A stretch of 64,000 bases of DNA from assembly GCF_900115705.1 (NCBI RefSeq), contig NZ_FOXL01000005.1, forward strand, positions 352,454 through 416,453, read 5' to 3'. This document shows positions 1-64,000 of this stretch, in pieces (positions within the stretch are counted from its first letter, which is position 1; each line of letters opens with the position of its first letter). The stretch comes from Frateuria terrea. Its GTDB lineage: Bacteria; Pseudomonadota; Gammaproteobacteria; Xanthomonadales; Rhodanobacteraceae. The position numbers and the translations under genes were made by a program. The notes beneath the pieces were generated by a model. It saw nothing but the letters and a program-made list of their open reading frames with translations. It had not been told where the DNA came from and searched no databases.

Positions 1-183
1 CTGGAGCAGAACCTGGGCCGCACGGTGGAAAAGAACCTGCTGCCGATGCAGCCCGGCGACGTACCCGACACCTGGGCCGACGTATCGGCGCTGCGCCGGG
101 ATGTCGGCTACGCCCCGGACACCTCGATCGAGGATGGCGTCGCGCGTTTCGTGGAGTGGTATCGGGAATACCACGGAAGCTGA
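1..183 (+). CDS. NAD-dependent epimerase (UDP-glucuronate 4-epimerase-like), C-terminal end
   Basis: Only the last 60 residues are in the window; the reading frame is open from base 1 to TGA at 181-183. The end reads PGDVPDTWADVSALRRDVGY and then RFVEWYREYH. This is the usual C-terminus of extended short-chain dehydrogenase/reductase sugar-nucleotide epimerases, in particular those that interconvert UDP-glucuronate and UDP-galacturonate. The catalytic YxxxK and nucleotide-binding parts lie upstream of the window. Such enzymes feed exopolysaccharide or LPS synthesis, but no other polysaccharide gene is visible next to it. The exact substrate cannot be told from this tail. Confidence 0.75.
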   Translation: MEQNLGRTVEKNLLPMQPGDVPDTWADVSALRRDVGYAPDTSIEDGVARFVEWYREYHGS

Positions 184-334
184 CGTTCCCCCTGCCCCGT
201 CCTGATGCGCAGGCCGGTGCCGATCCCGTCCGCGCATGCCAGGGGTTCCAGATCCAGCGTCATCGTGTGCAACCGCGCGCCCGCGGCCCCCTGGTTCTTA
301 TGGGCCCCGGGTTGCGCGCGGCGCGGCGCGCTGC

Positions 335-784
335 TCAGAACGGCTTGGCAAGCACCAGGAAGATCACACCCAACAACACCAGCACCGGCAACTCGTTGAG
401 CCAGCGCAGCGCCCCCGCCGACGGCAGCGCGCCACCCTGCGCACAGCGCTTGAGCATCCTTCCGACCACCACGAAGTAGGCCAGCAGTACGGCTACCAGC
501 GCCAGCTTGAGGTCGATCCAGTGCATGCCCGCCACCACGTTCGGCAACGTCGAGGGAAATACCCGCCAGCCCTGCCACAGCGCCAGCCCGAACAGGAAGG
601 CGATGCCGAACATGTTGTGGCCGAACTTGTACAGGCGCCGGCCCATCAGCAGCAGGCGCGAACGCACCGCTGTGTCATCGCCTGCCTCGGCCAGGTTCAC
701 CAGGATGCGCGGCAGGTAGAACACCGTCGCCATCCACGCGATGACGAAGAGCACGTGGAAGGATTTGATCCAGAGGTAGGTCAT
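335..784 (-). CDS. hemJ: HemJ/CopD-family membrane protein (probable protoporphyrinogen oxidase)
   Basis: This 149-residue integral membrane protein has about four hydrophobic segments. It matches the HemJ (UPF0093) layout: TYLWIKSFH at the start with His10, FYLPR, a central RRLY, then HWIDLKL with Lys93, and a RWLNELPVLVLL helix near the end. HemJ oxidises protoporphyrinogen IX in haem synthesis, and the equivalent His and Lys are known to be essential. Annotation pipelines often call such proteins CopD family, which is the main alternative. The frame stays open upstream to 1042, but that extension is Arg/Ala-rich and antisense to the next gene, so ATG at 784 is used. It converges on the epimerase. 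Confidence 0.75.
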   Translation of the reverse strand: MTYLWIKSFHVLFVIAWMATVFYLPRILVNLAEAGDDTAVRSRLLLMGRRLYKFGHNMFGIAFLFGLALWQGWRVFPSTLPNVVAGMHWIDLKLALVAVLLAYFVVVGRMLKRCAQGGALPSAGALRWLNELPVLVLLGVIFLVLAKPF

Positions 785-927
785 GGTCGTAGCCCGGTAA
801 CGAAACCCGGCCATTGTGGCGCACGCGACAGGCGCCTCTCTACTTGCCAGGCGCCACCGCGCGGGCCGACAACGGTCTGGCCTGCCGTCACGCAGGCATA
901 ATCGGGCGGTCCAACCGAGTCTTCGCC

Positions 928-1305
928 ATGAGCCCACGCACACCTGACCCAGCCAAGCTCGACCGCATCGTTGCCGATGCCCGCCGCGCCGCCGAGCAGC
1001 GCGAGCTCGGCTACCGCGAGCGGGCATTGAAGATGTACCCATGGGTGTGCGGCCGCTGCGGACGCGAGTTCACCCGCAGCAACCTGCGCGAGCTGACCGT
1101 GCATCACCGCAACCACGACCACGACTTCAACCCGCCGGACGGCAGCAACTGGGAACTGTTGTGCGTGTACTGCCACGACAACGAGCACTCGCGCCACATC
1201 GACCACGTGCGCGGCGCCGGGTACGAGGCCGCCGCCCAGGCGCCTGCCACCGGCAACCCGTTCGCCGACCTCAAGGCGATGCTGGACGCCAAGGGCAAGC
1301 GCTGA
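928..1305 (+). CDS. yajD: YajD-family HNH nuclease-like protein
   Basis: This 125-residue protein contains CGRC at 41-44, the ELTVHHRNHDHD stretch with His59 and His60, Asn74, and a second CVYC at 79-82 followed by HDNEH. That is the HNH endonuclease fold with two CxxC zinc knuckles, in the YajD subfamily (E. coli YajD is about 115 residues). HNH proteins bind a metal and cut nucleic acid; the role of YajD is not well defined. ATG at 928 is used because the upstream part of the frame lacks protein character. It is divergent from the HemJ-like gene with about 140 bases between them. Confidence 0.88.
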   Translation: MSPRTPDPAKLDRIVADARRAAEQRELGYRERALKMYPWVCGRCGREFTRSNLRELTVHHRNHDHDFNPPDGSNWELLCVYCHDNEHSRHIDHVRGAGYEAAAQAPATGNPFADLKAMLDAKGKR

Positions 1306-1465
1306 GCGGTCATTCCGCGCACAGCACATCAGCGCAAAGCAATCGGCGGGCCTGTCCCGCCCACACCGGGCGCCGAATGCCAAGCAGGCGACGACCCCGG
1401 GTCCACCGCTCTTTCACCGCCGCGGTGCCACAAGCAAGCGCAGGACAGCCAGCCGGGAGCCTGCC

Positions 1466-1642
1466 ATGAGCGACGACCTCAACAATCGCGGTCCTGCCGA
1501 CCGCAGCCGCGTCAACCTCAACGAGGATTACGAGGCGCGTTATTGGGCGAACAAATGGGGCGTCAGCCAGGACGAACTGCGGGCCGCCGTCGAGCGTGTC
1601 GGGGTGATGGCCGACGATGTCGAGCGGGCGTTGAAGCACTGA
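1466..1642 (+). CDS. DUF3606 small protein
   Basis: This 58-residue open frame starts at ATG 1466 and ends at TGA 1640-1642. It reads DRSRVNLNEDYEARYWANKW and then GVSQDELRAAVERVGVMADD. This is the full DUF3606 pattern: a basic DxSRI/VN start, the ExRYW block, and a short helix-turn of GVS-x-DEL-x-AAV-xx-VG. The domain has no known biochemical function; its size and charge suggest a small nucleic-acid- or stress-associated protein, which is only inference. A GGGAG stretch lies a few bases before the ATG. It converges with the XRE regulator, whose stop is 50 bases downstream. Confidence 0.82.
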   Translation: MSDDLNNRGPADRSRVNLNEDYEARYWANKWGVSQDELRAAVERVGVMADDVERALKH

Positions 1643-1691
1643 ACAAGGAAGCGGGAAGCCGCCCAGGCTTACAGCCCATTCATGGAAGCGG

Positions 1692-2510
1692 TCATGCCGC
1701 CTGCTGCCGCGCCAGTCGGGCGCAGACGGCCGCGGTCGCGTCGTCGGCGGGGAACGCGGATTCGATGCGCAGTTCCTCGAGCGCCACGTCGCGCGGCATC
1801 GAGAACGTGGTGATCGTCTCAAAGAACCGGAGTTCGCCCAGTTTGCTGCGGAACACCAGGGTCAGTACCGGTGCAGGAGCCTGCGCCCCGTGCAAGCGCC
1901 CGAGCGAGGGTACGTCCGGATAGGCAGACACCGCCTCGAGCAAGCTGCGCGGCATCGGATCGGTAGGCGCCGCGACGATCTGCGCATGCAGGTGGTGCAG
2001 GAATTTTTCCGCTACTTCCGGCCAGTTGACGATCACCGCACGGAAATCGGTCGGGTCGAACACCTGGTGAAGCAGGTTGCGGTGCCGGCTCTCGCGTCCG
2101 TCCATCAGCAGCCGGTTGACGCGCAGGGCCGCATCGTTCGCCATCAGCACGTCCCACTGCCGATCGAGCACGAAGGCGGGATACGGCTCCTGGTGCGCCA
2201 GGATCAAGTCGACCGCCTGCCGCATCCGCTCCAGCGCCGGCGCTTCCCATCCGCGCTCGGGATACTCCGGCGCGTAACCGGCCGCGAGCAGCAACGCGTT
2301 GCGCTCGCGCAGCGGCATGTCGAGCACCGCGGCGATGCGCGCGAGCGTTTCGCGGCTCGGCCGTGCCTTGCCGGTTTCCACGCAGCTCAGGTGGCGCGTG
2401 GACATCTGTGACGCCAGGGCGAGATCGAGCTGGCTGAAGTGGCGCGCGGCGCGCCACTCGCGCAGGAGCTCGCCAAGCGCCGGGCGCGATGCCTTGGAAG
2501 GGTCGGGCAT
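1692..2510 (-). CDS. XRE-family transcriptional regulator with MmyB-like ligand domain
   Basis: This 272-residue protein has an N-terminal helix-turn-helix of the Cro/cI type at about residues 10-65 (LGELLREWRAARHFSQLDLA, then SQMSTRHLSCVETGKARPSR). A roughly 170-residue domain follows that resembles the MmyB-like transcription regulator ligand-binding domain: AYPAFVLDRQWDVLMANDAA, a central NLLHQVFDP and a C-terminal LRFFETITTF. MmyB-type regulators bind a small hydrophobic ligand, and many control neighbouring oxidoreductase genes. The AhpD-like and quinone oxidoreductase genes immediately upstream, on the same strand, are natural candidate targets. GGGAG sits upstream of the ATG. Confidence 0.87.
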   Translation of the reverse strand: MPDPSKASRPALGELLREWRAARHFSQLDLALASQMSTRHLSCVETGKARPSRETLARIAAVLDMPLRERNALLLAAGYAPEYPERGWEAPALERMRQAVDLILAHQEPYPAFVLDRQWDVLMANDAALRVNRLLMDGRESRHRNLLHQVFDPTDFRAVIVNWPEVAEKFLHHLHAQIVAAPTDPMPRSLLEAVSAYPDVPSLGRLHGAQAPAPVLTLVFRSKLGELRFFETITTFSMPRDVALEELRIESAFPADDATAAVCARLARQQAA

Positions 2511-2735
2511 GGAAGCTCCCTGGGGACGGCCGCTGTCGCTACATCATGCCCGCAAAGAAGCAGCAGGCTCATGCGTCCGCCATGAAGCCCGTCCAGGATC
2601 GACATCGTCAACCCGCCCACGGCAGCGCCCGCTCCTCGCCGACGGCGACGCCTGCGACTGGCGTGTGCCACTCGTCTGAATGCGGAAGCCACGCCGCAGG
2701 CGCATCGATGTGCGCCTTTCGGCACGGAGGCGTTT

Positions 2736-3080
2736 TCACGCCGCCGCGCTGTGCTCGCCGACGGCGTCCATCACACGCGCGGAATAGACCAGCGCCGCGC
2801 CGGCGTTGAGCGCCACGGCGACCCCGAGCGCCTCGGCGATTTCCTCGCGCGTCGCGCCATGCTTCAAGGCCTCGCCCGTATGCACGGTGATGCAGCCGTC
2901 GCAGCGGGTCGTTACCGCCACGGCCAACGCGATCAGTTCGCGCGTCTTGGCGTCCAGATGGCCGGTCTTCTTGCCGGCACCGGACAGGGTCTGGTAGCCG
3001 GCCAGCGTATCGGGGCTCAGCTTGCCGATCTCGCCGATGCGGCCCAGCAGCTCTTTGCGGTATTCCAGCCAGTTCATCAT
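2736..3080 (-). CDS. Carboxymuconolactone decarboxylase / AhpD-like protein
   Basis: This 114-residue protein carries the AhpD core: RELIALAVAVTTRCDGCITV followed by HTGEALKHGATREEIAEAL. The CxxC pair is Cys60/Cys63 and the partner histidine is His67, the residues used in AhpD-type disulfide and peroxidase chemistry. Single-domain members of this length form oligomers and usually act in peroxide or aldehyde detoxification; true carboxymuconolactone decarboxylase activity is not implied. ATG at 3080 has a GGAGAGCGACC leader; the longer frame to 3158 lacks one. It lies between the XRE regulator and the quinone oxidoreductase, all on the minus strand. Confidence 0.88.
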   Translation of the reverse strand: MMNWLEYRKELLGRIGEIGKLSPDTLAGYQTLSGAGKKTGHLDAKTRELIALAVAVTTRCDGCITVHTGEALKHGATREEIAEALGVAVALNAGAALVYSARVMDAVGEHSAAA

Positions 3081-3196
3081 GGTCGCTCTCCTCGGAGCAT
3101 CGAAGTGGGGCGGCCGGCGCGAGGGTGAACCGGCCACCGGGGAAGCAGGGAAGGCCAAACGGTGCCTGGAGGCGCCACCTTGCGAAAGCCGGGCAC

Positions 3197-4198
3197 TCAG
3201 CCGCTGATGTCGACCACGACCTTGCCGCGGGCCTGCCGGCGCTCGATGAGCGCGTAGGCGTCATCGACCGCGGCCAGGTCGAACTGGCGGGCATCCAGCA
3301 TCGGCTGGATTCTGCCCGCTTCGGCCAGGCGCGTGGCTTCACGCAGGATCTCGCCGTGGTGCGCCTTGCCCTCGCCGGTCAACAGCGGCAGCAAGGTGAA
3401 TACACCCGAGTAGGTCGCCGCGCGGAACGAAAGCGGCGCCAGCGCATGCGTTCCCCATCCCAGCGAACTGGTCACGTGGCCGAACCGCGCCACGGCCTTG
3501 AACGACGCATCCAGGCTCGCGCCGCCGGCGGTGTCGAAGACCACGTCGAATCCCCGGCCGGCGGTATGGGCGGCCACGTAGTCCTCGACCTGCATCTGCG
3601 CGTAGTCGATCGGCGTGGCGCCAAGCTGCCGGACGATGTCGGCCCGTGCGGCGGCATCGGTCGCGTAGACGCTCGCATCGAAAGCACGCGCGATCTGGAT
3701 CGCCATGCTGCCGACGCCGCCGGCACCGCCCTGCACGAGCACGGTGTGCGCCGCCTTGACGCGGGCGCGATCGACCAGGCCTTCCCACGCGGTGATGAAG
3801 ACCAGCGGCAGCGACGCCGCTTCGCGCATGCTGAAGTGCGCGGGCTTCAACGCCAGCAGGCTCGCATCCACGGCCGCATATTCAGCCAGCGAACCCTGTA
3901 CCCCGCCCACGCCGCCGGTCATGCCATAGACCTCGTCGCCCACCCGGAAAGCGCTGACACCCGGCCCGACCGCGGCGACCACGCCGGCCAGGTCGATGCC
4001 CAGGATGGCGGGCAGCGGGTGGCGCGCATGCTCCGCGGCGGCGCCGCGGATCTTCAGGTCGAGTGGATTGATGCCGCTGGCCATGATCCGCACGAGCACC
4101 TGCCCGGGCCGCGCCACGGGCCGGGCCACGGAGGCCAGGCGAAACGGGGCGCCGTAGTTTTCCAGGACGGCGGCTTGCATGGACGGCGACGTGCTCAT
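3197..4198 (-). CDS. Zinc-independent NADP-dependent quinone oxidoreductase (MDR superfamily)
   Basis: The 333-residue product is a medium-chain dehydrogenase/reductase. A GroES-like domain with SGINPLDLKI and GIDLAGVV is followed by a Rossmann domain with GGAGGVG at 156-162. The protein contains no cysteine, so the catalytic and structural zinc sites of alcohol dehydrogenases are absent. This is the pattern of quinone oxidoreductase or enone reductase members that reduce quinones or enals with NADPH. It is divergent from a LysR-family gene across 146 bases with a palindrome, the classic arrangement for a LysR target. Substrate unknown. Confidence 0.9.
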   Translation of the reverse strand: MSTSPSMQAAVLENYGAPFRLASVARPVARPGQVLVRIMASGINPLDLKIRGAAAEHARHPLPAILGIDLAGVVAAVGPGVSAFRVGDEVYGMTGGVGGVQGSLAEYAAVDASLLALKPAHFSMREAASLPLVFITAWEGLVDRARVKAAHTVLVQGGAGGVGSMAIQIARAFDASVYATDAAARADIVRQLGATPIDYAQMQVEDYVAAHTAGRGFDVVFDTAGGASLDASFKAVARFGHVTSSLGWGTHALAPLSFRAATYSGVFTLLPLLTGEGKAHHGEILREATRLAEAGRIQPMLDARQFDLAAVDDAYALIERRQARGKVVVDISG

Positions 4199-4278
4199 GG
4201 CGATCTCGATGGATGGCGAAGTGGCGCCAAGCTACGCCCATCAAATTTGTTTGGAAATCAAAATAATCGCATTAGATC

Positions 4279-4294
4279 CATGCATAATTGCATG
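4279..4294. promoter_or_regulatory. Palindrome, candidate LysR operator
   Basis: The sequence CATGCATAATTGCATG is an inverted repeat of CATGCA/TGCATG around TAAT. It lies in the AT-rich gap between the divergent quinone oxidoreductase (start 4198) and the LysR gene (start 4345). LysR proteins commonly bind dyads of this kind between themselves and their target. A second short palindrome, CAAATTTG, lies just to its left. Binding is inferred, not shown. Confidence 0.5.
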
Positions 4295-4344
4295 ACCCTG
4301 GCGCCACACTTTCATGGCGGCCCTACCTGACGGAAGGCAGCACG

Positions 4345-5196
4345 ATGGAATGGAGCGACCTGCGTGTTTTCCTGGCCATCGCGCGCGAAGGCACGCTCGG
4401 CGCGGCGGCACGCAAGCTCGGCCAGACCCAGCCGACGATGGGACGCCGGCTGCAGGCATTGGAGCGCGCCGTGGGACACAAGCTGTTCCAGCGCACCAAG
4501 GCGGGCTTCGTGCTGACCGACGAGGGCGCCGCCGTGCTCAATCACGCCGAGCGCATGGAGGAGGAAGCGCTTGCCTTCCAGCGCCAGCTCACGGGGCAGG
4601 AGAAGCAGCTGGACGGCATGCTGCGCATCACCTCCTCGGACTGGTTCGCCGAGTACCTGCTGGCGCCGGTCATCGCCGATTTCTCGAAACGGCACCCGCG
4701 CGTGGTCGTCGAGCTGCTTTCCGATTCGCGCTTCTTCAGCCTCTCGCGCCGCGAGGCGGACTTGGCTTTCCGCATTACGCCCTTCGACGAACCGGACGTG
4801 GTCTCGCGCAAGCTGCTGCACATGCCCTACGGCGTCTATGTCGCGGCGGGCCATCCCCTGCCGCGCGCCGGCGACGGCGCAGGCACGGGACTGATCACGA
4901 TGGACATCGCCTTCAGCGGCATGCCCGACGTGGCATGGCTGCAACGAACGTTTCCGAACGCGCGCGTAGTCTTCCGCAGCAACGCCCGCGCCATCCAGGC
5001 GCAGATGTGCGTGCGCGGCGCGGGTGTGGCGGTGTTGCCGCGTCCGCTGGGCGACGCGATCGACGGCCTGCAGCGTATCGACCTGGGCGAGGCTCCGCCC
5101 ACGCGCGAGACCTGGGTCGGCTACCACCGCGACATGCGGCGGCTGGCACGGCTGCGCGCGCTGCTGGACCTGGTGGTGGCGCGGCTGGCAGATTGA
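4345..5196 (+). CDS. LysR-family transcriptional regulator
   Basis: This 283-residue protein has the LysR winged helix-turn-helix at residues 1-60 (FLAIAREGTLGAAARKLGQT, then QPTMGRRLQALE) and a type 2 periplasmic-binding-like effector domain from about 90 onward. ATG at 4345 follows GGAAGGCAG at normal spacing; the longer frame from 4288 would run into the operator region. It is divergent from the quinone oxidoreductase, so it probably activates that gene and represses itself in response to an electrophile or quinone-like effector. The effector is a guess from the neighbour. Confidence 0.9.
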   Translation: MEWSDLRVFLAIAREGTLGAAARKLGQTQPTMGRRLQALERAVGHKLFQRTKAGFVLTDEGAAVLNHAERMEEEALAFQRQLTGQEKQLDGMLRITSSDWFAEYLLAPVIADFSKRHPRVVVELLSDSRFFSLSRREADLAFRITPFDEPDVVSRKLLHMPYGVYVAAGHPLPRAGDGAGTGLITMDIAFSGMPDVAWLQRTFPNARVVFRSNARAIQAQMCVRGAGVAVLPRPLGDAIDGLQRIDLGEAPPTRETWVGYHRDMRRLARLRALLDLVVARLAD

Positions 5197-5283
5197 TCGG
5201 CTCGCTGCCGGAATGCGACACGCCGGTCGCGCGGGCGACGCTACAATCCGGCTCCCCGACGGCCGCACGCTCTCGTTCGTCCC

Positions 5284-5820
5284 ATGCGCAATCCCCTGCA
5301 AGACCAACTGCTCAAGGCCGGCCTGGTAAAGAAGGGCAAGGTCGACCAGGTAGCCCGCGAGCAATCCAAGCAACGGCAGGGCAAGGCCCCGACGGGACCG
5401 AGCGCCCAGCAGGTCGAGGCGCAACGGTTGCTGGCCGAGCGTGCCGAGCGCGATCGCGCCCTTGCCGCCGAACGCAACGCACAGGCGCGCGCCAGCGAGT
5501 TGCGCACACAGGCGCGCCAGCTCATCGACGCACACAAGGTCGAACACAGCGGCGACATCACCTATCGCTTCGCCGACGGCCAGCGCATCGCCAGCGTGCT
5601 GGTCGATGTGCGGCTGCGTGCGCAACTGGCCAGCGGCGCGCTGGTGATCGTGCGGCATGGCGAAGGCTATGAGCTGATCCCACGCGCCATCGCCGGCAGG
5701 ATCGATGAGCGCGACCCGGGCCTGATCGTGCTCGACCACGGCCGCGGGGAGGCAGCGCCCGCGAGCGACGATGACGCCTACTACCAGCAGTTCCCGGTGC
5801 CCGACGACCTGATCTGGTAA
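5284..5820 (+). CDS. yaiL: DUF2058 protein (YaiL-like)
   Basis: The 178-residue, highly charged protein begins NPLQDQLLKAGLVKKGKV, the conserved start of DUF2058. A long Arg/Lys/Glu-rich helix (about 20-85) comes next, then the beta-rich part ITYRFADGQRIASVLVD, and it ends QFPVPDDLIW, the typical C-terminus of the family. DUF2058 proteins such as E. coli YaiL are described as nucleoproteins or polynucleotide-associated; the activity is not defined. No strong ribosome site precedes the ATG. It stands alone between a LysR gene and a monooxygenase. Confidence 0.87.
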   Translation: MRNPLQDQLLKAGLVKKGKVDQVAREQSKQRQGKAPTGPSAQQVEAQRLLAERAERDRALAAERNAQARASELRTQARQLIDAHKVEHSGDITYRFADGQRIASVLVDVRLRAQLASGALVIVRHGEGYELIPRAIAGRIDERDPGLIVLDHGRGEAAPASDDDAYYQQFPVPDDLIW

Positions 5821-5942
5821 ACGTCTCGCGGCAAGGTGCGGACATCCGGCGCACGGTCTCCGCCCCCCCCCAACGACCCTTGACGGTTCCTGCCCGCCGC
5901 GCCGCGGCGTAGGCTGCCGCGAAGGCCATCGCGGAGCGCGCC

Positions 5943-7070
5943 ATGGGCGAGGCGGATGTCATCGTGGTAGGTGCCGGTCCGGCCGGGCTCGCCTGCGCCG
6001 CGCAACTGGCCGGGCGCGGACTGACCGCGCGGCTGCTGGAGAAGGCAGGCAGCGTAGGCCCCGTCTGGCGGCGCCACTACGACCGCCTGCGCCTGCACAC
6101 CGACCGCGGGCATTCGGCCCTGCCCGGCCTGCCCATGCCGCGCGGGTATCCACGCTACCCCTCGCGCGACCAGGTCGTGGCCTACCTGGAAAGCTACGCG
6201 GGACACTTCGGCCTGAAGCCGACCTTCCACTGCGACGTGCGAGCGCTGCGCCGCGACGCGGGCCTCTGGCATGCCGATACCAGCATGGGCCGCTACGCTG
6301 CGCCGATGGTGGTCGTCGCGACCGGCTGGGCCGATTTCCCCCATCGGCCGAGCTGGCCCGATGAGGACCGCTACCGGGGCCACGTGATCCACAGCAGCGA
6401 GTACCGGCATCCGGCGGCCTACCTCGGACAGCGCGTGCTGGTCGTCGGCTTCGGCAACTCTGGTGGCGAGATCGCACTCGACCTCGCGGATGCCGGCGTG
6501 GACGTCACATTGTCCGTGCGCGGCCCAGTGGGCATCCTGCCGCGCGAACTGCTTGGCCTGCCGATCCTCACCTGGGCGATCGCCCAGGCGTGGCTGCCAC
6601 CGCGCGTGGCCGACGCGATCAACGCACCGGCGATCCGCCTCGCCCTCGGCCCGTCGCAGGGACTGGGCCTGGCCATCGCACGCAAGGGACCGCGCCGGAT
6701 GATCGCCGAGGATCACCGCGTGCCGCTGCTGGACGCCGGCACACTGGACAGGATCCGGCGGGGCGCCATCCGCGTGCGCGGCAACATCGACCACTTCACC
6801 GACGAGGGCGTGATCTTTGCCGACCCGCAGGGCGAGAGCCGAGCCGAGCCGTTCGATGCCGTCATCCTGGCCACCGGCTTCCGCGCCGACCTGCGCGGCC
6901 TCCTCCCGCAGGCGACGGACACGCTCGACGAGCGCGGCGCGCCACGCGCCACCGGCACGCCCACCGGGCAACCCGGCCTGTTCTTCTGCGGCCAGATTCC
7001 CTCGCCTACCGGCCAGCTGCGCGAGATCGGCATCGAGGCGCGGCGCATCGCAGCGTTCGCCGCACGATGA
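5943..7070 (+). CDS. Flavin-containing monooxygenase-type NAD(P)/FAD oxidoreductase
   Basis: This 375-residue protein has the FAD-binding GAGPAGL motif at residues 10-16. At about 143-153 is YRGHVIHSSEY, which matches the FMO-identifying pattern (FxGxxxHxxxY/F). A second Rossmann motif, VVGFGNSGGE, at about 164-173 binds NADPH. It ends with an ATGF block (VILATGFRAD) typical of FMO and Baeyer-Villiger-related enzymes. It probably oxygenates a small organic molecule with NADPH and O2; the substrate is unknown. GGAGCGCGCC precedes the ATG. The downstream transporter begins 65 bases later on the same strand, so the two may be cotranscribed. Confidence 0.87.
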   Translation: MGEADVIVVGAGPAGLACAAQLAGRGLTARLLEKAGSVGPVWRRHYDRLRLHTDRGHSALPGLPMPRGYPRYPSRDQVVAYLESYAGHFGLKPTFHCDVRALRRDAGLWHADTSMGRYAAPMVVVATGWADFPHRPSWPDEDRYRGHVIHSSEYRHPAAYLGQRVLVVGFGNSGGEIALDLADAGVDVTLSVRGPVGILPRELLGLPILTWAIAQAWLPPRVADAINAPAIRLALGPSQGLGLAIARKGPRRMIAEDHRVPLLDAGTLDRIRRGAIRVRGNIDHFTDEGVIFADPQGESRAEPFDAVILATGFRADLRGLLPQATDTLDERGAPRATGTPTGQPGLFFCGQIPSPTGQLREIGIEARRIAAFAAR

Positions 7071-7135
7071 GACGGGTCGGCGCGGCTTCGCGCCGCGGTT
7101 ACCATCGGAACACCGACGCTCCAGGCCTCCCTAGC

Positions 7136-8446
7136 ATGCGCTTGACCGAAGAGCACACGGCCCACAGGGCCTCGCCTGGCTCCATGGTGATAGCCGGGCT
7201 TTCGACGGTGGTGGAGTGGTACGACTTCACGCTCTACCTGTATTTCGCCACGGTGCTGTCGCGGGTGTTCTTTGGCGGCGGCGAGCATTCGCTGCTGGCG
7301 ACGCTCGGCGGTTTCGCCATTTCCTATGGCATGCGGCCGCTCGGAGCGATGGTGTTCGGCCATATCGGCGACCGCATCGGCCGGCGGCGCACGCTGCTGT
7401 TGTCGATGATGCTGATGACCTTCACCATGCTCGCCACCGCGATGCTGCCCGGCTACGCCACGATCGGCCCCGCGGCAGGCGGGCTGCTGATGCTGCTGCG
7501 CTGCTTCATGGCGTTCTCGGTCGGCGGCGAATATACCGGCGTGGTCGCCTACCTGCTGGAAGGTGCAGGTGCGGAGCGGCGCGGCCTGATCGCCTCGCTC
7601 GCTTCGGCCGCCAGTGAGGTCGGCGCGCTGCTTGCGGTCGCGCTCTCCGCCTTGACGGTCGGCCTCATGAGCACGGCTGATCTGGATGCCTGGGGTTGGC
7701 GCATGCCGTTCCTGGCAGGCGCGGCGCTGGCCGGCGGTGTGTGGATCGCGCGTTCGGCGATGGAGGAATCGCCCGATTTCCTGCGGCAGGTGGAGCAGCG
7801 CACCGTGCCCGATTCGCCGCTGTGCGACACCCTCGCCCATCACCGCCCGGCGTTGTTCCGCACCTTCACCATCTCGGCGCTCGGCTCGATCACGTACTAC
7901 GTCGGGATCATCTACGTGCCGACGTTCCTGAGCTCGTCCGGCACGCTCGCGGAAGGCCGCTCGCTGGGCCTGTCGACGCTTGCCGCGGCGGCGGTGATCC
8001 TGGTCACGCCATTGGCTGGCGCGCTCTCGGACCGGGTCGGGCGCAAGCCGGTGCTGGTCTGGCTCGCGGTCGCGGGCATGCTGCTTCCGCTGGCAATGTT
8101 CGGCCTGATGGCCGGCGGCACCGAAGTGACCATCGCGCTCGCCGCGATCGTGCTGGCCTGCCTTGCCGGCGGCGTCAGTGCGGTCGGCGCGCCGGCGACG
8201 GCCGAGCAGTTTCCGGGCGAAGGCCGGCTCAGCGGCCTGGCGCTGGGCGTAACGGTCGCCACGGCGGTCTTCGGCGGCCTGGCGCCTTTCGTTGCCGAAC
8301 TGCTGATCCAGCTGACCGGCTGGAAGGCCGTACCGGGAGCCATGATCGCCGCGGTGGCCCTCGCCGTCCTGCCGGTCTTCCTGACGATGCCTGAAACCTG
8401 TCCGCGATCGGTGCCAAAGGCAGCCAAGGCCGAGCCCTGGCCCTAA
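7136..8446 (+). CDS. MHS-family major facilitator transporter
   Basis: The 436-residue protein has about twelve hydrophobic helices. It carries the metabolite:H+ symporter signature: STVVEWYDFTLYLYFATVLS near the start, the loop GHIGDRIGRRRTLL between helices 2 and 3, and a second-half repeat ALSDRVGRKPVL. Members import osmolytes, dicarboxylates, aromatic acids or sugars with protons. The frame is open far upstream to 6590, but that part overlaps the monooxygenase in another frame; ATG at 7136 starts the real protein. The neighbouring monooxygenase suggests uptake and oxidation of one compound, which is inference only. Confidence 0.88.
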   Translation: MRLTEEHTAHRASPGSMVIAGLSTVVEWYDFTLYLYFATVLSRVFFGGGEHSLLATLGGFAISYGMRPLGAMVFGHIGDRIGRRRTLLLSMMLMTFTMLATAMLPGYATIGPAAGGLLMLLRCFMAFSVGGEYTGVVAYLLEGAGAERRGLIASLASAASEVGALLAVALSALTVGLMSTADLDAWGWRMPFLAGAALAGGVWIARSAMEESPDFLRQVEQRTVPDSPLCDTLAHHRPALFRTFTISALGSITYYVGIIYVPTFLSSSGTLAEGRSLGLSTLAAAAVILVTPLAGALSDRVGRKPVLVWLAVAGMLLPLAMFGLMAGGTEVTIALAAIVLACLAGGVSAVGAPATAEQFPGEGRLSGLALGVTVATAVFGGLAPFVAELLIQLTGWKAVPGAMIAAVALAVLPVFLTMPETCPRSVPKAAKAEPWP

Positions 8447-8538
8447 GCTTCACGCACGCGGTACGGTTCGCTCGCGTCGAGCGGGCCCCCATTCGTACGA
8501 CGCCAGGTTGATTGCAGCGCCATTCCAGGAGTCATGCC

Positions 8539-9180
8539 ATGGGCAAGGTACGCGTCGCGGGCTTTTCCCTCTCGCTCGACGGTTTCGGTGCGGGAATCGA
8601 GCAGAGCCTGCGCGACCCGCTCGGCAAACGCGGCCCGGAACTGTTCCAGTGGTTCTTCGGCACCCGCACCTTTCGCGCGATGCAGGGACAACCCGGCGGA
8701 TCGGAAGGGGTCGACGAAAGCTACGCTGCGCGATCGATGGCAGGCTTCGGTGCCTTCATCCTGGGACGCAACATGTTCGGCCCGGTCCGTGGCGGCTGGC
8801 CGGACGATGCATGGAAAGGCTGGTGGGGCGACAACCCGCCCTACCACGCTCCCACCTTCGTGCTGACCCATCACCCGCGCGAACCGCTGGTGATGGAAGG
8901 CGGCACTACGTTCCACTTCGTCACCGACGGCATCGAGGCCGCGCTCGCCCGGGCCAGGGCCGCCGCGGGCGACCAGGACGTCAAGATCGGCGGCGGCGTG
9001 AGCACCGTCCGCCAGTACCTTGCGGCGGGGCTGGTCGACGAGCTGCATGTCGCCATCGCGCCCGTCGTGCTGGGCCGGGGCGAAGCCCTGTTCGCCGGCC
9101 TGGACCTGCCTGCGGTGGGCTTCGGGGTGACCGAACACGTCGCCACCGAACTGGCCACCCATGTGGTGCTTGCGCGCTAG
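8539..9180 (+). CDS. Dihydrofolate reductase-family (RibD C-terminal-type) protein
   Basis: This 213-residue protein has the RibD C-terminal / bacterial bifunctional deaminase-reductase fold. It opens with VRVAGFSLSLDGFGAG; GAFILGRNMFGP is in the middle, and DQDVKIGGGVSTVRQYLAAG followed by LVDELHVAIAPVVLGRGEAL lies near the end. These are the NADPH-binding and substrate strands of the family. Stand-alone members are common in soil bacteria and are NADPH reductases of unknown substrate, not true folate enzymes. AGGAG lies seven bases before ATG 8539; an out-of-frame ATG at 8534 is ignored. Confidence 0.88.
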   Translation: MGKVRVAGFSLSLDGFGAGIEQSLRDPLGKRGPELFQWFFGTRTFRAMQGQPGGSEGVDESYAARSMAGFGAFILGRNMFGPVRGGWPDDAWKGWWGDNPPYHAPTFVLTHHPREPLVMEGGTTFHFVTDGIEAALARARAAAGDQDVKIGGGVSTVRQYLAAGLVDELHVAIAPVVLGRGEALFAGLDLPAVGFGVTEHVATELATHVVLAR

Positions 9181-9222
9181 CTTGCCTCGACCAGAAACCA
9201 GGCGCGCCGGAGGAACCCGCTG

Positions 9223-10209
9223 CTAGATGCCCGCACCGGCGCACGCTGCCGCACCGGGCACCATCGCGTGGAATTCGATCGACAAACCAAGATCGTCTCG
9301 CGTTGGCGCAAGGAAGGACTCGCCCGACACACCGCGATAGGTCGCCAGCGAGCGTTCGTACCCGCGTTCGACCCAGCGTTGCGCACGCCCCAGGTCGACG
9401 ACGCCGAAGCTCACGCCCAGGACGCGCGGGCCGCCGCTGGCCAGGGTCTGGGCGGCGACGCCCTTGCCGTCCGGCTGAAGCGCCAGCAACACCGTCGGCC
9501 CCACCGGCACGCAGAAGCCCGCCGCGCCGAGCTGTGGCAGCCGCACCGGCACCGCATGGCCGAAGCCCATCTTCTCCAGCTGCCTGCGGTCCGATTCCGC
9601 ATCGCCTGACACCAGCCAGATGGACGACAGTTCACGTGCGCCGTTGGGATGCTCGCGCGTCACGCGGTAATCGCCGGCGTTGGCCGGATCGAACTGATCC
9701 GGCGCGTAGTCGGCGGCGTAGTCGATGAAGAAGGTGTTGCTCGACAACGGCGCGCGATCGAACGCGAACAACCGCCAGCCGGGCTTGGCGCCATCGGGGC
9801 CGGTGAAGAACGGCGTGACCGCATAGTGCAGTTTCTTGAGCCTGCCGTAGACCGCATCGAGGGTGGTGGAACGGAAGCCGAAGGTGCGCGATCCGGGCCC
9901 GCCCTTGAGCGCCTGCCGATCCTCCTTCATGCCCGGATCGAAGGTGGGGTCGGTCCGCGTCACACCCAGCAGCTCGACGAAGCTGCCGTCGGCCAGGCGC
10001 ACGTATCGATTGGCGACGCCGCCGGGGTCGCGTCCCGGCCGCACCTGGAAACCCAGCTTGACCGCCATGACCGAGGTCGCCTGGTCGATCCCGCGTCCCC
10101 ACAGCAGGATGTGGTCGAGCCGTGCGGAAGATGGCTCGGCCGCTCGGGTCGGAACCGCCGCGGTACCAAGACACAGGAGCATGGCCGAAAGCAGCAGGAT
10201 CGGGCGCAT
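9223..10209 (-). CDS. Secreted glyoxalase-like (VOC) domain protein
   Basis: The 328-residue product begins with a clear signal peptide (MRPILLLSAMLLCLGTAAVP, cleavage near TRAAE). The mature part starts ARLDHILLWGRGIDQATSVM, the usual start of the Glyoxalase_3-like VOC family, and includes RYVRLADGSFVELLGV and GAAGFCVPVGPTVLLAL. VOC proteins bind a metal between two beta-alpha-beta-beta-beta units; exported members like this one have no established reaction. The ATG at 10209 was chosen because the signal peptide starts there; the upstream frame to 10281 is not protein-like. It converges with the reductase gene. Confidence 0.83.
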   Translation of the reverse strand: MRPILLLSAMLLCLGTAAVPTRAAEPSSARLDHILLWGRGIDQATSVMAVKLGFQVRPGRDPGGVANRYVRLADGSFVELLGVTRTDPTFDPGMKEDRQALKGGPGSRTFGFRSTTLDAVYGRLKKLHYAVTPFFTGPDGAKPGWRLFAFDRAPLSSNTFFIDYAADYAPDQFDPANAGDYRVTREHPNGARELSSIWLVSGDAESDRRQLEKMGFGHAVPVRLPQLGAAGFCVPVGPTVLLALQPDGKGVAAQTLASGGPRVLGVSFGVVDLGRAQRWVERGYERSLATYRGVSGESFLAPTRDDLGLSIEFHAMVPGAAACAGAGI

Positions 10210-10808
10210 GGGGAGACCTTTCAGTGAGGTGCGTGGATTCTCCGGGCGGCCAGCTTCGAGCGCCATGACCTGCGAGGTCATGGCGCCTGCCAGGCATGCG
10301 ATCGGCCCTCACCATCGCCGCGCCGACGAATGGGTCGCCAGCCGCCACAGGGAGAGCAGGAGGCAAGCATGGCCGCGAAACCGAAACCGCAGGGAACAGA
10401 TGCCTGCCCTCCGCCTCCAGCGCGGAACTCGCCGACCCGACGATCGCCGTCAATCGCATCGCCGCGATCTACGTCAACGACGTGGGCAAGGCGCTGCTGG
10501 ACCGGCTGGCCGGCGCCGCCGGTCTGACCGGCATCGAGTGCGGCATGCCCGGGCCGCTGTAGGCCCTTGGGCGTACAGGCACCGAGCCTCCGTCGCAGCA
10601 GCATCGCCGGAGTCCATCCGGAAAGCGGCCAACCGCATTTTCCGCGGATCAATCGCCGTACCGCCCAACTCCCCTGCGGGTCTCGGCGTGCAGCCGGCCT
10701 TGCCGAGCCTGCCAGGTCGCGGTAGCTGCCCAGCAGGTCGAACGCTTCGAGCACGACGGGCTGGCCTTCCGAACCGACGGCGGGCGTTGCGCGGGCCAAC
10801 GATCCGTC
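10210..10808. other. Gene-poor stretch with possible degraded ORF
   Basis: About 600 bases separate the VOC protein from the serine hydrolase. No confident gene is seen. It contains a strong AGGAGG ribosome site with an ATG at 10369 whose frame soon becomes low quality, while a different frame is protein-like further on (see the pseudogene candidate). The remainder shows no recognisable repeat or RNA. Confidence 0.6.
10369..10563 (+). pseudogene. Possible small gene broken by a frameshift
   Basis: AGGAGG lies five bases before ATG 10369, as good a ribosome site as any in the window. The frame begins MAAKPKPQGTDACP, turns Arg/Ser/Pro-rich, and stops at 10527. In the frame one base to the left, the same stretch reads ELADPTIAVNRIAAIYVNDV and ends GIECGMPGPL at 10561-10563, which looks like real protein. 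A single indel near 10410-10435 would join them into a protein of about 65 residues. No family is recognised. It could also be chance. Confidence 0.3.
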
Positions 10809-12005
10809 CTAGTGCGCCAACGCCTCCTCGACCGCGCTGAACGCCGACTTTCCGCCCTCGCGCTGGTCCGGCATCCCGGTGGCGAACCACACCACGCCCG
10901 TGCCGCGCTTGCGGTCCACCCAAAGCCCCGCCTGCAGGCCGTAGGCGGAGCCGGAATGGCCCACGCGCGCGACGCCATCGCCGAACGGATCGTCGCGGCA
11001 GCCCTGTTGCGGCGTGGCCAGCATCTGCACCGCCAGGCCGTAGCGGCAGAAGAAGCCCGGGTCGACGTCGCCGGTGTCTTCCTCGTAGGTCTGGCCGTTG
11101 CCGCGGCGGTACTGCCATTGCGGGGTGATCATCGCCTGGATGGATGCGGACCTGAGGAAGCGCTTGCCGTCAAGCGTGCCATTGCCCAGCAGCAGGCGGC
11201 CGATGCGCACCAGGCCGTCGGCGGAGATGCGCAGGCCGCCCTGCGGCGAGAACAGCGCGCCGTTCTCGCCGGCGCGCCAGCGCGACAGATCGCAGCTGCC
11301 GTCGCTGGCCGGCGTCACGGGGCAATCGGGTTTGCGGCCGTGGTTGTCGTCCTTCACCGGCTTGCCGTCGGTGTCGTACAGCACCACGGCGCGGGCGGCA
11401 GTAGCGGCATCGCAGCGGTCCCAGTTGAAACACCCGTCGATGCCCAGCGGGCGCAACACCAGCCGCTCCATCAGCCTGTCGAAGCGCTCGCCAGTGGCAC
11501 GCTCCATCACCTGTGCCACCAGCGGAAAGTTGAGGTTGGTGTAGCGGAAATACGTGCCCGGCGCGCGCGTTGCGTCCCAGGCGCGCGGATCTTCGACGAT
11601 GTCCCGCAGCCTTCCGCCCAGCGGCGTCTGCCAATAGCCGGCACCGTCTGTGAGGCTGGAACGGTGCGACAGCAGCAGGCGCAGGGTGATCGGCCTGTCC
11701 GGAAACGCCGGGTTGCGCAATGGCCAGCCGAGCAGGCCGGACACGTCCGCATCCAGGTCAAGCTTGCCGGCCTCCACCAGCCGCATCACCCCTAGCGTGG
11801 TGACCAGCTTGGAGATCGAGGCGATGCGCACCGGGTCGTCCGCGGTGACCTTGCGGCCCGTGGCCTTGTCGGCCACGCCGTGGATCCGCGTGGCGGTGAT
11901 GCCGTCTCGATCGAAGGCGACGCGGACGGTCGCGACGGGCTGGCCCGCCTGCGCCGTGGCGCAGGCGAGCAGGAACGACAGGCAGGCGATCCACCTTGCA
12001 GGCAT
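10809..12005 (-). CDS. Exported serine hydrolase, beta-lactamase/class C fold
   Basis: This 398-residue protein has a signal peptide (to about AQAG, residue 21). Its penicillin-recognising fold shows the nucleophile SISK at 63-66, the YTN triad at 155-157 and HSG in place of KTG near residue 350. It belongs to the beta-lactamase-related serine hydrolases, which include esterases, D-aminopeptidases and penicillin-binding protein-like enzymes; actual beta-lactamase activity is uncertain. Several cysteines (for example CFNWDRC, CPVTPASDGSCD and FFCRYG) suggest disulfides in the periplasm. It stands alone; the next minus-strand gene is 120 bases upstream. Confidence 0.88.
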   Translation of the reverse strand: MPARWIACLSFLLACATAQAGQPVATVRVAFDRDGITATRIHGVADKATGRKVTADDPVRIASISKLVTTLGVMRLVEAGKLDLDADVSGLLGWPLRNPAFPDRPITLRLLLSHRSSLTDGAGYWQTPLGGRLRDIVEDPRAWDATRAPGTYFRYTNLNFPLVAQVMERATGERFDRLMERLVLRPLGIDGCFNWDRCDAATAARAVVLYDTDGKPVKDDNHGRKPDCPVTPASDGSCDLSRWRAGENGALFSPQGGLRISADGLVRIGRLLLGNGTLDGKRFLRSASIQAMITPQWQYRRGNGQTYEEDTGDVDPGFFCRYGLAVQMLATPQQGCRDDPFGDGVARVGHSGSAYGLQAGLWVDRKRGTGVVWFATGMPDQREGGKSAFSAVEEALAH

Positions 12006-12125
12006 GGCTGGCTCCTTACGGTGCGGCCGGCAGAACGCGACGACCCGGGTCTACTCGCGTCGCCCGCGCCACTCATCCACCACCATACCTGCGCGGCGGC
12101 TTCCCGCGCATCCGATCCGTGGGGG

Positions 12126-12527
12126 TCAGTGTGCCTGGAGGCTGCTCATGGCCTTCTGCGCATCCGCGTGCGCCTCGTCCACGGTCGTGGCCTTCACCCC
12201 TTGCTGGGCGTACTCCAGCGCAGCCTGCAGTTGCGCTTCCTGCGTGGTGTCGCCTTTCGCGTCGACCATCGCGCCCTGCCCCATACCCTTGCACGGGTCG
12301 GCCTGCTGGGCGTCGTAACCGTCGCCGGACGGGCCGACCAGGCAGTTGATGACATGCTGCAGATGGGCGTGCGCCATCTTGAGGTCCGCCGCTCCCATCG
12401 CCATGCCGGCGTGGGCGGCTGCCGTACTGACCTGCTTGGACACGTTGCCGGTCGTTGGATGAGCCGCCAGGGGCAATGCGATTGCAAACACGAGCGCCGG
12501 TGCCAAACGAACCCATTGCGTTGCCAT
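12126..12527 (-). CDS. Secreted small helical protein of unknown function
   Basis: The 133-residue product starts with a signal peptide (VRLAPALVFAIALPLAAHP). The mature chain is rich in Ala, His, Gln and Met. It contains AHAHLQHVINCLVGPSGDGYD, then DPCKGMGQGAM, so there are two cysteines that may pair, and a long helix EAQLQAALEYAQQGVKATT. The DLKMAHAHLQHVINCLVG block is His-rich and could bind a metal or haem, but no CxxCH is present. GGAGGTG precedes the ATG. I do not recognise a characterised family; similar-looking short periplasmic proteins seem common in this lineage. Confidence 0.72.
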   Translation of the reverse strand: MATQWVRLAPALVFAIALPLAAHPTTGNVSKQVSTAAAHAGMAMGAADLKMAHAHLQHVINCLVGPSGDGYDAQQADPCKGMGQGAMVDAKGDTTQEAQLQAALEYAQQGVKATTVDEAHADAQKAMSSLQAH

Positions 12528-12614
12528 GACACACCTCCGGTTAGCGGTGCACGCCGCGGTCGCCGGAGCATAGCCCTTGCGTGCCCTGCGGCGGGTGAAA
12601 TCGCGGAAGATGGA

Positions 12615-13103
12615 TCAACCCGACACGGTCCCGTCCGCCCCGACGGCTTGCAGCGGCAGATGGAAGAACTGGTTGAAGCCACTGGCCACGTAGCCGCCGA
12701 ATGCCTCGCCCCTGACGAACCCGAACTTTTCGTACAGCGCGACCGCGCCCTGGAAGGCGTCGCCGGAACCCGTCTCCAGGCTGAGCCTCAGGTAGGCGCG
12801 CTGCCGCGCCACTTTGATCATGTGCCGCAGCAGTCCAGCCGCCACGCCCTTGCGCACATGCTGCGGCGCGGTGCGCATCGACTTGATCTCGCCGTGGTCG
12901 ACCGCCAACCGGCGCAGCGCGCCGCAGCCGAGCAGATCCCCGCCCTCCCAGGCGGTGAAGAAGCTCACATCAGGGTGCTTCAGGGCCGCAAGGTCCAGGG
13001 CGTGGACGGTGCCCGGCGGCGAATGGACGTGCATGGCCGCAAGGTGCAGGCGGAGAAGTCCGACGACCTCGGGATCGTCGAGGCGACCGGTAGTAATGAT
13101 CAT
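12615..13103 (-). CDS. GNAT-family N-acetyltransferase
   Basis: This 162-residue protein has the GNAT core: ALDLAALKHPDVSFFTAW, then GEIKSMRTAPQHVRKGVAAG (the acetyl-CoA pyrophosphate loop, RxxGxA type), RLSLETGSGDAFQGAVALYE and KFGFVRGEAFGGY. This resembles the YafP/putative acetyltransferase subgroup acting on amines or amino groups of small molecules. The substrate is not predictable. The start at ATG 13103 gives a full N-terminal strand; no strong ribosome site is visible. Confidence 0.87.
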   Translation of the reverse strand: MIITTGRLDDPEVVGLLRLHLAAMHVHSPPGTVHALDLAALKHPDVSFFTAWEGGDLLGCGALRRLAVDHGEIKSMRTAPQHVRKGVAAGLLRHMIKVARQRAYLRLSLETGSGDAFQGAVALYEKFGFVRGEAFGGYVASGFNQFFHLPLQAVGADGTVSG

Positions 13104-13311
13104 GGGTTGTATCCCGCGATTCAGGCAACCGATATCGGAGGCAGCCGGCCAAGCGTAAGGGACACCCGCCGGACGCGCCCCTGTCTTCGGTCACAGCCGT
13201 CTCCCCCGTTGCCTGTTGCGGCGACCGCCCCCAACTCGTTGGAGCGATGTGCGTCCATTGACGTGGCGGGCGCGTATTTCAGATTCGCTTCCTACTGGCA
13301 TCGGTGTTCCC

Positions 13312-14379
13312 TTGGCGACTACCACGACCCTTCCCGACTATCCGCACTCGCCGCAGAACGCCGGCGGCCGCTTCCGCAACCAGGATCCGCTGCGGCAAGC
13401 GCCCGCCACGGGCCGGAACCCCATGTGGGACCTGCTCTTCAACAAGCCGAAGAACACGGTTCCCTCCGGGCCGATCCCCGTGCGCAAGCTGGCGCGCGCG
13501 CATCTCGATGTCGCGCCTGACCGGAGCCTGTACAGGCTCGGCCACTCGACGCTGCTACTGAAGCTGCGCGGGGGCTGGTGGCTGACCGATCCGGTCTTTG
13601 CCCGGCGGGCCTCACCCGTGCAGTGGCTCGGCCCGCGCCGGTTCCACGCACCGCCGATCGCGCTGCGCGACCTGCCGCCGATCCGCGGCGTGTTGCTTTC
13701 GCACGATCACTACGACCACCTCGATCGCGCCGCGGTGCGCGCGCTGGCCTGGGCAGGAGCCCGGTTCTACATGCCCCTGGGCGTCGGCGAGCGCCTCGCC
13801 GCATGGGGCGTCACCCGCTCGCTGATCCACCAGTTCGACTGGTGGCAGGACACCGAGGTCGACGGGCTGCGCCTCACCGCCACGCCGGCCCAGCACTTCT
13901 CCGGCCGCACGCTGACCGACCGCAACCGCACGCTGTGGGCTTCCTGGGTCGTCGAGGACGACGACTTCCGCCTGTTCTTCAGCGGCGACAGCGGCTACTT
14001 CAGCGGTTTCAAGACGATCGGCGACAGGCTCGGGCCGTTCGACGTGACCTGCATCGAGACTGGCGCCTACAACGTGGACTGGCCAGGCGTGCACATGCAG
14101 CCGGAGGAAACCGTCCGCGCGCACCAAGATCTTCGCGGACGCTGGCTGCTACCCATCCACAACGGCACCTTCGACCTCGCCATGCACGCCTGGTACGAGC
14201 CGTTCGAGCGGGTCGCCGCGCTGGCGCGGGCCCGGGGCATCGCGCTCGCGACGCCGATGTTCGGCGAGCACGTCCTGCTCGACTCGCCACATCCTGGCGT
14301 GTCCTGGTGGCGGAGCGTGCCGGGTGCCGACGACGTCCCGGCACGGGCGCTCCAACAGCCCGGCGATATACGCTCGTGA
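13312..14379 (+). CDS. MBL-fold metallo-hydrolase (UlaG/NAPE-PLD-like)
   Basis: This metallo-beta-lactamase-fold protein of about 355 residues has the di-zinc motif HDHYDH at 131-136, a later QHFSGRTLTDRNRTLWASW with His, FSGDSGY, and WLLPIHNGTFDL. This matches the COG2220 group of lactonases and NAPE-phospholipase D-like hydrolases. The N-terminus is uncertain: there is no ATG at a convincing place. TTG at 13312 gives a start just before LPDYPHSPQNAGGRFRN, a segment typical of the family; the frame is open to 13216, and ATG 13423 would cut off conserved sequence. The YbaK gene begins 31 bases downstream. Confidence 0.83.
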   Translation: MATTTTLPDYPHSPQNAGGRFRNQDPLRQAPATGRNPMWDLLFNKPKNTVPSGPIPVRKLARAHLDVAPDRSLYRLGHSTLLLKLRGGWWLTDPVFARRASPVQWLGPRRFHAPPIALRDLPPIRGVLLSHDHYDHLDRAAVRALAWAGARFYMPLGVGERLAAWGVTRSLIHQFDWWQDTEVDGLRLTATPAQHFSGRTLTDRNRTLWASWVVEDDDFRLFFSGDSGYFSGFKTIGDRLGPFDVTCIETGAYNVDWPGVHMQPEETVRAHQDLRGRWLLPIHNGTFDLAMHAWYEPFERVAALARARGIALATPMFGEHVLLDSPHPGVSWWRSVPGADDVPARALQQPGDIRS

Positions 14380-14410
14380 CTTGCCTCACCCGCTTTCGTG
14401 GGAAACGCGC

Positions 14411-14926
14411 ATGACGGCTGCACATCCGGAAGGGCAAAGCCGGGTCACGCCTGTGTTCGACCAGCTCCTCGCCCTTCTCTGCGCGGGCAAGGCGGCGTTC
14501 CGCATCCTCGAGCACCCGGCCGAGGGAAAATCCGACGCCGTCGCCCGCATCCGCGGCACCCGGCCGGAGCAAGGGGCCAAAGCCATGCTCTGCGTGGCCA
14601 GCCAAGCGGCATCGACACCCGTGCTGGCGGTGCTCCCCGGTCCGGCCAGGCTGGACTTCAGGAAGCTGGCCGTGGCCATGGGGGCAAGGAAGGCGACGCT
14701 GGCCGACCCCGCACTGGCGCAGGAAGTAACCGGCTGCGCGATGGGCGCCGTGCCTCCCTTCGCGCTTTCGCCGGACGTCCGCCTGGTCGCCGACCCTGCA
14801 CTCGTTTCCTCGAACGCCGAGATCGCATTCAACGCGGGTCGGCTGGACCGATCGATCGTGCTGGCGGTCGATGACTACCTGCGGCTAGCCCGCCCGCAGC
14901 TGGCCGACATCATCCGCCAGGAATGA
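14411..14926 (+). CDS. YbaK/prolyl-tRNA deacylase-type editing protein
   Basis: The 171-residue protein matches the YbaK/aminoacyl-tRNA synthetase-associated domain: ILEHPAEGKSDAVARIRGTR, KAMLCVASQAASTPVLAVLP, RLDFRKLAVAMGARKATLAD, GCAMGAVPPFAL and FNAGRLDRSIVLAVDDY. The family clears mischarged tRNA (for example Ala- or Cys-tRNA-Pro) in trans. The GAVPPF segment with the preceding Lys-Ala block forms the active pocket. ATG at 14411 follows GGGAAACGCGC. The gene lies 31 bases after the metallo-hydrolase on the same strand. Confidence 0.85.
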   Translation: MTAAHPEGQSRVTPVFDQLLALLCAGKAAFRILEHPAEGKSDAVARIRGTRPEQGAKAMLCVASQAASTPVLAVLPGPARLDFRKLAVAMGARKATLADPALAQEVTGCAMGAVPPFALSPDVRLVADPALVSSNAEIAFNAGRLDRSIVLAVDDYLRLARPQLADIIRQE

Positions 14927-15078
14927 GCGGTCCGCCAAAGAAGTGCCCCGGTTATCGACTGACGCCGGCGTGACGAGCGACCGGCCGTCCGAACCCCGGG
15001 GCATAGATACGGTACAGCCGCGCTCGTCTACGTCTTGTGCGTGTGGCTCGCCTCGAAGCCCAGCGCGCCGACCCCGGG

Positions 15079-15672
15079 TCAGAGATTCTGCGCATTGGCC
15101 AGAATGGCCATGTTGTCCTCGCGAAGCTTGCCCAGTTCGCCTTCGCGTGCCTTCAGGGCGGAGGCGACGTCCGCGTCCAGCCCGGCATAGGGATCGCCCA
15201 CCTTCTGCTGCATCTGCGCACCGCCCTCCATCTTGCCCATCGCCTTGCTCATCCACACCGAACCGAGCACCCGGTCGACGGCGTGCTTGACGAAGGCGTA
15301 GCGAGCGGCGTCCATGCCGGCCGCGCGCGCCCCCGCGCTTTCGATCTCGGCGCTGGTCATCTCCACGATGGCCATCACCTCCGCCTGCTGGTCCTTCGCG
15401 GCCTTGGCCCTGGTGGCCTTGTCGCTCGCCTCCTTCCGCAGTTCGATTTCCTTGTCCATGCCCTTGGCATAGGCATCCAGGTCGCTGACCTGCAGCGGGC
15501 GGGCGGCATTGGCCTGGGCCACCGCCGACGGATCGGGCGCGGGTGGCTGCGGGGATGGTGTGGCCTCCTGCGCTTGCGTGTTCACCGCATCACCGGCTGG
15601 TGCATTGCCATGGCCGCACGCGGCCAGCGCGAGTCCAAGTGCGAAAACCGGGAAGTAGCGGGCGAGGCGCAT
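15079..15672 (-). CDS. Predicted lipoprotein of unknown function
   Basis: This 197-residue protein has a lipoprotein signal peptide, RYFPVFALGLALAACG, with lipobox LAAC and lipidated Cys19. A Pro/Ala-rich linker (about 25-55) leads into a long, highly charged, mostly helical region (DAYAKGMDKEIELRKEASDK and onwards, probably coiled coil). The last third is KREGELGKLREDN-like helix. No catalytic motif is visible. AGGAGAAACCGACC precedes the ATG. The gene converges with the YbaK gene; its role, perhaps at the outer membrane, is unknown. Confidence 0.75.
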   Translation of the reverse strand: MRLARYFPVFALGLALAACGHGNAPAGDAVNTQAQEATPSPQPPAPDPSAVAQANAARPLQVSDLDAYAKGMDKEIELRKEASDKATRAKAAKDQQAEVMAIVEMTSAEIESAGARAAGMDAARYAFVKHAVDRVLGSVWMSKAMGKMEGGAQMQQKVGDPYAGLDADVASALKAREGELGKLREDNMAILANAQNL

Positions 15673-15785
15673 GGTCGGTTTCTCCTGACTGGTTGGCGTC
15701 GCGCGAGTCTAACCGCACCACGTCATGCGCAGATGCACTTCGTCCCGCGGAATATGCCGTTGCGAAACCATCAGGTCAGCACCTG

Positions 15786-15812
15786 GCGCGCGGGGTTTCA
15801 AACCCCTGCGCG
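15786..15812 (-). terminator. Hairpin across the stop codon of the FkbM gene
   Basis: CGCGCGGGGTTT and AAACCCCTGCGCG form an almost perfect stem with one bulged base and a very short loop. The TGA stop of the FkbM gene (15798-15800) lies in the loop. There is no T-tract after it, so it would be a weak terminator or a 3'-end stabiliser. Confidence 0.4.
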
Positions 15813-16700
15813 GGTATTCGAATCCCATGCACCGGATTTGATTTTGCCGGCTTCTGTGTCGCTCGAACGGCCCGCCACCGACCCGCAAGCAAACACGATA
15901 TTGCGGTGCAGCTTGCAGCGTTCGTTGTAACCCAGCCTGCGGATGTTTTCGCAAAACCATTCGCTCTCCAGGAGCGTGCTGGTCGGCAGGACCTCGAGAA
16001 TGAGGATAGGGAGGCATCGCCTGATGGTTTTCAGCGCTCCCTTCAGCGCCTGCTGCTCGTACCCCTCGACGTCGAGCTGGAGGATGGAAACATGCCGGTC
16101 TGGCGCGACCACGTTGTCGACGGCGACGATGCGTACAGGCTGCGCATGGGCATCGGCTGATTCGGCAACGATTTCGCTCGCGCCGCCCAGGGCGCGTCCA
16201 TGCTCGTCCACCACCCTCACAGACAGCATTTCGTCCCTGCTGCCGAGCCCCGCGTTCGCCAGTTCGATGTTGGCGAGCCCATTGATCGCGACGGTAATCG
16301 CGGCGCATCGATAGTTTTCGCGGTTCGGCTCGAAGCACCACACCTTCGCATCGGCAGCGACGCCACCACCCAGCGCGGGAAGGAAGTCACCGAAATAGGC
16401 CCCTGCCTGGACCACATCGCCCGTGCCGCAGTTGGCCAGGATGAAGGCGACCGTCTGCGGCTCGTGAACCTTCCCATCGAGGACTTTTCGCACGGCCGGC
16501 CGATGCCGCGAGGAGAGCGGCACGCAATAGCCGCCATATTGGTTGTATGAAATCTTGCACATCAGGACGTGCTGCCGGGATCGGCCTCGATCCGCGTGCC
16601 GCATCTGGCCAGATTCACCGGTCAAGTGTCGGAAAGCCCACGCAGGCGATATCGCCCTGCAGGCCAGTGTCCAAGCGAAGCGTTTGATATCCATGCTCAT
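15798..16700 (-). CDS. FkbM-family SAM-dependent methyltransferase
   Basis: This 300-residue protein has the FkbM Rossmann core: GDVVQAGAYFGDFLPALGGG (SAM motif I), KVWCFEPNRENY, then SILQLDVEGYEQQALKGAL, the DvEGxE block that defines the family, and LPILILEVLP. FkbM enzymes O-methylate sugars or secondary metabolites. The frame is open far upstream to 18074, but that part is antisense to a serine hydrolase; ATG 16700 with GGGAGCG ahead is used. In motif I the usual DvGA reads QAGA. Its neighbours give no pathway. Confidence 0.82.
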   Translation of the reverse strand: MSMDIKRFAWTLACRAISPAWAFRHLTGESGQMRHADRGRSRQHVLMCKISYNQYGGYCVPLSSRHRPAVRKVLDGKVHEPQTVAFILANCGTGDVVQAGAYFGDFLPALGGGVAADAKVWCFEPNRENYRCAAITVAINGLANIELANAGLGSRDEMLSVRVVDEHGRALGGASEIVAESADAHAQPVRIVAVDNVVAPDRHVSILQLDVEGYEQQALKGALKTIRRCLPILILEVLPTSTLLESEWFCENIRRLGYNERCKLHRNIVFACGSVAGRSSDTEAGKIKSGAWDSNTRAGV

Positions 16701-16906
16701 CGCTCCCGGCTGTGCGCGCTTATCGTATTCCCTTCCGAAGCGCTCGGCGGGCGGTCTACCAAGCGGAATCGTCTTCCGCGGCGCCAGGGAAACGCGTGCC
16801 ACCCTCCCCCCGATTTGCCTGACAAAGAGGCCGCTTCGTCCCCGCGCCTTCAGGCCACGGTTTTTCCGCGCCCCGCTGACCTTGGACCTTGGACGGGCCA
16901 ACGACA

Positions 16907-18115
16907 TCAAGGGCCAGCCTTGTTTCCACCCCCGCCATCCACGGCGCGCTTGATCGTGGCGACGAACTCGCGACGCGCGGCCACCAGCGCCTTGCCGGTG
17001 GCCTGCGGCCACGCCCCCACCTGGGCGATCACCAGCTTTCGCGCGGGATCGACGTACACCAGCTGGCCAAAGATGCCGATCGCCGCATAGCTGCCGTCGA
17101 CGTCGGTCCACCACAGGTAGCCATAGCCGCGGTCCGGCTCGTCGACGCCGGTCTGCTGGTGCACGGCACCCTGCAGCCATGCCTCGGCGATCGTCGCCTT
17201 GCCGTCGATGCGGCCGCCCTCGAGCATGAACTGTCCCAGCCGCGCGTAGTCGGCCAGGGTGGCCGACAGTCCGCTGCCGCCGGTATCGCTGCCGTCGCAC
17301 TCGTCCTTGATCCAGTAGGCATCGGCGGCCATGCCATACGGCTGCCAGATGGCCTGCGAGAGGTAGGCGGCCAGCGACCGGTGCGTGGCCCGCTGCACCA
17401 GGATGCCGAGCAGGTCGGTCTCGGCGGTGTTGTAGTTCCAGTGCGTCCCGGCCGGCCATTGCCGCGGGAGCCTGGCCAGGTACGACAGCACGTGCGCGCG
17501 GCCGTCGACACAGGTGCCCAGGTACATCTGCGCCACGTCGGACTTCGCGTCGGCGTAGTCCTCGTTCCAGCGCACGCCCGAGGTCATCGTCAGCAGCTGC
17601 TGCACCGTCACGTCGGCGTAGGCGGTATGGCGCAGTTCCGGGATGTAGGTGCCCAGCGTGTCGTCCATGCCGTGGATGTAACCCTGCTGCAGGGCGATGC
17701 CGAGCAGGGTCGAGGTGACCGACTTGGCGACCGAGAAGGACGTCCAGCGCTGCCCGGGCCCGAAACCCTTGGCGTACCGCTGCAGGCGGACATGGCCGTC
17801 CTGCAGCACCATCACGCCGGCGACGTGGTAGCGGTCCATGTAGCCCGCGAGCCAGGCCGAGGCGTCTTTCCCCGCGATGGCCAGCGGCCGGCCCGGCGGC
17901 AGCTCGCGGACGTGAGCGCCATGCGCGGCCCGGTCGCTCGGAAACAACGCGTACATCCGCGGAAAGCGCGCCTCGCGCTGCGCCTGGGTCCAGAACAGCA
18001 CGCCTTCGCGCTGCTGGCCAATGGTCGGGGTAGCCGGCCCGCTCGCCGCCAAAGGCATCGTGGTGGCAAGGCACAGCAGGCCGGCGAACAGGAGGACGGG
18101 GAATCTCAGGCGCAT
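16907..18115 (-). CDS. Exported serine hydrolase, 6-aminohexanoate-dimer hydrolase-like
   Basis: The 402-residue protein has a signal peptide (RLRFPVLLFAGLLCLATTMP) and a penicillin-recognising fold with nucleophile motif SVAK at 128-131, HWNYNTAE around Tyr228, and a C-terminal GYGYLWWTDVDGSYAAIG followed by GQLVYVDPARKLVIAQ. This is the nylon-oligomer-hydrolase/EstB-like branch of beta-lactamase-related enzymes, probably an amidase or esterase in the periplasm. The start at 18115 gives a clean signal peptide; 18145 (in-frame ATG) is the alternative. It is divergent from the hybrid kinase gene. Confidence 0.86.
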   Translation of the reverse strand: MRLRFPVLLFAGLLCLATTMPLAASGPATPTIGQQREGVLFWTQAQREARFPRMYALFPSDRAAHGAHVRELPPGRPLAIAGKDASAWLAGYMDRYHVAGVMVLQDGHVRLQRYAKGFGPGQRWTSFSVAKSVTSTLLGIALQQGYIHGMDDTLGTYIPELRHTAYADVTVQQLLTMTSGVRWNEDYADAKSDVAQMYLGTCVDGRAHVLSYLARLPRQWPAGTHWNYNTAETDLLGILVQRATHRSLAAYLSQAIWQPYGMAADAYWIKDECDGSDTGGSGLSATLADYARLGQFMLEGGRIDGKATIAEAWLQGAVHQQTGVDEPDRGYGYLWWTDVDGSYAAIGIFGQLVYVDPARKLVIAQVGAWPQATGKALVAARREFVATIKRAVDGGGGNKAGP

Positions 18116-18493
18116 GGCGAAGGCCGGCAGGTCCGGGTCTGCCATGTTAACGGGCCGTACGAGGATGCGTCCTCTTGCGGTCGCTGTGCTTGCTCGGGAC
18201 GCCGACGCTGCTGCCGCCATCACCTTCCGTTCGTGCCGAATGGGTTCAAATTACCTGGCAGATCAGGCATGCCGGGCGCCGAACGAGTGATTAAGGCGGT
18301 CTTGGCTAGGCTGCTCTGCCACTCAGGGGTTTCACCCGGACATCCTGCGCAGAGCGCCAGCGCGCCGCCCGGGTCGTCTGGCGCCGGATGCGCACCGTTG
18401 GCCTGGCACCACGCCAGGCGCCGCTTCAACCACCACGTGCGCTTTCGGCAGCAAAGGCCGCCTGAACTGCCCGCCCCCAGAAGAGAGAGCACC
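18116..18493. other. Divergent intergenic region upstream of hybrid kinase
   Basis: About 380 bases lie between the serine hydrolase and the histidine kinase. No gene is supported, although the kinase frame stays open through it. It contains the hairpin GCCTGGC-ACCAC-GCCAGGC at 18401-18419 and presumably both promoters. No riboswitch was recognised. Confidence 0.5.
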
Positions 18494-21061
18494 GTGCCCC
18501 TGCTGCCGGAACCGATGTCGCCCGAGGAAAGTTTTCTTGCCGGCGGAGGAAAGATCGGCGCTGCCATGCGCGTCCACGACTGGTCCGCTTCGCCGCTCGG
18601 CCACCCGTCCGCGTGGCCGCAATCGCTGCGCTCGGTGGTGAGCTTGCTGCTCAATTCGAAGTTCCCGATGTTCGTCGCCTGGGGACCGGAACTGGGTTTC
18701 CTCTACAACGATTCCTATGCCGAGATCCTCGGTGCCAAGCATCCGGGGGCACTGGGCAGCCGCTTCAGCGACATCTGGCGGGAAATCTGGCCCGACATCG
18801 CGCCGCTGATCGACGCGGCCATGTCCGGCGAGGCGGTGTACCGCGAAAACCTGCCGCTGCTGATGAACCGCAAGGGCTACGACGAGCAGACCTGGTTCAC
18901 CTTCTCCTATTCCCCGGTGTGGGACGAGAGCGGCCATATCGGGGGCATGTTCTGCGCCGTGGCCGAGACCACCGACCAGGTATTGGCCGTACGCCGCCAG
19001 CGCTTCCGCATCGAACTGGAAGATGCGCTGCGCGGCATCGACGAGCCGCGCGTCCTGGCCGAGCGGGCGGTCACCGCACTGGGCCGGCACCTGGGTGCCC
19101 AGCGTGTCGGCTACGCCAAGGTGCAACCCGATGGGGAGACCATCGCCTTCGACGCCTGCTTCGCCGATGGCGTGCAGCCACTCAATGGCAGCTTCGCGCT
19201 GGCGCCGTTCGGCGCGGAACGGTTGGCCCGCCAACGCGCCGGCCAGACCGAGGTCTGCGCCGACGTGGAAGCCACCACCGAGGCCGATCCGGCAGCCTGG
19301 CGCGCGATCGAAGCGCGCGCGTTCGTCTCCGTTCCGCTGGTCCGCGACAACCACTTCATCGCCACCTTCTACGTCAATTTCCGCGAATCCCATCGATGGA
19401 CCACGCAGGAGGTGGCATTGATCGAGGACGTGGCCACGCGCACCTGGGCCGCCATCGAGCAGGCAACGGCCGAGATCGCGCTGCGCCAGAGCGAGGCGCG
19501 GTTCCGCGCGCTGCTCACCACGGGCGCCTACTCGGTGTTCCGGATGAGCCCGGACTGGCGCGAGCTGCGCGAGCTTGACGGCCAGGGTTTCCTGGCCGAT
19601 ACCACCGAGCCGAGCGCGGGCTGGCTGGCAACCTACGTCCATCCCGACGACCAGCCGCAGGTATCCGCAGCCATCCGCGAGGCGCTGGCGACCAGGAGCA
19701 TGTTCGAGTCCGAGCACCGGGTCCGCCAGGCCGACGGCAGCCTGGGCTGGACCCATGCTCGCGCGGTGCCGATGCTCGACAGCGCCGGTCGGGTCACCGA
19801 GTGGTTTGGGGCGGCAAGCGATGCCACCGCGCGCAAGCGAGGCGAGGAGGCGCTGCGCCAGCTCACCGCCGAGCTCGAACAGCGCGTCGCCATCGCGGTG
19901 GAGGAGCGCCAGGCGGCGCTGGCCCAGATCCACGAAATGCAGAAGATGGAAACCATCGGGCAGCTCACCGGGGGCGTCGCGCACGACTTCAACAACCTCC
20001 TGACACCGATCCTGGGCGCGCTCGATACCCTCGGCCGCAAGCTCGACGGCGACGAGCGCGCCCGCCGGATGACCGCCGGCGGCCTGCAGGCGGCCGAGCG
20101 CGCACGGACGCTGATCCAGCGGCTGCTCGCCTTCTCCCGGCGCCAGCATCTGGCCCCGCGACCGGTCGACGTGCCCCGGCTCCTGTCCGGGTTTGCCGAC
20201 ATGGCGTCGCGTTCGATCGGGCCGGGCATCCAGCTTTCAGTGAGCTGCGCGGCACAACTGCCGCCGGCACTGGTCGATCCCAACCAGCTGGAGCTGGCGT
20301 TGCTCAACCTCGTGGTCAACGCCCGCGACGCGATGCCCGACGGTGGCGAGCTGGCGATCCGCGTGACTGAGGAGGAGGTCCCGCGCAAGGTCGGGCTGGG
20401 CGAGGGACGATTCCTCCGTTTCGCGGTCACCGACACCGGCGTGGGCATGGATGCGATGACGGTCAAGCGCGCGATCGATCCGTTTTTCACGACCAAGGGC
20501 GTGGGCCGCGGCACCGGGCTCGGGCTGTCCTCGGTGCACGGCCTGGCGGCCCAGTCCGGCGGCGATTTCGCGCTCGACAGCCAGCCCGGCCGCGGTACCA
20601 CGGCGACGCTGTGGCTGCCGGTATCGGGCGACGTGCTGTCCGATCCCGACCACGCCGCCAACGACGCCGTGATCCCCCGTGCCGCCGGGGAGACCGTGTT
20701 GCTGGTCGACGACGAAGACCTGGTCCGTGGCGGCACGGCCGACATGCTGGCCGACGCGGGATACACGGTAGTGTCGGTCGGCTCCGGCTTCGAGGCGCTG
20801 CAGAAAATCCACACCGGCCTGGTCTTCGATGCGCTGGTCACCGACTACGCCATGCCCGGCATGACCGGCGCCGAACTGGCGCGCGAGATACGCCGCCTGC
20901 GGCCGGACACCCCGACCCTGATGATCACCGGCTTCGCCACCCTCACCGACCGCGAGGCCGGCGGCCTGCCCCGCCTGGCCAAACCTTTCCGCCAGGCCGA
21001 ACTGGTCGGCACGCTGGCCGACCTGCTGGAGACGGACAAGGGGAGTGCGCAGCTGGCGTAG
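18494..21061 (+). CDS. Hybrid sensor histidine kinase (PAS-GAF-PAS-HisKA-HATPase-REC)
   Basis: This 855-residue cytoplasmic protein has no membrane segment. From the N-terminus it shows a PAS-like sensor (about 25-160, FVAWGPELGFLYNDSYAEIL), a GAF domain (about 180-320), a second PAS (about 335-455, with WFGAASDATARKRGEEAL as the PAC end) and a HisKA H-box GGVAHDFNNLL near 490-500. The ATPase follows, with N-box NLVVNARDA near 607, DTGVGM near 648 and GRGTGLGLSS near 673. A receiver domain runs from 733 (VLLVDDEDLVR) with phosphoacceptor Asp in VTDYAMPG near 783. No output response regulator is next to it. The start is GTG 18494 with AGAAGAGAG upstream; ATG 18515 is the alternative. Confidence 0.88.
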   Translation: MPLLPEPMSPEESFLAGGGKIGAAMRVHDWSASPLGHPSAWPQSLRSVVSLLLNSKFPMFVAWGPELGFLYNDSYAEILGAKHPGALGSRFSDIWREIWPDIAPLIDAAMSGEAVYRENLPLLMNRKGYDEQTWFTFSYSPVWDESGHIGGMFCAVAETTDQVLAVRRQRFRIELEDALRGIDEPRVLAERAVTALGRHLGAQRVGYAKVQPDGETIAFDACFADGVQPLNGSFALAPFGAERLARQRAGQTEVCADVEATTEADPAAWRAIEARAFVSVPLVRDNHFIATFYVNFRESHRWTTQEVALIEDVATRTWAAIEQATAEIALRQSEARFRALLTTGAYSVFRMSPDWRELRELDGQGFLADTTEPSAGWLATYVHPDDQPQVSAAIREALATRSMFESEHRVRQADGSLGWTHARAVPMLDSAGRVTEWFGAASDATARKRGEEALRQLTAELEQRVAIAVEERQAALAQIHEMQKMETIGQLTGGVAHDFNNLLTPILGALDTLGRKLDGDERARRMTAGGLQAAERARTLIQRLLAFSRRQHLAPRPVDVPRLLSGFADMASRSIGPGIQLSVSCAAQLPPALVDPNQLELALLNLVVNARDAMPDGGELAIRVTEEEVPRKVGLGEGRFLRFAVTDTGVGMDAMTVKRAIDPFFTTKGVGRGTGLGLSSVHGLAAQSGGDFALDSQPGRGTTATLWLPVSGDVLSDPDHAANDAVIPRAAGETVLLVDDEDLVRGGTADMLADAGYTVVSVGSGFEALQKIHTGLVFDALVTDYAMPGMTGAELAREIRRLRPDTPTLMITGFATLTDREAGGLPRLAKPFRQAELVGTLADLLETDKGSAQLA

Positions 21062-21226
21062 CGGGTACCGTGCCTTTCATTCGCTGGTGTCGAGGCAGGG
21101 CCACCGAAGTTGCCGCGTGGCCTCCTGCGAGCCGCCGGGACGGCACTCGGATAGCCGCTCCGAAAGCATCCAGCCGAAAGCCCGCTTCGAAAGTTGGCCG
21201 AAAAGTGCCGCGCTTAGTCTCGCGGC

Positions 21227-22837
21227 ATGCCTACACGCCCGGCCCTTACCTGGACTGCATACGCACCCGCGGTTGCGCTGGTCTTGCTGCTGGTCATGCG
21301 CGTGCTCTGGCTCGATGCCTTTCCGCTGAACTCGGACGAGCCCCAGCACGCCCATGTCGCCTGGAGCATCGCCCAGGGACAAGTCCCCTATCGCGACGTG
21401 TTCGACAACCACGGCCCATTGTTTGCGCTGCTCTATGCGCCGCTCATGCGCGCCCTGGGCGAGCGCGCGGACATCCTCTGGTGGCTGCGCCTGGCGGTGA
21501 TCCCCTGGTATGTGCTGGCCGTCTTCGCCACCTGGCGCATGGCCCGGGCCCTGTACCGGCCAGCCGTGGCGGATGCGGCGGTGCTGCTTGCCGCATTGAG
21601 CCAGGAGTTTTTCGTCAAGACCGGCCAGTTCCGCACGGACGACGCCTGGGCGGCGCTATGGCTCGGCGCGCTCGCCCTGGCGTCGACCTCCCGCCGGTCC
21701 GCCGCGCGCTGGCTGCTCGCGGGACTGTGCGTGGGCGCGGCCTTGTCCATTTCGCAGAAGACCTTGCCGCTGCTTGCCACCTCACTGGTCGCCGCAGGCT
21801 GCGTCTGGCTGACCGCGGCACGCAAGCTGACCCGGCCGGTCGCCCGATGTGCGCTGGCCTTCGTGGCCGGGGGCCTGGCGGTCCCCGCTGCCCTCACCTT
21901 GTGGCTGGCCTCCCTGCACGATCTCGCATGGGCCTGGCGCGACCTCATCGCCTATGGCCTGGCGCCCACCGGCGGGCCCAGCCATGCCTGGCGGCAAGTG
22001 GTCTATTCCGTGTTGCTGCTGCTGATCGCGGCCGTGGCCACGCACCGCATGCGCCGGTTGGAGGGAACCCAGGCCCGGTGGCGTGCGTTCCTCGCCGTGC
22101 AGGGTTTGCTGTACGCACTGCTGATCTGGGTGGCCTGGCCACTGTCCACGCCGCAGGACTTCCTGCCGGTCATCCCCACGCTCATGCTGGTGGTGGCCGC
22201 GGCGATCGCATCGCGGCTCGCCGGCGACCCTTTCGGCAAGCGCACCAGCATCGCGGTCGTGAGCGTGCTCGTGCTCCTGGAAGTGGTCGCCCTGGTGCAG
22301 CGCGCGCCACCCTGGACAGATGCGCTGGCCGGCGAGCGCGCCGAACTGGCGGTGGTGTTGGCCAACACCGACCCTGGCGACACGGTGATGGACGCCAAGA
22401 GCGGAGCGATCTTCCGGCCGCGGCCCTACTACCCCGTCATCGAAAGCCTGGCGCTGCGGCGCCTGCGCGTCGGGCTGATGGGCGACACGATCGCCGGCGC
22501 ACTCGTCGCCCACCGTACGATGGTCGTCATCCCCGACCGCGTGCCTGCAGACGATCTGGCCTTCGTCCGGCGCAACTACCTGCCAGGCCCTGCGGACGTC
22601 TATATGGCCGGGCAGGTGTTGCCCGCGAGGGCGCAGCGGTTTGACATCGCAGTGCCGGGCCCATACATCCTGAGCGACGGCACCCGCCCGGTTGCGGCAG
22701 GTATCGACGGCCACCCGCCGGCGAGCCGGTGGAACCTCTCTGCCGGTTCCCACATCCTCACCCACGGGGCCAGCGGACCGCTGGTGCTGTGCTGGAGCAA
22801 GGCGTGGCAGCGAGGCTGGCGGCCCAACGTCGGCTGA
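21227..22837 (+). CDS. GT39/ArnT-like membrane glycosyltransferase
   Basis: The 536-residue protein has about ten hydrophobic segments and an N-terminal periplasmic loop FPLNSDEPQHAHVAWSIAQG followed by QVPYRDVFDNHGPLF. The DE pair and the following NHGPL are the acidic catalytic motif of GT-C glycosyltransferases (families 39/83), which use polyprenyl-phosphate sugars outside the inner membrane. Such enzymes decorate lipid A, glycans or proteins; the acceptor is unknown. The soluble C-terminal part (about 390-530) is not recognised. It lies downstream of the hybrid kinase but more than 160 bases away. Confidence 0.8.
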   Translation: MPTRPALTWTAYAPAVALVLLLVMRVLWLDAFPLNSDEPQHAHVAWSIAQGQVPYRDVFDNHGPLFALLYAPLMRALGERADILWWLRLAVIPWYVLAVFATWRMARALYRPAVADAAVLLAALSQEFFVKTGQFRTDDAWAALWLGALALASTSRRSAARWLLAGLCVGAALSISQKTLPLLATSLVAAGCVWLTAARKLTRPVARCALAFVAGGLAVPAALTLWLASLHDLAWAWRDLIAYGLAPTGGPSHAWRQVVYSVLLLLIAAVATHRMRRLEGTQARWRAFLAVQGLLYALLIWVAWPLSTPQDFLPVIPTLMLVVAAAIASRLAGDPFGKRTSIAVVSVLVLLEVVALVQRAPPWTDALAGERAELAVVLANTDPGDTVMDAKSGAIFRPRPYYPVIESLALRRLRVGLMGDTIAGALVAHRTMVVIPDRVPADDLAFVRRNYLPGPADVYMAGQVLPARAQRFDIAVPGPYILSDGTRPVAAGIDGHPPASRWNLSAGSHILTHGASGPLVLCWSKAWQRGWRPNVG

Positions 22838-23021
22838 GCGTGGCGGCGCTACCGATCCGGCAAACCGCCCGGACAAGCAGGCCTCGATCAGCCACATCAT
22901 CGACCACGCTGAACCCGGACGCGCGGAAAATCCGACGTGCAGTTACGCTCGGCGATGGCACAGGTGAGCATGTTTCCGCCCGTGCTGCGCATACGTGCGG
23001 CCATACAAGCGAGGAGATTCC

Positions 23022-24662
23022 ATGATGCGCACCGACCGTCGATCCGCCTCCCCGTTCCGGATGCGCCGCATCCTCGGCGCGCTGCTCGCCCTTGCCGGTC
23101 CGATGACGGTGGCCGCCGCGCGCGGTGCCGACCTGCCGCCGCGGGTCTCGGTGGATCAAGGCACGCTCGAGGGCAGGCGGGTGCGCCTTAACGACTCGAT
23201 GCTGCTGGAGTTCCAGGGCATCCCATACGCGGCGCCGCCACTGGGCGAACTGCGCTGGAAGCCCCCGCAACCGGTGGCCTCGTGGCAAGGCGTGCGCAAG
23301 GCGACCCGTTTCGCGGCGCGCTGCATGCAGCTGCCGCTGTTCGGCGACATGGTGTTCCGCTCCAACGGCATGAGCGAGGACTGCCTGTATCTCAATGTGT
23401 GGACACCCGCCCGCGACGCGCAGGCAGCCCTGCCCGTGCTCGTCTACTTCTACGGCGGCGGCTTCGCCGGCGGCGATGGCTCGGAGAACCGCTACGACGG
23501 CGCCAGCCTGGCCAGCCGCGGCATCGTCACGGTGACGATCAACTACCGCCTGGGCGTGTTCGGCTTCCTGGCCCTGCCCGAGCTGGCCGCAGAATCCCCC
23601 GCGCACGCGAGCGGCAACTACGGCCTGCTCGACCAGAACGCCGCGTTGCGCTGGGTCAAGGCCAACATCGCCCGCTTCGGCGGCGACCCGAAGCGGATCA
23701 CCATTGGCGGCGAATCGGCCGGTTCCATCTCGGTCAACGCGCACATGGCCTCGCCAATGTCGCGCGGGCTGATCGCCGGCGCGATCGGCGAGAGCGGCGC
23801 ATTGATTGCGCCGATCGCCCCGCAGCCCCAGGCCGAGGCGCAAAAGCAGGGCACCGCGTTCATGCGCAAGGCCGGCGCCACCACGCTCGCCGCGCTTCGC
23901 GCCATGCCGGCCGCCGCCCTGCTCGCGGCAAGCGCCGCGCCGGCACAGGAGATGGACCCGGACATCGACGGCCTGTTCCTCACCGAGCCACCCGCCGCCA
24001 CCTTCGCGCGTGGCGACCAGGCCGGCGTACCGCTGCTGCTGGGCAGCAACACCCAGGAAGGCTTCTACCCGAACCTGCTCGGCAAGCTGCCGCCGACGCC
24101 GGCGAACTACCGCGCGGCCATCACGCGGATCTTCGGCGACCAGGCCGATCGTGCGCTGGCGCTGTACCCCGGCCGCGATCAAGCGCAGGTCGAGCGTTCC
24201 GCCACCGACCTGGCAGGCGACCTGTTCATCGCGCACAGCACCTGGCGCTGGATGGACCTGCAGCGGCGCACCGCCGACGCCCCGGTGTACTTCTACCTGT
24301 TCGCCCGCCCGCGCCCGGCCAAGCGCCATCCGTCACCCGGCGAGCGGCCCGATCCGGGCGCCGTGCACAGCGGCGAGATCGAATACGCGCTGGGCAACCT
24401 GGACAGCAACCCGGTGTATGCCTGGACGCCGGCCGATCACAAGGTTTCTCGCGTCTTCGAGGGCTACGTCGAACACTTCATCAAGACCGGCAACCCGAAC
24501 GGCCACGGCCTGCCCGCATGGCCGGCCGTGAGCAAGGCCGGCGGTCCCGTAGCGCGGCAGCGGATCGACGTCGACACCCGCACCGTCCATGACACCGGCG
24601 CGGCCCGCCAGGCGTTCCTGCAGTCGTTCCTCGCCACGCATCCGGCGATCGAGTTGCCCTGA
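23022..24662 (+). CDS. Exported type B carboxylesterase
   Basis: This 546-residue alpha/beta hydrolase has an N-terminal signal sequence (residues about 12-35). The family hallmarks are FQGIPYAAPPLGELRW, the first conserved SEDCLYLNVWTP with Cys, the oxyanion FYGGGFAGG, and the nucleophile elbow GGESAGS with Ser232. The catalytic His is probably in AVHSGEIEYALGN, with the acid in NTQEGFYPN or nearby. These enzymes cleave carboxylic esters. GAGGAGATTCC precedes ATG 23022. No operon partner; a DUF5996 gene converges from the right. Confidence 0.9.
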   Translation: MMRTDRRSASPFRMRRILGALLALAGPMTVAAARGADLPPRVSVDQGTLEGRRVRLNDSMLLEFQGIPYAAPPLGELRWKPPQPVASWQGVRKATRFAARCMQLPLFGDMVFRSNGMSEDCLYLNVWTPARDAQAALPVLVYFYGGGFAGGDGSENRYDGASLASRGIVTVTINYRLGVFGFLALPELAAESPAHASGNYGLLDQNAALRWVKANIARFGGDPKRITIGGESAGSISVNAHMASPMSRGLIAGAIGESGALIAPIAPQPQAEAQKQGTAFMRKAGATTLAALRAMPAAALLAASAAPAQEMDPDIDGLFLTEPPAATFARGDQAGVPLLLGSNTQEGFYPNLLGKLPPTPANYRAAITRIFGDQADRALALYPGRDQAQVERSATDLAGDLFIAHSTWRWMDLQRRTADAPVYFYLFARPRPAKRHPSPGERPDPGAVHSGEIEYALGNLDSNPVYAWTPADHKVSRVFEGYVEHFIKTGNPNGHGLPAWPAVSKAGGPVARQRIDVDTRTVHDTGAARQAFLQSFLATHPAIELP

Positions 24663-24800
24663 CGGAGCCGGACACGACGCACGCGCCGAAGGGCGGGAAA
24701 TCCCGCCGCCCCGTTGCGCTTTTGATTCCGGGAAACCTCGAATAGCCCGCACAAGACAGCGAGCCCGTTTCCGGGGTTTTCCCTTGATCACGCCGTCGAT

Positions 24801-25700
24801 TTACTCCGGCGTCCGCTCCAAGGCGGCGATATCCCACTGCCCGCGCTCGGCGGCCGCGCGCCAGGTGCTTTGCAGGAACGCGCACAACGCGCTTTCCGGG
24901 GAGGCGGCCGCCCGCATCGCGGCATACGGCAGGATGAATTCGCTCAGTTGAGGATGGAAGTAGGCCTCAGCCGGTTTTACCGGCGCGTTGGCCAGCCCGT
25001 CCGGCTGCGGTACGGCGTAGGCGTAGAAAGCCGGTTCCAGCACCGGCGCGCTGCCGGGCCAGAAACCGTGGCTGATCACCTCGTGGGAATACGCCTCCCG
25101 TTGGAAAGCCGGCCCTTCACGCGCAGGTGCGCGACGACCGGAAAAGCGCGTCACCGCCAGGTCGAAGCTGCCCCAGAAGAAGTTTACCGGGCTGCTCTTG
25201 CCGACATAGTCGCAGCGCCATGCCGAGAACACGCGATCGACCTGCACCAGGATCCGCCAAAAGCGCTGCGCCCAGGCGGCCTCGTAGCTGCAGTGGCGGG
25301 TGTCTTCATCCAGCCGCACCGGCGTGGGAACCTCCACCGCGACGGGCCAGATGCGCACCACCAGGCCCATGTCGCGCAACACGTCCATCAACGCCCGATA
25401 GAAATCGGAAACGCTGCGGGGCTTGAGCGCGACCTGGCCGAACTGGCCGTCGCTGCAGGTGATCGCCAGCACGTGGTCGATGAAATCGAACGCGAGTACG
25501 AACGACCTCGACCCCTGCGGCAGCATCCCGGTCGCCAGACCGCGCGCGGTCACGTGCAGGGCGACGCCCCAGCAATGGTTGAGCGGCGGCGCGAGCGCCA
25601 GCGCGATCTTGCCCACCACTTGCGACCACAGGTGCAAGGTCTGGCAGGTCTCGCACCAGTCGTCGTAAGGCAGGGCGGGCCACGTTTCGTCGTTGGACAT
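24801..25700 (-). CDS. DUF5996 family protein
   Basis: The 299-residue protein begins WPALPYDDWCETCQTLHLWS, which is the DUF5996 opening (LPxxxWxxTxxTLHLWxQIVGKxRL-like). It continues VALHVTARGLATGMLP and then FDFIDHVLAITCSDG. The middle contains WRILVQVDRVFSAW and FFWGSFDLAVTRFSGRRAP, and AYSHEVISHGFWPG follows. The pattern of conserved Trp, His and Arg suggests an enzyme, but no reaction is known for the family. GGAGGCG precedes the ATG at 25700. It is convergent with the carboxylesterase. Confidence 0.83.
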   Translation of the reverse strand: MSNDETWPALPYDDWCETCQTLHLWSQVVGKIALALAPPLNHCWGVALHVTARGLATGMLPQGSRSFVLAFDFIDHVLAITCSDGQFGQVALKPRSVSDFYRALMDVLRDMGLVVRIWPVAVEVPTPVRLDEDTRHCSYEAAWAQRFWRILVQVDRVFSAWRCDYVGKSSPVNFFWGSFDLAVTRFSGRRAPAREGPAFQREAYSHEVISHGFWPGSAPVLEPAFYAYAVPQPDGLANAPVKPAEAYFHPQLSEFILPYAAMRAAASPESALCAFLQSTWRAAAERGQWDIAALERTPE

Positions 25701-25840
25701 GCAACGCCTCCGCCGGGTGCGTAATGCACTGATCATCGCGAGGATCGGTCACCGCATGGAGCGTACGTCCGCGGGGTGTGCAAGACGCGTAAGCGGCGGA
25801 AGCGAGGCGCCGACAGGGCGCCTCGCGATACCGATATCAC

Positions 25841-27649
25841 TCAATGCAACCAGCCAAGGCTGTCCGGTGAGCCGTCCGGATGCGTGTACCAGCGCACGTG
25901 GTTCTGGCCGTCCGCACAACAAGCGCCGCTGGTTTCGGTGGCAATGGCGCCGTTGAGGGTGGTGACGGCCGATTGGTAGCAACTGCCCCGGTTATCGCGG
26001 AAAACGTATTGCGCTTGCCCCTTCCAGTTGCTGCTCTCACCCGAGCCGTAGGTGCGGCTGAATACGAAGCCGTCGCGCACCCGGCTGGTATAGCGGCCGA
26101 AGCCGCCTTTCAGGTAGGTCGCGTCGAGATTGCGATGTTGTTCCACGCGGACGCTCGTTTCCGTCGGGCCCAATTCGAACCCATCACCGTCGTCGACATC
26201 GCCAGAGGCATTCCACCGCAATTGGAGCGGATAAGAAGCGGTAAGTATGTCGTCATCCAGCACAACGTTGCCCCGGGTGCGGTGGCTGTGTTGTTGCGTG
26301 TGGCTGGTCAGCCAAAGGTTCTGCCGGTAATACCTGAAATTGGGAAACTGCAGGCCATCGAGATAGAACACCTGGTAATTCTTGAATTGGCTGGCCTGGT
26401 GGACTGTCGTTTCCAGGCGGCCCTGCGAGGTATTCACGAAGCCGGTGATCGTGAAGTCCCGATCCAGGCTGGTGGAAATATGTCCCAATGCCGTGTCGCC
26501 CACTTGATGGATAGTGTCGATCACGGCGGGCGAGCTTGCCGCACCCGTCAGGGTGTTGAGCGTTACCGCTCCACTGACGCGCACGGACTGCTTGTCCTGA
26601 TAAACCAGCAGATTGGCGTCTGCCGGGCGGCTGAGCGAGACCGTGTGCGGTCCGGCCTCATTGAGGATGGCGGCGAACGGCGTCAAGTCGACGCGGTAGG
26701 GTACGTAATTGACCCTCTGTGATGGTTGTTCCGGAGCGTCGAGATTCGGTGCGGCCGTACTGGGGGCCCGGGGCATCAGCGGGAAGACGGGCGCGACCCC
26801 GGCTGGCGTGCCGTCGATGCGCACCTCGATTTCCGCGAAACTACCTCCGCCGCAACCTTGGTCTGGGGCATTGATGGCGAATTCTGCCTGCGCCCCCATC
26901 GCTGCCGCGCTATAGAAGGCAGAGCCGTAGAAGGCATAGCCTTCCTTGTCGGTGACGCAGGTGTACCACCAAGGCTCCTGGTTATACACGTCCAGATAGG
27001 CGCGAACGATGTTGTGCGGCAACGAAATCGTGTTGTTCCCCGGAACGACCCCGAACAAGGCATCAGGTGTTTTCTGCGCCGGGGCGGATGAGGATGCGCG
27101 ATAGAAGAGCAGTTGCGCGCTCACCGCGGCTTGATCGGTCGCCATGTTTTCCCAGATCGTTTGCTCCGGAATCAAAGCAACCTGGCCGGCGTGTGCCTGA
27201 GTCAAAAGCGAGGAGAGGTCGGTGACGTCGCGCTCGACGTGCCACGTGTTCGAGCGATTGGCATAGGAGGGCATCGAGCCCCGGAACATTTCAATGCCGG
27301 CCAGGCGGATATAGGCCAGGGTCGGATCATCGCCACTGTCTTGAAGATCAACCTTCAGCACGACCTTGGCCCACGGTCCCCGGCAGCCTGCAGGCGGGGA
27401 GTAGGTATAGGCCGTCGGCGTCGGATCGGAGCCGGGGGTTTGCTCGTACAAGGTCACGTTCTGCAACAGGTTCACCACGCACGGCTCGCCGGCCGGAACC
27501 GGTACACCAGGGGCGACAGTGGTTACCCCTGCGGAGTCGGCTTGCAAGGGGCTGTTGGGTGTCGACGTCGGCTGGGCCGCAAGTGCGACGGCAAACGGAC
27601 CGACCAAGGCGGCGCCGACGGCGCGCCTTGCGAGGAACAAAAGTTTCAT
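25841..27649 (-). CDS. Secreted PNGase A / PNGase H+-like glycoamidase
   Basis: The 602-residue product has a signal peptide (FLARRAVGAALVGPFAVALA) and then a long region resembling peptide-N4-(N-acetyl-beta-glucosaminyl)asparagine amidase A. It includes CRGPWAKVVLKVDLQDSGDD, YIRLAGIEMFRGSMPS, TWHVERDVTDLSSLL, an Asn/His/Tyr-rich middle, and the C-terminal RNAS... beta domain; seven or more cysteines suggest disulfides. PNGase A enzymes remove N-glycans from glycopeptides, including core alpha-1,3-fucosylated plant or insect glycans; bacterial members are acid-active. Catalytic residues cannot be assigned with confidence. The GC content is lower than that of its neighbours. GGGAGGATTCATT precedes the ATG. 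Confidence 0.72.
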   Translation of the reverse strand: MKLLFLARRAVGAALVGPFAVALAAQPTSTPNSPLQADSAGVTTVAPGVPVPAGEPCVVNLLQNVTLYEQTPGSDPTPTAYTYSPPAGCRGPWAKVVLKVDLQDSGDDPTLAYIRLAGIEMFRGSMPSYANRSNTWHVERDVTDLSSLLTQAHAGQVALIPEQTIWENMATDQAAVSAQLLFYRASSSAPAQKTPDALFGVVPGNNTISLPHNIVRAYLDVYNQEPWWYTCVTDKEGYAFYGSAFYSAAAMGAQAEFAINAPDQGCGGGSFAEIEVRIDGTPAGVAPVFPLMPRAPSTAAPNLDAPEQPSQRVNYVPYRVDLTPFAAILNEAGPHTVSLSRPADANLLVYQDKQSVRVSGAVTLNTLTGAASSPAVIDTIHQVGDTALGHISTSLDRDFTITGFVNTSQGRLETTVHQASQFKNYQVFYLDGLQFPNFRYYRQNLWLTSHTQQHSHRTRGNVVLDDDILTASYPLQLRWNASGDVDDGDGFELGPTETSVRVEQHRNLDATYLKGGFGRYTSRVRDGFVFSRTYGSGESSNWKGQAQYVFRDNRGSCYQSAVTTLNGAIATETSGACCADGQNHVRWYTHPDGSPDSLGWLH

Positions 27650-28287
27650 AATGAATCCTCCCTGAACCCCCTGCTTTACGAATGCTAGGCTCGCATTTGT
27701 CAGCTCCGGGTATAACAAGGCTGAGGTCGCTTTTTGGTTCGACGCTACTTCAGCCCGTCGCCTTTATCGACATGATCGGACCTATATTCACGACGTCCCG
27801 CCAGCGAGGGTCCACCGGAACGGAGGCGACCGCACTGGTCTGCGGAAAGCCCACGCAGGTCATCGACTGCAGAACCCGAACAAGCAGGATGACCATCCAC
27901 AGGTCACCGTGGGGCCGTGAACGTCCCCCACGACTAAGACAAGTACGATCGCCCCGAACACCGCGAGGTCGCAGTTGGCGTGCGCTTGTACCTGCCGGTC
28001 CCTCGACCAGATGCACCGCCTCGCGCGCTGCTGACCGCCTACCATGTCGCTGCTGGCCGTGGTCTTCCGAGCAGCAGCGACCTGTTCGACGGTGACGCCG
28101 AACGCGATTGCGTGTCACGGGACACTCCTCCCTCGTTGCACGGGCGCTTGAACCGGGCCCTTGGCTCCCCGGGGCGACCCAGCGCGATCGACCGCTGCCC
28201 GGCCGGGCCTGTTCCCCCCGGCTCGGTTGAATGACAATGCGCGGCTTGTTGCCACGCTCACCGTTGCCACCCACAGGGGACGTACCC
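27650..28287. other. Long divergent intergenic region between PNGase-like and TonB receptor genes
   Basis: About 640 bases without a supportable gene; the open frames here are Arg/Ser-rich shadows. It holds the start regions of two divergent genes. A hairpin GTCGCTGCT ... AGCAGCGAC (28046-28054 and 28073-28081) is visible. The size leaves room for operators or a small RNA. Confidence 0.5.
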
Positions 28288-30540
28288 ATGCCAGTCGCAC
28301 GCCCGCCACGCTCCGCCGTGCTCGCCGTTTCCATCCTCGCCGCGCTGGCACTGCCGCCATCGGCCGCGCTGGCGCAGGACGCCGCCGCACCGGCCAAGCC
28401 GCACGCGCCCAAGGCTACCGAGCTGCAGACGGTGAACGTCACCGCCTCGAAGCGGGTGGAGAACATGCAGAAGGTGCCGATGGCGATGACCGTGCTGACG
28501 CCGGAGAAGCTGGACGCGTTCGGCCAGTCCGGTGACGGCGTGCTGCAGCTGGCCTCGCGCGCGCCCAGCGTGTACGCGGAGACCTCCTACGGACGCGAGT
28601 TCCCGCGCTTCTACATCCGCGGCCTGGGCAACAGCGACTTCGACCTCAACGCCTCGCAGCCGGTGTCGATGGTGTACGACGACATCGTGCAGGAGAACCC
28701 GATCCTGAAGGGTTTCCCGCTGTTCGACCTGGAGCAGGTCGAAGTGCTGCGCGGGCCGCAGGGCACGCTGTTCGGCCGCAACTCGCCGGCCGGCGTGATC
28801 AAGTTCGATTCGGTCCGGCCCAGCCGCGAGACCAGCGGCTACGCCCGCGTGTCCTACGGCTCGCTCGGCACGGCCAATGCCGAAGCCGCGCTCGGTGGTG
28901 CGCTCGGCACGCAATGGTCCGGCCGCGTCTCGGCACTGGCCCAGCACCGCGACAACTGGATCGACAACACCTACACCGGCCAGAAGAACGCGCTGGGCGG
29001 CTACAACGAGCGCGCCGTGCGGCTGCAGGCGCTGTATGAAAACGGCGGCTTCAGCGCGCTGATCAACGGCCACGCGCGCTGGCTCGACGGCACCGCGACG
29101 GTCAACCGCGCCAATGCGATCGAACTGGGCAGCGACACCTTCGTGCCTGGCTTCCAGCGCGACAAGGTGGCGCAGGACGGCCTGAACAAGCAGCACCTGT
29201 TCACCTGGGGCAGCAACCTGCACCTGAACTGGAACCTGGGCGACACCAGCTTCGTGTCGATCACCGGCCTGGAACACGCCACCACCTACAGCCGGGGCGA
29301 CGTCGACGGCGGCTATGGCGCGGTGTTCCATCCGCCGATGGGACCAGGCTTCATCCCGTTCCCGTCGGAGACCGCCGACGCGATGCCGCGCGACCGCCAG
29401 CTCACCCAGGAATTCCGCCTGGCCAGCAACGGCCAGGACCGTCTCAACTGGCAGGTCGGCACCTATTATTTCGACGAAGACATCGCGATCAGCAACTTCG
29501 ACTACGCGACCTTCAACGACCACGCGCTAGACGGCTACGCCAACCAGACCCAGCGCACCAAGGCCTGGGCGGTGTTCGGCTCGGCCAGCTACCAGCTCGC
29601 CGACGACTTCGAGCTGCGTGCCGGCGCGCGGTATTCGCACGACAAGCGCCACTTCCGCGTCGACCGGCTGCAGTCGCCGTTCGGTGCGCCGCCGCTGACC
29701 CTCACCGCCGATCCGAACGACTCGCGCTGGAGCGGTGACGTCACCGGCACCTGGACGGTCAACCCCAACCTCAACGTTTATGCCCGCGTGGCCAACGGCT
29801 TCCGCGCGCCGAGCGTGCAGGGCCGCGTGCTGTTCTCCGACTTCATCTCGCAGGCCAAGCCGGAGACCATCACCTCCTACGAGCTGGGCATCAAGTCCAC
29901 CGGCATGGACAACCGCCTGCGCCTGAACGCGGACGTGTACAGCTACGTCATGCACGATCAGCAGCTCACCGCGGTGGGCGGCGACATCAACATCACCCGC
30001 CTGATCAACGCCAGGAAGACCGAGGGCTACGGCGCCGAGTTCGACCTCGAAGCGGTGGTGACCCCCGACCTGCTGCTCACCGCCGGCGGCAGCTACAACC
30101 ACACCGCCCTGAAGGACCCGAACCTGGCGGTTGCGATCTGCGGCTCCGGCTGCACCGTGCTGGACCCGCTCAACGCCGACGGCAATGCGTTGATCGACGG
30201 CAACGCGTTGCCCAACGCGCCGAAGTGGATCGGCACGTTCACCGCCCGATACGGCATCCCCTACGGCGACGACGGCGAGTTCTTCGTCTACACCGACTGG
30301 AACTACCGCAGCGAGGTGAACTTCTTCCTCTACGATTCGGCCGAATACCGCGGCAAGCCGCTGCTCGAGGGCGGCCTGCGCGCAGGCTACAACTGGGATA
30401 TGGGCCGGCGCGAAGTGGCGCTCTATGCGCGCAACCTGACCAACAAGCGCGCGCTGATCGGGGCGATCGACTTCAACAACCGCACCGGCTTCGTCAACGA
30501 TCCGCGCGTGATCGGCGTCGAGTTCCGCGCGGACCTCTGA
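28288..30540 (+). CDS. TonB-dependent outer-membrane receptor
   Basis: This 750-residue receptor has a signal peptide (SAVLAVSILAALALPPSAAL ending AQD). The TonB box-like TVNVTASKR is followed by the plug (EKLDAFGQSGDGVLQLASRA, VEVLRGPQGTLFGRNSPAGV) and a 22-strand barrel ending VEFRADL. The LRGPQGTLFGRNSPAG motif is characteristic of iron-siderophore, carbohydrate and vitamin receptors alike, especially the sphingomonad-type group. The substrate is unknown. It ends in Leu rather than the usual Phe. AGGGGA precedes ATG 28288. It is divergent from the PNGase-like gene and followed by a strong terminator. Confidence 0.92.
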   Translation: MPVARPPRSAVLAVSILAALALPPSAALAQDAAAPAKPHAPKATELQTVNVTASKRVENMQKVPMAMTVLTPEKLDAFGQSGDGVLQLASRAPSVYAETSYGREFPRFYIRGLGNSDFDLNASQPVSMVYDDIVQENPILKGFPLFDLEQVEVLRGPQGTLFGRNSPAGVIKFDSVRPSRETSGYARVSYGSLGTANAEAALGGALGTQWSGRVSALAQHRDNWIDNTYTGQKNALGGYNERAVRLQALYENGGFSALINGHARWLDGTATVNRANAIELGSDTFVPGFQRDKVAQDGLNKQHLFTWGSNLHLNWNLGDTSFVSITGLEHATTYSRGDVDGGYGAVFHPPMGPGFIPFPSETADAMPRDRQLTQEFRLASNGQDRLNWQVGTYYFDEDIAISNFDYATFNDHALDGYANQTQRTKAWAVFGSASYQLADDFELRAGARYSHDKRHFRVDRLQSPFGAPPLTLTADPNDSRWSGDVTGTWTVNPNLNVYARVANGFRAPSVQGRVLFSDFISQAKPETITSYELGIKSTGMDNRLRLNADVYSYVMHDQQLTAVGGDINITRLINARKTEGYGAEFDLEAVVTPDLLLTAGGSYNHTALKDPNLAVAICGSGCTVLDPLNADGNALIDGNALPNAPKWIGTFTARYGIPYGDDGEFFVYTDWNYRSEVNFFLYDSAEYRGKPLLEGGLRAGYNWDMGRREVALYARNLTNKRALIGAIDFNNRTGFVNDPRVIGVEFRADL

Positions 30541-30586
30541 GCACGCTCCACCCTAGCCTCTTGCGAGGGACTCGCATCAGGCAAAC

Positions 30587-30615
30587 AAAAGGCCGGCGCA
30601 TTGCGCCGGCCTTTT
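30587..30615 (+). terminator. Rho-independent terminator after the TonB receptor
   Basis: AAAAGGCCGGCGCA (30587-30600) pairs perfectly with TGCGCCGGCCTTTT (30602-30615), followed by CCTCTT. It lies 46 bases after the receptor stop codon. The A-run before the stem would also allow it to work in the reverse direction. Confidence 0.85.
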
Positions 30616-30797
30616 CCTCTTGTCGCGCCGCGCCAAGGCTGCGTATGACGAGCGCGGCGTTGGAGATGCCCTCCCCCGGCCTCGACACGGTCTGGGCGTG
30701 AGCCCTTTGCACGGCTGACCGCGATGTCTCGGCGGTCCGTGATCGTGCGTAGCAGGCGCATATCTGAAGCCTTGACTGGCTCGCCCTCCATCATTAT

Positions 30798-30813
30798 ATT
30801 ACCACGCGGTTAT
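30798..30813. promoter_or_regulatory. Imperfect palindrome upstream of arsR-type gene
   Basis: ATTACC-ACGC-GGTTAT is an inverted repeat with one mismatch, in an AT-rich stretch 15 bases before the ArsR-family start. Autoregulated ArsR-type repressors usually bind such a site over their own promoter. Inferred. Confidence 0.4.
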
Positions 30814-30827
30814 TTAAAGGCAAAGTT

Positions 30828-31184
30828 ATGCAAGCCTCGGAACGCCTCGACCTGACCTTCTCCGCGCTGGCCGACCCCACCCGCCGCGCCATCCTGGCAC
30901 GGCTGGCGACAGGAGAGGCCACGGTGACGGAGCTCGCCGAGCCGTTCGAGATGAGCCAGCCGGCCATTTCCAAACATCTGAAAGTGCTCGAGCGCGCCGG
31001 TCTCATCTCGGTCGACGTCGATGCGCAACGGCGCCCACGCAAGCTGGAGCCGGGGCGATTGGGCGAGGCCGTGGATTGGATCGAACGTTACCGGCAGATC
31101 TTCGAACAGAACTACCAGCGCCTCGATGCGTTGCTCGAGGAACTCCAGGCCAGACCGTCCAGGCGCAAGCGAGCGAAAAAATAG
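30828..31184 (+). CDS. ArsR-family transcriptional regulator
   Basis: The 118-residue protein is a winged helix-turn-helix repressor: LTFSALADPTRRAILARLAT, GEATVTELAEPFEMSQPAIS and KHLKVLERAGLISV. No cysteine metal site (such as ELCVCDL) is present, so it is not the arsenic-sensing type. This metal-less form almost always precedes an SRPBCC gene, as here, and is thought to be a ligand- or autoregulated repressor of that pair. The SRPBCC gene begins 79 bases after its stop. Confidence 0.9.
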   Translation: MQASERLDLTFSALADPTRRAILARLATGEATVTELAEPFEMSQPAISKHLKVLERAGLISVDVDAQRRPRKLEPGRLGEAVDWIERYRQIFEQNYQRLDALLEELQARPSRRKRAKK

Positions 31185-31263
31185 CGCGGACACGTCGGCG
31201 CGCTGTTTGCTCTCGCTGCCCCGCGGCGGCGCGCCATCACGCAGACACACCAAGGAGAAGACC

Positions 31264-31761
31264 ATGCCCAAGCCCGCAGAAGTGACCTTGCCGAGCGACC
31301 GCGAAGTCCGCGTCACGCGCACGTTCCATGCGCCCCGCCAACGGGTGTGGGATGCCCACACCAAGCCCGAACTGGTGAAGCAATGGCAGGGCTACGGAGG
31401 CTGGGACATGCCCGTGTGCGACATGGACGTGCGCGTCGGCGGCCACTACAAGTGGCGATGGAGAAACCGCGAGGACGGCAGCGCGTTCGGCTTCTTCGGC
31501 ACGTTCACCGAAGTCGACAGCCCGTCCAGGATCGTCCATGAACAATACTTCGACCCGGGCGACATGGACTTTGCCATGCCCGTGGGCGATCCCTGCATCG
31601 TGTCGCTCGAACTCGATGAGCAGGACGGCGTCACGACGCTCGTCTGCAACCTGGCGTTCGCGTCGAAGGAAGCGCGCGACGGCGCGGTCTCCACCGGCAT
31701 GACCGACGGCATGGAGCACAGCTACGGCCGCCTCGACGAACTGGTCATGGCGGCAGCGTGA
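31264..31761 (+). CDS. SRPBCC/AHSA1-domain protein
   Basis: This 165-residue START-like (SRPBCC) protein of the activator-of-Hsp90-ATPase-homologue type shows REVRVTRTFHAPRQRVWDAH, the standard opening, then GWDMPVCDMDVRVGGHYKWR, FFGTFTEVDSPSRIVHEQYF and a final amphipathic helix DGMEHSYGRLDELV. The fold binds hydrophobic ligands in a cavity; the ligand is unknown. AAGGAGAAGACC precedes ATG 31264. It forms a regulator-target pair with the ArsR gene upstream. Confidence 0.9.
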   Translation: MPKPAEVTLPSDREVRVTRTFHAPRQRVWDAHTKPELVKQWQGYGGWDMPVCDMDVRVGGHYKWRWRNREDGSAFGFFGTFTEVDSPSRIVHEQYFDPGDMDFAMPVGDPCIVSLELDEQDGVTTLVCNLAFASKEARDGAVSTGMTDGMEHSYGRLDELVMAAA

Positions 31762-31884
31762 AAGGCTGACCGGGCCGGGTTCACTCCTCGTCGTGCGGCA
31801 GGCGAACCTGGCCCGTTTCAGCCGCTTCGCTCATGGGAGGACGGCGCTGGCAGGTCGTTCCGCAACCCGTTGAGAAGCTGGCCG

Positions 31885-32679
31885 TTACCGCGGCTTGCGC
31901 CCGCGGACCGAGATCATCGGTGGCTGCGAGAGATCCAGCACCCCTGCCCGCACGTTCTCCAGGTGCCGCTCGATCTCCTCCCCGGTGACGATGCCGTGGT
32001 CGAGCAGGTCACCGCGGATCATGGCGATCGTGGCGATTTCCAGCGGCGCGCACTCCGGTCGCGCAATCGGAAAATACGCCTCGGCGGCGATCTCCGTCAT
32101 GCCGTGGTCGCGGAACATCCGTGGCAGCTTCCGGCCGAAGGACAGGTCCGCCCCGCGGCCCGACAGGAGCGTCCGCAATCCCTGCCGGACCCGGTTGGCC
32201 AGCTCCTGTTCGGGGCCGTAGGGGTCGATGCAGCTCAGGGGCTGCAACGCCGGATCGGCGTCCTCGATCACCAGCCAGCCGCCCGGCTTGAGCGCGGAAA
32301 CCATGTGGCGGAATGCGCGTTCGCGCTCGGGAACGTGGACCAGCACCAGCCGCGCGTGCACCAGGTCGAATCCTTCGCCGGGCGGGGCATCGAGCGCGAC
32401 GTCGTGCTGGCGCACTTCCACGTTCGAAGCCCCCGCCTCCCGCGTCCAGGACGCGTCGATATCGGTCGCCAGCACATGGCCCGCGCCTCCGACCCGGGCC
32501 GCGATCACCCGCACCAACGCCGATCCCCCGGAACCAACCTCCCAGCAACGCCATCCGGCCGCCATGCCGCACGCGTCCAATTGCCGGAGCGTACCCGGGT
32601 CGAACAACGCCGACAGCGCCGCGAAACGCTGCGCGGCCTCGGCCTTGCGGTTTTCCAACAGGTAATCAGTGGCGGACAT
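31885..32679 (-). CDS. Class I SAM-dependent methyltransferase
   Basis: The 264-residue protein has the methyltransferase Rossmann core: WRCWEVGSGGSALVRVIAAR (motif I), HVLATDIDASW, FDLVHARLVLVHVPERERAF and LKPGGWLVIEDADP (post-I and motif III). This type acts on small molecules such as quinones, sterols or sugars; the substrate is not predictable. AGGAGAAACCG precedes ATG 32679. The longer frame to 32778 has no ribosome site. It is divergent from the GGDEF-EAL gene. Confidence 0.88.
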   Translation of the reverse strand: MSATDYLLENRKAEAAQRFAALSALFDPGTLRQLDACGMAAGWRCWEVGSGGSALVRVIAARVGGAGHVLATDIDASWTREAGASNVEVRQHDVALDAPPGEGFDLVHARLVLVHVPERERAFRHMVSALKPGGWLVIEDADPALQPLSCIDPYGPEQELANRVRQGLRTLLSGRGADLSFGRKLPRMFRDHGMTEIAAEAYFPIARPECAPLEIATIAMIRGDLLDHGIVTGEEIERHLENVRAGVLDLSQPPMISVRGRKPR

Positions 32680-32843
32680 CGGTTTCTCCTGACAAGCGCT
32701 CGCGCCTGCGCAGATACTGACGGAAAGCGCCGGCCAGCGCTGCCCCGCGCCACCGGTGAACCGGAATCGCGCTCCCAACGCACCTTGTTGACCCAGGACC
32801 CTTCGTGGGTTAACTGTGGCCGCGTCAAGGGCGAGGGGAAAGC

Positions 32844-35024
32844 GTGACGCGACTGGCCACCTTCGTAGCGTGCCTCCTGGCGCTCTGCCTGCCGCTCGCC
32901 CCTGCTGAGGCGACCAAGACGCTACGGGTCGTCGGCGACAACAATTACCCGCCCTACCTGTTCATCGGCCCGGACGGCAAGCCCCAAGGCTACGTCGTCG
33001 ACGCGTGGAAGCTCTGGGAGAGCAAGACCGGCGTCAAGGTCGAGCTGACCGCGACCCACTGGGCCGACGCCCAGCGGCGCATGCGCGCCGGCCAGGCCGA
33101 CGTCATCGACATGATCTTCCGCACGCCCGAGCGCTCGGCCACGCTCGATTTCACGCAGGCCTTCGCCACGGTGGAGACAGGCATCTATGCCGATCGCCAC
33201 CTGACCGGCATCGCCGACGTCTCCGGCCTGCGTGGCTTCGTGGTCGGCGTGCAGCGCGGGGACGCCTGCGTGGACCGGCTCTACCGGGCGGGCGTGTCGA
33301 ACCTGCGGCAATACACCAACTACACCGACATCATCGACGCGGCGCGCCGCGGGGACATCCGCATCTTCTGCATGGATCGCTCCCCGGCCGAGTACTACCT
33401 CTACCGGCTGCATGCGCAGAACGACTTCGTCAAGGCGTTCGACTTCTACAGCGACCGCTTCCGCCGCGGCGTCCACAAGGGCGACGCCGCGACCCTCGCG
33501 CTGGTCGAGCAGGGCATGGCACGGATCACCCCGCAGGAGCGGGCGCAACTGCACGACAAATGGATGGGCCAGCACGTCGACCTGACCGGCTACGCGGACG
33601 TATTCAAAGCGGTCGCGTCGGCGCTCGCGCTGGTCGGTGTAGTGCTGCTGGTATGGATCTACACGCTGCGGCGGGCGGTCAGGAAACGTACGCGCGACCT
33701 CCGGTTCCTGGCCCACTACGACCCACTCACGAGCCTGCCCAATCGGCACCTGCTGCTGGACCGGATCGCCCACACCCTCGACCAGCCAGGTGCCGCGCTG
33801 TCGGTGCTGCTCATCGACCTGGACAACTTCAAGCGCATCAACGACCGCTTCGGCCACCCGGCCGCGGACGCACTCCTCAGGCAGGTGGCCGATCGGCTCA
33901 AGGCCCTGGCCGGCCCCGTCGATACCGTGGCCCGCCTCGGCGGCGACGACTTCGTGGTGACCGTGCGCTCGGCCGAGCTCAGCCAGGTCACCGCGCTGGC
34001 CGAACAGGCACGCCAGGCGGTCGCGCGCGGCCTGGCCATCGATGGCGAGGAGGTGTTCCTAAGTGCAAGCGCGGGCGTGAGCCTGTACCCGCACGACGGG
34101 GAAAACGGGGTCGCCCTGCTCAAGAACGCGGACACCGCGATGTCGCGCGCCAAGCAGAACGGGCGCAACGCGATCAGCTTCTACCGCGCCAGCCAGAGTG
34201 CGCAGGCCAGCCACTTCGTGACCATGGGCGCCGCCCTCCGCCACGCACTGCAGCGCGGCGAGTTCGAACTGCACTACCAGCCACAGCATTGCCTGCGCTC
34301 GGGCACGATCACGGGCGTCGAAGCCCTGCTGCGCTGGCGCCGCGGTGACGCGCTGGTGCCCCCGGGCGAGTTCATCGCGCTCGCCGAAGAACTGGGGCTC
34401 ATCGAGCCGCTGGGCGAGTGGGTCATGACCACCGCCTGCCGGCAACTGGCCCTGTGGCGGGCCGCGGGCGCGACGACGCTGCGCATGGCCGTCAACCTTT
34501 CCGCCCGGCAACTGGCCAGCCCGGGCATCGTTGCGGTAGTGGAATCGGCACTTGCTCACGCATCCCTGCCCGCCGACCGGCTCGAACTGGAAATCACCGA
34601 GAGTGCGCTGGTGGGTACCGAGGCCGAGACGGTCGCGACGCTCAACGCCATCCGCGCCCTGGGCGTGCATATCGCCATCGACGACTTCGGCACCGGCTAT
34701 TCCTCGCTCGCCTACCTGCGCCGCCTCCCGGTCACCGTGGTCAAGATCGACAAGAGCTTCCTGGAGGGTGTGCCCGACGACCCGGCCGCCGTCGAGGTCA
34801 TCAGCGCCATCGTCGCCATGAGCCACGCCCTGAATCTCGCGGTGGTGGCCGAGGGCGTGGAAACCGAGCGCCAGGCCGCCCTGCTCGCAACGATCGGCTG
34901 CGACCTCGCGCAGGGGTGGTTCTACGGCGCTGCCATGGCGCCTGAGCAGATCACCGCTGCCCTGATGCCGAGCCCACCGGAAAGCGGGCGGCCCGGACCG
35001 CGCGATGGAGCGGCGGGGACCTGA
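32844..35024 (+). CDS. Periplasmic-sensing GGDEF-EAL bifunctional protein
   Basis: The 726-residue protein has a signal sequence (about 1-24) and a periplasmic solute-binding domain of the SBP_bac_3 type (about 25-240: TKTLRVVGDNNYPPYLFIGP and AQRRMRAGQADVIDMIFRTP). One transmembrane helix (about 253-272) precedes a GGDEF domain with GGDDF at about 366-370. The EAL domain has EALLRW at about 494, ITESALVG near 596, DDFGTGYSS near 613 and a final QGWFYG. It probably makes or degrades cyclic-di-GMP in response to a bound amino acid or similar ligand. Asp at the fourth GGDEF position is allowed in active enzymes, so both activities are possible. Confidence 0.88.
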   Translation: MTRLATFVACLLALCLPLAPAEATKTLRVVGDNNYPPYLFIGPDGKPQGYVVDAWKLWESKTGVKVELTATHWADAQRRMRAGQADVIDMIFRTPERSATLDFTQAFATVETGIYADRHLTGIADVSGLRGFVVGVQRGDACVDRLYRAGVSNLRQYTNYTDIIDAARRGDIRIFCMDRSPAEYYLYRLHAQNDFVKAFDFYSDRFRRGVHKGDAATLALVEQGMARITPQERAQLHDKWMGQHVDLTGYADVFKAVASALALVGVVLLVWIYTLRRAVRKRTRDLRFLAHYDPLTSLPNRHLLLDRIAHTLDQPGAALSVLLIDLDNFKRINDRFGHPAADALLRQVADRLKALAGPVDTVARLGGDDFVVTVRSAELSQVTALAEQARQAVARGLAIDGEEVFLSASAGVSLYPHDGENGVALLKNADTAMSRAKQNGRNAISFYRASQSAQASHFVTMGAALRHALQRGEFELHYQPQHCLRSGTITGVEALLRWRRGDALVPPGEFIALAEELGLIEPLGEWVMTTACRQLALWRAAGATTLRMAVNLSARQLASPGIVAVVESALAHASLPADRLELEITESALVGTEAETVATLNAIRALGVHIAIDDFGTGYSSLAYLRRLPVTVVKIDKSFLEGVPDDPAAVEVISAIVAMSHALNLAVVAEGVETERQAALLATIGCDLAQGWFYGAAMAPEQITAALMPSPPESGRPGPRDGAAGT

Positions 35025-35130
35025 TCGGCGCATCGCCGCCTGAGTTCGGAAAGGGCCTGGTCCGGGATGTCCGGCCGGGCTCCTCGTTGAAGGACCTGGC
35101 GCCCCGTTCCTTGCGTTCCGTTTGCCCGCC

Positions 35131-35910
35131 TCAGGCCGATGGCGGCCCGGCGTACCTCAGGTAGTCGGTGGGGGTGACGCCGAGCACGCGACGGAACATG
35201 TCGATGAAGGCGCTGCTGCTCGCGTAGCCGGCGTCGCGCGCGACGGTCTTGATCGACCGCCCCAGGCTCATCTGGCTGACCGCCCGGGCCAGCCGGACGT
35301 GCTGGCGCCAGCGTACGAACGACATGTGCAGCTCGCGCTCGAACAGCCGGGCCAGGGTGCGGCTGCTGGCGCCGGCCCGGGCGGCCAGTTGCTCGAGCGT
35401 CTCCCCCTGCACGTTGCCTGCGAGCAGCCGCTGGCAGACCTTCCTCAGGCGCGGATCGGAGGGCACCGGGATGTGCAGCGCCATCTCGTCCGCCGCCTGC
35501 AGTTCGTGCAGCAGGAGCGGCGCGAGCATCGCCATGCGCTCGCCCTGCTTGTCCTCATGCGCACTCACGGCGGCCAGGATCAGCTCGCGCAGCAGGGAGG
35601 CGACCGACAGCACCCGGCAATGCGGCCCGAACGGCGCGCTGGTCGGCGCATCGAGGTAGAGCATGCGCACCGCCACCTGCCCTTCCATGTGGATCTCGTG
35701 CAGCATCCCCACGGGAATCCACAACGCACGCTGCGGCGGCACGATCCAGATGCCTTCGCGCGTGGTCACCTGCATCACGCCCGTCTTGGCATAGATCAGC
35801 TGCCCGCGGCGATGGCGGTGCCGGGCGACGTGCCACCCGCGCGGGTACACCTTGGCGAGCGCCGTGATCGGCCACGCGCGGCCGCTCGAAGTCTGTCTGA
35901 TTCGCGACAT
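35131..35910 (-). CDS. AraC-family transcriptional regulator
   Basis: This 259-residue protein has an N-terminal cupin (RGWHVARHRHRRGQLIYAKT, WIVPPQRALWIPVGMLHEI) and a C-terminal AraC double helix-turn-helix (LEQLAARAGASSRTLARLFE, then IKTVARDAGYASSSAFIDMF RRVLGVTP). The cupin with HRH...H and PP...WIP resembles regulators of transporter or multidrug genes. AGGGAGCCAACTT precedes ATG 35910. It is divergent from the Tat-exported gene, a possible target. Confidence 0.9.
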   Translation of the reverse strand: MSRIRQTSSGRAWPITALAKVYPRGWHVARHRHRRGQLIYAKTGVMQVTTREGIWIVPPQRALWIPVGMLHEIHMEGQVAVRMLYLDAPTSAPFGPHCRVLSVASLLRELILAAVSAHEDKQGERMAMLAPLLLHELQAADEMALHIPVPSDPRLRKVCQRLLAGNVQGETLEQLAARAGASSRTLARLFERELHMSFVRWRQHVRLARAVSQMSLGRSIKTVARDAGYASSSAFIDMFRRVLGVTPTDYLRYAGPPSA

Positions 35911-35996
35911 AAGTTGGCTCCCTTTCGGAAGACGGACGAGCCTAGGCTAAGTCTCACCCCGCCCCGCGGGCAACGCATCCATTGCTGGAGCTCCCC

Positions 35997-37049
35997 ATGA
36001 CTCCGTCTGCGATCACCCGCCGCACCTTGCTCAAGGCGGGCGCGGCCCTGGCCGGCACCATGGCGGTCGGCGGGCGCGACCTCTTTGCCAAAGGGTTTCC
36101 CGCCGAACGGCCCACGCTGGTCGTGTTCTGGCTGAATGGCGGGCCCGCCGGCCTGTTCAACAGCGCGGATGCCTTCCTCGCCAGCGGCGCGTTCGGCGTC
36201 ACCCCGGACAACGTGCGTGCGCTCGGCAACGGGCTGCACGTGGATGCCGGCTCGCTGGGCGCCTTGCCGGCAGCAGCCCTGGCCCACATGGCCTCGGTGC
36301 ATTTTCGGCATGGGCTGTACACGCACAACGACGCACGCGCCGCCGTGCTGCAGGCGGGGGCGCGCAGCCAACTGCTGCGCATGGCCGCGGCGATGCCGGC
36401 CGGACCGGTCGCCTGCGCCATCGTCAACAACCTCGGACTGCCGGTCGGTGTCGATGCCAGTCCCGCCAGCGAACACGCGCTCGGCTTCGAACACGTCACG
36501 CGGTGGGACCACGCGCGCCGCACCCTCCCGCCGGCACAGTTCCATGCCATCCGCGCGGCTTACGGAGTCGCCGGCAAGGGCGCGGCCATCGAGGACCAGC
36601 GCTCGACCTTCGCGGCCGTGGAAACACTGGTCCGCGAGGGCGCCGGCGTCGTCTTCGCACAACCGGCCTACACCGGACGGCACGACCGGCAGTTCGACAC
36701 CCATCACGACGACACCGGGAAAACGGCGCGCGAGATCATGGCGCCGATCACGCCATCGCTCGCCACCTTCCTGCACCGCACGATGGCGATGCCCGGGCGC
36801 AACGTGGTGACGATGCTGGTCGGCGAGTTCAGCCGCACGCTGCCCGGCGCCGACCACGCAAAGGGCGGCACCGCCACGGTCATCGGCAAATACGTCCGGA
36901 CCGGCGCGGCCGGGCGCCAGCGTCCCGACGGCTCGCCGCCGGAAGGCGCACCGCCGCCGGAAGCGCTGTGGGCCTACGTCGCCGCGGCGCTTCGCCTCGG
37001 CACGGCGGCGCCATTCGGGCCCAACCCACATCCGGGCTTGCTGGTGTAG
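35997..37049 (+). CDS. Tat-exported DUF1501-like protein
   Basis: The 350-residue protein starts with a twin-arginine signal (SAITRRTLLKAGAALAGTMA, Arg8-Arg9). After it come LVVFWLNGGPAGLFNSADAF, SVHFRHGLYTHNDARAAVLQ and LVGEFSRTLPGADHAKGG. This is the DUF1501 layout, an alkaline-phosphatase-superfamily fold. DUF1501 genes usually sit next to a DUF1800 gene; here no such partner is nearby. The Asp/His metal residues of sulfatases are only partly visible, so catalysis is unproven. GGAG lies a few bases before ATG 35997; a TTG at 35982 is an unlikely start. Confidence 0.72.
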   Translation: MTPSAITRRTLLKAGAALAGTMAVGGRDLFAKGFPAERPTLVVFWLNGGPAGLFNSADAFLASGAFGVTPDNVRALGNGLHVDAGSLGALPAAALAHMASVHFRHGLYTHNDARAAVLQAGARSQLLRMAAAMPAGPVACAIVNNLGLPVGVDASPASEHALGFEHVTRWDHARRTLPPAQFHAIRAAYGVAGKGAAIEDQRSTFAAVETLVREGAGVVFAQPAYTGRHDRQFDTHHDDTGKTAREIMAPITPSLATFLHRTMAMPGRNVVTMLVGEFSRTLPGADHAKGGTATVIGKYVRTGAAGRQRPDGSPPEGAPPPEALWAYVAAALRLGTAAPFGPNPHPGLLV

Positions 37050-37118
37050 GCCCTCGCGCGCGCCTTCAACCGTAAGCCTGGAGACGAGGGGAGCCTGTCA
37101 GGGCACGGGTTCAACCAG

Positions 37119-38393
37119 CTACGCCTTCCTTTCCGCCCCCGGCCAATCGGGCGCCGAAGTTTCCTCCGAACGCCGTTGCAGGAAACGTCGTACCGCCGGG
37201 TCGCGTTCCAGGCCGATCGCGCGCTGGTACGCGGCGGGCGCTTCGGCGCGCCGTGCCGACCGCGCCAGCAGCTCCGCACGCGCGGCCCAGTACGGCTGGT
37301 ATCCGGCCAGCCGGTCATCGCCCAGCAGCGCGTCGATCTCGACCAGCGCCGCATCGACGCCGTGCGTCTGGGCGAGCGCGACCGCGTGGTTCACCGCGAC
37401 CACCGGCGAGGCCGTGAGCGCGGCGAGCGCCGCATACAACTGCTCGATCGCATGCCAGTCCAACGCCTCGCCGCGCCGCCGCACACTGTGCGCCGACTGC
37501 ACCGCCGCCTCGAGCTGGAAGCGTCCCGGTCGGCCGGCCCGGCCCGCCTGCTGCAGCAGCGCCTCGGCCTCGTCGATCTGCGCCGCATCCCAGCACCGCG
37601 GGTCCTGCTCGGCCAGCGGCACGTAGTCCTGCCCGGCATCGCGCCGACGAGCGAGACGCCGCGCACCGGTGTAGAGCATCAGTGCGAGCAGTCCCAGCGC
37701 CTCGGGCTCGCCGGGCAGCAGTGCGGCGACCAGGCGACCGAGCCAGAGGGCTTCCTCCGCCAGGTTGCGGCGGCGCTCGTCGGTGCCGTCCGCATTCAGC
37801 CAGCCCTCGGCGTAGGCCGCGTAGATCGCATCGAGCACCGCGTCCAGCCGGCCCTGCAGTTCGTCGATCGCCGGCACGTGCAGCGCGATGCCCGCTTCGC
37901 GGATGCGCCGCTTCGCACGCACCAGGCGCTGCCCCATCGTCGCGGGAGCGACCAGGAACGCCGACGCGATGGTGGCCGCATCGAAGCCGAGCACGGCCTG
38001 CAGCATCAGCGGCGCGCGCACCGCGGCGTCGATCGCCGGATGCGCGCACGCGAACAACAAGCCCAGGCGCACGTCGGGCAGTTCGTACCGCGCGGGATCC
38101 ACCGCCTCGTCCGAGAGCAACAGCAACTGGGCGGTGGTGCGCTCTTCCTGCACGCGCCGCCGCGTCACGTCGATCAACCGGCGGCGCGCCACCGTCAGAA
38201 GCCAGGCCTCGGGATTGGCCGGCACGCCCCCGCGCGGCCAATCGGCCAGCGCGGTGGCGAACGCCTCGGCCAGCGCATCCTCGGCGCCGGCGATGTCGCG
38301 CGTGCGCGAGGCGAGCAGCGCCACCAGCTTGCCGTAGCTGCGCCGTGCGGCCGACTCGGCCGCACGCGCCGCGGCCTGGTGCTCAGGACTCAC
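37119..38393 (-). CDS. ECF sigma factor with DUF6596 C-terminal extension (ECF42-like)
   Basis: This 424-residue extracytoplasmic-function sigma factor has sigma-2 (about 15-85: RDIAGAEDALAEAFATALAD and EAWLLTVARRRLID) and sigma-4 (about 110-165: GLLFACAHPAIDAAVRAPLM and LVAPATMGQRLVRAKRRIRE). A large C-terminal DUF6596/TPR-like part follows (AVLDAIYAAYAEGWLNADGT, EALGLLALMLYTGARRLARR, LLQQAGRAGRPGRFQLEAAV). This is the ECF42 architecture, whose long C-terminus stands in for an anti-sigma factor. Start codon GTG 38393 overlaps the end of the YCII gene by 11 bases; translational coupling is likely. Target regulon unknown. Confidence 0.87.
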   Translation of the reverse strand: MSPEHQAAARAAESAARRSYGKLVALLASRTRDIAGAEDALAEAFATALADWPRGGVPANPEAWLLTVARRRLIDVTRRRVQEERTTAQLLLLSDEAVDPARYELPDVRLGLLFACAHPAIDAAVRAPLMLQAVLGFDAATIASAFLVAPATMGQRLVRAKRRIREAGIALHVPAIDELQGRLDAVLDAIYAAYAEGWLNADGTDERRRNLAEEALWLGRLVAALLPGEPEALGLLALMLYTGARRLARRRDAGQDYVPLAEQDPRCWDAAQIDEAEALLQQAGRAGRPGRFQLEAAVQSAHSVRRRGEALDWHAIEQLYAALAALTASPVVAVNHAVALAQTHGVDAALVEIDALLGDDRLAGYQPYWAARAELLARSARRAEAPAAYQRAIGLERDPAVRRFLQRRSEETSAPDWPGAERKA

Positions 38394-38739
38394 AGACAGA
38401 CCACACGGGCCGCACCTCCACCGCCCCATGGCTGGCCCCCGGACAGCGCGCCGCCCAGGCCAGCGCCGCATCCAGGTCGGGAACGTCGATCAGGTAATAG
38501 CCGCCGAGCTGCTCGCGCGTTTCGGCATACGGGCCATCGAGCAGCTCGGTCTTGCCATCACGCACCCGCACCGTGGTCGCCATGTCGGCCGTACGCAGCC
38601 GGTTGCCCCCGCGCAGCACGCCGGCCTGCTGCAGGGCTTCGGTGTAGGCCGTGTAGGCCGAGAGCGCGGTGGATCGCTCCGCGTCGCGCAGACGCTGCAG
38701 CCCGGCCGGGTCGGCGTGGATCATCAACAGGTATTCCAT
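38383..38739 (-). CDS. YCII/DGPF-family protein
   Basis: The 118-residue protein has the YCII-related fold: EYLLMIHADPAGLQRLRDAE at the start, then LRTADMATTVRVRDGKTELL DGPYAETREQLGGYYLIDV (the DGPF-type signature, here DGPY) and VPDLDAALAWAARCPGASHG. DGPF proteins are the genomic partners of ECF42 sigma factors and are often under their control. The reaction is unknown; the related YciI fold binds small aromatic acids. It is the first gene of the pair and overlaps the sigma gene. Confidence 0.87.
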   Translation of the reverse strand: MEYLLMIHADPAGLQRLRDAERSTALSAYTAYTEALQQAGVLRGGNRLRTADMATTVRVRDGKTELLDGPYAETREQLGGYYLIDVPDLDAALAWAARCPGASHGAVEVRPVWSVCES

Positions 38740-39058
38740 GGGGGATCCTCGAGGTTCACGACGGCAGAGGTGCCGCCATGACGATGTCGCCCGGAGTGCG
38801 GGCTTTTCGACAGCGTCCCGAGGAAGAGCGTAACGGTGCCTGGGCGCGCGCGGGGCCGACCGAAGCGGCCATCTTCCACTGTCGCGACTGCCCGCTCCAT
38901 TGGACCGCCGAGGACGGGCCGCGCGCCTCAGGAGGAGAAAGTTGCGTGCCCGGCCATCGCGGAGTGACTAGTGCGGCGACGGGTAATGCCGCGCTGTTCC
39001 ACCGGAAAAGCGAGAGCGGATCAACTACCTCCTTCCCCTTTGTTGCGCGAGACGATGT
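38740..39058. other. Gap with one copy of a recurrent motif
   Basis: About 320 bases with no supportable gene. It holds the promoter region of the YCII-sigma pair and, at 39021-39041, one copy of the TACCTCC-TCCCCTTT motif that recurs near 41,400-41,640. Confidence 0.6.
39021..39041. repeat. Copy 1 of TACCTCC(N)TCCCCTTT motif
   Basis: The core is AACTACCTCCTTCCCCTTT on the plus strand. The other three copies at 41357-41377, 41447-41467 and 41616-41636 differ at only one or two positions. It sits 18 bases beyond the stop of the MFS gene. Confidence 0.85.
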
Positions 39059-40303
39059 TCAACCACTCGCCTCGCGCACGTAGGCCGACAGCGAAACCAC
39101 CAGTGCCCCGATGCCGAACACCGATCCCAGAGCGCAGGTCAGGCCCCAGCCCCCGATGGCCCAAGCGCAACTGGCAAGCGCGGAGGCGATGGCGCCACCC
39201 ACGAAGAACGTGCCGGTGAAGAGCCCATTCAATCGGCCCCGCGCCTCCGGTCGAACGAGATTGATCGCACGCCGCCCCAGCGTCTGGTCGCCCACGGTGC
39301 CGACGTCCAGCAGGAGCGAGGCCGCCACCATCAGTGCCAGGCCCGCGAAAGAAGCCTGGTGACCGGCACTCCAGGCGAGCGCCAGCGCACCCACGATCAG
39401 CAGGTGCATCGCCACGTTGGAAGGGCGCGTCAGCCCGCGGTCGCCCAGCCGACCGGCGATCGGCGCGATCACCGAGCCGCCGACGCCCGCCATCGCGAAC
39501 GCCGCGATGCCCTTCGCTCCCAGCCCGAACGGCGCCTGCGCCAGGCGCAATGCCACGATCGTCCAGAACACGTTGAAGGCGCCAAAGGCCAGGGTCGCGC
39601 TCAGCGCATGCCGCTGCAGCACGCGCTCGCCGCGCACCAACGGCCACAGCGAGCGCACCAGCGTGCCGTAGCGCAGGCGATGCACCGGTTGCAGCGTCGG
39701 CAGTGCGCGCCACAGCGGCAGGGCCACGGCGGCGATCGCGACCGCGAAGGCGATGAACACCCCCCGCCAGCCGAAGGCCCGGGCGATCAGCGTAGCGAGC
39801 GGGCGCGAAAGGAGAATGCCGATCATCACGCCGCTCATGACGTTGCCCACCACACGCCCGCGTTCCGCCTCCGGCGCGAGTGATGCCACCAGCGGCACCA
39901 GCATCTGTATCGAACTGGTGGCCGCGCCCACGGCGAACGCCGCGGCGAGATAGACCACCGCATTGGGCGCCCAGGCCGAAGCGAACAGCGCGACGATGTC
40001 GAGCGCGAGCATCCGCATCACCAGCCGGCGGTTCTCGGCCAGATCGGTAAGCGGCACCAGGAACACCATGCCGGCGCCATAACCGAGCAGGGTGGCCGTG
40101 GTGACCAGGCCGGCAGCCGCCAGGCCCAGGCCCAGCGCATGGGCGATCATCCCGACCAGCGGCTGCGCCGCCGCCAGGTTGAGCGCGATCACCCCGCAGG
40201 CAAGCGTAAGCAGAGGCGTGAGCTGGCGGGCGGTAGCGCCGTTGGCGAGGCGGTCTGGACAAGGGAGGGTGACGCGATCGATGGCGCTCATGGCGTTATG
40301 CAT
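39059..40303 (-). CDS. Major facilitator superfamily transporter
   Basis: This transporter of about 414 residues has roughly twelve hydrophobic helices: LTLACGVIALNLAAAQPLVG, then LLGYGAGMVFLVPLTDLAEN (the loop 2-3 motif), RPLATLIARAFGWRGVFIAF and FTGTFFVGGAIASALASCAW near the end. It resembles the YnfM/arabinose-efflux-like group of drug or metabolite exporters. The start is ambiguous: ATG 40303 or ATG 40291; neither has a good ribosome site. It is divergent from a LysR regulator with a palindrome between, so it is probably under that regulator. Confidence 0.87.
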   Translation of the reverse strand: MHNAMSAIDRVTLPCPDRLANGATARQLTPLLTLACGVIALNLAAAQPLVGMIAHALGLGLAAAGLVTTATLLGYGAGMVFLVPLTDLAENRRLVMRMLALDIVALFASAWAPNAVVYLAAAFAVGAATSSIQMLVPLVASLAPEAERGRVVGNVMSGVMIGILLSRPLATLIARAFGWRGVFIAFAVAIAAVALPLWRALPTLQPVHRLRYGTLVRSLWPLVRGERVLQRHALSATLAFGAFNVFWTIVALRLAQAPFGLGAKGIAAFAMAGVGGSVIAPIAGRLGDRGLTRPSNVAMHLLIVGALALAWSAGHQASFAGLALMVAASLLLDVGTVGDQTLGRRAINLVRPEARGRLNGLFTGTFFVGGAIASALASCAWAIGGWGLTCALGSVFGIGALVVSLSAYVREASG

Positions 40304-40336
40304 ATCTGGCAAGTAAGCTCGCCAATCTATGCATGT

Positions 40337-40354
40337 ATTGGATACGCGTCCAAT
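40337..40354. promoter_or_regulatory. Palindrome, candidate LysR operator
   Basis: ATTGGATACGCGTCCAAT is a perfect ATTGGA/TCCAAT inverted repeat of 18 bases, in the 84-base gap between the divergent MFS and LysR genes. Two TATGCAT boxes flank it. LysR binding is inferred from the arrangement. Confidence 0.5.
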
Positions 40355-40387
40355 CACGATTGCGCATCGACTTTATGAGGGCTACGC

Positions 40388-41287
40388 ATGAACACCCGCG
40401 ACCTGGAGGCTTTCGTGGCGGTGGTCGACCATGGTTCGATCCTCGCCGCAGCGGCCCAGCTACATCTGACCCAACCCGGCGTCACGCGCCGCGTCCAGAG
40501 CCTCGAGAACACGCTGGGCGTCGAGTTGCTCGACCGCCAGTCCAAGCCGCTGCGCCCCACCGCCGCGGGTCGGGACGCCTACCAGCTCGGCCGGCGCGTG
40601 CTCGCCTCGCTGGATGACCTGCGCGCGGGCGTGGCGAGCGGCGGGGAGGTACGCGGCGAGTTCCGGTTCGGCATCACGCCGTTCCTCGCCGACATCGCCC
40701 TCGAGGAACCGCTGTGCTCCTTGAGCGAGACGTTTCCCTCGCTGCACACACGCGTCAACAGCCGCTGGTCGGCCGAGCTGCTGGCCGATCTCGATGCCAA
40801 CCGAATCGACGCGGCCCTGGTCTACCTGCCGGGCGACAACGAGCCACCCGCCGGCCTGGCGCGGGAGCGGCTGTGCCGCATCGCGGTGAAGGTGATTGTG
40901 CCAAAGACCCTGAAGCTTCCCCGCAAGGTCACGCTGCACGACCTTTCGGACCAGCGCTGGGTGCTCAACCAGGACGGCTGCGGTTTCCGCCGCGTGCTGC
41001 GGCGTGCGCTCGAGGCGGCGCAACTCCCCTTCCACGTGGCGGTCGAGGCCTTCGATCCGGTCCTGCGTCACTCGCTCATTGCGCGCGGACTCGGTATCGG
41101 CCTCACCGCCGGCGAGATGCTCAAGCACAGTCCCTATCGAAAGGCGCTGCGTGTGATCGACGTCCCGGAGTTCAAGGCCGAGGTGCGCGCCTGGCTGGTC
41201 CACCGACCGATCGACGGCCGCCTGGCCGCGCCACTGGAGCATCTGCGCGACGCGTTGCGCGAAGCGCTCGGCGCCTTTCCGGAGTGA
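40388..41287 (+). CDS. LysR-family transcriptional regulator
   Basis: The 299-residue protein has a LysR helix-turn-helix (FVAVVDHGSILAAAAQLHLT, then QPGVTRRVQSLENTLG) and a full effector domain (FRFGITPFLADIALEEPLCS and VLRHSLIARGLGIGLTAGEM). It is divergent from the MFS transporter and probably controls it. Its last 75 or so bases (from 41213) and about 90 bases beyond the stop are repeated at 41471-41637, so a second, headless copy of the C-terminus lies downstream. Confidence 0.9.
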   Translation: MNTRDLEAFVAVVDHGSILAAAAQLHLTQPGVTRRVQSLENTLGVELLDRQSKPLRPTAAGRDAYQLGRRVLASLDDLRAGVASGGEVRGEFRFGITPFLADIALEEPLCSLSETFPSLHTRVNSRWSAELLADLDANRIDAALVYLPGDNEPPAGLARERLCRIAVKVIVPKTLKLPRKVTLHDLSDQRWVLNQDGCGFRRVLRRALEAAQLPFHVAVEAFDPVLRHSLIARGLGIGLTAGEMLKHSPYRKALRVIDVPEFKAEVRAWLVHRPIDGRLAAPLEHLRDALREALGAFPE

Positions 41288-41377
41288 TCCTTCCTAATGG
41301 GAGCGAACCACCGCCATGGCGGCCAGCCGCGGGCGGGCGGCGGATCAATTCCCGACTTAACTACCTCCATCCCCTTT
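41213..41377 (+). repeat. Copy A of duplicated LysR 3' end plus flank
   Basis: From GACGGCCGCCTGGCC through the LysR stop at 41285-41287 to the motif TACCTCCATCCCCTTT. Copy B at 41471-41636 repeats this unit with scattered mismatches at a distance of 258 bases. The palindrome CCGCCATGGCGG at 41311-41322 lies in it. Confidence 0.85.
41357..41377. repeat. Copy 2 of TACCTCC(N)TCCCCTTT motif
   Basis: Core TAACTACCTCCATCCCCTTT, at the right end of copy A of the LysR-tail repeat. Confidence 0.85.
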
Positions 41378-41446
41378 TTTGGGTTTCTGAGCGCCGCGGT
41401 GAAGAGGCTAGACCGGACTCAGCTCCCTCCGCCCCGTTGCTCGAAC

Positions 41447-41467
41447 TTAATTACCTCCGTCCCCTTT
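41447..41467. repeat. Copy 3 of TACCTCC(N)TCCCCTTT motif
   Basis: Core TAATTACCTCCGTCCCCTTT, directly abutting the left end of copy B of the LysR-tail repeat (which begins at 41471). Confidence 0.85.
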
Positions 41468-41470
41468 ATT

Positions 41471-41545
41471 GACGGCCGCCTGGCCGCGCCACTGGAGCAT
41501 CTGCGCGACACGTTGCGCGAAGCGCTCGGCGCATTTCCGGAGTGA
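41471..41545 (+). pseudogene. Headless duplicate of LysR C-terminus
   Basis: This stretch encodes DGRLAAPLEHLRDTLREALG followed by AFPE and a stop, the same as the last 24 residues of the LysR gene except Ala to Thr. It has no start codon of its own and no upstream LysR sequence, so it is a non-functional remnant created by the duplication. Confidence 0.85.
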
Positions 41546-41615
41546 TCTTTCCCCGTGGCCAGCGAACCACCGCCTTGACGGCCAGCCGCCGGCGGGCGGT
41601 GAATCGATTCCCGGC

Positions 41616-41636
41616 TTAACTACCTCCGTCCCCTTT
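41616..41636. repeat. Copy 4 of TACCTCC(N)TCCCCTTT motif
   Basis: Core TAACTACCTCCGTCCCCTTT, at the right end of copy B and only 12 bases from the stop codon of the AT-rich gene. Confidence 0.85.
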
Positions 41637-41648
41637 GTTTATTAGGGG

Positions 41649-42464
41649 CTATTTCATTACTTTCTTCATCAACCGAAAAAAGCTATTCACTTCTTTATAC
41701 AAAGACCTTAACTTCTTTTCTTCAGTAAATAGATCATCGAAATACGTTGCATAGGCCACATAAGTCATATCCACATCGTCGTTTACTGTCTTATCAACAT
41801 CTAGTGGCACATTTCCTCCATTGGCTATTGTCCTTACTAGATTGAGGTAGTGGCAGGCGGCAATTCGGAACACGAAGTAGTTATACAGCTTGCCTTTTAT
41901 GCATGGTCTAGCGCCCATCCGAAGTTGAGCCATTGCCGCAAGCTCAAAAATACCTTTTACAATTTTCTTGGCGACAGATTCCGAGTAGGGATGTCCTTGC
42001 CTGATTTGAGCACGCTCATCTTTGGTGAAGCTCATCATTATCGCTCTAACGATGCCCGAATGATTTTGACGGTCTAGCCGCATTTTTTCGAAGTGCTCTT
42101 GCGATGCGCGCTGGTGTTCTAGCACTTGTTTTCGTACATATTCGTTTGTTTCAAGCTGTTCAAGGGAACGGCAAAATCCGGGGAAGTTTCGCGTACTCTC
42201 TCGGTTGATTAGCCTATTCCTTAAGCCCGCCTCAGCGCCATGTAGCAACAATACTTGAGGCGTGTTCTTGAGAACAATAACCTTGTCTGCATATTTGCTT
42301 AATAATTTGTGAGCCCAGACGATGCTTCTGAGTTCGTCCGATTTATAAGTTTCCATGGCGCTAAAATCCGTCACCGCAACGAAGCAGGCAGGAGCTCTGA
42401 GCCACTCTTCCAGTTCCGGTTTATGGCGATAGTTTTGGTCCAAAACAGCTATTTTCTTTTCCAT
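41649..42464 (-). CDS. AT-rich accessory gene, PIN-like nuclease candidate
   Basis: The 271-residue product starts EKKIAVLDQNYRHKPELEEW and has SAMETYKSDELRSIVWAHKL near 35-55. Near its C-terminus, NDDVDMTYVAYATYFDDLF is followed by TEEKKLRSLYKEV. A first-strand Asp, a middle Glu, and a late D..Y..A...D..(T)..E/K block are the usual arrangement of PIN-domain ribonucleases; this is a fold guess. Base composition is foreign: 21 of 60 bases are G or C in the line at 41701, against 44 of 60 at 44701. ATG 42464 fits a PIN start; ATG 42524 with a GGGAGGGGG leader is the alternative. No antitoxin gene is visible. I do not recognise the family. Confidence 0.6.
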   Translation of the reverse strand: MEKKIAVLDQNYRHKPELEEWLRAPACFVAVTDFSAMETYKSDELRSIVWAHKLLSKYADKVIVLKNTPQVLLLHGAEAGLRNRLINRESTRNFPGFCRSLEQLETNEYVRKQVLEHQRASQEHFEKMRLDRQNHSGIVRAIMMSFTKDERAQIRQGHPYSESVAKKIVKGIFELAAMAQLRMGARPCIKGKLYNYFVFRIAACHYLNLVRTIANGGNVPLDVDKTVNDDVDMTYVAYATYFDDLFTEEKKLRSLYKEVNSFFRLMKKVMK

Positions 42465-42634
42465 AACTCGGCCAATTTCTTCTAGAAATCTGTAGCTGCA
42501 ATTCAGTATATACAGCAGCCCCATACCCCCTCCCTCCCCCCACCTGGCAGGACAGGCTACGCGCCGAGAATAGCGGAGCCACTCCCTTTTCAAATTCCTA
42601 ATATGGGTTGGCTGCTCTGAGCGTCTCTGAGTTG

Positions 42635-42667
42635 TCGCGGCTCTTGGGCGGTTAGCTCAGCGGTAGA
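42635..42667 (+). repeat. Partial tRNA-Val 5' copy (inverted relative to the intact gene)
   Basis: The 33 bases from TCGCGGCTCTTGGGCGG to the D-arm ...AGCGGTAGA are identical to the 5' flank and first 22 bases of tRNA-Val, whose own copy is on the opposite strand at 42961-42993. After the D-arm the sequence departs completely, so this is not a functional tRNA. Confidence 0.9.
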
Positions 42668-42824
42668 CGCTGGAGCGAAGCGACAGGACACACTGGCGTG
42701 TGTCCCTACCTTCACTAGGTAGGGCCATTCCTAAGGGAGACAGTAGGTTAGCTATGGATGTGCACACATAGCCCTGTGCACAGAGAACCGTGCACATTGA
42801 CCCCTGTGAACGAGGGGCTTATTT
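42668..42824 (+). ncRNA. Possible structured RNA or element remnant
   Basis: Starting from the tRNA-like leader, this stretch folds into GGACACAC-TGGC-GTGTGTCC, CCCTACC-TTCACTA-GGTAGGG, GCTATG...CATAGC and CTGTGCACAG. It closes with CCCCT-GTGAACG-AGGGG followed by CTTATTTT, which looks like a weak intrinsic terminator. Expression is unknown; it may equally be a remnant of a mobile element end. Confidence 0.35.
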
Positions 42825-42848
42825 TGTGAATGTTCTCTAGGGAGAAAT

Positions 42849-42881
42849 GAAAAAGGGAACCCTCTCGGATTCCCCTTTTCC
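42849..42881 (-). terminator. Terminator of tRNA-Val
   Basis: Read on the minus strand, GGAAAAGGGGAATCC and GGGTTCCCTTTTTC form a stem with a GAGA loop and a following U-rich tail. It lies about 27 bases after the CCA end of the tRNA. Confidence 0.75.
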
Positions 42882-42907
42882 ACCTGCTAGATCAACAGGT
42901 TAGTTCT

Positions 42908-42982
42908 TGGTGGGCGGTACAAGGATCGAACTTGTGACCCCTACCATGTCAAGGTAGTGCTCTACCGCTGAGCTAACCGCCC
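42908..42982 (-). tRNA. tRNA-Val (GAC)
   Basis: The 75-base minus-strand gene reads GGGCGGTTAGCTCAGC at its start, has the anticodon loop TTGACAT with anticodon GAC, the T-loop TTCGATC, and an acceptor GGGCGGT/ACCGCCC closed by encoded ACCA. All four stems pair. Bases 42961-42982 at its 5' end are part of the 33-base inverted repeat with 42635-42667. Confidence 0.95.
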
Positions 42983-43101
42983 AAGAGCCGCGAAGTTTAG
43001 CAAGGGCGGGGGGCTGTGCCAAGCCTCTGAGGACCCATGGTGGTTCAGCGCGAGGGTGGCCTCTCACCCCGGCCCTCTCCCCGGAGGGAGAGGGAGCAGA
43101 G

Positions 43102-45132
43102 CTAGCTCTGCATCACCTGCTCGCGCAGCTTGTGGATCTGGTCGCGCAGGCGCGCGGCTTCCTCAAACTCCAGGTTCTGCGCATGCTTGTACATCTGCCC
43201 CTCGAGCTTGCGGATGGCGGCGGCGGCCTGGGTGGCACTCAGGTTGGCGTACTCCCCTGCCCCTTCGGCCACGGCCTTGCCGCGCACGCCCTTGGCGGCC
43301 TTGCCTCTTCCGCGCGCAGCGGGCTCGGCGCGGGCGCCTTCCATGATGTCGGCGATGCGGCGCACCACGGTCTGCGGGGTGATGCCGTTGGCTTCGTTCC
43401 AGGCGATCTGCTTTTCGCGGCGGCGGGCGGTTTCGTCCATCGCCGCCTGCATCGAGCGAGTGACCTGATCGGCGTAGAGGATGGCCTTGCCGCGCACGTT
43501 GCGGGCGGCGCGGCCGATGGTCTGGATCAAGCTGCCGGTGGAGCGCAGGAAGCCTTCCTTGTCGGCGTCCAGGATCGCCACCAGCGAGACCTCGGGCATG
43601 TCCAGGCCCTCGCGTAGCAGGTTGATGCCGACCAACACGTCGAACTCGCCCAGGCGCAGGTCGCGGATGATCTCGGTGCGCTCGACCGTCTCGATATCCG
43701 AGTGCAGGTAGCGCACCTTCACGTCGTGCTCGGTGAGATATTCGGTGAGGTTCTCGGCCATGCGCTTGGTGAGCGTGGTGACCAGCACGCGGTCGCCCAT
43801 GGCGATGCGCTTCTTGGCCTCGCCGAGCAGGTCGTCGACCTGGGTGCGCACCGGGCGCACTTCCACCTCCGGGTCGACCAGGCCGGTGGGACGCACCACC
43901 AGCTCGACCACGGCGTCGCCGGATTTCTCCAGTTCGTAGCCGCGCGGGGTGGCCGAAACGTAGATGGTGCGCGGCGCACGCTGCTCCCATTCCTCGAAGC
44001 GCAGCGGGCGGTTGTCCATTGCCGAGGGCAGGCGGAAGCCGAACTCGACCAGCGTCTCCTTGCGCGAGCGGTCGCCCTTGTACATGGCGCCGAGCTGCGG
44101 CACGGTGACGTGCGATTCGTCGACCACCAGCAGTGCATCCGGAGGCAGATAATCGAACAGCGTCGGCGGTGGTTCGCCCGGGCCACGGCGGGTCATGTGG
44201 CGCGAGTAGTTCTCGATACCCTGGCAGAAGCCCACCTCGGCCATCATCTCGATGTCGAAGCGGGTGCGCTGGTCCAGCCGCTGCGCCTCGACCAGCTTGT
44301 TGTCGCGGTAGAGCTGCTCCAGTCGTTCCTTGAGCTCGACCTTGATCGTCTCGATGGCGTTGAGCACGCTCTCGCGGGTACTGGCGTAGTGGGTGCGCGG
44401 GTAGACGGTGTAGCGCTGGACCTTGCGGATGGTCTCGCCGGTGAGCGGGTCGAACAGCGAGAGGCTTTCCACGTCGCCGTCGAACAGCTCGATGCGCAGC
44501 GCCTCGGTTTCCGATTCGGCCGGAAAGACGTCGATGTTCTCGCCGCGCACGCGGTACGTGCCGCGGCGCAGTTCCATCTCGTTGCGGGTGTACTGCAGCT
44601 CGGTAAGCTGGTGGATCAGCTTGCGCTGGTCGATGCGCTCGCCGGTGGAGAGGATCAGGCGCAGCGAGAGGTAGTCCTCCGGATCGCCCAGGCCGTAGAT
44701 GGCCGAGACGGTGGCGACAATGATCGCGTCGCGCCGCGACAGCAGCGCCTTGGTGGCGGCCAGGCGCATCTGCTCGATGTGGTCGTTGATCGAGGAATCC
44801 TTCTCGATGAAGGTGTCCGAGGCCACCACGTAGGCTTCGGGCTGGTAGTAGTCGTAGTAGCTGACGAAGTACTCCACCGCGTTGTTGGGGAAGAACTCCC
44901 TGAACTCGCCATAGAGCTGCGCGGCCAGCGTCTTGTTCGGCGCCAGCACGATGGTCGGGCGCTGCACCTTTTCGATCACGTTGGCGATGGTGTAGGTCTT
45001 GCCCGAGCCGGTGACGCCCAGCAGCGTCTGCGCGGCCAGGCCGGCCTCGAAGCCCTCGCTGAGTTTCGCGATGGCTTGCGGCTGGTCGCCGGAGGGCTTG
45101 TACGGGGAGACGAGTTCGAAGCGATCAGTCAT
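43102..45132 (-). CDS. uvrB: UvrABC excinuclease subunit B
   Basis: The 676-residue protein is a full-length UvrB, the damage-verification helicase of nucleotide excision repair. It has Walker A GVTGSGKT at 39-46, the beta-hairpin region [20 protein letters not shown] near 90-108, DEAD-type VVDESHV, helicase motifs through QTIGRAARN, and the C-terminal UVR domain ([16 protein letters not shown]) that binds UvrC. It acts with UvrA and UvrC in the cytoplasm. It is monocistronic, with tRNA-Val upstream on its right in genome order and a pseudopilin gene divergent on its other side. Confidence 0.97.
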
Positions 45133-45283
45133 GGCTTACGGATATGCGGGCGGATGGGCCGATCTTAAAGCCGCCCTGCTGACAGGGGCTGTCAGCACAG
45201 GCGCACGGGATGGCAGCCTTGGCGCCGCTTACGGCGGCCGGGTCGGCGACGGACGATGTCGGCTCCTCGCACGGAGCTGTGGC

Positions 45284-45829
45284 ATGGCAGGGATGCGGCA
45301 ATGCGGGCGCGGCGGTTCGCGCGGCGTCACGTTGATCGAGCTGATGACGGCGGTGGCGATCCTGGCGGTGCTGGTGGGCATCGCCAGCCCGTCGCTGGCC
45401 GGCCTGATGCGCCACGAGCGGGTGCAGTCGGCGCAGGTGGATTTCCTGGCAGCGCTCGGTTATGCGCGCGGCGAAGCCGTGTTGCGGCGGACGCGCGTGC
45501 TGTTCTGCCCGAGCCTGGACCGCATCCATTGCAGCGAGGCCAACCGCTGGGACGGCGGCTGGCTGGTCGGCGTCGACCGCGATCGCGACAACCAGCCCGA
45601 CGAGGCGCCCTTGCGGGTCGGCGAGGCCCATGCGCAGTTGCTGATCCTGAGCGCCGCGTCGCGCCGGCACGTGACGTTCCTGCCGGACGGCAGTGCCAGC
45701 GGGAGCAACCTCACTCTGCTTTTCTGCAACCGAGACCACCCGGGGGATGCGCTGGGGGTGGTGGTGTCCAACGCCGGGCGGGCACGGGGAAGCCGGCCTA
45801 CCGGCAAACAGGCGGCAGGCTGCGGCTAG
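45284..45829 (+). CDS. GspH/FimT-type pseudopilin
   Basis: This 181-residue prepilin has a basic N-terminal leader with the peptidase site G14-V15 (RGVTLIELMTAVAILAVLVG), a long hydrophobic helix, and the minor-pseudopilin soluble domain (AALGYARGEAVLRRTRVLFC, NRWDGGWLVGVDRDRDNQPD, VTFLPDGSASGSNLTLLFCN). FimT/GspH proteins initiate type IV pilus or type II secretion fibres. Val rather than Phe follows the cleavage site. No other pilus gene is near. GGAG lies eight bases before ATG 45284; the frame is open upstream but overlaps uvrB. Confidence 0.87.
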   Translation: MAGMRQCGRGGSRGVTLIELMTAVAILAVLVGIASPSLAGLMRHERVQSAQVDFLAALGYARGEAVLRRTRVLFCPSLDRIHCSEANRWDGGWLVGVDRDRDNQPDEAPLRVGEAHAQLLILSAASRRHVTFLPDGSASGSNLTLLFCNRDHPGDALGVVVSNAGRARGSRPTGKQAAGCG

Positions 45830-45959
45830 GGTGATGCAGCCGAGGGTCCGTCGCTGCATCTCCACCGCGAAAAGGGTGTGCTCCGGGCAGGACGCGCTAT
45901 ACCAGCAGTTCACGGCACCGGTGCCACAACCCAGGGGACGCCAAGATCGGAGGTCTGCC

Positions 45960-46187
45960 ATGGCCTACGGGGATCCTTCCCACCGCCGCCCGAAACCGCC
46001 GAAGCCACCGCCGGATGCCGGTCCGTTGCTGGCCGCGGCGCAGCGGCACCTCGAAAGCGCGGGCGTTTCGGCGTGCCTCGTACGCAGTCCCGAAGGCGAC
46101 CTGCTGGTCGCCGTCGGCTCGCCCTCCGACAAGCTGTTCGCCATGCTGGCCAGGCAGTGGTCTCCGCCAGGCGACGGCGGGGATTGA
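45960..46187 (+). CDS. Small protein of unknown function
   Basis: The 75-residue protein has a Pro-rich start (DPSHRRPKPPKPPPDAGPLL) followed by a compact part, AAQRHLESAGVSACLVRSPE and GDLLVAVGSPSDKLFAMLAR, with an alternating hydrophobic pattern of strand and helix. GGAGGTCTGCC precedes the ATG, a strong ribosome site, which together with the codon bias supports a real gene. No family is recognised. Its single cysteine is not in a known motif. Confidence 0.62.
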   Translation: MAYGDPSHRRPKPPKPPPDAGPLLAAAQRHLESAGVSACLVRSPEGDLLVAVGSPSDKLFAMLARQWSPPGDGGD

Positions 46188-46386
46188 GGGCTACGGAGGG
46201 CCGCGGTTATGGACGTAAGGCGGAAGCTGGCACCACGGATAGCCGGCGGAATTTCCGTCTGTCCATGCGTGCGGGTTAGCGGGGGTCGATTGGCGTTTTG
46301 GATCGCGTGCCCGACGGGAATGGCGATCAGGATTCGGCCCACGGCCGCCGCTTCGATGGACCACTTGCTGTCCGCCGCCAAAGGAA

Positions 46387-46413
46387 GGGCGCCCGGTGTG
46401 GCGCCGGGCGCCC
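46387..46413. repeat. Perfect GC hairpin
   Basis: GGGCGCCCGG and CCGGGCGCCC pair over 10 bases with a 7-base loop. There is no U-tract on the plus strand; TTCCTTT follows on the minus strand, so it could be a weak minus-strand terminator or a REP-like site. Confidence 0.5.
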
Positions 46414-46823
46414 AGGTGCCCGATGGTCGGAGTGAGGTTGGGAAAACTCCACCGGGCGGAGGTTGATATACGCCGCAGCAGCAACCGTTTTTGTGACCTG
46501 CCGCACTGACCGCGACCTGCACCGCCATACGCGATGGCGGCGACCCGCACGGCTCACGAAGGCTTCACGAGCGTTCGCAGGCGCGCTTGGTTTGTTCATT
46601 GCTCACGGGCGACAGCGAGCCATGCGGCATCGGGCGCGCCGTTGGCGTTGCGGGCAAAGCCGAGGGATGTGCACTGCCCCGATATCCATGGCATGAGAGG
46701 CAACGACGCGGATGGCGGAAGTCACGCCCGGACGCCGCTGGGCTGCTCCGATTCCAAGATGACCACGAAAGCCTTAGGGTTGCGACGCCCGCGCGGGTCG
46801 TAAAGGGCCGCGCGCATCGTGGA

Positions 46824-46861
46824 CAAAAAAGAAAGGCCTCGCATCGCTGCAAGGCCTTTCC
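46824..46861 (-). terminator. Terminator of tRNA-Asn
   Basis: On the minus strand, GAAAGGCCT and AGGCCTTTC form a stem, followed by TTTTTTG. It lies just after the CCA end of tRNA-Asn. Confidence 0.8.
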
Positions 46862-46866
46862 GAATA

Positions 46867-46943
46867 TGGCGCCCGAAGTTGGACTCGAACCAACGACCCC
46901 CTGATTAACAGTCAAGTGCTCTAACCAGCTGAGCTATTCGGGC
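46867..46943 (-). tRNA. tRNA-Asn (GTT)
   Basis: The 77-base minus-strand gene begins GCCCGAATAGCTCAGC, has the anticodon loop CTGTTAA (anticodon GTT), T-loop TTCGAGT, and ends TTCGGGCG-CCA; the acceptor GCCCGAA/TTCGGGC pairs fully. A terminator follows directly. The ppnN gene lies upstream of it on the same strand. Confidence 0.96.
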
Positions 46944-46982
46944 GGGGCGAGCTGCGTAGTTTGAATAGCGCTGCGTGGGCTG

Positions 46983-48407
46983 TCAAGCGGCGGGCGCGGT
47001 CTCCTTGCCCTCCGCCCGCACGCGGTAGCAGGGCACGTAGGCCGAGCCGCCGGGAAGCTTCATGCGATGCTGGCTGACGAAGGCCTGCAGCAGCGCGTCG
47101 AGCGCCCGCATGATGTCGGCCTCGCCGTCGATGTCGAACGGGCCGTTCTGTTCGATCGCGCGCACGCCCTCCTCTTTCACGTTGCCGGCGACGATGCCGG
47201 AGAACGCGCGACGCAGGTCCGCCGCCAGCTCGTGCCGCGGACGGCCGCGGTGCAGGGCCAGGGCGCGCATCGCCTCGTGCGTCGGCCGGAACGGCAACTG
47301 GAAGGCGAACGGGATGTCCAGCGCCCAGTTGAAGAAGAACGCATCCTTGGTGTCCAGGCGGTGGTTGCGCACCTTGTCGATGCCCTTGACCATCGCACGC
47401 GCCACCGCGGCCGGATCGTCGACGACGATCTGGTAGTGCTGCGCCACTTCCTCGCCGAGCGCCAGCTTGAGAAAACGGTCGATCTGCTCGAAGTAGGCGG
47501 CGGACTGCTTGGGACCGGTGAAGATCAGCGGGAACGGGACGCCGGCGTTGTCCGGGTGCAGCAGGATGCCAAGCAGGTAGAGGATTTCCTCCGCCGTGCC
47601 GACGCCGCCCGGGAACACCACGATGCCATGTGCCATGCGGACGAACGCCTCCAGGCGCTTCTCGATGTCCGGCATGATCACCAACTGGTTGACGATCGGA
47701 TTGGGCGACTCGGCCGCGATGATGCCCGGCTCGGTGATGCCGATGTAGCGATTGTTGCGCCGGCGCTGCTTGGCGTGCGCGATGGTGGCGCCCTTCATCG
47801 GGCCCTTCATGGCGCCCGGGCCGCAGCCGGTGCAGATGTCCATGCCGCGCAGACCGAACTGGTAGCCGACCGACTTGGTGTATTCGTACTCGTCGCGCGA
47901 GATCGAATGCCCACCCCAGCACACCACCAGGTTGGGATCGATGTGCGGCTTGAGGATGCGCGCGTTGCGCAGGATCTCGAACACCGCGTGGGTGAGTCCG
48001 ACGGTGTCGTCCAGGTCGAAACCACCCTGTTCCAACTGGGTCGACACGTAGACGATGTCGCGCACCACCGCGACCAGCAGTTCGTTGATGCCGCGGATGA
48101 TCTGGCCGTCGACAAAGGCCTGCGCCGGCGCGTGCGAAAGCTCGATCTTGATGCCGCGATCCTGCTGCAGCACCTGGATGTCGAAGTCGGGGTACTGCTC
48201 GAACATCGTGCGCGGATCGTCGCTGATGTTGCCGGAGGTGAGCACGGCCAGGGCGCAGCGGCGCAGCAGGGCGTGCAGGCCCGAGCCGCTGGCGTCGCGC
48301 AGTCGGGCGACCTCGTTGCGCGAGAGGATGTCCAGTCCGCCTGCCGGCGAGATGCGCGCGCTGACGGTGGCGGGCTTGCCGGCGTGGCCGGCGTGGGTGT
48401 GGTTCAT
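46983..48407 (-). CDS. ppnN: Pyrimidine/purine 5'-nucleotide nucleosidase (LOG family)
   Basis: The 474-residue protein matches E. coli PpnN/YgdH over its full length: an N-terminal regulatory domain (RCALAVLTSGNISDDPRTMF, IELSHAPAQAFVDGQIIRGI), the central LOG domain with MDICTGCGPGAMKGPMKGAT and the PGGVGTAEE nucleotide loop, and a C-terminal part ending VPCYRVRAEGKE. It cleaves nucleoside 5'-monophosphates into base and ribose 5-phosphate and is an alarmone (ppGpp) target in E. coli. AGGAGAAGGCAACGC precedes ATG 48407; the extra frame to 48539 is not used. Confidence 0.93.
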   Translation of the reverse strand: MNHTHAGHAGKPATVSARISPAGGLDILSRNEVARLRDASGSGLHALLRRCALAVLTSGNISDDPRTMFEQYPDFDIQVLQQDRGIKIELSHAPAQAFVDGQIIRGINELLVAVVRDIVYVSTQLEQGGFDLDDTVGLTHAVFEILRNARILKPHIDPNLVVCWGGHSISRDEYEYTKSVGYQFGLRGMDICTGCGPGAMKGPMKGATIAHAKQRRRNNRYIGITEPGIIAAESPNPIVNQLVIMPDIEKRLEAFVRMAHGIVVFPGGVGTAEEILYLLGILLHPDNAGVPFPLIFTGPKQSAAYFEQIDRFLKLALGEEVAQHYQIVVDDPAAVARAMVKGIDKVRNHRLDTKDAFFFNWALDIPFAFQLPFRPTHEAMRALALHRGRPRHELAADLRRAFSGIVAGNVKEEGVRAIEQNGPFDIDGEADIMRALDALLQAFVSQHRMKLPGGSAYVPCYRVRAEGKETAPAA

Positions 48408-48537
48408 GCGTTGCCTTCTCCTGCCGCTGACGGCGTCCGGCCTGATGCCGGCACCGTGGCGGACCGCGTAGCTTCCCGCGCGAGCGGGACCTGGGTCAAG
48501 CCGAGCGGACTCTTCCACCAATCGGCAATGGGCACTC

Positions 48538-48570
48538 AAAAAAAACCGGCGCCCTTGCGGGCGCCGGCTC
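48538..48570 (-). terminator. Strong terminator after the Oar-like receptor
   Basis: Read on the minus strand, CCGGCGCCC-GCAA-GGGCGCCGG is followed by an uninterrupted run of seven or more T. The 9-bp stem with a GCAA tetraloop and U-tract is a textbook intrinsic terminator, 24 bases after the receptor stop. Confidence 0.92.
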
Positions 48571-48593
48571 GAGGTAGTGCGACTTCAGATGGA

Positions 48594-51869
<3,276 letters not shown>

Positions 51870-52105
51870 CGTTTGTATAGACCTGTATTGGTTTGCAACG
51901 GAAACTCGATGTCGGGACAAAAAAACACACCGATGCCGGGCCACGGGCCAGGCATACGAGTCACGTGTGTTTGTCCCCTAACTTTTTTGGCGCAGCTATC
52001 GTCCAGCAGCGATGGGGCCACCCCATCTACCGACCAGTTGTTAAGCAAACTTAACGATAGTTTATGACAAGACGGCGACCGAATCACCCCTTGTGGTGAT
52101 CGGAT
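51870..52105. promoter_or_regulatory. Promoter and long leader of the Oar-like receptor
   Basis: This 236-base gap is less GC-rich than the surrounding genes, includes TTAAGCAAACTTAA and a run TTTTTT, and lies upstream of the receptor on the minus strand. It is the likely promoter and 5' leader. No riboswitch was recognised. Confidence 0.4.
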
Positions 52106-53824
52106 TCACACGCCGTTCTTGCCGAGATAACGCGCGCGCTTGGCCGGCTTGAGGTTGGCGAGGTCGAGCATCACCAGGCCGTCGACGCAGCCGGAGAAGC
52201 CCGGGTCCTCGCCGAAATCCAGGAACTGCACGCCCTCCGGCTCGACCAGGTCGACGTACTGGCGATAGAGCACCGGCAGGCTCACGCCCAGCGCGTCCAG
52301 ATGATGCTTGAGCTTGCCCAGGCCGGCCTGTGCGTCGAGTCCTTCCAAGGCCCGGCGCACCAGCCCGATCACGCCGGGCGACACCACGAACGGCTGCCGC
52401 GCGGAGGCCAGCCCCGGCGCGCCGAAGTAATGCTGGTGCGCGGCGGCGATCCATTCGCGCGCCTCGCGCGGCAGGCTGACCGACATGCTCACCGGACCGA
52501 ACAGGTAGCGCAGTTCCGGATGGCGCTGCAGGTACAGGCCGATGCCCTGCCACAGCTGGTCCAGCGCGCGCGAGCGCCAGTAAGCCGGAGCGATGAAGCT
52601 GCGGCCGAGCTCCAGGCCCTGCGCCAGGCGCGATTCGAGCGCCGGCGAATAGTTGAACAGGCTGGCGGTGTAGAGCCCCGACAAGCCGCGCTCGGCGATT
52701 AGCCTTCCGCCATGGCCGAAGCGGTAGGAACCGACGATGCGCAGGGCCGCCGGGTCCCACAGCAGCAGGTGTTCGTAGTGCGGGTCGAAGGCGTCCAGGT
52801 CGCGCCGCGCGTTGGTGCCTTCGCCGACCTTGCGGAAGGTCAGTTCGCGCAGGCGGCCGATCTCACGCAGCACCACGCTGTCGGCGGCACCCTTGAACAG
52901 CCAGGCCTGCTTGCCGTCGCTGAGGTCGGCGAGCTTTTCGCCCTGCTCGAGCAACTCGGCGGCAACGCGCTCGGCCGGTTCGGGATGCGCCAATGGCGCC
53001 TGGCCCCCGAATACCAGCCCGCGTCGGCGACCGACACGGTAGACGTGGCGGCGCATCAGCTTTGCTGCCTGTCCGGGCGAGCCGCCGCTGCGCTGGAGGA
53101 GTTCTTCGGCGCTGACCAGCGCGCCGATGCTGAAGCCGACCCGGCGGCGGATCGGCGCCACCGCCTCGCGCGGCAGCATCGCCGTGCTGAGCGGCTTGGC
53201 CAGCATCGAAAGGCCGTAGAACATCGCCGAGTTGCGCGCCGCCACGTGCACCGGCAGCACCGGCGCGCCGCTGCGCTTGGCCAGGCGTGCAAACCCGTCG
53301 GACCACTGTCCGTCGCGCACGCCACCCGGCCCCATGCGCGAGACCTCGCCTGCGGGAAATACGACCAGCGCCTCGCCCTGATCCAGCGCGCGGTAGATGT
53401 CGCGCATCTTCGAGGCCGCGCCCTTGCCGAACACGTCCACCGGCAGCAGCAGGCGCCGCAGCGGCTCGATGGACGCCAGCCAGTCATTGCCGAGAATGCG
53501 CACGTCGCCGCGTACCGAGCCGATCATGTGCAACAGCGCGAGCGCGTCGACCATGCCCAGCGGATGATTGGCGACCACGAGCAATGGGCCATCGACGGGA
53601 ACGTGCTCGCGCTCGCGCGGGCTGACGTGGTAGCTCGCGCCGAGCACGTCCAGCGCCCGCTCGACGAAATCGAAGCCTTCGACCTTGCCCACGGCATCGA
53701 GCACGCGGTTGAAACCCGCCTCGTCCGCCAGGCGGCCGAGCAGGCCGGCCATCGGGCGGCGGATCCGCGGGTGCTGCGCCAGCCACGGCAGGCGCTCGAC
53801 AAGGGTCCGTTCGACGCTGAGCAT
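52106..53824 (-). CDS. olsF: Fused acyltransferase: PlsC-type N-domain plus OlsB-type C-domain (OlsF-like)
   Basis: The 572-residue protein is a fusion. Residues about 1-280 are a lysophospholipid acyltransferase with NHPLGMVD at 86-93 (catalytic His87), FPAGEVSRMG near 160 and VLPVHVAARNSAMFYG. Residues about 300-570 are an OlsB-type N-acyltransferase of the GNAT class (LREIGRLRELTFRKVGEGTN, DLDAFDPHYEHLLLWD, IVGSYRFGHG, GLYTASLFNYSPALESRLAQ and GLELGRSFIAPAYWRSRALD). This is the domain order of OlsF, which makes ornithine (or other amino-acid) lipids in two steps. AGGAGGCGGTC precedes the ATG. The amino acid used cannot be read from the sequence. Confidence 0.75.
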   Translation of the reverse strand: MLSVERTLVERLPWLAQHPRIRRPMAGLLGRLADEAGFNRVLDAVGKVEGFDFVERALDVLGASYHVSPREREHVPVDGPLLVVANHPLGMVDALALLHMIGSVRGDVRILGNDWLASIEPLRRLLLPVDVFGKGAASKMRDIYRALDQGEALVVFPAGEVSRMGPGGVRDGQWSDGFARLAKRSGAPVLPVHVAARNSAMFYGLSMLAKPLSTAMLPREAVAPIRRRVGFSIGALVSAEELLQRSGGSPGQAAKLMRRHVYRVGRRRGLVFGGQAPLAHPEPAERVAAELLEQGEKLADLSDGKQAWLFKGAADSVVLREIGRLRELTFRKVGEGTNARRDLDAFDPHYEHLLLWDPAALRIVGSYRFGHGGRLIAERGLSGLYTASLFNYSPALESRLAQGLELGRSFIAPAYWRSRALDQLWQGIGLYLQRHPELRYLFGPVSMSVSLPREAREWIAAAHQHYFGAPGLASARQPFVVSPGVIGLVRRALEGLDAQAGLGKLKHHLDALGVSLPVLYRQYVDLVEPEGVQFLDFGEDPGFSGCVDGLVMLDLANLKPAKRARYLGKNGV

Positions 53825-53948
53825 GACCGCCTCCTGATGTTCGCCGCCCATGCTGGCGCAAGAGTATGACAGGACGGAAACCGTGGACCGCCGCCGTGGC
53901 GCCGGCACGCGTAAGGCTGGCTTCAGCTGGCCTGCGCCAGCCGAATCC

Positions 53949-54557
53949 TCAGACCTTCATGTGCAGGAACGCCGCCACGCCACCCATGAACATCTGGACG
54001 GAAAGTGCAATCAGCAGCATGCCCATCACCCGCTCCAGCGCGGTCAGCACGCTCTCGCCCAGCCAGCGGAAAAGGTAGGTGGAGGAAAGCAGGATCGCCG
54101 AGGTGGCCAGCCACGCCAGCAACAACGCAGTGGCCCAGTCGGCGGTACGGCCGGGCGAGGTGTTGGTCAGCAGCAGCAATGCGGCCATCGCAGAGGGACC
54201 GGCCACGCCCGGAATCGCCATCGGCACGATGAACGGCTCGCCCTCGCCCGCCTTGCCGAAGATGCCGCCCTCCGGCGGCGGGAACACCATGCGGATGCCG
54301 ATGAGAAACAACACGATGCCGCCGGCGATGCTGATCGATTCCTGCTTGAGCTGAAGCAGCTTGAGGATGTGCTGGCCACCGACCAGAAAGCCCAGCAGCA
54401 CGCCCAGCGCGATCAGCAGCTCGCGGATCATCACCCAGCGCCGGCGCTTGGGCGGCACGTGCTTGAGCAGGCTCAGGAAGAACGGCACGTTGCCGAGCGG
54501 GTCCATGATCAGGAACAGCAGGATGCCCGCCGAGAGGGTGGTCATCTGCGTTTCCAT
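53949..54557 (-). CDS. MarC-family integral membrane protein
   Basis: The 202-residue protein has six hydrophobic segments and the family signatures LFLIMDPLGNVPFFLSLLK near the start, SIAGGIVLFLIGIRMV, and VPMAIPGVAGPSAMAALLLL. It is the YhgN/MarC type. MarC was once linked to antibiotic resistance, but that role has been withdrawn; the substrate is unknown and some homologues export amino acids. AAGGAGCCTTCC precedes ATG 54557. Confidence 0.9.
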   Translation of the reverse strand: METQMTTLSAGILLFLIMDPLGNVPFFLSLLKHVPPKRRRWVMIRELLIALGVLLGFLVGGQHILKLLQLKQESISIAGGIVLFLIGIRMVFPPPEGGIFGKAGEGEPFIVPMAIPGVAGPSAMAALLLLTNTSPGRTADWATALLLAWLATSAILLSSTYLFRWLGESVLTALERVMGMLLIALSVQMFMGGVAAFLHMKV

Positions 54558-54753
54558 GGAAGGCTCCTTCGGGGTGATCGGGAACAGGATGCCACGCAGG
54601 GCGAGCGCAGGCATGGCAGTCGCGCACAGATGCACTTCTGCGATGGGATGACTTAAGGGGCCGACGACGTGCTGCGTCGCTGCCGCTCGGCCCATTCCCG
54701 GCAACGGCAAAGACGCCAGGCAAGTGGGGATACGGGGCGGGTTCGCCCGCCGC

Positions 54754-55521
54754 TCAGGCGGAGCGCAGGTCCAGCATCGCGCCCCTCGCTTGCACACCCT
54801 GCGGCCCGAGCAGCCACACCGTGGCGGCGGCCGCGGCGTCGGGCAGCGGCTGGATGTTCGGGTCCTCGCCGAAGTAGGCCAGGTGGCGCAGCGCCGTGCG
54901 CATCGGGGCAGGCAGTAGTGCGTGCGTGCGGACGGAGGTGGTATCGGTTTCCTGGTGCAGGATCTCGACGAAGCGCTCCAGCGCCGCCTTGGACACGCCG
55001 TAGGCACCCCAGTGCGCGCGGTTGACCAGGTCGGGGTTGTCCAGCACGAACACCACCGAGGCGTCGGCCGCCTTGGCCAGCAGCGGCAGGCAGGCCTGGG
55101 TCAGCGCGAACGGCGCGGACACGTTGACGTGCAGCGTGCGCAGCCATTCGTCCGGCTTGTGCATGGTGATGGGAGTGAGGCCGCCGAAGCTGGCGGCGCA
55201 GTGGACGATGCCATCGAGCCTGCCAAGATCGCGCTCCAGCCCGTCGGCCAGCGCTTCGTAGTCGCGCGGCGTGGCCGCTTCCATGTCCAGCGGATGGATC
55301 ACCGGCTCGGGCAACTGCTCGGCCACGATCAGATCGTAGAGTTGTTCGAGCTGGCGCTTGCGCTTGCCGGTGACCACCACGGTCGCGCCGGCGCGGGCGG
55401 CGGCCAGCGACACGGCGCGGCCCAGGCCGCCGTACGCACCGGTCACCAGCACCACGCGGCCAGCCAGGCTGTCGGCCGCCGGCGCGAAGTCCTGCGGCAG
55501 GCGTGCGGTCGGCAGCGTCAT
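54754..55521 (-). CDS. SDR-family oxidoreductase, YciK-like, altered active site
   Basis: The 255-residue Rossmann protein has TGxxGGLG (VLVTGAYGGLGRAVSLAAAR) and the YxxxK motif (HWGAYGVSKAALERFVEILH), in the same order as E. coli YciK. The region that carries the catalytic Ser in YciK reads VFVLDNPDLVNRAHWGAY, so the Ser position is Asn or Asp here. Its ATG overlaps the grxD stop as ATGA, so the two are translationally coupled. The link to redox or iron-sulfur work is inference from that coupling. Confidence 0.85.
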   Translation of the reverse strand: MTLPTARLPQDFAPAADSLAGRVVLVTGAYGGLGRAVSLAAARAGATVVVTGKRKRQLEQLYDLIVAEQLPEPVIHPLDMEAATPRDYEALADGLERDLGRLDGIVHCAASFGGLTPITMHKPDEWLRTLHVNVSAPFALTQACLPLLAKAADASVVFVLDNPDLVNRAHWGAYGVSKAALERFVEILHQETDTTSVRTHALLPAPMRTALRHLAYFGEDPNIQPLPDAAAAATVWLLGPQGVQARGAMLDLRSA

Positions 55522-55844
55522 GCGCGCACCGCGCCGCTGACGTCGAGGGCCATGCGCGCCAGTTCGCCGGACGACTTGAGGTCCTCGACGATGTCGCACC
55601 CGCCGATCAGCTCGCCCTGGATGAACAGCTGAGGGAAAGTGGGCCAGTTGGCGAAATGCGGCAACGCGGCGCGCACTTCGGGATCGGCAAGCACGTTGAC
55701 GGCGTGAAAGGTAGCGCCGGCCTGTTCCAGCGCCTGCGCGGCGCGGCTGGAAAATCCGCACATGGGAAACTGCGGCGTGCCCTTCATGAAAAGAACCATC
55801 GGGTGCTCGGCGAGCACCGCCTTGATTCGTTCGTTAACGTCCAT
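55518..55844 (-). CDS. grxD: Monothiol CGFS glutaredoxin
   Basis: The 108-residue protein has the CGFS active site at 29-32 (MKGTPQFPMCGFSSRAAQAL), the TFPQLFIQGELIGGCDIV glutathione-binding stretch and KSSGEL near the end. Monothiol glutaredoxins of this type bind a bridging [2Fe-2S] cluster with glutathione and deliver or sense iron-sulfur clusters. It is divergent from sodB across 113 bases, and its end overlaps the SDR gene by four bases (ATGA). Confidence 0.95.
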   Translation of the reverse strand: MDVNERIKAVLAEHPMVLFMKGTPQFPMCGFSSRAAQALEQAGATFHAVNVLADPEVRAALPHFANWPTFPQLFIQGELIGGCDIVEDLKSSGELARMALDVSGAVRA

Positions 55845-55957
55845 AGCTCGGGGGTTCTACAATGCGTGCAGGACCACAAGTGTATCAGTCGCGCACGGAC
55901 TGCCACCCGGCAGCCCAAGCCCGGCTCCCCTTCAAGCCGTAGCCCAAGGAGTCCCTC

Positions 55958-56536
55958 ATGGCGATCGAACTTCCCCCCCTGCCTTACGAAAAGAACGCGC
56001 TGGAACCGAACATCTCCGCCGAGACGCTGGAGTTCCATCACGACAAGCACCACGCCGCTTACGTGACCAACCTCAACAAGCTGATCGCGGGCACCGAGTT
56101 CGAGGGGATGGAGCTTGAGGAGATCGTCCGCAAATCGTCCGGCGGCGTGTTCAACAACGCCGCGCAGACTTGGAACCACACCTTCTACTGGCACTCGATG
56201 AAGCCCAGCGGCGGCGGCGAGCCGACCGGCAAGCTGGCCGACGCGATCAACAAGGCGTTCGGCTCGGTGGAGAAGTTCAAGGAAGAGTTCGCCAAGATGG
56301 GTGCGAGCAACTTCGGTTCGGGCTGGACCTGGCTGGTGCAGCGTCCGGACGGCTCGCTGGGCATCGTCAACACGTCCAACGCCGGCACGCCGATTACCGG
56401 CAGCGACAAGCCCCTGTTGACCTGCGACGTGTGGGAGCACGCCTATTACATCGACTACCGCAACGCGCGGCCGAAGTACCTGGAGAATTTCTGGAACGTG
56501 GTCAACTGGGAATTCGCGGCCAGCAACATGGCCTGA
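55958..56536 (+). CDS. sodB: Iron superoxide dismutase
   Basis: The 192-residue enzyme has the metal ligands His27 ([15 protein letters not shown]), His74 (TWNHTFYW), Asp157 and His161 ([12 protein letters not shown]). The TWNHTFYW and AQTWNHTF context and the Fe-specific WTWLVQ favour iron over manganese. It dismutes superoxide in the cytoplasm. AAGGAGTCCCTC precedes the ATG. It is divergent from grxD and ends in a strong terminator. Confidence 0.96.
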
Positions 56537-56554
56537 GAAGCGCGGGCGACCTAC

Positions 56555-56590
56555 AAAAAAAAGCGGAGCCGCGCGGCTCCGCTTTTTTTT
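56555..56590. terminator. Bidirectional terminator between sodB and purK
   Basis: AAGCGGAGCC-GCGC-GGCTCCGCTT with an A-run before and a T-run after. It can stop both sodB on the plus strand and purK on the minus strand, which converge here. Confidence 0.92.
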
Positions 56591-56647
56591 GCCCCAGCTC
56601 TTCAATCCGCTCGTCGAAAGGCGGGTTGAAACGCGTCTGGCGACGGT

Positions 56648-57802
56648 CTACCCGAGCACTTGCAGGGCTGGCTGCGCCTGGCCATCGCGTCCCAAATCAT
56701 GGGCAATGTGGTTCAGCCGTTCGGCCAGAACCCGGGCATCCGGCGCACACACCGTGGCATGTCCCACCTTGCGCCCCGAGCGCGCCTGCTTGCCGTAGTC
56801 GTGCCAGTGTGCGTCCGTGGTGGTCAGCACCGGCGCCGGATCGGGCAGTTCGCCGATCCAGTTGAACATGCACGAAAGCCCGCGCGCACCGATGTCGCCC
56901 AGCGGCATGCCGAGCACGGCGCGCACATGGTTCTCGAACTGGCTCGTGTGCGCTCCCTCGATGGTCCAGTGGCCGGAGTTGTGCACACGGGGAGCCATCT
57001 CGTTACCCAGCAACTTGCCGTCCTTGACGAACAGTTCCAGCGCGAACACGCCCACGTAATCCAGGCGTTCGGCCAGCGTGCGGGCCAGTTCGGTAGCGCG
57101 CCGCTGCAGCTCGTCGATATCGGGGGCCGGCGCCAGGCTCAGGCTGAGCACGCCGTCGGTGTGCCAATTGCGGGTCAGCGGCCAGGTGCGGAAGTCGCCC
57201 TCGCGGCTGCGCACGGCGATTACCGACAGTTCGCGCTCGAACGGCACGAAGGCTTCCAGGATCAGGCCATGCGCGGCGCCCTGTGCACCCAGCGCAGCCC
57301 AGGCGGCATCGGCATCACCCACCGTCTTGAGGCGGAATTGGCCCTTGCCGTCGTAGCCCAGCCGGCGGGTCTTGAGGATCGCCGGCGCACCGACCTCGGC
57401 GATTGCCCGGCCCAGGTCTTCCCGGGTGTCGACGGCGACGAACGCCGGGGTGTCCAGCCCGCATTCGCGGAACAGCGTTTTCTCGGCAAGCCGGTCCTGC
57501 GCCACCGCCAATGCGCCCGGTACGGGCGAGACGGCAACACGCTCGGCCAGCCAGTGCGCGGTCTCGGCCGGCACGTTTTCGAAATCGAAGGTGACGACGT
57601 CAACCATCGAGGCAAAGCGCGCCAGCGCCTCGTAGTCCGTCCAGTCGGCCACCACCAGCGGCGCGACCTGCCCGGCGCAGGCGTCGCCCGCGCTGTCGAC
57701 CACCAGCGTCTTGACGCCGAGCGGCGCGCCGGCGAGCGCCAGCATGCGCGCGAGCTGGCCGCCGCCGAGGATGCCCAGTACCGGTTGCCGACGCTCGCTC
57801 AT
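56648..57802 (-). CDS. purK: N5-carboxyaminoimidazole ribonucleotide synthase
   Basis: The 384-residue ATP-grasp enzyme has the N-terminal [20 protein letters not shown], the ATP-binding [28 protein letters not shown]-like [14 protein letters not shown], and the C-terminal [20 protein letters not shown] followed by [16 protein letters not shown]. It carboxylates AIR with ATP and bicarbonate in purine synthesis. Its ATG overlaps the purE stop by four bases, the usual purEK operon. Confidence 0.96.
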
Positions 57803-58302
57803 GCCCGCGGGTCCGGCTGATCGAGCACGGCCTGCGTCTGCCGGGAACGGAAGCCATCGAGCTTCTGCGCAATAGCCGCATCGTGCAGCGCCAGCACCGA
57901 AGCGGCGAACAGTCCTGCGTTCACCGCACCTGCACGGCCGATCGCCAGGGTGCCGACCGGAATACCGGCGGGCATCTGCGCGATGGAGAGCAGCGAATCC
58001 ATGCCGTTGAGCGCCTTGGACTGCACCGGCACGCCGAGCACCGGTACCCGCGTCTTGGCAGCCAGCATGCCGGGCAGATGCGCGGCACCGCCGGCGCCGG
58101 CAATGATCACCTCGATGCCGCGCGCAACCGCCTCCTCCGCGTAGCGGAATAGCAGATCGGGCGTACGGTGGGCCGAGACCACCCGCACCTCATGGGGTAT
58201 GCCCAGCTCGTCCAGCACGGCGGCGGCGTGCTCCATGGTTTCCCAATCCGAACGGGAGCCCATCACCACGCCCACACGGGCCGGCTTGGCGGTCGATGTC
58301 AT
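57799..58302 (-). CDS. purE: N5-carboxyaminoimidazole ribonucleotide mutase
   Basis: This 167-residue class I PurE has [20 protein letters not shown], the SAHRTPD loop with its catalytic His, [20 protein letters not shown] and [20 protein letters not shown] with [12 protein letters not shown]. It moves the carboxyl group from N5 to C4 of the AIR derivative. It is the first gene of the purEK operon, with stop and start overlapping as ATGA. It is divergent from the Trm112 gene. Confidence 0.96.
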
Positions 58303-58356
58303 GGTTCTGCCATCCCAAAAGGGCTATTGTACGGGCTTTCCGCACGACACCCCACC

Positions 58357-58629
58357 ATGGACAAGCGCCTGCTCGACATCCTGTGCTGCCCGGTCAGCAA
58401 GACGCCCGTTCGCCTGCTCGCGCGCGGCGAACTGGAGGCGATCAATGCCGCGATCGAGCGCGGCGAAATCGATACCGTCGCGGGCGCTCCGGTGCGTGAG
58501 CGTCTGGGCGAGGGTCTCATCACCGTCGACCACAAGGTCGTCTACCGCGTTGACGATGGCATCCCGGTCATGCTGCCCGAGGAGGGCATCGGTACCGTGC
58601 AATTGAAGGACTTTCCAGCCACCGCCTGA
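58357..58629 (+). CDS. Trm112-family protein
   Basis: The 90-residue protein begins DKRLLDILCCPVSKTPVRLL, the Trm112 zinc-ribbon start (LLDILxCPxxKxPL), and ends ITVDHKVVYRVDDGIPVMLP (the DGIPVML signature). Bacterial Trm112-like proteins of this size partner with methyltransferases or occur near lpxK/kdsB. Only one clear cysteine pair is left (Cys10-Cys11), so zinc binding is doubtful. No kdsB or lpxK is next to it here. Confidence 0.88.
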   Translation: MDKRLLDILCCPVSKTPVRLLARGELEAINAAIERGEIDTVAGAPVRERLGEGLITVDHKVVYRVDDGIPVMLPEEGIGTVQLKDFPATA

Positions 58630-58789
58630 GGCGTCCATTCAAAAAAGTGAACGGCGCCATGCTTTTGCACACGGCGTCCACTAATGTGTACGCCAGTGCA
58701 TGAGTCATTCACGTTTTCTCCCTTAAGGTCGGTTTTCACGTGGCCGGGCGGCCGTTTTCATCGGCAAAGGATGCTTCAGGGGTGTGGCG

Positions 58790-61078
58790 ATGAAAGAAGC
58801 CAATGAGCCTAGCAAGGTCGTCAGTCTGGGCTCGCGCCAGGACTCGGCCGAACGTATCGGCGACCTGCTCGGTGCCGTGCGTGCGATTGCCGGCCGCCGC
58901 CTGCAGCTGTTGCTTGGCAATATGTTCGAACACGTCGACGATGCATTGTTCGACCTTGCCGAGAAAGCGGAGAACAACGCCGCCCAGATGCATTATTTCG
59001 ACGGCATGCGCGAGGTCCGCAAGCGCAGGCCCATGGTCGAACGCAGTTTCCTTGCGCAGGTCAGCCGTGAACTGACCGGCCTCTCGGCCCGCACCGCTCC
59101 AGCCACCGCCGTGCCACCGCCCGCCGGGCCGCTAGAGCTGTCGCTGGTGGCTGAAAACGAGCTCGAGGAATCGCTCGCCATCACCAGCATGATCAGCAAG
59201 AACGAATCGCGCCTCGCGCGCGACCTGTTCGCCGTGAACCAGCGGCTGTCGGTGATCTGTGGCGGCATCAAGATCGACGAAAGCACCAACCCGGTCGCGC
59301 CGGCCGCGCTGGCCCAGGCGTTTCGCCAGGCGATGCGCGAGCTGACGGCGGAAATGCGCGTCAAGCTGATCATCTACAAGCTGTTCGATCGCTACGTGCT
59401 GTCCACGCTGGAAGAGCTGTACCAGGAAATCAACACCGAACTGGTGCGTGCCGGCGTGCTGCCGCAGCTGCGCCATGAGGTGGTGCGCGGCGACGCTTCA
59501 GCCGGTGCGACGGCTGCGCCCACGGCCGCAGGGAACAAGGCAGTCGTGGACGCCGTCGCTGGCGATACCGACAAGGAAGCCGAGCTTGCCAGCGAACTGC
59601 TGCACACCGTGCGCGCCCTGTTCAGTGCGCGCCGGGCCCAGTCCGGTGGCGTCGCTGCCAGCGCCGGCGCGGCAGGCGTGGTCGGCCATGGCGCGGCCAT
59701 CGCGGTGCCGACCGCCAATGAGTTGCTTGGCGCGCTGAGCGTGCTGCAGAGCCAGCTGGCGACCGGGCCGCTGCCGAGCGCCGATGCAGTCGACCCGGCG
59801 GTGCTGAGCCGCGACGTTGCGCAGTTGAAGGAGCACCTGCTCGGCCAGCTGGGCGCGCTGCGTGGCGAGCGGCCCGGCCAGGTGTCGGCGATCGACGAGG
59901 ACACCATCGACCTGGTGGGGATGCTGTTCGAATTCATTCTCGCGGACAGCACGCTGCCGGCGGAAATGCAGGTGTTGCTCGCGCGGCTGCAGATCCCCTA
60001 TCTCAAGGCCGCGATTCTCGATCGGCGCCTGTTCGCCCATCGCCAGCACCCGGCGCGCCGCCTGCTTGACGGCCTTGCCGAACTGGCCAAGGGCTGGTCG
60101 CAGGAATCCGACCGGGACCACCGCGTCTACGAGAAGATCAAATCCATCGTCGAGTGCCTCCTGCACGATTTCGACGACGACATGAGCCTGTTCGAGCGCC
60201 TCGGCGGCGAGCTGCAGGCCTTCCACGAGCAGAGCCGCAAGCGTGCCGAGCTCGCCGAGCAGCGCGTCGCCGAATCGGCGCGTGGCCGCGAGAAACTCGA
60301 ACTGGCGCGTCGTCGTGCGGCCCGCGAGATCCTCGACCGGATCGGCAGCCAGACGTTGCCACCGCTGATTCACGGCGTGCTGGCGCGTGCCTGGGCCAAC
60401 CACCTGGTGTTGACCATTCTGCGCCAGGGCGAGGACTCCCCGGCTTTTGCCGAAGCGCTGCGCTTCGTCAACGAGTTCATAGCCAGTGCCCGCCCCGTCC
60501 ACGGCGACGAGGACCGTCGCAGCCTGCTGCGTATGCTGCCCGGCATCGAGCGGGCATTGCGCCGTGGACTGGCCAACGTGGCCTTCCAGGAAAGCGACAT
60601 AGAACGCCTGCTCGGCCAACTGCACGCCTACTATAGGCAACAGCTCGGCGAATCGGCGCCGGATACCAGTACGGAAGACGGGGTATTGCCGATTCCGGAC
60701 AGCATCCAGCCGCTGCTTGACACCGAGTCTCGCGAGCCGGAACCGGAGTCGTTCCCGCCGACGCCCGCCACTGTGGACGACGGCGAACTCAGCCAAATCG
60801 AACAACTCAAGCCTGGCTCCTGGCTGGAATTCTGCCCCACCGGAGACGCGGTGACCCGCGCCAAGCTGTCGTGGATCAGCCCCATGAGCGGGCGCTACCT
60901 GTTCGTCAACCGTCGCGGGCTGAAGGTCGGCGACTACGCACCGCACGAGCTGGCTGCAGCCCTGGCCGCCGGCAGCGCGCGGATCCTGCCGTCCGAGCCC
61001 CTGTTCGACCGCGCAATGGGCGCCATCGTCGATCGCCTGAGCCAGGCAGCGGCGTCCGGCACGGGCGACCTGCCGTAG
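58790..61078 (+). CDS. DUF1631 family protein
   Basis: The 762-residue, mostly helical protein has the DUF1631 pattern: RRLQLLLGNMFEHVDDALFD with LAEKAENNAAQMHYFDGMRE at the start, FEFILADSTLPAEMQVLLAR LQIPYLKAAILD in the middle and LSWISPMSGRYLFVNRRGLK near the end. The C-terminal WLEFCPTGDAVTRAKLSWIS resembles a PilZ-like beta domain (RxxxR is not complete). DUF1631 proteins are common in gamma- and betaproteobacteria; function is unknown, but PilZ-type tails suggest cyclic-di-GMP input. AGGGGTG lies upstream of ATG 58790. Confidence 0.85.
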   Translation: MKEANEPSKVVSLGSRQDSAERIGDLLGAVRAIAGRRLQLLLGNMFEHVDDALFDLAEKAENNAAQMHYFDGMREVRKRRPMVERSFLAQVSRELTGLSARTAPATAVPPPAGPLELSLVAENELEESLAITSMISKNESRLARDLFAVNQRLSVICGGIKIDESTNPVAPAALAQAFRQAMRELTAEMRVKLIIYKLFDRYVLSTLEELYQEINTELVRAGVLPQLRHEVVRGDASAGATAAPTAAGNKAVVDAVAGDTDKEAELASELLHTVRALFSARRAQSGGVAASAGAAGVVGHGAAIAVPTANELLGALSVLQSQLATGPLPSADAVDPAVLSRDVAQLKEHLLGQLGALRGERPGQVSAIDEDTIDLVGMLFEFILADSTLPAEMQVLLARLQIPYLKAAILDRRLFAHRQHPARRLLDGLAELAKGWSQESDRDHRVYEKIKSIVECLLHDFDDDMSLFERLGGELQAFHEQSRKRAELAEQRVAESARGREKLELARRRAAREILDRIGSQTLPPLIHGVLARAWANHLVLTILRQGEDSPAFAEALRFVNEFIASARPVHGDEDRRSLLRMLPGIERALRRGLANVAFQESDIERLLGQLHAYYRQQLGESAPDTSTEDGVLPIPDSIQPLLDTESREPEPESFPPTPATVDDGELSQIEQLKPGSWLEFCPTGDAVTRAKLSWISPMSGRYLFVNRRGLKVGDYAPHELAAALAAGSARILPSEPLFDRAMGAIVDRLSQAAASGTGDLP

Positions 61079-61282
61079 CTTCTCGCCCGCGGCGTACACC
61101 CGCATCGCGATTCTGCACCATCGCCTTCGCCGCCCCCGCCCTGCGGGGCGCGTCCGAAAAGGCGAGCCCGGGATTTCGCCGGCGTGGCTCAGCTATGCTT
61201 ACGGGCTGCGGGAACCGGTAACGGACGCAAGTGACCTGCGTTCCTTTGCGCCCGCCGTCTTTTTCCACCGAACGGATGCCGC

Positions 61283-62143
61283 ATGCCTGACGCGCTTTCC
61301 CTCGCCCCGCCCGACACCCGGCTGATCGACGCCGACGTCGAACGCGCCTTTGCCGAGGACCTTGGTGGCGGCGACGCCACTGCCGACCTGCTTCCGGCAG
61401 ACGCCCTTGCCGAGGCAATGCTGACCTGTCGAGAGGATGCCGTGATTGCCGGCATCCCTTGGTTCGATGCCTGCTTCCGCAAGCTCGATCCCCAGGTGGC
61501 GATAGAGTGGCACGTGCTCGAGGGTGAGCGGGTAGCCGCCGGCAGCGTGATCTGCCATCTGCGCGGGCGCGCCCGGGCATTGGTCAGTGCGGAGCGCTCA
61601 GCGCTCAATTTCCTGCAATTGCTTTCGGGCACGGCCACGACCACCGCCGACTACGTGGCCGCCGTGGCCGGCACAGGGGTGCGCGTGCTGGATACGCGCA
61701 AAACCGTGCCCGGCCTGCGCCAGGCACAGAAATACGCCGTGCGTTGCGGCGGTGGCTACAACCACCGTATTGGCCTGTTTGATGCGATCCTCGTCAAGGA
61801 AAACCACATCGCCGCGGCTGGGGGGATCGAACCGGCCGTGTCCGCGGCGCGGCGTCTGCATCCGTCCTTGCTGCTGGAAATCGAGGTGGAAACGCTCGAC
61901 GAGTTGCGCCGCGCGATCGACGCCGGCGTCGATCGCATCATGCTCGACAACTTCACTCCTGCGATGATGATCGAAGCCGTGGCGATCGCCTCCGGTCGTG
62001 TGCCGCTGGAAATCTCCGGCAACGTCGACCTGCAGACCATCGGCGGCTATGCGCGCACGGGCGTCGACTTCATCTCGGTGGGCGCACTGACCAAGCACGT
62101 ACGCGCGATCGATCTGTCGCTGCGTCTGCGCCTATCCGATTGA
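61283..62143 (+). CDS. nadC: Nicotinate-nucleotide pyrophosphorylase (carboxylating)
   Basis: The 286-residue protein is full-length QAPRTase: FAEDLGGGDATADLLPADAL, then SAERSALNFLQLLSGTATTT, RVLDTRKTVPGLRQAQKYAV RCGGGYNHRIGLFDAILVKENH, IEVETLDELRRAIDAGVDRI MLDNFTP and ISGNVDLQTIGGYARTGVDF ISVGALTKH. It makes nicotinate mononucleotide from quinolinate and PRPP in NAD synthesis. It is monocistronic; a DUF3301 gene follows after 170 bases. Confidence 0.96.
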   Translation: MPDALSLAPPDTRLIDADVERAFAEDLGGGDATADLLPADALAEAMLTCREDAVIAGIPWFDACFRKLDPQVAIEWHVLEGERVAAGSVICHLRGRARALVSAERSALNFLQLLSGTATTTADYVAAVAGTGVRVLDTRKTVPGLRQAQKYAVRCGGGYNHRIGLFDAILVKENHIAAAGGIEPAVSAARRLHPSLLLEIEVETLDELRRAIDAGVDRIMLDNFTPAMMIEAVAIASGRVPLEISGNVDLQTIGGYARTGVDFISVGALTKHVRAIDLSLRLRLSD

Positions 62144-62315
62144 GGCGGGGTTCGATGGCGCGTTTTGGCGATGTGCGGGAGATCCTGTCCATCCTGTTGC
62201 GCGAGGCTCAGGCACACGCCCTTTCCCCGTAGACCGGGAGCTGGCGCGCGCCGTGTCCACTGCGCGAACGGCACCTCGACTTGCACGCGCCCCGGGCCAC
62301 CCACACACTGCCTGC

Positions 62316-62711
62316 ATGAGTCAAGTTTCCGACCTCATCGCCCTGCTGGCGCTCTCCGGAGTCGCCGGCGCGTGGCTCAAGTTCACCCATGCCCGCGAGC
62401 GTGCGGTGGATGAGGCGCGCCAGCAGTGTGCCCAGCATGGGCTGCAGCTGCTCGACGAAACGGTGAGTTTGCGTAGCTTCCGCTGGCGACGCGTCGGCGG
62501 CAGCCGCCGGCTGGAGCTTGGCTATGCCTTCGAGGTCAGCGCGCACGGCGACGATCGGCTGGACGGTCGTTTGTGGATGCATGGAGAGCGGCTCGCGGGG
62601 TTGAGCCTGCCCAGCGACGGCGCGCCCCTGGGGACGGTCGAGCCGTCGCCATCGGCATTGCCTGACAACGTCGTTCCGTTACGACCCCGGCCGCCGCGGG
62701 CCGGCCCTTGA
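62316..62711 (+). CDS. DUF3301 membrane-anchored protein
   Basis: The 131-residue protein has an N-terminal hydrophobic helix (SDLIALLALSGVAGAWLKFT) and then HARERAVDEARQQCAQHGLQ and LDETVSLRSFRWRRVGGSRR with LELGYAFEVSAHGDDRLDGR LWMHGERLAG. This is the whole DUF3301 layout: an anchor, a conserved A...C...L.LLD-like helix, and a beta part. Function is unknown. It converges with sspB. Confidence 0.85.
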   Translation: MSQVSDLIALLALSGVAGAWLKFTHARERAVDEARQQCAQHGLQLLDETVSLRSFRWRRVGGSRRLELGYAFEVSAHGDDRLDGRLWMHGERLAGLSLPSDGAPLGTVEPSPSALPDNVVPLRPRPPRAGP

Positions 62712-62781
62712 AGCGAACGGCCAGCCAGGCCGCAAGCCTGCCGGCTGACCGCCCTCTTCTTAACGAACCGGGCGAACGCGA

Positions 62782-63213
62782 CTACTTCACCACCCGCAAA
62801 TGCGGTGAGCGCTTGGGTTTATCCGGACCTTCGCCGGACGGACCGGGGCCATCCGGCCCGGGCGCCGGGGGTGGCGTGTCGCCCTCCTCGGCCGGAAACA
62901 TCATCCCTTGTCCATTTTCCTGCGCATACAGGGCCAGCACGGCCTGCACCGGAATGCGGATTGCCTGGCTGACGCCCGAGAAACGCGCCTGGAAGCTGAT
63001 GAAGTCGTTGCCCAGCTCCAGGCTGGCCACCGCGCGCATGGCAAGGTTGAGTACTACCTGGCCGTTCTTGATCACCTGTGGCGGAACGCGCACGCCCTCG
63101 ACGGTAGCATCCACCAGCACATAAGGGGTCAGCTGGTTGTCGGTGATCCAGTCGTAGATCGCCCGCAGCAGGTACGGACGATTGGAGCTCATCGGCGGCG
63201 TGCGCTCGGTCAT
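62782..63213 (-). CDS. sspB: ClpXP protease specificity-enhancing factor
   Basis: The 143-residue protein has the SspB core: SNRPYLLRAIYDWITDNQLT PYVLVDA, then NGQVVLNLAMRAVASLELGN DFISFQARFSGV and IRIPVQAVLALYAQENGQGM MF, a Pro/Gly-rich linker, and the C-terminal tail RSPHLRVVK. The last residues fit the XB motif that docks on ClpX. SspB delivers ssrA-tagged proteins to ClpXP. It follows sspA with 13 bases between; ATG 63192 is an alternative start. Confidence 0.95.
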   Translation of the reverse strand: MTERTPPMSSNRPYLLRAIYDWITDNQLTPYVLVDATVEGVRVPPQVIKNGQVVLNLAMRAVASLELGNDFISFQARFSGVSQAIRIPVQAVLALYAQENGQGMMFPAEEGDTPPPAPGPDGPGPSGEGPDKPKRSPHLRVVK

Positions 63214-63226
63214 TGAGCCATGCCGG

Positions 63227-63850
63227 TCATGGACGCATCGCCCGTTCTTCGTTGGTCAGGCTGCGCGCGTAACCCTGGCTGTGGAACAGCCGCTCGCCGT
63301 AGTCGACGATCGGCTTGCCTTCGCGGCCCAGATCCACGCCCAGCCACGGCAGGCGCCATACCACCGGCGCAACCAGGCAGTCGACCAGGCTCATTTCCGG
63401 ATTGAGGAAGAACTTGGCCGCCTTGAACAGCGGCAGCGATGCCAGCAGGTGCTCGCGCAGGCGCTTGCGCGCAGCATCGGCCGGGCGACCGCCAGAACGG
63501 ATCGTGTCCACTTCCGGCAGCCAGTCGCGCTCGATGCGCACGGTCGCCAGGCGCAATCGCGCGCGCGACAGCGGGTCGATCGGCATCAGCGGCGGGTGCG
63601 GATAGCGCTCGTCCAGGTATTCGCAGACGACCGCGGTATCGTAAAGAGTCAGGTCACGGTCGACCAGGGTCGGCGTGGTGCCGTAGGGATTGAGGTCGAG
63701 CAGGTCTTCCGGCGGCTTGGCCGGGTCGACCAGGACACGCTCGTAGCTGACGCCCTTGGCCGCGAGCACCAGCCGCGCGCGATGGCACTGGATGTCGTCG
63801 GCGGTGGTGTACAGGGTCAGTACGGTACGCGAACGAGCGCTTTGCACCAT
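63227..63850 (-). CDS. sspA: Stringent starvation protein A
   Basis: The 207-residue GST-fold protein has LTLYTTADDIQCHRARLVLA AKGV, NPYGTTPTLVDRDLTLYDTA VVCEYLDERYPHPPLMP with Pro84-His85-Pro86 in the same positions as E. coli SspA, and SLVDCLVAPVVWRLPWLGVD. SspA binds RNA polymerase and sigma-70 and helps in acid and stationary-phase responses; it lacks GST activity. It lies between petC and sspB, the usual order. Confidence 0.95.
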   Translation of the reverse strand: MVQSARSRTVLTLYTTADDIQCHRARLVLAAKGVSYERVLVDPAKPPEDLLDLNPYGTTPTLVDRDLTLYDTAVVCEYLDERYPHPPLMPIDPLSRARLRLATVRIERDWLPEVDTIRSGGRPADAARKRLREHLLASLPLFKAAKFFLNPEMSLVDCLVAPVVWRLPWLGVDLGREGKPIVDYGERLFHSQGYARSLTNEERAMRP

Positions 63851-63874
63851 GCGCTTTTCTCCCCTTCAATAAGC

Positions 63875-63902
63875 GATGCGGCGACGCGCACGTCGCCGCA
63901 TC
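63875..63902. terminator. Perfect 12-bp hairpin between petC and sspA
   Basis: GATGCGGCGACG and CGTCGCCGCATC pair over 12 bases with a CGCA loop. Only GCTTATTG follows on the minus strand, so termination would be partial; it may be an attenuator or an mRNA 3' end in the petABC-sspAB region. Confidence 0.55.
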
Positions 63903-63924
63903 CGAGGCTGGTGGACGATCCGGT

Positions 63925-64000
63925 TTAGTGGACGTCCTTCCAGTATTCCTTCTTCAGTGCGTAGGCCAGCAAGGTGAACAGGGCCAGGAACAGGATCACC
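63925..64000 (-). CDS. petC: Cytochrome c1 (petC), C-terminal end
   Basis: The minus-strand frame ends with TAA at 63925-63927 and reads VILFLALFTLLAYALKKEYW followed by KDVH. This is the C-terminal membrane anchor helix and basic tail of cytochrome c1, the haem c subunit of the cytochrome bc1 complex. The gene continues beyond the window. It sits upstream of sspA, as in many gammaproteobacteria. Confidence 0.9.
   Translation of the reverse strand, partial: VILFLALFTLLAYALKKEYWKDVH

Follow-up and report, generated by a model that had tools for sequence, protein, structure and literature searches.

What is the lone, AT-rich gene that sits beside a tRNA-Val gene in Frateuria terrea, and does it belong among the new nuclease or defense genes that the initial annotation suspected at this place? 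The window analyzed here is a 64,000-nt stretch of contig NZ_FOXL01000005.1 (positions 352,454 to 416,453 of the forward strand), in which the gene and its flanks comprise the following features.

41649..42464, minus strand: solitary gene for a predicted split-PIN protein, 271 aa, stop codon included in the coordinates (open reading frame and predicted model)
41210..41639, no strand assigned: 3′ end of a LysR-like gene, imperfectly duplicated in tandem, and three copies of CTTAAYTACCTCCRTCCCCTTT
42635..42667, plus strand: tRNA-Val 5′ half with its leader, repeated exactly in inverted orientation (33 nt)
42648..42905, no strand assigned: segment of about 250 bp adjoining tRNA-Val, also found in congener G840 (88% identity)
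42908..42982, minus strand: tRNA-Val (GAC); the gene content beside the tRNA varies in the genus

A solitary AT-rich gene at a tRNA-Val site

The 271-aa reading frame opens with an ATG at 42464 and runs without an internal stop. This start was taken over that of the longest reading, a TTG at 42593, because relatives of the protein start at that ATG. At 43.9% G+C the gene lies below every other 816-bp stretch sampled across the window at 50-bp intervals (mean 67.4%, sd 3.8%), which confirms the earlier description of a lone AT-rich gene; its base composition is foreign. Within the gene, G+C falls to 35.5% in a 200-bp window and to 29% in a 100-bp window, in keeping with the 35% first reported in places, whereas the 73% first given for the neighbors is the upper end of the 66–74% range of the four flanking ORFs. 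Between positions 41371 and 43067 we found no further same-strand ORF longer than 55 aa, which leaves room for a very small gene. At 271 aa and with no adjoining same-strand ORF above that size, the gene answers to the earlier picture of a protein much longer than VapC and lacking a neighboring antitoxin gene.

The flanks are likewise as first described, with a repeat cluster on one side and, on the other, a tRNA-Val accompanied by an exact 33-nt inverted partial copy. In the left duplication, matches extend over 85 nt (95%) and 79 nt (89%), and the 25-nt repeat CTTAAYTACCTCCRTCCCCTTT, present three times, comes after each tandem copy of the LysR-like 3′ end; one more copy within two mismatches occurs in the genome outside the cluster. 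None of the five congeners has a full match to the LysR-like gene (the names LysR and UvrB for flanking genes are our presumption from reading the proteins). The 250-bp segment on the tRNA side starts with the inverted tRNA 5′ half, and positions 42641–42810 are predicted to form a compact fold with multiple arms (MFE −70 kcal/mol, z −3.1) that by eye has a tRNA-like look. Rfam lent no support to the segment being a known RNA, with no match above the cut-off except tRNA. The G840 genome also holds a second partial copy of the segment near a second tRNA-Val match (L088).

The junction between uvrB and tRNA-Val is kept in five of five congeners, at 89–92% identity, and searches of the same five genomes for the split-PIN family gave no match. 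Beside the tRNA, G839 carries an N6/N4 DNA methylase, G841 a pPIWI-associating nuclease domain, G838 an NA37 nucleoid-associated protein and G842 a PNGaseA-like protein, while G840 has the same 250-bp segment as the window, followed by a transposase-like end at the contig end. We take NA37 and YejK to be one family. The YejK nucleoid-associated domain is named among newly validated defense domains in one study (PMC13092281). Given this differing content, we regard this side of tRNA-Val as a place of gene turnover, three of the five congeners having conflict-type genes there. In G838 the NA37 gene is followed by a 452-aa gene of unassigned family, both at a lower G+C of 54% (L083:2552-4941), possibly a two-gene defense unit; in G841 the pPIWI-associating nuclease domain protein stands together with a 183-aa gene beside tRNA-Val (L082:3140-4497).

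A family predicted to adopt a split PIN fold

Searches of PADLOC, PHROGs and NCBIfam with the window protein gave no match, and Pfam gave a single row, below the cut-off (E 0.082). Single-sequence scans with it of genome, viral and phage collections returned no relative. The family was opened by tblastn on plasmids, which yielded seven alphaproteobacterial relatives, annotated plasmid copies being named “hypothetical protein.” Alignments built from these plasmid relatives and their kin then led to 24 loci in genome contigs, three viral contigs and further whole genomes; 47 loci, near duplicates included, were examined in all. According to titles and taxonomy lines, the family occurs in Pseudomonadota, Planctomycetota, Omnitrophota, Verrucomicrobiota and Acidobacteriota. 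Among Pfam matches up to E 1 for 24 family rows there was no PIN model, and against PADLOC-DB 2.0.0 these rows gave two weak matches in single members (E 0.01 and 0.02), neither of them the window protein. A tblastn search of phage records with a prophage member gave no match, and among the papers listed in literature searches none on the split-PIN family was recognized by name, unless DS-3 (discussed below) is that family.

Counting the window's own genome in each set, the family is present in 5 of 233 genomes of the same bacterial family, in 4 of 398 drawn from the phylum and in 1 of 274 from the class. In the order of one alphaproteobacterial-looking relative it was found in 9 of 396 genomes, three of the nine copies having internal stop codons. 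Six of the 47 loci hold broken or truncated copies (L008, L035, L037, L040, L062, and L064), which shows that the gene is lost often. The relatives are under purifying selection (dN/dS 0.06–0.33 in 7 of 10 pairs of relatives, the other three being saturated; the window gene is in none of the pairs). The nearest relative, L023, comes from the same bacterial family, is 41% identical and pairs with the window protein at a support of 100/100.

For structure prediction with AlphaFold2, the window protein was aligned with loci from the family search (24 rows), which gave a model with pLDDT 89.0 and pTM 0.87; a second model, with a prophage relative as first row, reached 89.4 and 0.88. The window protein is accordingly divided into three parts, as predicted.

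42204..42464, minus strand: N-terminal part of the predicted PIN core, residues ~1–87, with D9, D33, E38, and K41 (strands 4–8, 27–31, 62–65; boundary approximate)
41919..42203, minus strand: helical insert, residues ~88–182, a proposed sensor or lid (helices 88–102, 108–144, 148–155, 162–182; boundary approximate)
41652..41918, minus strand: C-terminal part of the predicted PIN core, residues ~183–271, with R200, D229, D232, D243, and E249 (helices 196–214, 223–239, 250–270; strand 244–246)

VIA-align was run over Foldseek candidates, comprising 997 chains for the window model and 599 for the prophage model. PIN-domain proteins took ranks 1–20 with the window model (11 of 20 by title) and ranks 1–24 with the prophage model (16 of 24 by title), where titles with PIN, VapC, VapBC or PilT N-terminus were counted; for the remainder (9 with the window model), namely the Nmd4, HARP, archaeal helicase and SSU-processome chains and 3i8o, 7vwo, 1y82, and 2fe1, we assume a PIN identity. 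SMG6 came first with the window model (Z 6.6, rmsd 3.5, 116 residues aligned), VapC of R. felis gave Z 6.3 (rmsd 2.7, 113 aligned), and 3i8o reached Z 7.2 (rmsd 2.7, 110 aligned) with the prophage model, although Z values of 6–7 are middling and values below 8 can reflect a common arrangement. Among non-PIN chains, TyrRS reaches Z 5.1, level with the weaker PIN matches in the window-model list, and TrpRS begins at Z 4.7 in the prophage-model list.

Against the PDB, neither model had a Foldseek match at E ≤ 0.001; with the window model, the top E-values belonged to unrelated chains, TrpRS for instance. The PIN domain of human SMG6/EST1A, which heads the VIA-align list, there stood at rank 4 with a probability of 0.89, the highest among the best 50 rows, but it is eukaryotic, its Foldseek E-value is 0.62 and no sequence similarity to it was found. 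Profile searches of PDB sequences gave chance matches alone, connecting the family to no PIN protein of solved structure, and a structure search of BFVD gave nothing coherent. Because the matches span residue 1 to about 260 or beyond with only 95–131 residues aligned, the core would consist of both chain ends, and the helices at residues ~88–182 would form an insert.

In PIN domains, whose fold is a parallel sheet flanked by helices, the characteristic acids follow strands 1 and 4 and are found in the helices that come after strand 2 and before strand 4. The residues that had been picked out by the initial annotation are all present, VLDQN supplying D9, SAMETYKS E38 and K41, and DVDMTYVAYA D229 and D232, followed by D243 and by E249 in TEEK. 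In the 24-row alignment D33, E38, K41, R200, D232, and D243 are invariant, D9 is found in 23 rows (the remaining row being cut by a contig end) and N228 and D229 in 22. Position 244 is G in 22 rows and D in the window protein and one other; at position 249, 23 rows have D and the window protein alone has E. D9, E38, D232, and this fourth acid fit the PIN pattern. The two models agree in their leading matches, and the acidic residues fit; on these grounds we accept the PIN fold, which the family protein very probably has; the PIN core suspected at the outset is the leading structural match in both models, at middling scores. The window protein and its relatives form a real and mobile protein family, undescribed so far, for which a split PIN fold is predicted.

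Genomic settings of the relatives

The gene is poorer in G+C than the median of its neighbors at 44 of the 46 loci compared, and at 35 of them it falls in the lowest quarter. Neighbor genes were called with a simple script (at least 55 aa), and a recurrent partner was sought in all 47 loci; no neighbor family occurred in more than four of them, so the gene has no fixed partner. Thirty neighbor proteins, chosen by eye from 19 of the 47 loci, were put through family searches. As these were made without control loci, what they support is recurrence of defense genes nearby, not enrichment.

Among full-length copies of the gene, the one in L059 has an opposite-strand neighbor at 4 bp that matches Upx over nearly its full length (2e-149), that in L048 an Old/GajA-like ATPase at 47 bp (8e-37), and that in L006 a Dsr1-like SIR2 gene at 10 bp. 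SIR2 and pAgo genes about 0.9 kb downstream (L020, of which L039 is a near copy), which we take to be of the kind known as SPARSA, and a BsuBI/PstI endonuclease with an Eco57I-type methylase (L056, of which L057 is a near copy) likewise accompany full-length copies. C5 methyltransferase genes lie near full-length copies in L003 and L007, and phage integrases in L006, L038, and L055. Annotated Vsr and Z1-domain genes accompany the copy in L003 and also the broken one in L008, and of the truncated copies one adjoins a CBASS cyclase, TRIP13 and Cap17 (L064) and another has a DUF4062 neighbor that matches the candidate PDC-S60 (L062). Other neighbors were less distinctive: a PLD/NgoFVII match in L021 fell below the Pfam cut-offs, an HNH-like neighbor was confined to four rhizobial loci with an HNH_5 match (L003) below the Pfam cut-off, and a DEAD-box helicase was seen only in L037. 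Large neighbors had no match in Pfam or PADLOC (L063) or in PADLOC (L005), and several loci (L036, L045, L049, L051, and L052 among them) have neighbors that look ordinary by eye, without a recognized defense gene.

Four members (L009, L010, L043, and L065) lie in phage DNA with endolysin and tail genes, three of them also with a DNA methyltransferase gene; the endolysin was searched in L009 and L065 and other phage genes in L009, the rest being assigned by shared families. By a reading of their genes, these phages look P2-like. At a distance of 1.3 kb from the nearest relative, L023, there is a phage portal gene (phrog_68, 5e-151), and the gene after this family member had no PHROGs match. 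In P2, a defense hotspot between gpA and the portal gene gpQ is described by Rousset et al. (2022; PMC9122126), and four defense systems found at the P2 hotspot by Vassallo et al. (2022; PMC9519451). On the other side of L023 no gpA was recognized and the genes look by eye like host genes; this prophage is therefore possibly incomplete, and its resemblance to the P2 hotspot holds on one side. In L009 (6840-9267) and L010 (6285-8574) the split-PIN gene stands between same-strand genes of 238 aa and of 269 or 224 aa, the latter overlapping its stop codon, a possible three-gene cassette; neither gene flanking the L009 copy matched a Pfam model. The gene that follows prophage members has by eye a RES-like look, for which Pfam and PADLOC gave no support.

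The expectation that homologs would be found in defense settings is thereby supported: they occur near known defense genes and integrases, on plasmids and within prophage DNA. These settings are varied and mobile, not the one conserved, non-mobile context that had been set against it.

Competing explanations and a candidate mode of action

The best explanation, to which we give a probability of roughly 55%, is that the gene represents an undescribed, mobile family of single-protein anti-phage RNases with a split PIN fold. In our judgment the family is likely to have nuclease activity, and the balance tilts somewhat toward an anti-phage role. The nearest described system is DefensePredictor DS-3 of E. 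coli, a single protein in which the PIN domain is split and which, when mutated at its catalytic residues, no longer defends against phage; its authors suggest self-inhibition until infection (PMC13092281). Likened by description only, DS-3 and the family share a one-protein form, no antitoxin and a PIN domain split between N and C terminus, and the family looks to work in the same way. A blastn search of E. coli genomes with one prophage member gave no match, a result that excludes close DNA similarity alone. The original proposal of a new nuclease or defense gene is supported, but because DS-3 already has the same architecture by its published description, the idea is less new than supposed. 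We regard as doubtful the bolder proposal that the family is unrelated to DS-3 in sequence and constitutes a phage-triggered, self-inhibited RNase with a helical sensor threaded through its PIN domain, spread over Pseudomonadota, Planctomycetota, Acidobacteriota, Verrucomicrobiota and Omnitrophota, such that split-PIN single-gene immunity would have arisen more than once.

The protein might instead be a toxin of the VapC kind, an RNase checked by a partner gene that is located elsewhere or has been lost. VapC toxins share the PIN fold and the acidic set and are among the best VIA-align matches, and two relatives lie near what by eye are toxin–antitoxin-like pairs (HEPN-MNT-like in L058, ParE-Phd-like in L060). 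However, a VapC is a single PIN domain of about 130 aa (123–142 aa in the matched chains), about half the length of the 271-aa window protein with its large helical insert, no VapB was seen, and neither the recurrent-neighbor search nor the ORFs adjoining the window gene offer a partner, which leaves this explanation unlikely. Another alternative is an RNA-processing role resembling that of HARP, the minimal protein-only RNase P, whose PIN core also has inserted helices. HARP structures appear as weak matches in both VIA-align lists (8ssf with Z 5.8 and 131 aligned; Z 4.9 with 126 aligned), and HARP is classed as a PIN subgroup (PMC8266387). Yet the family is patchy (5 of 233 and 1 of 274 genomes, as counted above) and occurs in mobile contexts, and the Pfam matches of the 24 rows up to E 1 include no PIN model, whereas HARP proteins belong to the HARP/PIN_5 profile; we consider a HARP-like function highly improbable.

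Two further explanations concern what the gene does for its carrier, or whether it does anything. Its presence in prophage DNA, on plasmids and beside integrases would also suit prophage or island cargo with some other role, such as counter-defense or competition between mobile elements, but relatives occur as well in non-prophage settings with Upx, restriction–modification and SIR2–pAgo genes, and we rate this explanation as rather unlikely. It is conceivable, at a lower probability still, that the window copy itself is a decaying or non-catalytic remnant: E249 and D244 replace a nearly invariant D and G, the flanks are rearranged with partial duplications, and 6 of the 47 relatives are broken or truncated. 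Against this stand a full-length reading frame, the retention of the other conserved residues and a confident model.

For the anti-phage RNase that we favor, we infer a mode of action made up of self-inhibition, a phage trigger, catalysis on an RNA target and an abortive outcome. The PIN nuclease fold would be assembled from the two chain ends around the helical insert. In the uninfected cell the nuclease would be held inactive, plausibly by its own insert, a possibility suggested by the fact that no antitoxin gene accompanies the gene. A phage cue would then release the nuclease, whose putative active site, metal-dependent and formed by D9, E38, D232, and the acidic residue 249, would cut RNA, probably tRNA or mRNA, with the result that the infected cell is stopped.

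If the family does serve in defense, its members would make up a large natural set of PIN nucleases that are self-contained and free of an antitoxin, with which one could ask how such a nuclease stays off and which phage signal activates it. For the genus, the comparison of congeners marks the tRNA-Val site as a place of turnover of conflict-type genes.
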